DNA of 8,389 nucleotides, taken from a bacterium (lineage in GTDB: Bacteria; ARS69). The notes under the pieces were generated by a model, which did no database searches, was not told the origin of the DNA, and saw nothing but the letters and a program-made list of their open reading frames with translations. The stretch covers positions 1 through 8,389 of the forward strand of contig JALGZR010000150.1 in assembly GCA_025774805.1 (NCBI GenBank), in the 5' to 3' direction. This document shows positions 1 through 8,389 of the stretch, piece by piece; position 1 is the stretch's first letter, and every line of letters begins with the position of its first letter. A program made the translations under genes and the position numbers.

Positions 1-18
1 CCGTGCCCGCTCGTTCAT
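1..18 (-). CDS. Possible start of prfA (release factor 1), 3' part outside window
   Basis: An ATG at 18-16 overlaps the TGA stop of the DUF1385 gene (17-15) in the classic ATGA arrangement, and six codons (MNERAR) remain open to the window edge. Six residues cannot identify a protein. The suggestion of peptide chain release factor 1 rests only on gene order: in many bacteria rho, rpmE and a DUF1385 gene are followed by prfA and prmC, and RF1 often starts with a short charged helix like this. There is no strong ribosome binding site at normal spacing (a GGAGG lies about 15 bases upstream), so translation would depend on coupling to the preceding gene. The sequence beyond the window would settle it. 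Confidence 0.35.
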
Positions 19-1076
19 CGCGCGACCCCGGGTCCTCCCCCACCGGCCCCCGTCGCTCCGGGCAGTCGATTCGTCCCGGTCGCGGCGGCGGAAGCGATCC
101 CGTCGGCCGGGACGGCGGCCGCTACCGCCTCCGTAGAATCCTCCGGCTCGGCCTCGCCCCGAACCCCCTTCCCCTGGGCGACCCCCCGCGGAACGTACCC
201 GGTGAGCGCGGTCTTGAGGGCCACGACCGCCACCTCGAGGTGGTCGTCCGCGGGGATGCGGGTCGTCATGCGCTGGAGGGCCATTCCGGGCGCGGCGAGC
301 AGCTTGCCCCACCAGGTCGTCTCGAACCTCGCGGAGAGCCGGATCACCTCGTACGAGATCCCTCCGATCAGCGGCACGAAGGCGATGCGGATCAGCCGCT
401 CCCCGACCGTGTCCGGCCGGCCCAGGAACGTGAACACGAGAATCGAGACGACCATCACGAAGAAGAGGAAGCTCGTGCCGCAGCGCGGGTGGAGGCGGGA
501 CCGGGTCCGGGCGTTCTCCACGCACACGGGAACCTCCGCCTCCCAGTTGAAGATCGTCATGTGCTCCGCGCCGTGGTAACGGAACACCTCCTGGATCTGC
601 TTCCAACGGGTGACGAGCCACAGGTAGAGGAAGAAGATCGCGAGGCGAAACACGCCGTCGACCAGGTTGAAGCCGATCGAGCCCTTCACTCCGACCAGGT
701 CGGTCAGGATGAGCGGCAGGTAGAAGAAGAGCCCGAGCCCCAGCACGAAGGAGAAGACCATCGTCGCCCCGAACCCGACCTTCTCCAGGGTCGTGGTCGC
801 GCGCTGCACCCGATCCTCTTCCCTCGACGCCTCCTCCGCGCTCCACATCAGGGAGCTCACTCCCAGGATCAACGACTCGATCAGCGTGACCCCGCCGCGG
901 AGGATCGGGAGCTTCAAGGGGGCAAGGCGTTTCGTGAGCGGGGTGTGCTCGTCGTAGCGTGCGATGATGGACCCGTCGGGACGCCGGACCGCGGTCGCGA
1001 CCCCGCCCGGGGCGCGCATCATCACGCCCTCGATGACGGCCTGCCCGCCCACCAGGGCCTGCGGGCGCTTCGGCAA
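15..1076 (-). CDS. DUF1385 family membrane protein (YqhQ-like)
   Basis: This 353-residue integral membrane protein of unknown function belongs to the DUF1385/YqhQ family. The N-terminal signature GGQAVIEGVMMR is at residues 10-21. The other family blocks are RYHGAEHMTIFNWE (166-179), HPRCGTSFLF (196-205) and PLIGGISYEVIRLSAR (235-250), followed by a WWGKLLAAPGMALQRMTTR block. Hydrophobic membrane spans lie at about 102-126, 140-156, 200-219 and 229-243. The conserved His, Cys and Glu residues suggest a metal or redox site, but no reaction is established. The last 55 residues are an Ala/Gly/Pro-rich tail without family similarity. I chose a TTG start because GGAG lies seven bases upstream and the conserved block begins only nine residues later. 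An ATG at 1232 is open in frame but would overlap rpmE by 65 bases and add a low-complexity stretch. The gene follows rpmE by 91 bases and is probably cotranscribed with rho and rpmE. Confidence 0.9.
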   Translation of the reverse strand: MPKRPQALVGGQAVIEGVMMRAPGGVATAVRRPDGSIIARYDEHTPLTKRLAPLKLPILRGGVTLIESLILGVSSLMWSAEEASREEDRVQRATTTLEKVGFGATMVFSFVLGLGLFFYLPLILTDLVGVKGSIGFNLVDGVFRLAIFFLYLWLVTRWKQIQEVFRYHGAEHMTIFNWEAEVPVCVENARTRSRLHPRCGTSFLFFVMVVSILVFTFLGRPDTVGERLIRIAFVPLIGGISYEVIRLSARFETTWWGKLLAAPGMALQRMTTRIPADDHLEVAVVALKTALTGYVPRGVAQGKGVRGEAEPEDSTEAVAAAVPADGIASAAATGTNRLPGATGAGGGGPGVAR

Positions 1077-1083
1077 GGTGTTT

Positions 1084-1087
1084 CTCC
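1084..1087 (-). promoter_or_regulatory. Ribosome binding site that decides the TTG start of the DUF1385 gene
   Basis: GGAG on the minus strand (within CTGGAGAAACACC before TTG) stands seven bases from the TTG at 1076-1074. This is the best-spaced Shine-Dalgarno match among the in-frame start candidates (ATG 1232, a GTG near 1106, TTG 1076). It also gives a protein length usual for the family's N-terminus. Confidence 0.6.
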
Positions 1088-1167
1088 AGAGGTTTTGGCC
1101 TGCATCTCCCACCCTGCTCGGCTCGGGCCGCGGCGAGCCGCCCGACGAGCCGGGTATGATACGCTGG

Positions 1168-1479
1168 CTAGCTCTCGTCAGTCCGGGCGCCGCCGGCTTC
1201 CCCGGAGGCTCCGGTCGCGGCGACCCCTTCATTCGCCGCCGCGTCGGCCGCCTCGGCCTCAGCCTTGCCGCGGCCTTCGGTCTTCGCGTAGCGCCGGCGG
1301 AATCTCTCCACCCGACCCGCGGTGTCGACCAGCTTCTGCTTGCCCGTGTAGAAGGGGTGGCAGGCCGAGCAGATGTCGATCTGGAGGTTGCCACCGACGG
1401 TGCTGCGCGTCTTCCAGGTGTTTCCGCAGACGCACTTGATGACGGTGGGTTTGTACTCGGGATGGATGTCGGCTTTCAT
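1168..1479 (-). CDS. rpmE: 50S ribosomal protein L31 (bL31), zinc-binding form with C-terminal extension
   Basis: bL31 sits on the large ribosomal subunit and bridges to the small subunit. Residues 1-66 are a standard bL31: MKADIHPEY start, then the four zinc-ligand cysteines C16, C18, C37 and C40 of the C+ form, then the [20 protein letters not shown] block and a basic RFRRRYAK end. Keeping all four cysteines marks the zinc-dependent type rather than the zinc-free paralogue made under zinc starvation. Family members are usually 65-75 residues. This one has 103, because about 37 residues rich in Ala, Gly and Glu follow the core. GAGGA about six bases before the ATG is a good ribosome binding site. 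The gene lies 93 bases after rho with no clear terminator between, so it is probably cotranscribed with rho, an order seen in many bacteria. Confidence 0.97.
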
Positions 1480-1572
1480 TTCGCTTCCTCGGGTTGAGGC
1501 GCCTCTCCGGACGCCCGGCCTTGGATGGTCTTCCCGCGGGGTGCGGGCCTGTCTCTTCTCCGACCGGGAGGT

Positions 1573-2919
1573 CTACTCCCCGTTCGACATGCTGTCGAGG
1601 AACTTCTTGTTGCTCTTGTACTGCCCGAAGCGCTCGACGAGGAACTCCATCGCCTCGACGACGTTCAGGTCGGTCATGTACTTCCGCAGGATCCAGGTGC
1701 GGTTGATCGCCGCCTGATCGATGAGGAGCTCCTCTTTCCGGGTCCCGGATCGCAGCAGGTCGATGGCCGGCCAGATCCGACGGTCGGCGAGCTTGCGATC
1801 GAGCACGAGCTCCATGTTTCCGGTGCCCTTGAACTCCTCGAAGATGACCTCGTCCATTCGCGAGCCGGTCTCGATCAGCGCCGTACCGATGATCGTGAGG
1901 CTTCCGCCGAACTCGATGTTCCGTGCGGCTCCGAAGAACCGCTTCGGCCGCTGCAGCGCGTTCGCGTCGACGCCGCCGGAGAGGATCTTCCCGGAATGGG
2001 GCACCACGGTGTTGTGCGCCCGGGCCAGCCGGGTGATCGAGTCGAGGAGAATGACGACGTCCTTCCCGTACTCGACCAGCCGGCGGGACTTCTCGATCAC
2101 CATCTCCGCGACCTGCACGTGCCGCGTGGCGGGCTCGTCGAAGGTCGAGCTGATGACCTCGCCCTTCACGCTGCGCTGCATGTCGGTGACCTCCTCGGGC
2201 CGCTCGTCGATGAGGAGGACGATCAGGACGATCTCCGGGTGGTTCGTGGTGATCGCGTTCGCGATCTTCTGGAGGAGAACCGTCTTCCCGGTGCGGGGAG
2301 GCGCGACGATCAGTCCACGCTGTCCCATTCCGATCGGGGCGAGGAGATCCATGATCCGCGTGGAAATGTCCTCCGAATCGTGCTCGAGCCGAATGCGCTG
2401 TTCCGGATAGAGCGGGGTGAGATTGTCGAACAGCGTCCGCTTCCGCGCCGAGTCGGGATTCTCGAAGTTGATCGCCTCGACCTTGAGCAGCGCGAAGTAG
2501 CGCTCGCTCTCCTTCGGCGCCCGGACCTGCCCCGAGATCGTGTCGCCAGTCATGAGATCGAATCGTTTGATTTGGGACGGCGAGACGTAGATGTCATCGG
2601 GACCGGGCAGGTAGCTGTAGTCCGGGGACCGGAGGAAACCGTAGCCCTCGGGGAGGATCTCGAGAACTCCCTCTGCGAAGATCAGGCCGCTCTTCTCGGT
2701 CTGGGCCTCCAGGATCTTGAAGATGAGCTCCTGCTTGCGGAGCCCGGAGGTCCCGGCGATATCGAGCTCGTTCGCGACCGACACGAGATCGGACATCGTC
2801 CGGTTCTTCAGCTCGGCGAGGTTGAGCTTCGGCTCGCCGGGCCGCCGTTTCTCGTTCTTCTCGGTCGCTCGTTTCTCGGGAATCGTCTTGCGGGGAGCGA
2901 CGGTCTTTTCTCGAGGCAT
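1573..2919 (-). CDS. rho: Transcription termination factor Rho
   Basis: Rho is a hexameric RNA-dependent ATPase and translocase that binds C-rich nascent RNA and releases RNA polymerase. The 448 residues show the standard order. A basic N-terminal extension covers about 1-32. The Rho N-terminal helical domain ([18 protein letters not shown]) is at about 33-75. The cold-shock-like RNA-binding domain ([34 protein letters not shown]) is at about 84-135. The ATPase core has Walker A APPRTGKT at 206-213, [16 protein letters not shown] at 236-251, a Walker B region VVILLDS at about 288-294, and a Q-loop GGVDANALQ at 315-323. The R-loop region [27 protein letters not shown] is intact, as is SGTRKEELL. 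It is slightly longer than the 419-residue E. coli protein, mainly at the N-terminus. The ATG has a GGAAGAAG-type binding site. It is the first gene of the probable rho-rpmE-DUF1385 unit and has its own promoter and a long leader. Confidence 0.98.
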
Positions 2920-3144
2920 AGGACTGCTTCTTCCGGTGGGAGCTGTCGGAGCCGGACGGTTGCCGGACTCGCGTGGGAAGGACTCGGAGGTGTCCAGAAA
3001 CGTGTGAAGAACGACGAGACGGCAGTCAGGCGGCCCGGAGCCGGAATCGGGGCGATCTGTCAGGTGGGAAGACGCTTCCGGAGTCCGGGAGTCCCGGCGG
3101 GCGAAACTCGAGGCCGGCAGAAAACCGGGTGTCCGCCGCTCGCC
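2920..3144 (-). promoter_or_regulatory. Long 5' leader of rho with two overlapping small hairpins
   Basis: About 225 bases lie between the predicted transcription start of rho and its ATG, with no credible open reading frame. Two short hairpins share one arm. On the plus strand, CCGGG-AGT-CCCGG occupies 3085-3097 and CCGG-AGT-CCGG occupies 3078-3088, so bases 3085-3088 can pair in only one of them at a time. rho leaders in several bacteria are known to mediate autoregulation, in which Rho terminates its own transcript early. An untranslated leader of this length fits that, but nothing here proves it. No T-run follows the hairpins, so intrinsic attenuation is not evident. Confidence 0.4.
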
Positions 3145-3150
3145 TCTCGA

Positions 3151-3179
3151 ATACTAGGGAGGAGCGCACCTGATGTCAA
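3151..3179 (-). promoter_or_regulatory. Sigma-70-type promoter for rho
   Basis: On the minus strand a perfect -35 box TTGACA (3179-3174) is followed, after exactly 17 bases, by a -10 box TAGTAT (3156-3151; four of six consensus positions). It sits at the start of the rho leader. The -35 box overlaps the TGA stop codon of the IlvC-like gene (3178-3176). This is the best housekeeping promoter match I found in the window, and it suggests that rho can be transcribed independently of the two genes upstream. Confidence 0.7.
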
Positions 3180-4218
3180 CCACTCCCCAGTTCCTCCCGG
3201 ACCCGTCGGCCGGCGTTTTCCAGTGGGTGGGCGGCCTCCTCCGCCCGGAGCTTCGCCAGTCGCGGCGCGCCCGCCTCGTGTTCCCGGAGCCACTCCGCCG
3301 CGAACCGTCCGCTCACGATCTCCTCGAGAACGGCGGCCATCCGGGCGCGGGCGGAATCCCCCAGAACGCGGGTCCCCCGCGTGAGGCCACCGTACTGGGC
3401 GGTCCCGCTGATTCTCTCGCGCATCCCGGCCGGCCCCGCCTCGTACACGAGGTCCAGGATCTGCTTGAGCTCCTGGACGCAGGAGTAGTAGGCGATCTCC
3501 TCGGAGACGCCCCCCTCCACGAGCGTATCCCACGCCGCGCGCACCAGCTCGACGACGCCCCCAGGGTCGTGGCGAGGAGGCCGGCTCGGGTCATCCGCAG
3601 AAGCGAGGCGTACGCGAGGGCAAGGGCCTCCGCCCGGCCGGTGGCGTCCCGGACGAGGGCGAGCAGTCCGGCCAGGCCTCGACCGGAGAGGAATCGCTCC
3701 CGCAGGAGCGCCCCGGGGCCGAGCGGCCCGACGAGCGCGACATCGAGATCGGGCCGCACGGGAAGAGCGTCGGGGCCGGTCGATGCGGCGCCGGGGACGT
3801 CCGCGCCGGCAGCGGCGTCAGGCGACGCGGGGCCGTCGGAAGGGCCCGCAGCGGAGGCTCCCTCCGACCGCATCCGGGCGGCGCGGAGCGCGAATCCGTG
3901 GGCGAAGACCAGCAACGCCCCCTGGGCCGCGTGGGGACGCACGAGGCTCTCGAGGACCCCGATCTGGACCTCGTCGGGAACGAGCACGGCGATCACGCGG
4001 CAGACACCCAGATCGTGGGGCGGGGAGAGCGAGAATCCGTCGGCCGCCGCCCGCGTCGCGGAGGGGCCGTCGCGGCGGGAGAAGACGCGCACGTCGCATC
4101 CCGCATCCCTCAGACAGAGCGCCTGCGCGGCTCCCTGATTGCCGTAGCCGACGACGCCGACCGTGGACCCTTGCAGGAGGTCCGGGTCGGCGTCGCCGTC
4201 GCGGAGGATGCGGGTCAT
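3176..4218 (-). pseudogene. Ketol-acid reductoisomerase (IlvC)-like gene, frameshifted and lacking the active-site segment
   Basis: Intact IlvC reduces and isomerises acetohydroxyacids with NADPH and Mg2+ in valine and isoleucine synthesis. Frame one (4218 to about 3562) gives 219 residues: a Rossmann motif VGVVGYGNQGAAQAL (20-34), LVPDEVQ (79-85), FAHGF (105-109), LVGPLGPG (162-169) and TRAGLLATTL (210-219). A -1 shift at a run of five Gs (plus-strand C5, 3558-3562) leads to GGVVELVRAAWDTLVEGG and a well-kept C-terminal domain (CVQELKQILDLVYEAG, ISGTAQYGG) ending at 3176. The usual segment between TTF and CGG, which carries DLFGEQ with two Mg2+ ligands, is absent. PKGPG has become PLGPG (catalytic Lys lost), the FECLHE motif has become YSCVQE (first Glu lost), and about 38 Ala/Pro/Gly-rich residues are inserted at about 115-152. 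The ATG is eight bases after the TPR gene. It is probably inactive as a reductoisomerase. A pseudoenzyme with a sequencing indel is the main alternative. Confidence 0.8.
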
Positions 4219-4226
4219 TCGATGTG

Positions 4227-5348
4227 CTACCCGTCGCCCTCTTCGGCCCGGAGCATCTCGTCGTACTTCATGAGATACCTGGAGGCCTTCTCCTTCTCCC
4301 CGATCTGATTGCAGGCGGTGGCCAGAATCCGGTAGTAGTCCTTCTCGTCGGGGTTGACGTCCACGAGCCGCTCGACCGTCTCGACACACCCCTCGAACAT
4401 CTTCCCGTAGAGCTGCGAGAGGCCGAGGTTGTACATCGCGTCGACCCAGACCGCGTCATCGGGATCGTCGAGGGTCTGGGCGACGAGAGCGAACACCTCC
4501 GCGGCCGGCTCGTACTCGTCTCGCTCGTAGAAGCCGATACCGACATTGTAGAGCGAGAGCACGTTGTTCGCGGAGATCTCGATCGCCTTCATGTAGTGCT
4601 CGATCCCCTGAGCTTGATCCCCCCGCGCGAAGGCGAGGTCGCCGAGCTCGAGCAGCGCCGCGTCGTTCTCCGGGTTGAACTCGAGCACCTTGTTCAGAGT
4701 GGTCTCGAGCTCCTGCGTGGTCTCCACGATGTCCATCGAGTCCGCGACCTCCGCGAACGCGAGCAGCGACTCCCGGCGCTTGCTGAGCGCCACCGAAAGG
4801 TAGTCGTAACCGATCGCCTGGTCGGGGGCGATCTCGATCGCTTTCCGGAACGAGGCGATGGCGCCCTCGGGATCGTCGAGCTGGTTTTGCGTGTAGCCGA
4901 GGTTCAGGAATCCCTCCGGCTTCCCGGGATTGATCTTCGTCGCGATGAGGAACTCCTCTTTCGCCCCCGGGTTGTCCCCGGCGGTGAGCAGCTCCACCCC
5001 CGCGTTGAAGTGCGACACGAAGTAGTTCTGCACGCGTTCGCTCGCCCACTTCGCGTGTTTGCGGATCTTCTTGTCCTTGTGCTTCCTTCGCTCCATGAGC
5101 CAGTAGAACGACTCGTAGGCGTCTTCCCAGCGTCCCATTTCCGCCAGACACCAGGCACCGTAGTAACGGGCCTCGGGGTTCTCGGGCTCTTCCAGGATGC
5201 AGCGCGCGCAGTAGTCGAGGCCTTGTTCGAAGTCCTCTTGGGTCTTCGTGTAGTACTTGCAGTTTGCCAGTGCGCTCTGGGCGTGCACGGCGGGCACTGC
5301 AAGAAGCAGGAGGGCCAAGGCCCAAACGCCGATCATGGGACGGGTCAT
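4227..5348 (-). CDS. Exported tetratricopeptide-repeat (TPR) protein
   Basis: This 373-residue protein has a clear signal peptide: MTR, a hydrophobic stretch at 6-18, and a likely signal peptidase I site after VPAVHA (23/24). It should therefore act in the periplasm or at the cell surface. The mature part is mostly TPR helices. Clear units are at about 53-86 (ENPEARYYGAWCLAEMGRWEDA), 111-144, 145-178 (PEGFLNLGYTQNQLDDPEGA), 228-261 (NDAALLELGDLAFARGDQAQ), 262-295, 302-335 and 336-368. A charged Lys/Arg-rich insert (88-106) separates the first unit from the rest. Four cysteines (30, 47, 50, 67) cluster before residue 70, including CARC, and could form disulfides. TPR arrays bind proteins, but the partner is unknown. 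GGAGGAG stands just before the ATG. It is probably the first gene of a two-gene unit with the IlvC-like gene, from the promoter at 5442-5471. Confidence 0.88.
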   Translation of the reverse strand: MTRPMIGVWALALLLLAVPAVHAQSALANCKYYTKTQEDFEQGLDYCARCILEEPENPEARYYGAWCLAEMGRWEDAYESFYWLMERRKHKDKKIRKHAKWASERVQNYFVSHFNAGVELLTAGDNPGAKEEFLIATKINPGKPEGFLNLGYTQNQLDDPEGAIASFRKAIEIAPDQAIGYDYLSVALSKRRESLLAFAEVADSMDIVETTQELETTLNKVLEFNPENDAALLELGDLAFARGDQAQGIEHYMKAIEISANNVLSLYNVGIGFYERDEYEPAAEVFALVAQTLDDPDDAVWVDAMYNLGLSQLYGKMFEGCVETVERLVDVNPDEKDYYRILATACNQIGEKEKASRYLMKYDEMLRAEEGDG

Positions 5349-5441
5349 GTTCTCCTCCGGGAATCTGGCCCGGCGGCGGGGTCGCTCGAGTGGCCGAGGG
5401 GGAAGCCAGCATCTCCGGCTCCCGCGGCGGGGAGTCGGCCA

Positions 5442-5471
5442 AACTTAGCCACGGGCTCGCGAGAGCGTCAA
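5442..5471 (-). promoter_or_regulatory. Candidate promoter for the TPR gene
   Basis: On the minus strand a -35 box TTGACG (5471-5466; five of six consensus) is followed by 18 bases and TAAGTT (5447-5442; three of six). Transcription would start near 5435, leaving a leader of about 85 bases before the ATG at 5348. The -10 box is weak, but this is the best match in the region upstream of the gene. Confidence 0.4.
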
Positions 5472-5800
5472 GGAGGGGACGTACGCTCCAAGACGGAAAC
5501 CCCGGCCGGAGGCGCGGGGTTCCGGGCTGGATCCGAGGGAGCCTTACTTCCTGAAATACAATCGTTTAGGCCATGTGGAGCGATCGGGGTCGAGTCCCGA
5601 ACACTGCCGGCGGTCCGTCCGGATACGGCCGAACATCGCACGGGAACGGGAAGGCCACCGGTCATGGCAAAGCGTATTACATGGCACTTGCTCGCCAATG
5701 GGGGGACCGTGGCGGAGCCGCTTCGGCTCGAGGGCGCGGGCTGCGGGACGCACCGAAGCGAAGGGAGTCGTGCCGACGCCGTAGGGAACCGGACGGTATC
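5472..5800. other. Unexplained intergenic stretch (about 330 bases)
   Basis: Neither strand shows a convincing gene here. Visible elements are a locally AT-richer patch around 5545-5570 with a TACAAT on the plus strand (5557-5562) but no -35 partner, a 5-bp stem with a 7-base loop at 5584-5600 that looks like a tRNA T-arm, and a small hairpin GAGCCG-CTT-CGGCTC at 5715-5729. An open plus-strand frame from ATG 5664 runs through the downstream hairpin and into the opposing gene, so I do not call it. It may hold a small RNA or only regulatory sequence. Confidence 0.35.
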
Positions 5801-5841
5801 GCGGGGGAAGAAGAGAGGAGCACCTCTCTTCTTCCTCCCGC
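5801..5841 (-). terminator. Strong hairpin after the repeat-protein gene, probable terminator
   Basis: GGAAGAAGAGAGG and CCTCTCTTCTTCC form a perfect 13-bp stem around a 4-base loop. The pairing continues outward through GCGGG/CCCGC with one bulged base. It begins 28 bases after the stop codon of the secreted repeat protein. No T-run follows on either strand, so it is not a textbook intrinsic terminator. It could end transcription with help from Rho or protect the 3' end of the mRNA. The symmetry would let it serve either strand, but only the minus strand has a gene ending here. Confidence 0.6.
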
Positions 5842-5868
5842 TCGTCCCCGAGGGGCAGTCTGACGACC

Positions 5869-8389
5869 CTACCGCAGGACCACCATTTTCCGGATGGCCG
5901 CGAACTCTCCCGCCTGGAGGCGATAGAAGTAGATCCCGGCCGTGACACGTGCTCCGGTGTGGTCCCGTCCATCCCAAGTGAGGACGTATCGTCCCGCGGC
6001 TCGGTTGGCATCTTCCAGGACGCGAACCCGGCGCCCGGTGACGTCGTAGATGTCGAGCAGGACGGACACGGCGGACGGAAGATCGAATCGGATCTCCGTA
6101 GCGCTCCGGGTCGGGTTCGGGCGACTCGCGTGGAGCGCGAATGCCGAGGGAAGGTCGATGCTTCCGGTCCGGAGCTCGGGTTGCATTTGGTCGGTGTTCA
6201 TCCTCGCCTCGTCACCCGTCGCGCCGCTCCGGTCCTCCGTCATCGCCATCCTGCCGATGGGCCGGATGTGACAATCGTCCACCAGGAACCGACCCCGATC
6301 GAACGCCTCGTTGATCGTGGAGACGGCGTGATTCACGTCCGACAGCAGGCCTTCGGGTTCGTTTCCGGCCAGCGCACGGTTCGCCAATGCGAGCAGGTCG
6401 TCGACGGTCCGCTCCGAGCCCAGGGCGTCCAAGACGGCCTGCGGGATCGTGAACGTCCGCATGTCGTCGGGATCGCCGCTCGGCACGTCGTCCTCGGTAC
6501 CGAGGATTCCGTCGGGTCCGGGCAGCGCCTTGACCGTGACGAACTCATCGCAGAGGCGGAACTCCAGGAGCGCCGGTGTGATCCTCACGTTCAGGGAGAG
6601 CGTCACCGTCTGGCCCAGAAGGATATTCTCCCATTTTCCGGAGCTGTCGACCGGGATCGGCGGGTCCGTCTGGCAGCCTTCGGCGGGGAGGTTCTGCTCT
6701 CCGAAGCCGTCGGGCAGCGTCGTGGGTGTCACTCCCGCCGGCAGGCGCTGAATGATGCACTCCGCCGATTCGAGAGCAATCGTGAGCGATCGTCCCGAAT
6801 CGCCCACGACGAGCGGTGTGTCGAGAACGCTCTGGATCAGTCGGAGCGTACGGACTCCGTTGAATTTCCCGCCCGGGTTTCCGAAGAAGCCCTGTGTGAA
6901 GCTGACGAGCACACTGCCTTCCTTGGCACAGTACAGCGCGATCTCGCAGGAGTTCTCGCAGCCGTTCGCGTCGGTCATGACGAGCGTGATGTAGATCATG
7001 CCCAAAGTGGGACCGACGCTGTAGGTGATCGTGTCGGTTCCCTGTCCGCCCTGGAGCTGACCGTTTCCGCTCACGGTCCAGAAGTACTCGACCATCCCGG
7101 GAGGTCCACTCATTTCATTGTCGGTCGAGCCGCAGAAGGGCAGCACGTCGGGATAGGCGAGCTCGCAATCGGGCTCGGGGTGGATCACCAGCACGAGGTC
7201 GTCGGTCGCGGCCGGGCAGGGACCCGGCGGGTCGTCGGAGGTCAACGTCAGCGTCACGCCGCCCGCCTCGATGTCCGAGGCGGACGGCGTATACGTCGTC
7301 GCCAGGGCGTTCGGATCGCCGAACGTTCCCGTCCCGGAGGTGGTCCAGGAGGCGCCGGAGGCGCTTCCACCGATCGAGCCGGCGAGATGGACCACGGGAA
7401 CGGGCCGCGCGCAGTGCTCCTGGTCCTCACCCGCGTCCACGACCGCCGCGGGAGCGATCGTGATGACGACGGCATCGCCGACCGCGTCACAGGGCCCGTC
7501 CGGATCGTCGGTCGTCAGTGTGAGCGTGACCGATCCGTCCGCGATGTCCTGCTCGGACGCCACGTAGCTGGTGACCGGATCGGAGGCATCCCCGAACGTG
7601 CCCGTTCCGGAGGTGGTCCAGGTGACCCCGGACGCTCCTCCACCGAACGATCCGCTCAGCGCGACGACCGGCGGAGGAACCGCGCAAACCGTCTGGTCGG
7701 GACCGGCGTTCACCTCGGCCGCCGGACGAATGGTGACGGCCATCGAGTCGCTGTCGGCTTGACAGGAGCCGTCCGGGTCGTTCGTGGTCAGGGTGAGCGT
7801 CACCCCTCCCGCGGCGATATCGGCGGCGGACGGCGTGTACGTCGTGACCGGGTTCGTCGGGTCGCCGAACACGCCCGAGCCGTCCGTCGTCCACGTGGCG
7901 CTCGTCGCGCCGCCGCCGAAGGAGCCGGCCAGGTCGATCACCGGCTCCGGGAACGAGCAAACCGTCTGGTCCGTACCGGCGCCGACGATGACGGCCGGCG
8001 CGATGGTGAGAACCAGATCGTCCGTCGCCGCTTCGCAGGGACCGGACGGATCGTCCGTGGTCAGGGTGAGAGTCACGGTTCCCGCGACGATGTCGTCCAC
8101 GGACGGCGTATAGGTCGTCGCCGGGTCGAGCGGGTTTGCGAACCAGCCCGTTCCGCTCGTGGTCCAGGTTGCCCCGTTCGCGCCCCCGCCGAACGAGCCG
8201 GCGAGTTGCAGGATCGGAGGCGGATCCGAGCAGACGGCCTGATCGCTTCCCGCGTCCACCGTGGCCGCGGGATGGATCGTGAGGACCATCCCGTCGCTCG
8301 CCTCCGGACAGGGGCCGGCGGGATCATCCGTCGTCAGCGTGAGCGCGACCGTGCCCGCGTCGATGTCGGCGGCGGACGGCGTGTACGTC
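5869..8389 (-). CDS. Large secreted PKD-like repeat protein with C-terminal sorting domain, 5' end outside window
   Basis: About 839 residues are visible and the frame is open to the window edge, so the N-terminus is missing. Parts in order are a partial and then four full 91-residue PKD/Ig-like repeats (8388-7168), a different PKD-like domain (about 7165-6925; YFWTVSGNGQ, MTDANGCENSC), and a non-repeat domain (about 6922-6270) starting SVLVSFTQGFFGNPGGKFNG, with a D-rich turn GPDGILGTEDDV near its end. A polar linker follows. The last 97 residues (6162-5872) resemble FlgD-Ig or type A (type IX secretion) sorting domains: RPNPTRSATEIRFDLP, IYDVTGRRVRVL, GIYFYRLQAGEF, RKMVVLR. Known proteins of this layout are exported across the outer membrane and act at the cell surface in adhesion or matrix building. 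No catalytic motif is visible, so a structural or adhesive role is an inference. A strong hairpin follows the stop codon. Confidence 0.9.
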   Translation of the reverse strand, partial: TYTPSAADIDAGTVALTLTTDDPAGPCPEASDGMVLTIHPAATVDAGSDQAVCSDPPPILQLAGSFGGGANGATWTTSGTGWFANPLDPATTYTPSVDDIVAGTVTLTLTTDDPSGPCEAATDDLVLTIAPAVIVGAGTDQTVCSFPEPVIDLAGSFGGGATSATWTTDGSGVFGDPTNPVTTYTPSAADIAAGGVTLTLTTNDPDGSCQADSDSMAVTIRPAAEVNAGPDQTVCAVPPPVVALSGSFGGGASGVTWTTSGTGTFGDASDPVTSYVASEQDIADGSVTLTLTTDDPDGPCDAVGDAVVITIAPAAVVDAGEDQEHCARPVPVVHLAGSIGGSASGASWTTSGTGTFGDPNALATTYTPSASDIEAGGVTLTLTSDDPPGPCPAATDDLVLVIHPEPDCELAYPDVLPFCGSTDNEMSGPPGMVEYFWTVSGNGQLQGGQGTDTITYSVGPTLGMIYITLVMTDANGCENSCEIALYCAKEGSVLVSFTQGFFGNPGGKFNGVRTLRLIQSVLDTPLVVGDSGRSLTIALESAECIIQRLPAGVTPTTLPDGFGEQNLPAEGCQTDPPIPVDSSGKWENILLGQTVTLSLNVRITPALLEFRLCDEFVTVKALPGPDGILGTEDDVPSGDPDDMRTFTIPQAVLDALGSERTVDDLLALANRALAGNEPEGLLSDVNHAVSTINEAFDRGRFLVDDCHIRPIGRMAMTEDRSGATGDEARMNTDQMQPELRTGSIDLPSAFALHASRPNPTRSATEIRFDLPSAVSVLLDIYDVTGRRVRVLEDANRAAGRYVLTWDGRDHTGARVTAGIYFYRLQAGEFAAIRKMVVLR
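7168..8388 (-). repeat. Tandem 273-base repeats coding 91-residue PKD-like domains
   Basis: Four complete units lie at 8259-7987, 7986-7714, 7713-7441 and 7440-7168, all exactly 91 codons. A partial unit at 8388-8260 runs off the window. Each unit reads VxAGxDQxxC, then xLxGSxGGxAxxxxWTT, a short glycine turn and F, then xDI..G.VTLTLT..DP.G.C.A..D. Two cysteines per unit, about positions 10 and 76, recur in all units and probably form a disulfide inside each domain. The units are close at protein level but carry many synonymous and conservative changes, so they are not fresh duplications. Confidence 0.9.

Follow-up and report, generated by a model that had tools for sequence, protein, structure and literature searches.

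The class I ketol-acid reductoisomerases (KARI, or IlvC; EC 1.1.1.86) carry two domains (PF07991 and PF01450), an NADPH-binding KARI_N half and a knotted C-terminal KARI_C half, and are captured by the NCBIfam model TIGR00465. In the spinach enzyme the catalytic residues are D315, E319 and E496 (PMC11264209). In our alignment each of the 30 canonical KARIs, all taken from other phyla, retains the histidine as well as K130, D190, E194, E226, E230 and S251. D190, E194 and E230 in this numbering correspond to spinach D315, E319 and E496, while K130 is the active-site lysine and E226 a metal ligand. Some KARI mutants reportedly lose the isomerase activity and keep the reductase activity.

IlvC has also been described as a ketopantoate reductase. 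The Buchnera ilvC gene complements an E. coli panE ilvC strain, and its product is a proven ketopantoate reductase (PMC4306246). In B. subtilis IlvC is one of three ketopantoate reductases (PMC11487621), and for C. glutamicum it is described as the sole one (Merkamm et al. 2003, as cited in PMC4353338; see also PMC9817396). Neither Buchnera nor C. glutamicum has a dedicated PanE in use. However, in all three organisms the enzyme still performs the valine/isoleucine step. PanE/ApbA (PF08546), which catalyses the ketopantoate reaction, is a different family by sequence, although according to PMC4353338 both belong to the 6-phosphogluconate dehydrogenase-like superfamily.

Here we describe a KARI-like gene in a window of 8,389 nucleotides, the whole stretch of DNA analysed, from an uncultured bacterium (genome G000). 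It was compared with four other genomes of the phylum (G001 to G004), which makes a sample of five, all in one family; those relatives that have names come from metagenome assemblies and carry the label Gemmatimonadota or simply 'bacterium'. That IlvC can act as a ketopantoate reductase is already known. What appears to be new is an isomerase-depleted form in genomes that lack the Ilv pathway.

The broken gene and its neighbours

The KARI-like gene lies on the minus strand and its frame break is real, with one frame running from 4218 to 3562 and the next from 3562 to 3179. The first frame (3562 to 4218, 219 aa) begins with an ATG at 4218, ends in TRAGLLATTL and constitutes the KARI_N half (Pfam, E=7e-36), with 51-57% identity to the orthologues of G001, G002 and G004. 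The second frame (3176 to 3562, 128 aa) extends from GGVVEL to a TGA stop at 3178-3176. It matches KARI_C profile positions 18-141 (Pfam, E=1e-38) and is about 66% identical to the four orthologues. Both halves score above the family cut-offs, and the gene is a KARI by descent. The KARI_C match begins at profile position 18, and the 17 positions before it, which hold the DLF.EQ helix, are missing. If the first frame were continued past the junction it would acquire an unrelated out-of-frame tail (3313 to 3557, minus strand) with its stop, a TGA, at 3315-3313.

The junction is located in a run of five G (3558 to 3562, minus strand), as the original prediction had it. Relative to the G002 orthologue the join leaves out 16 aa in the query and overlaps by one base in the subject (-1 nt), and thus 49 nt (16 codons plus one base) are missing. 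The earlier estimate of about 16 absent residues therefore stands, but the motif within them is DLFAEQ in this lineage and not the DLFGEQ that had been supposed. The segment reads EEVVSDLFAEQ in three relatives and EEVISDLFAEQ in G003. The check proposed at that time was a search for orthologues, and the 16 residues are present in one open frame in 4/4 of the other phylum genomes examined. A single loss of about 49 bases, the first of two explanations offered before, accounts for both the missing segment and the altered frame; a loss of 48 nt plus one G produces the identical sequence and the two are indistinguishable. Since the missing 49 nt include the metal-ligand helix (D190/E194) and shift the frame, the gene as assembled cannot specify a working enzyme. 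This is the only KARI gene of the window genome: when KARI_C and a full-length orthologue were used to search it, neither a second intact copy nor a displaced segment was recovered.

A further feature, missing from the earlier account, is an in-frame insertion of about 36 codons rich in Ala, Pro and Gly (3772 to 3879, minus strand), which is absent from the orthologues in the alignment. Such insertions are frequent in G000 genes relative to G002, for example 38 aa in TilS (L078).

The upstream neighbour encodes a TPR protein (4227 to 5348) and the downstream neighbour the transcription terminator Rho (1573 to 2919), both on the minus strand and identified with Pfam. The order TPR, KARI-like, rho is common to G000, G001, G002 and G004. 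In G003 the contig starts within this gene, and the upstream neighbour is out of view. In the phylum the KARI-like gene thus sits between TPR and rho and is unlinked to pan genes. Elsewhere in the window (5869-8388) a secreted protein, long and repetitive, runs off the contig end; it has PKD-like repeats and, at its C-terminus, a sorting domain of the FlgD-like/Por type.

Active site and pathway context of the lineage

Intact members of the lineage resemble class I IlvC in their two domains, their length, the Rossmann motif and the AHGF histidine, and they keep D190, E194, E230 and S251. They differ at two positions. K130 is replaced by Leu (PKGPG to PLGPG) and E226 by Ser (YFEC to YYSC) in every phylum sequence that covers the sites, and both replacements are also seen when the sequences are aligned to solved KARIs. 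In the window the Leu codon is at 3721 to 3723 and the Ser codon at 3482 to 3484 (minus strand, by alignment); here the D190/E194 helix is deleted as well. By its residues the lineage thus lacks the full KARI active site (K130, D190, E194, E226, E230, S251). An intact orthologue nevertheless scores above the NCBIfam ilvC cut-offs of TIGR00465 (298 vs 226 bits) and NF004017, and will therefore be annotated as a ketol-acid reductoisomerase. An AlphaFold model of the intact orthologue, built with 3 sequences in the alignment, had a mean pLDDT of 62 with much of the C-terminal domain below 50, and was left out of the reasoning.

The gene content of the five genomes does not provide the usual setting of IlvC, a place between acetolactate synthase and IlvD. 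IlvD was found in 0/5 of the phylum genomes and acetolactate synthase above the cut-off also in 0/5, G004 having two weaker ThDP enzymes. The product of a classical KARI would accordingly have no outlet. The ordinary IlvC role that had been implied for the window gene does not fit a lineage that is devoid of K130, E226 and IlvD. In contrast to the usual ketopantoate reductase, which is absent, PanB is present in 5/5, although in G001 the end of a contig cuts it short, and PanC in 5/5. The PanE/ApbA_C domain (PF08546) was found in 0/5. Proteins with DUF2520, which may sit near panBC, were considered as the missing reductase; they too occur in 0/5 of the genomes, and the ORF lists around panBC gave no other recognisable reductase. 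These absences are read from metagenome-assembled genomes of 67-100% completeness, and the pattern holds in G002, which is 100% complete.

Independent support for a link to pantothenate synthesis comes from G037, a distant, unrelated genome with neither IlvD nor ApbA_C. In it panB lies only a few bases downstream of a KARI homologue, with coaX and coaBC next, all on one strand (L039, 21-3740). The coaX gene encodes the type III pantothenate kinase. The pan/coa linkage is seen in G037 and not in the phylum of the window. Both K130 and E226 are retained in the G037 homologue, and the proposed role in pantothenate synthesis therefore does not depend on losing them. Genome G013, also without IlvD and ApbA_C, has PanB and a KARI homologue with the same K to L change. 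In the KARI tree the phylum sequences form one clade (100/98), which G013 joins without firm support (85/86). A single clade of all seven IlvD-less homologues tested was not rejected (p-AU 0.58), a weak result given the long branches. Divergent KARI homologues are also found in genomes that do bear IlvD (L036, 3278-4402, in G028; L038, 3353-4354, in G050), and in that of G050 the AHGF histidine is replaced by Ser and K130 by Arg.

Age and origin of the break

The window copy shows little sign of age. In the KARI-like tree the G000 branch is the shortest (0.18 vs 0.33-0.67 for the others). The similarity of G000 to its relatives is 61-68% in the first half and 66-69% in the second, and of the columns that are invariant among the relatives it keeps 83/86 and 52/56, respectively. 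The two halves are also alike in G+C by codon position. There was thus no indication of relaxed or accelerated evolution in either half of this copy, and a long-standing pseudogene is rejected on the short branch and the invariant columns kept (142/149). The lineage was under normal constraint up to the deletion, or still is, in agreement with what had been concluded from the conserved flanks. It follows that the break is either very recent or an error of assembly.

We consider it somewhat probable that about 49 nt were lost in read joining or consensus making and that the gene is intact in the living population. The gene is whole in all four relatives, conservation is normal on either side of the break, and panB and panC are intact in the same genome. 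Other genes of this assembly are similarly broken. A glycosyltransferase gene (L059, near 19720 on contig C1) has 46 nt missing relative to G002, whose 48 nt (16 codons) immediately ahead of FKGIRR are here reduced to 2 nt, and its frame is changed. A PpiD/SurA-like peptidyl-prolyl isomerase gene (L054, about 2752-2776 on contig C31) has a one-base frame shift and is in a single frame in G002 and G004. The likeness of the 46- and 49-nt losses, each of which takes conserved residues from an otherwise sound gene, makes us lean towards a local assembly error. However, G000 does not have significantly more breaks than G002 (about 3/153 gene pairs in G000 vs 0/144 clear cases in G002; Fisher p 0.25), in counts drawn from 561 kb of G000 and 1.23 Mb of G002. 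The sample is partly selected, as it includes the KARI gene under study and L054, which was chosen for its pan genes. A G002 junction flagged in L107, with extra rather than missing sequence, was left out of the count. An apparent break between TilS and HPRT in L078 proved to be two separate genes with no frame shift. A full-length gene in the relatives had been proposed as sufficient to make this an assembly error, but by itself it establishes only the ancestral state.

The deletion may instead be real and represent a very recent loss of function, a reading that we hold to be tenable if somewhat doubtful. The strain would then need pantoate, pantothenate or another product from outside. The 49-nt absence is clean within one contig, and the insertion at 3772-3879 indicates that the gene tolerates length change in this strain. 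Against a real deletion are the lack of any further decay in the gene, the intact pathway partners panB and panC, and the comparable breaks in other genes of the assembly. The original prediction had also allowed for programmed -1 slippage on the G run, yielding a protein shorter by 16 residues. A -1 shift at CTG GGG GCG would indeed restore TTL-GGVVEL. The heptamer, however, is a poor slippery site by its sequence, folding of the RNA 3' of the G run gives no more structure than in shuffled versions (z -0.32), the relatives use one frame throughout with no such site, and the product would still be devoid of the metal ligands D190 and E194. Neither the folding result nor the single frame of the relatives supports a programmed frameshift gene, and we give this explanation almost no credence. 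The lesion by itself is ordinary. Reading it as an assembly error concerns the lesion only and is compatible with a reductase-only function of the family.

A putative reductase-only KARI

The KARI-like gene looks like the only apparent candidate for the missing step of vitamin B5 (pantothenate) synthesis in these genomes. The gene content, the known side activity of IlvC, the G037 cluster and the G013 homologue together suggest that this KARI lineage may have lost the isomerase (alkyl-migration) half of its activity and may serve as an NADPH-dependent ketopantoate reductase in pantothenate/CoA synthesis, a proposal that we regard as evenly balanced. Both substrate and activity are derived from gene content. 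The enzyme would stand in for PanE where PanB and PanC are present and PanE, IlvD and acetolactate synthase above the cut-off are absent. The isomerase chemistry would have been dropped with the change of K130 and E226, and the reductase step retained; 2-ketoisovalerate may be supplied by imported valine. Support comes from the replacement of both residues throughout the phylum, set against their retention in every canonical KARI aligned. Like the IlvC enzymes of Buchnera, C. glutamicum and B. subtilis, the proposed enzyme is an IlvC homologue in a genome with PanB and PanC, and like those of Buchnera and C. glutamicum it would act where no dedicated PanE is in use. Unlike all three it occurs where the valine/isoleucine pathway is absent and the isomerase-site residues are changed. 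The reaction proposed is that of PanE/ApbA.

The window itself supplies evidence against a ketopantoate reductase, since panB and panC are intact in this genome and the sole candidate reductase is broken. That combination would be expected from an assembly error, from a lesion of very recent date, or if the function has been wrongly assigned. Other, unrecognised reductases could perform the ketopantoate step. The intact family might be a KARI homologue with another reductase substrate, or a non-catalytic protein tied to its TPR and rho neighbours, which we think possible but rather doubtful. The TPR, KARI, rho order is kept wherever both neighbours are visible, and two active-site residues are replaced. 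KARI homologues have also been recruited elsewhere, as in BurG of malleicyprol synthesis. Yet this other role would leave the PanB-PanC pathway with no recognised reductase in 5/5 genomes, and it sits poorly with intact members that keep the Rossmann motif, D190, E194, E230 and S251.

The lesion itself carries little weight beyond a warning on small deletions in this assembly, and it is outweighed in importance by the KARI-like family, a plausible and testable new form of a known enzyme. We give an even chance to the broader proposal that in genomes unable to make branched-chain amino acids an IlvC clade without K130 and E226 may be a dedicated ketopantoate reductase, a separate evolutionary solution beside PanE. 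If the proposal of a reductase-only enzyme is true, curated IlvC models such as TIGR00465 label a pantothenate enzyme as an enzyme of the valine pathway, and two pathways would be mispredicted in these uncultured bacteria. The family would also represent a natural two-step enzyme that keeps only its reductase step, which would help to tell apart what the KARI active site contributes to isomerisation and to reduction.
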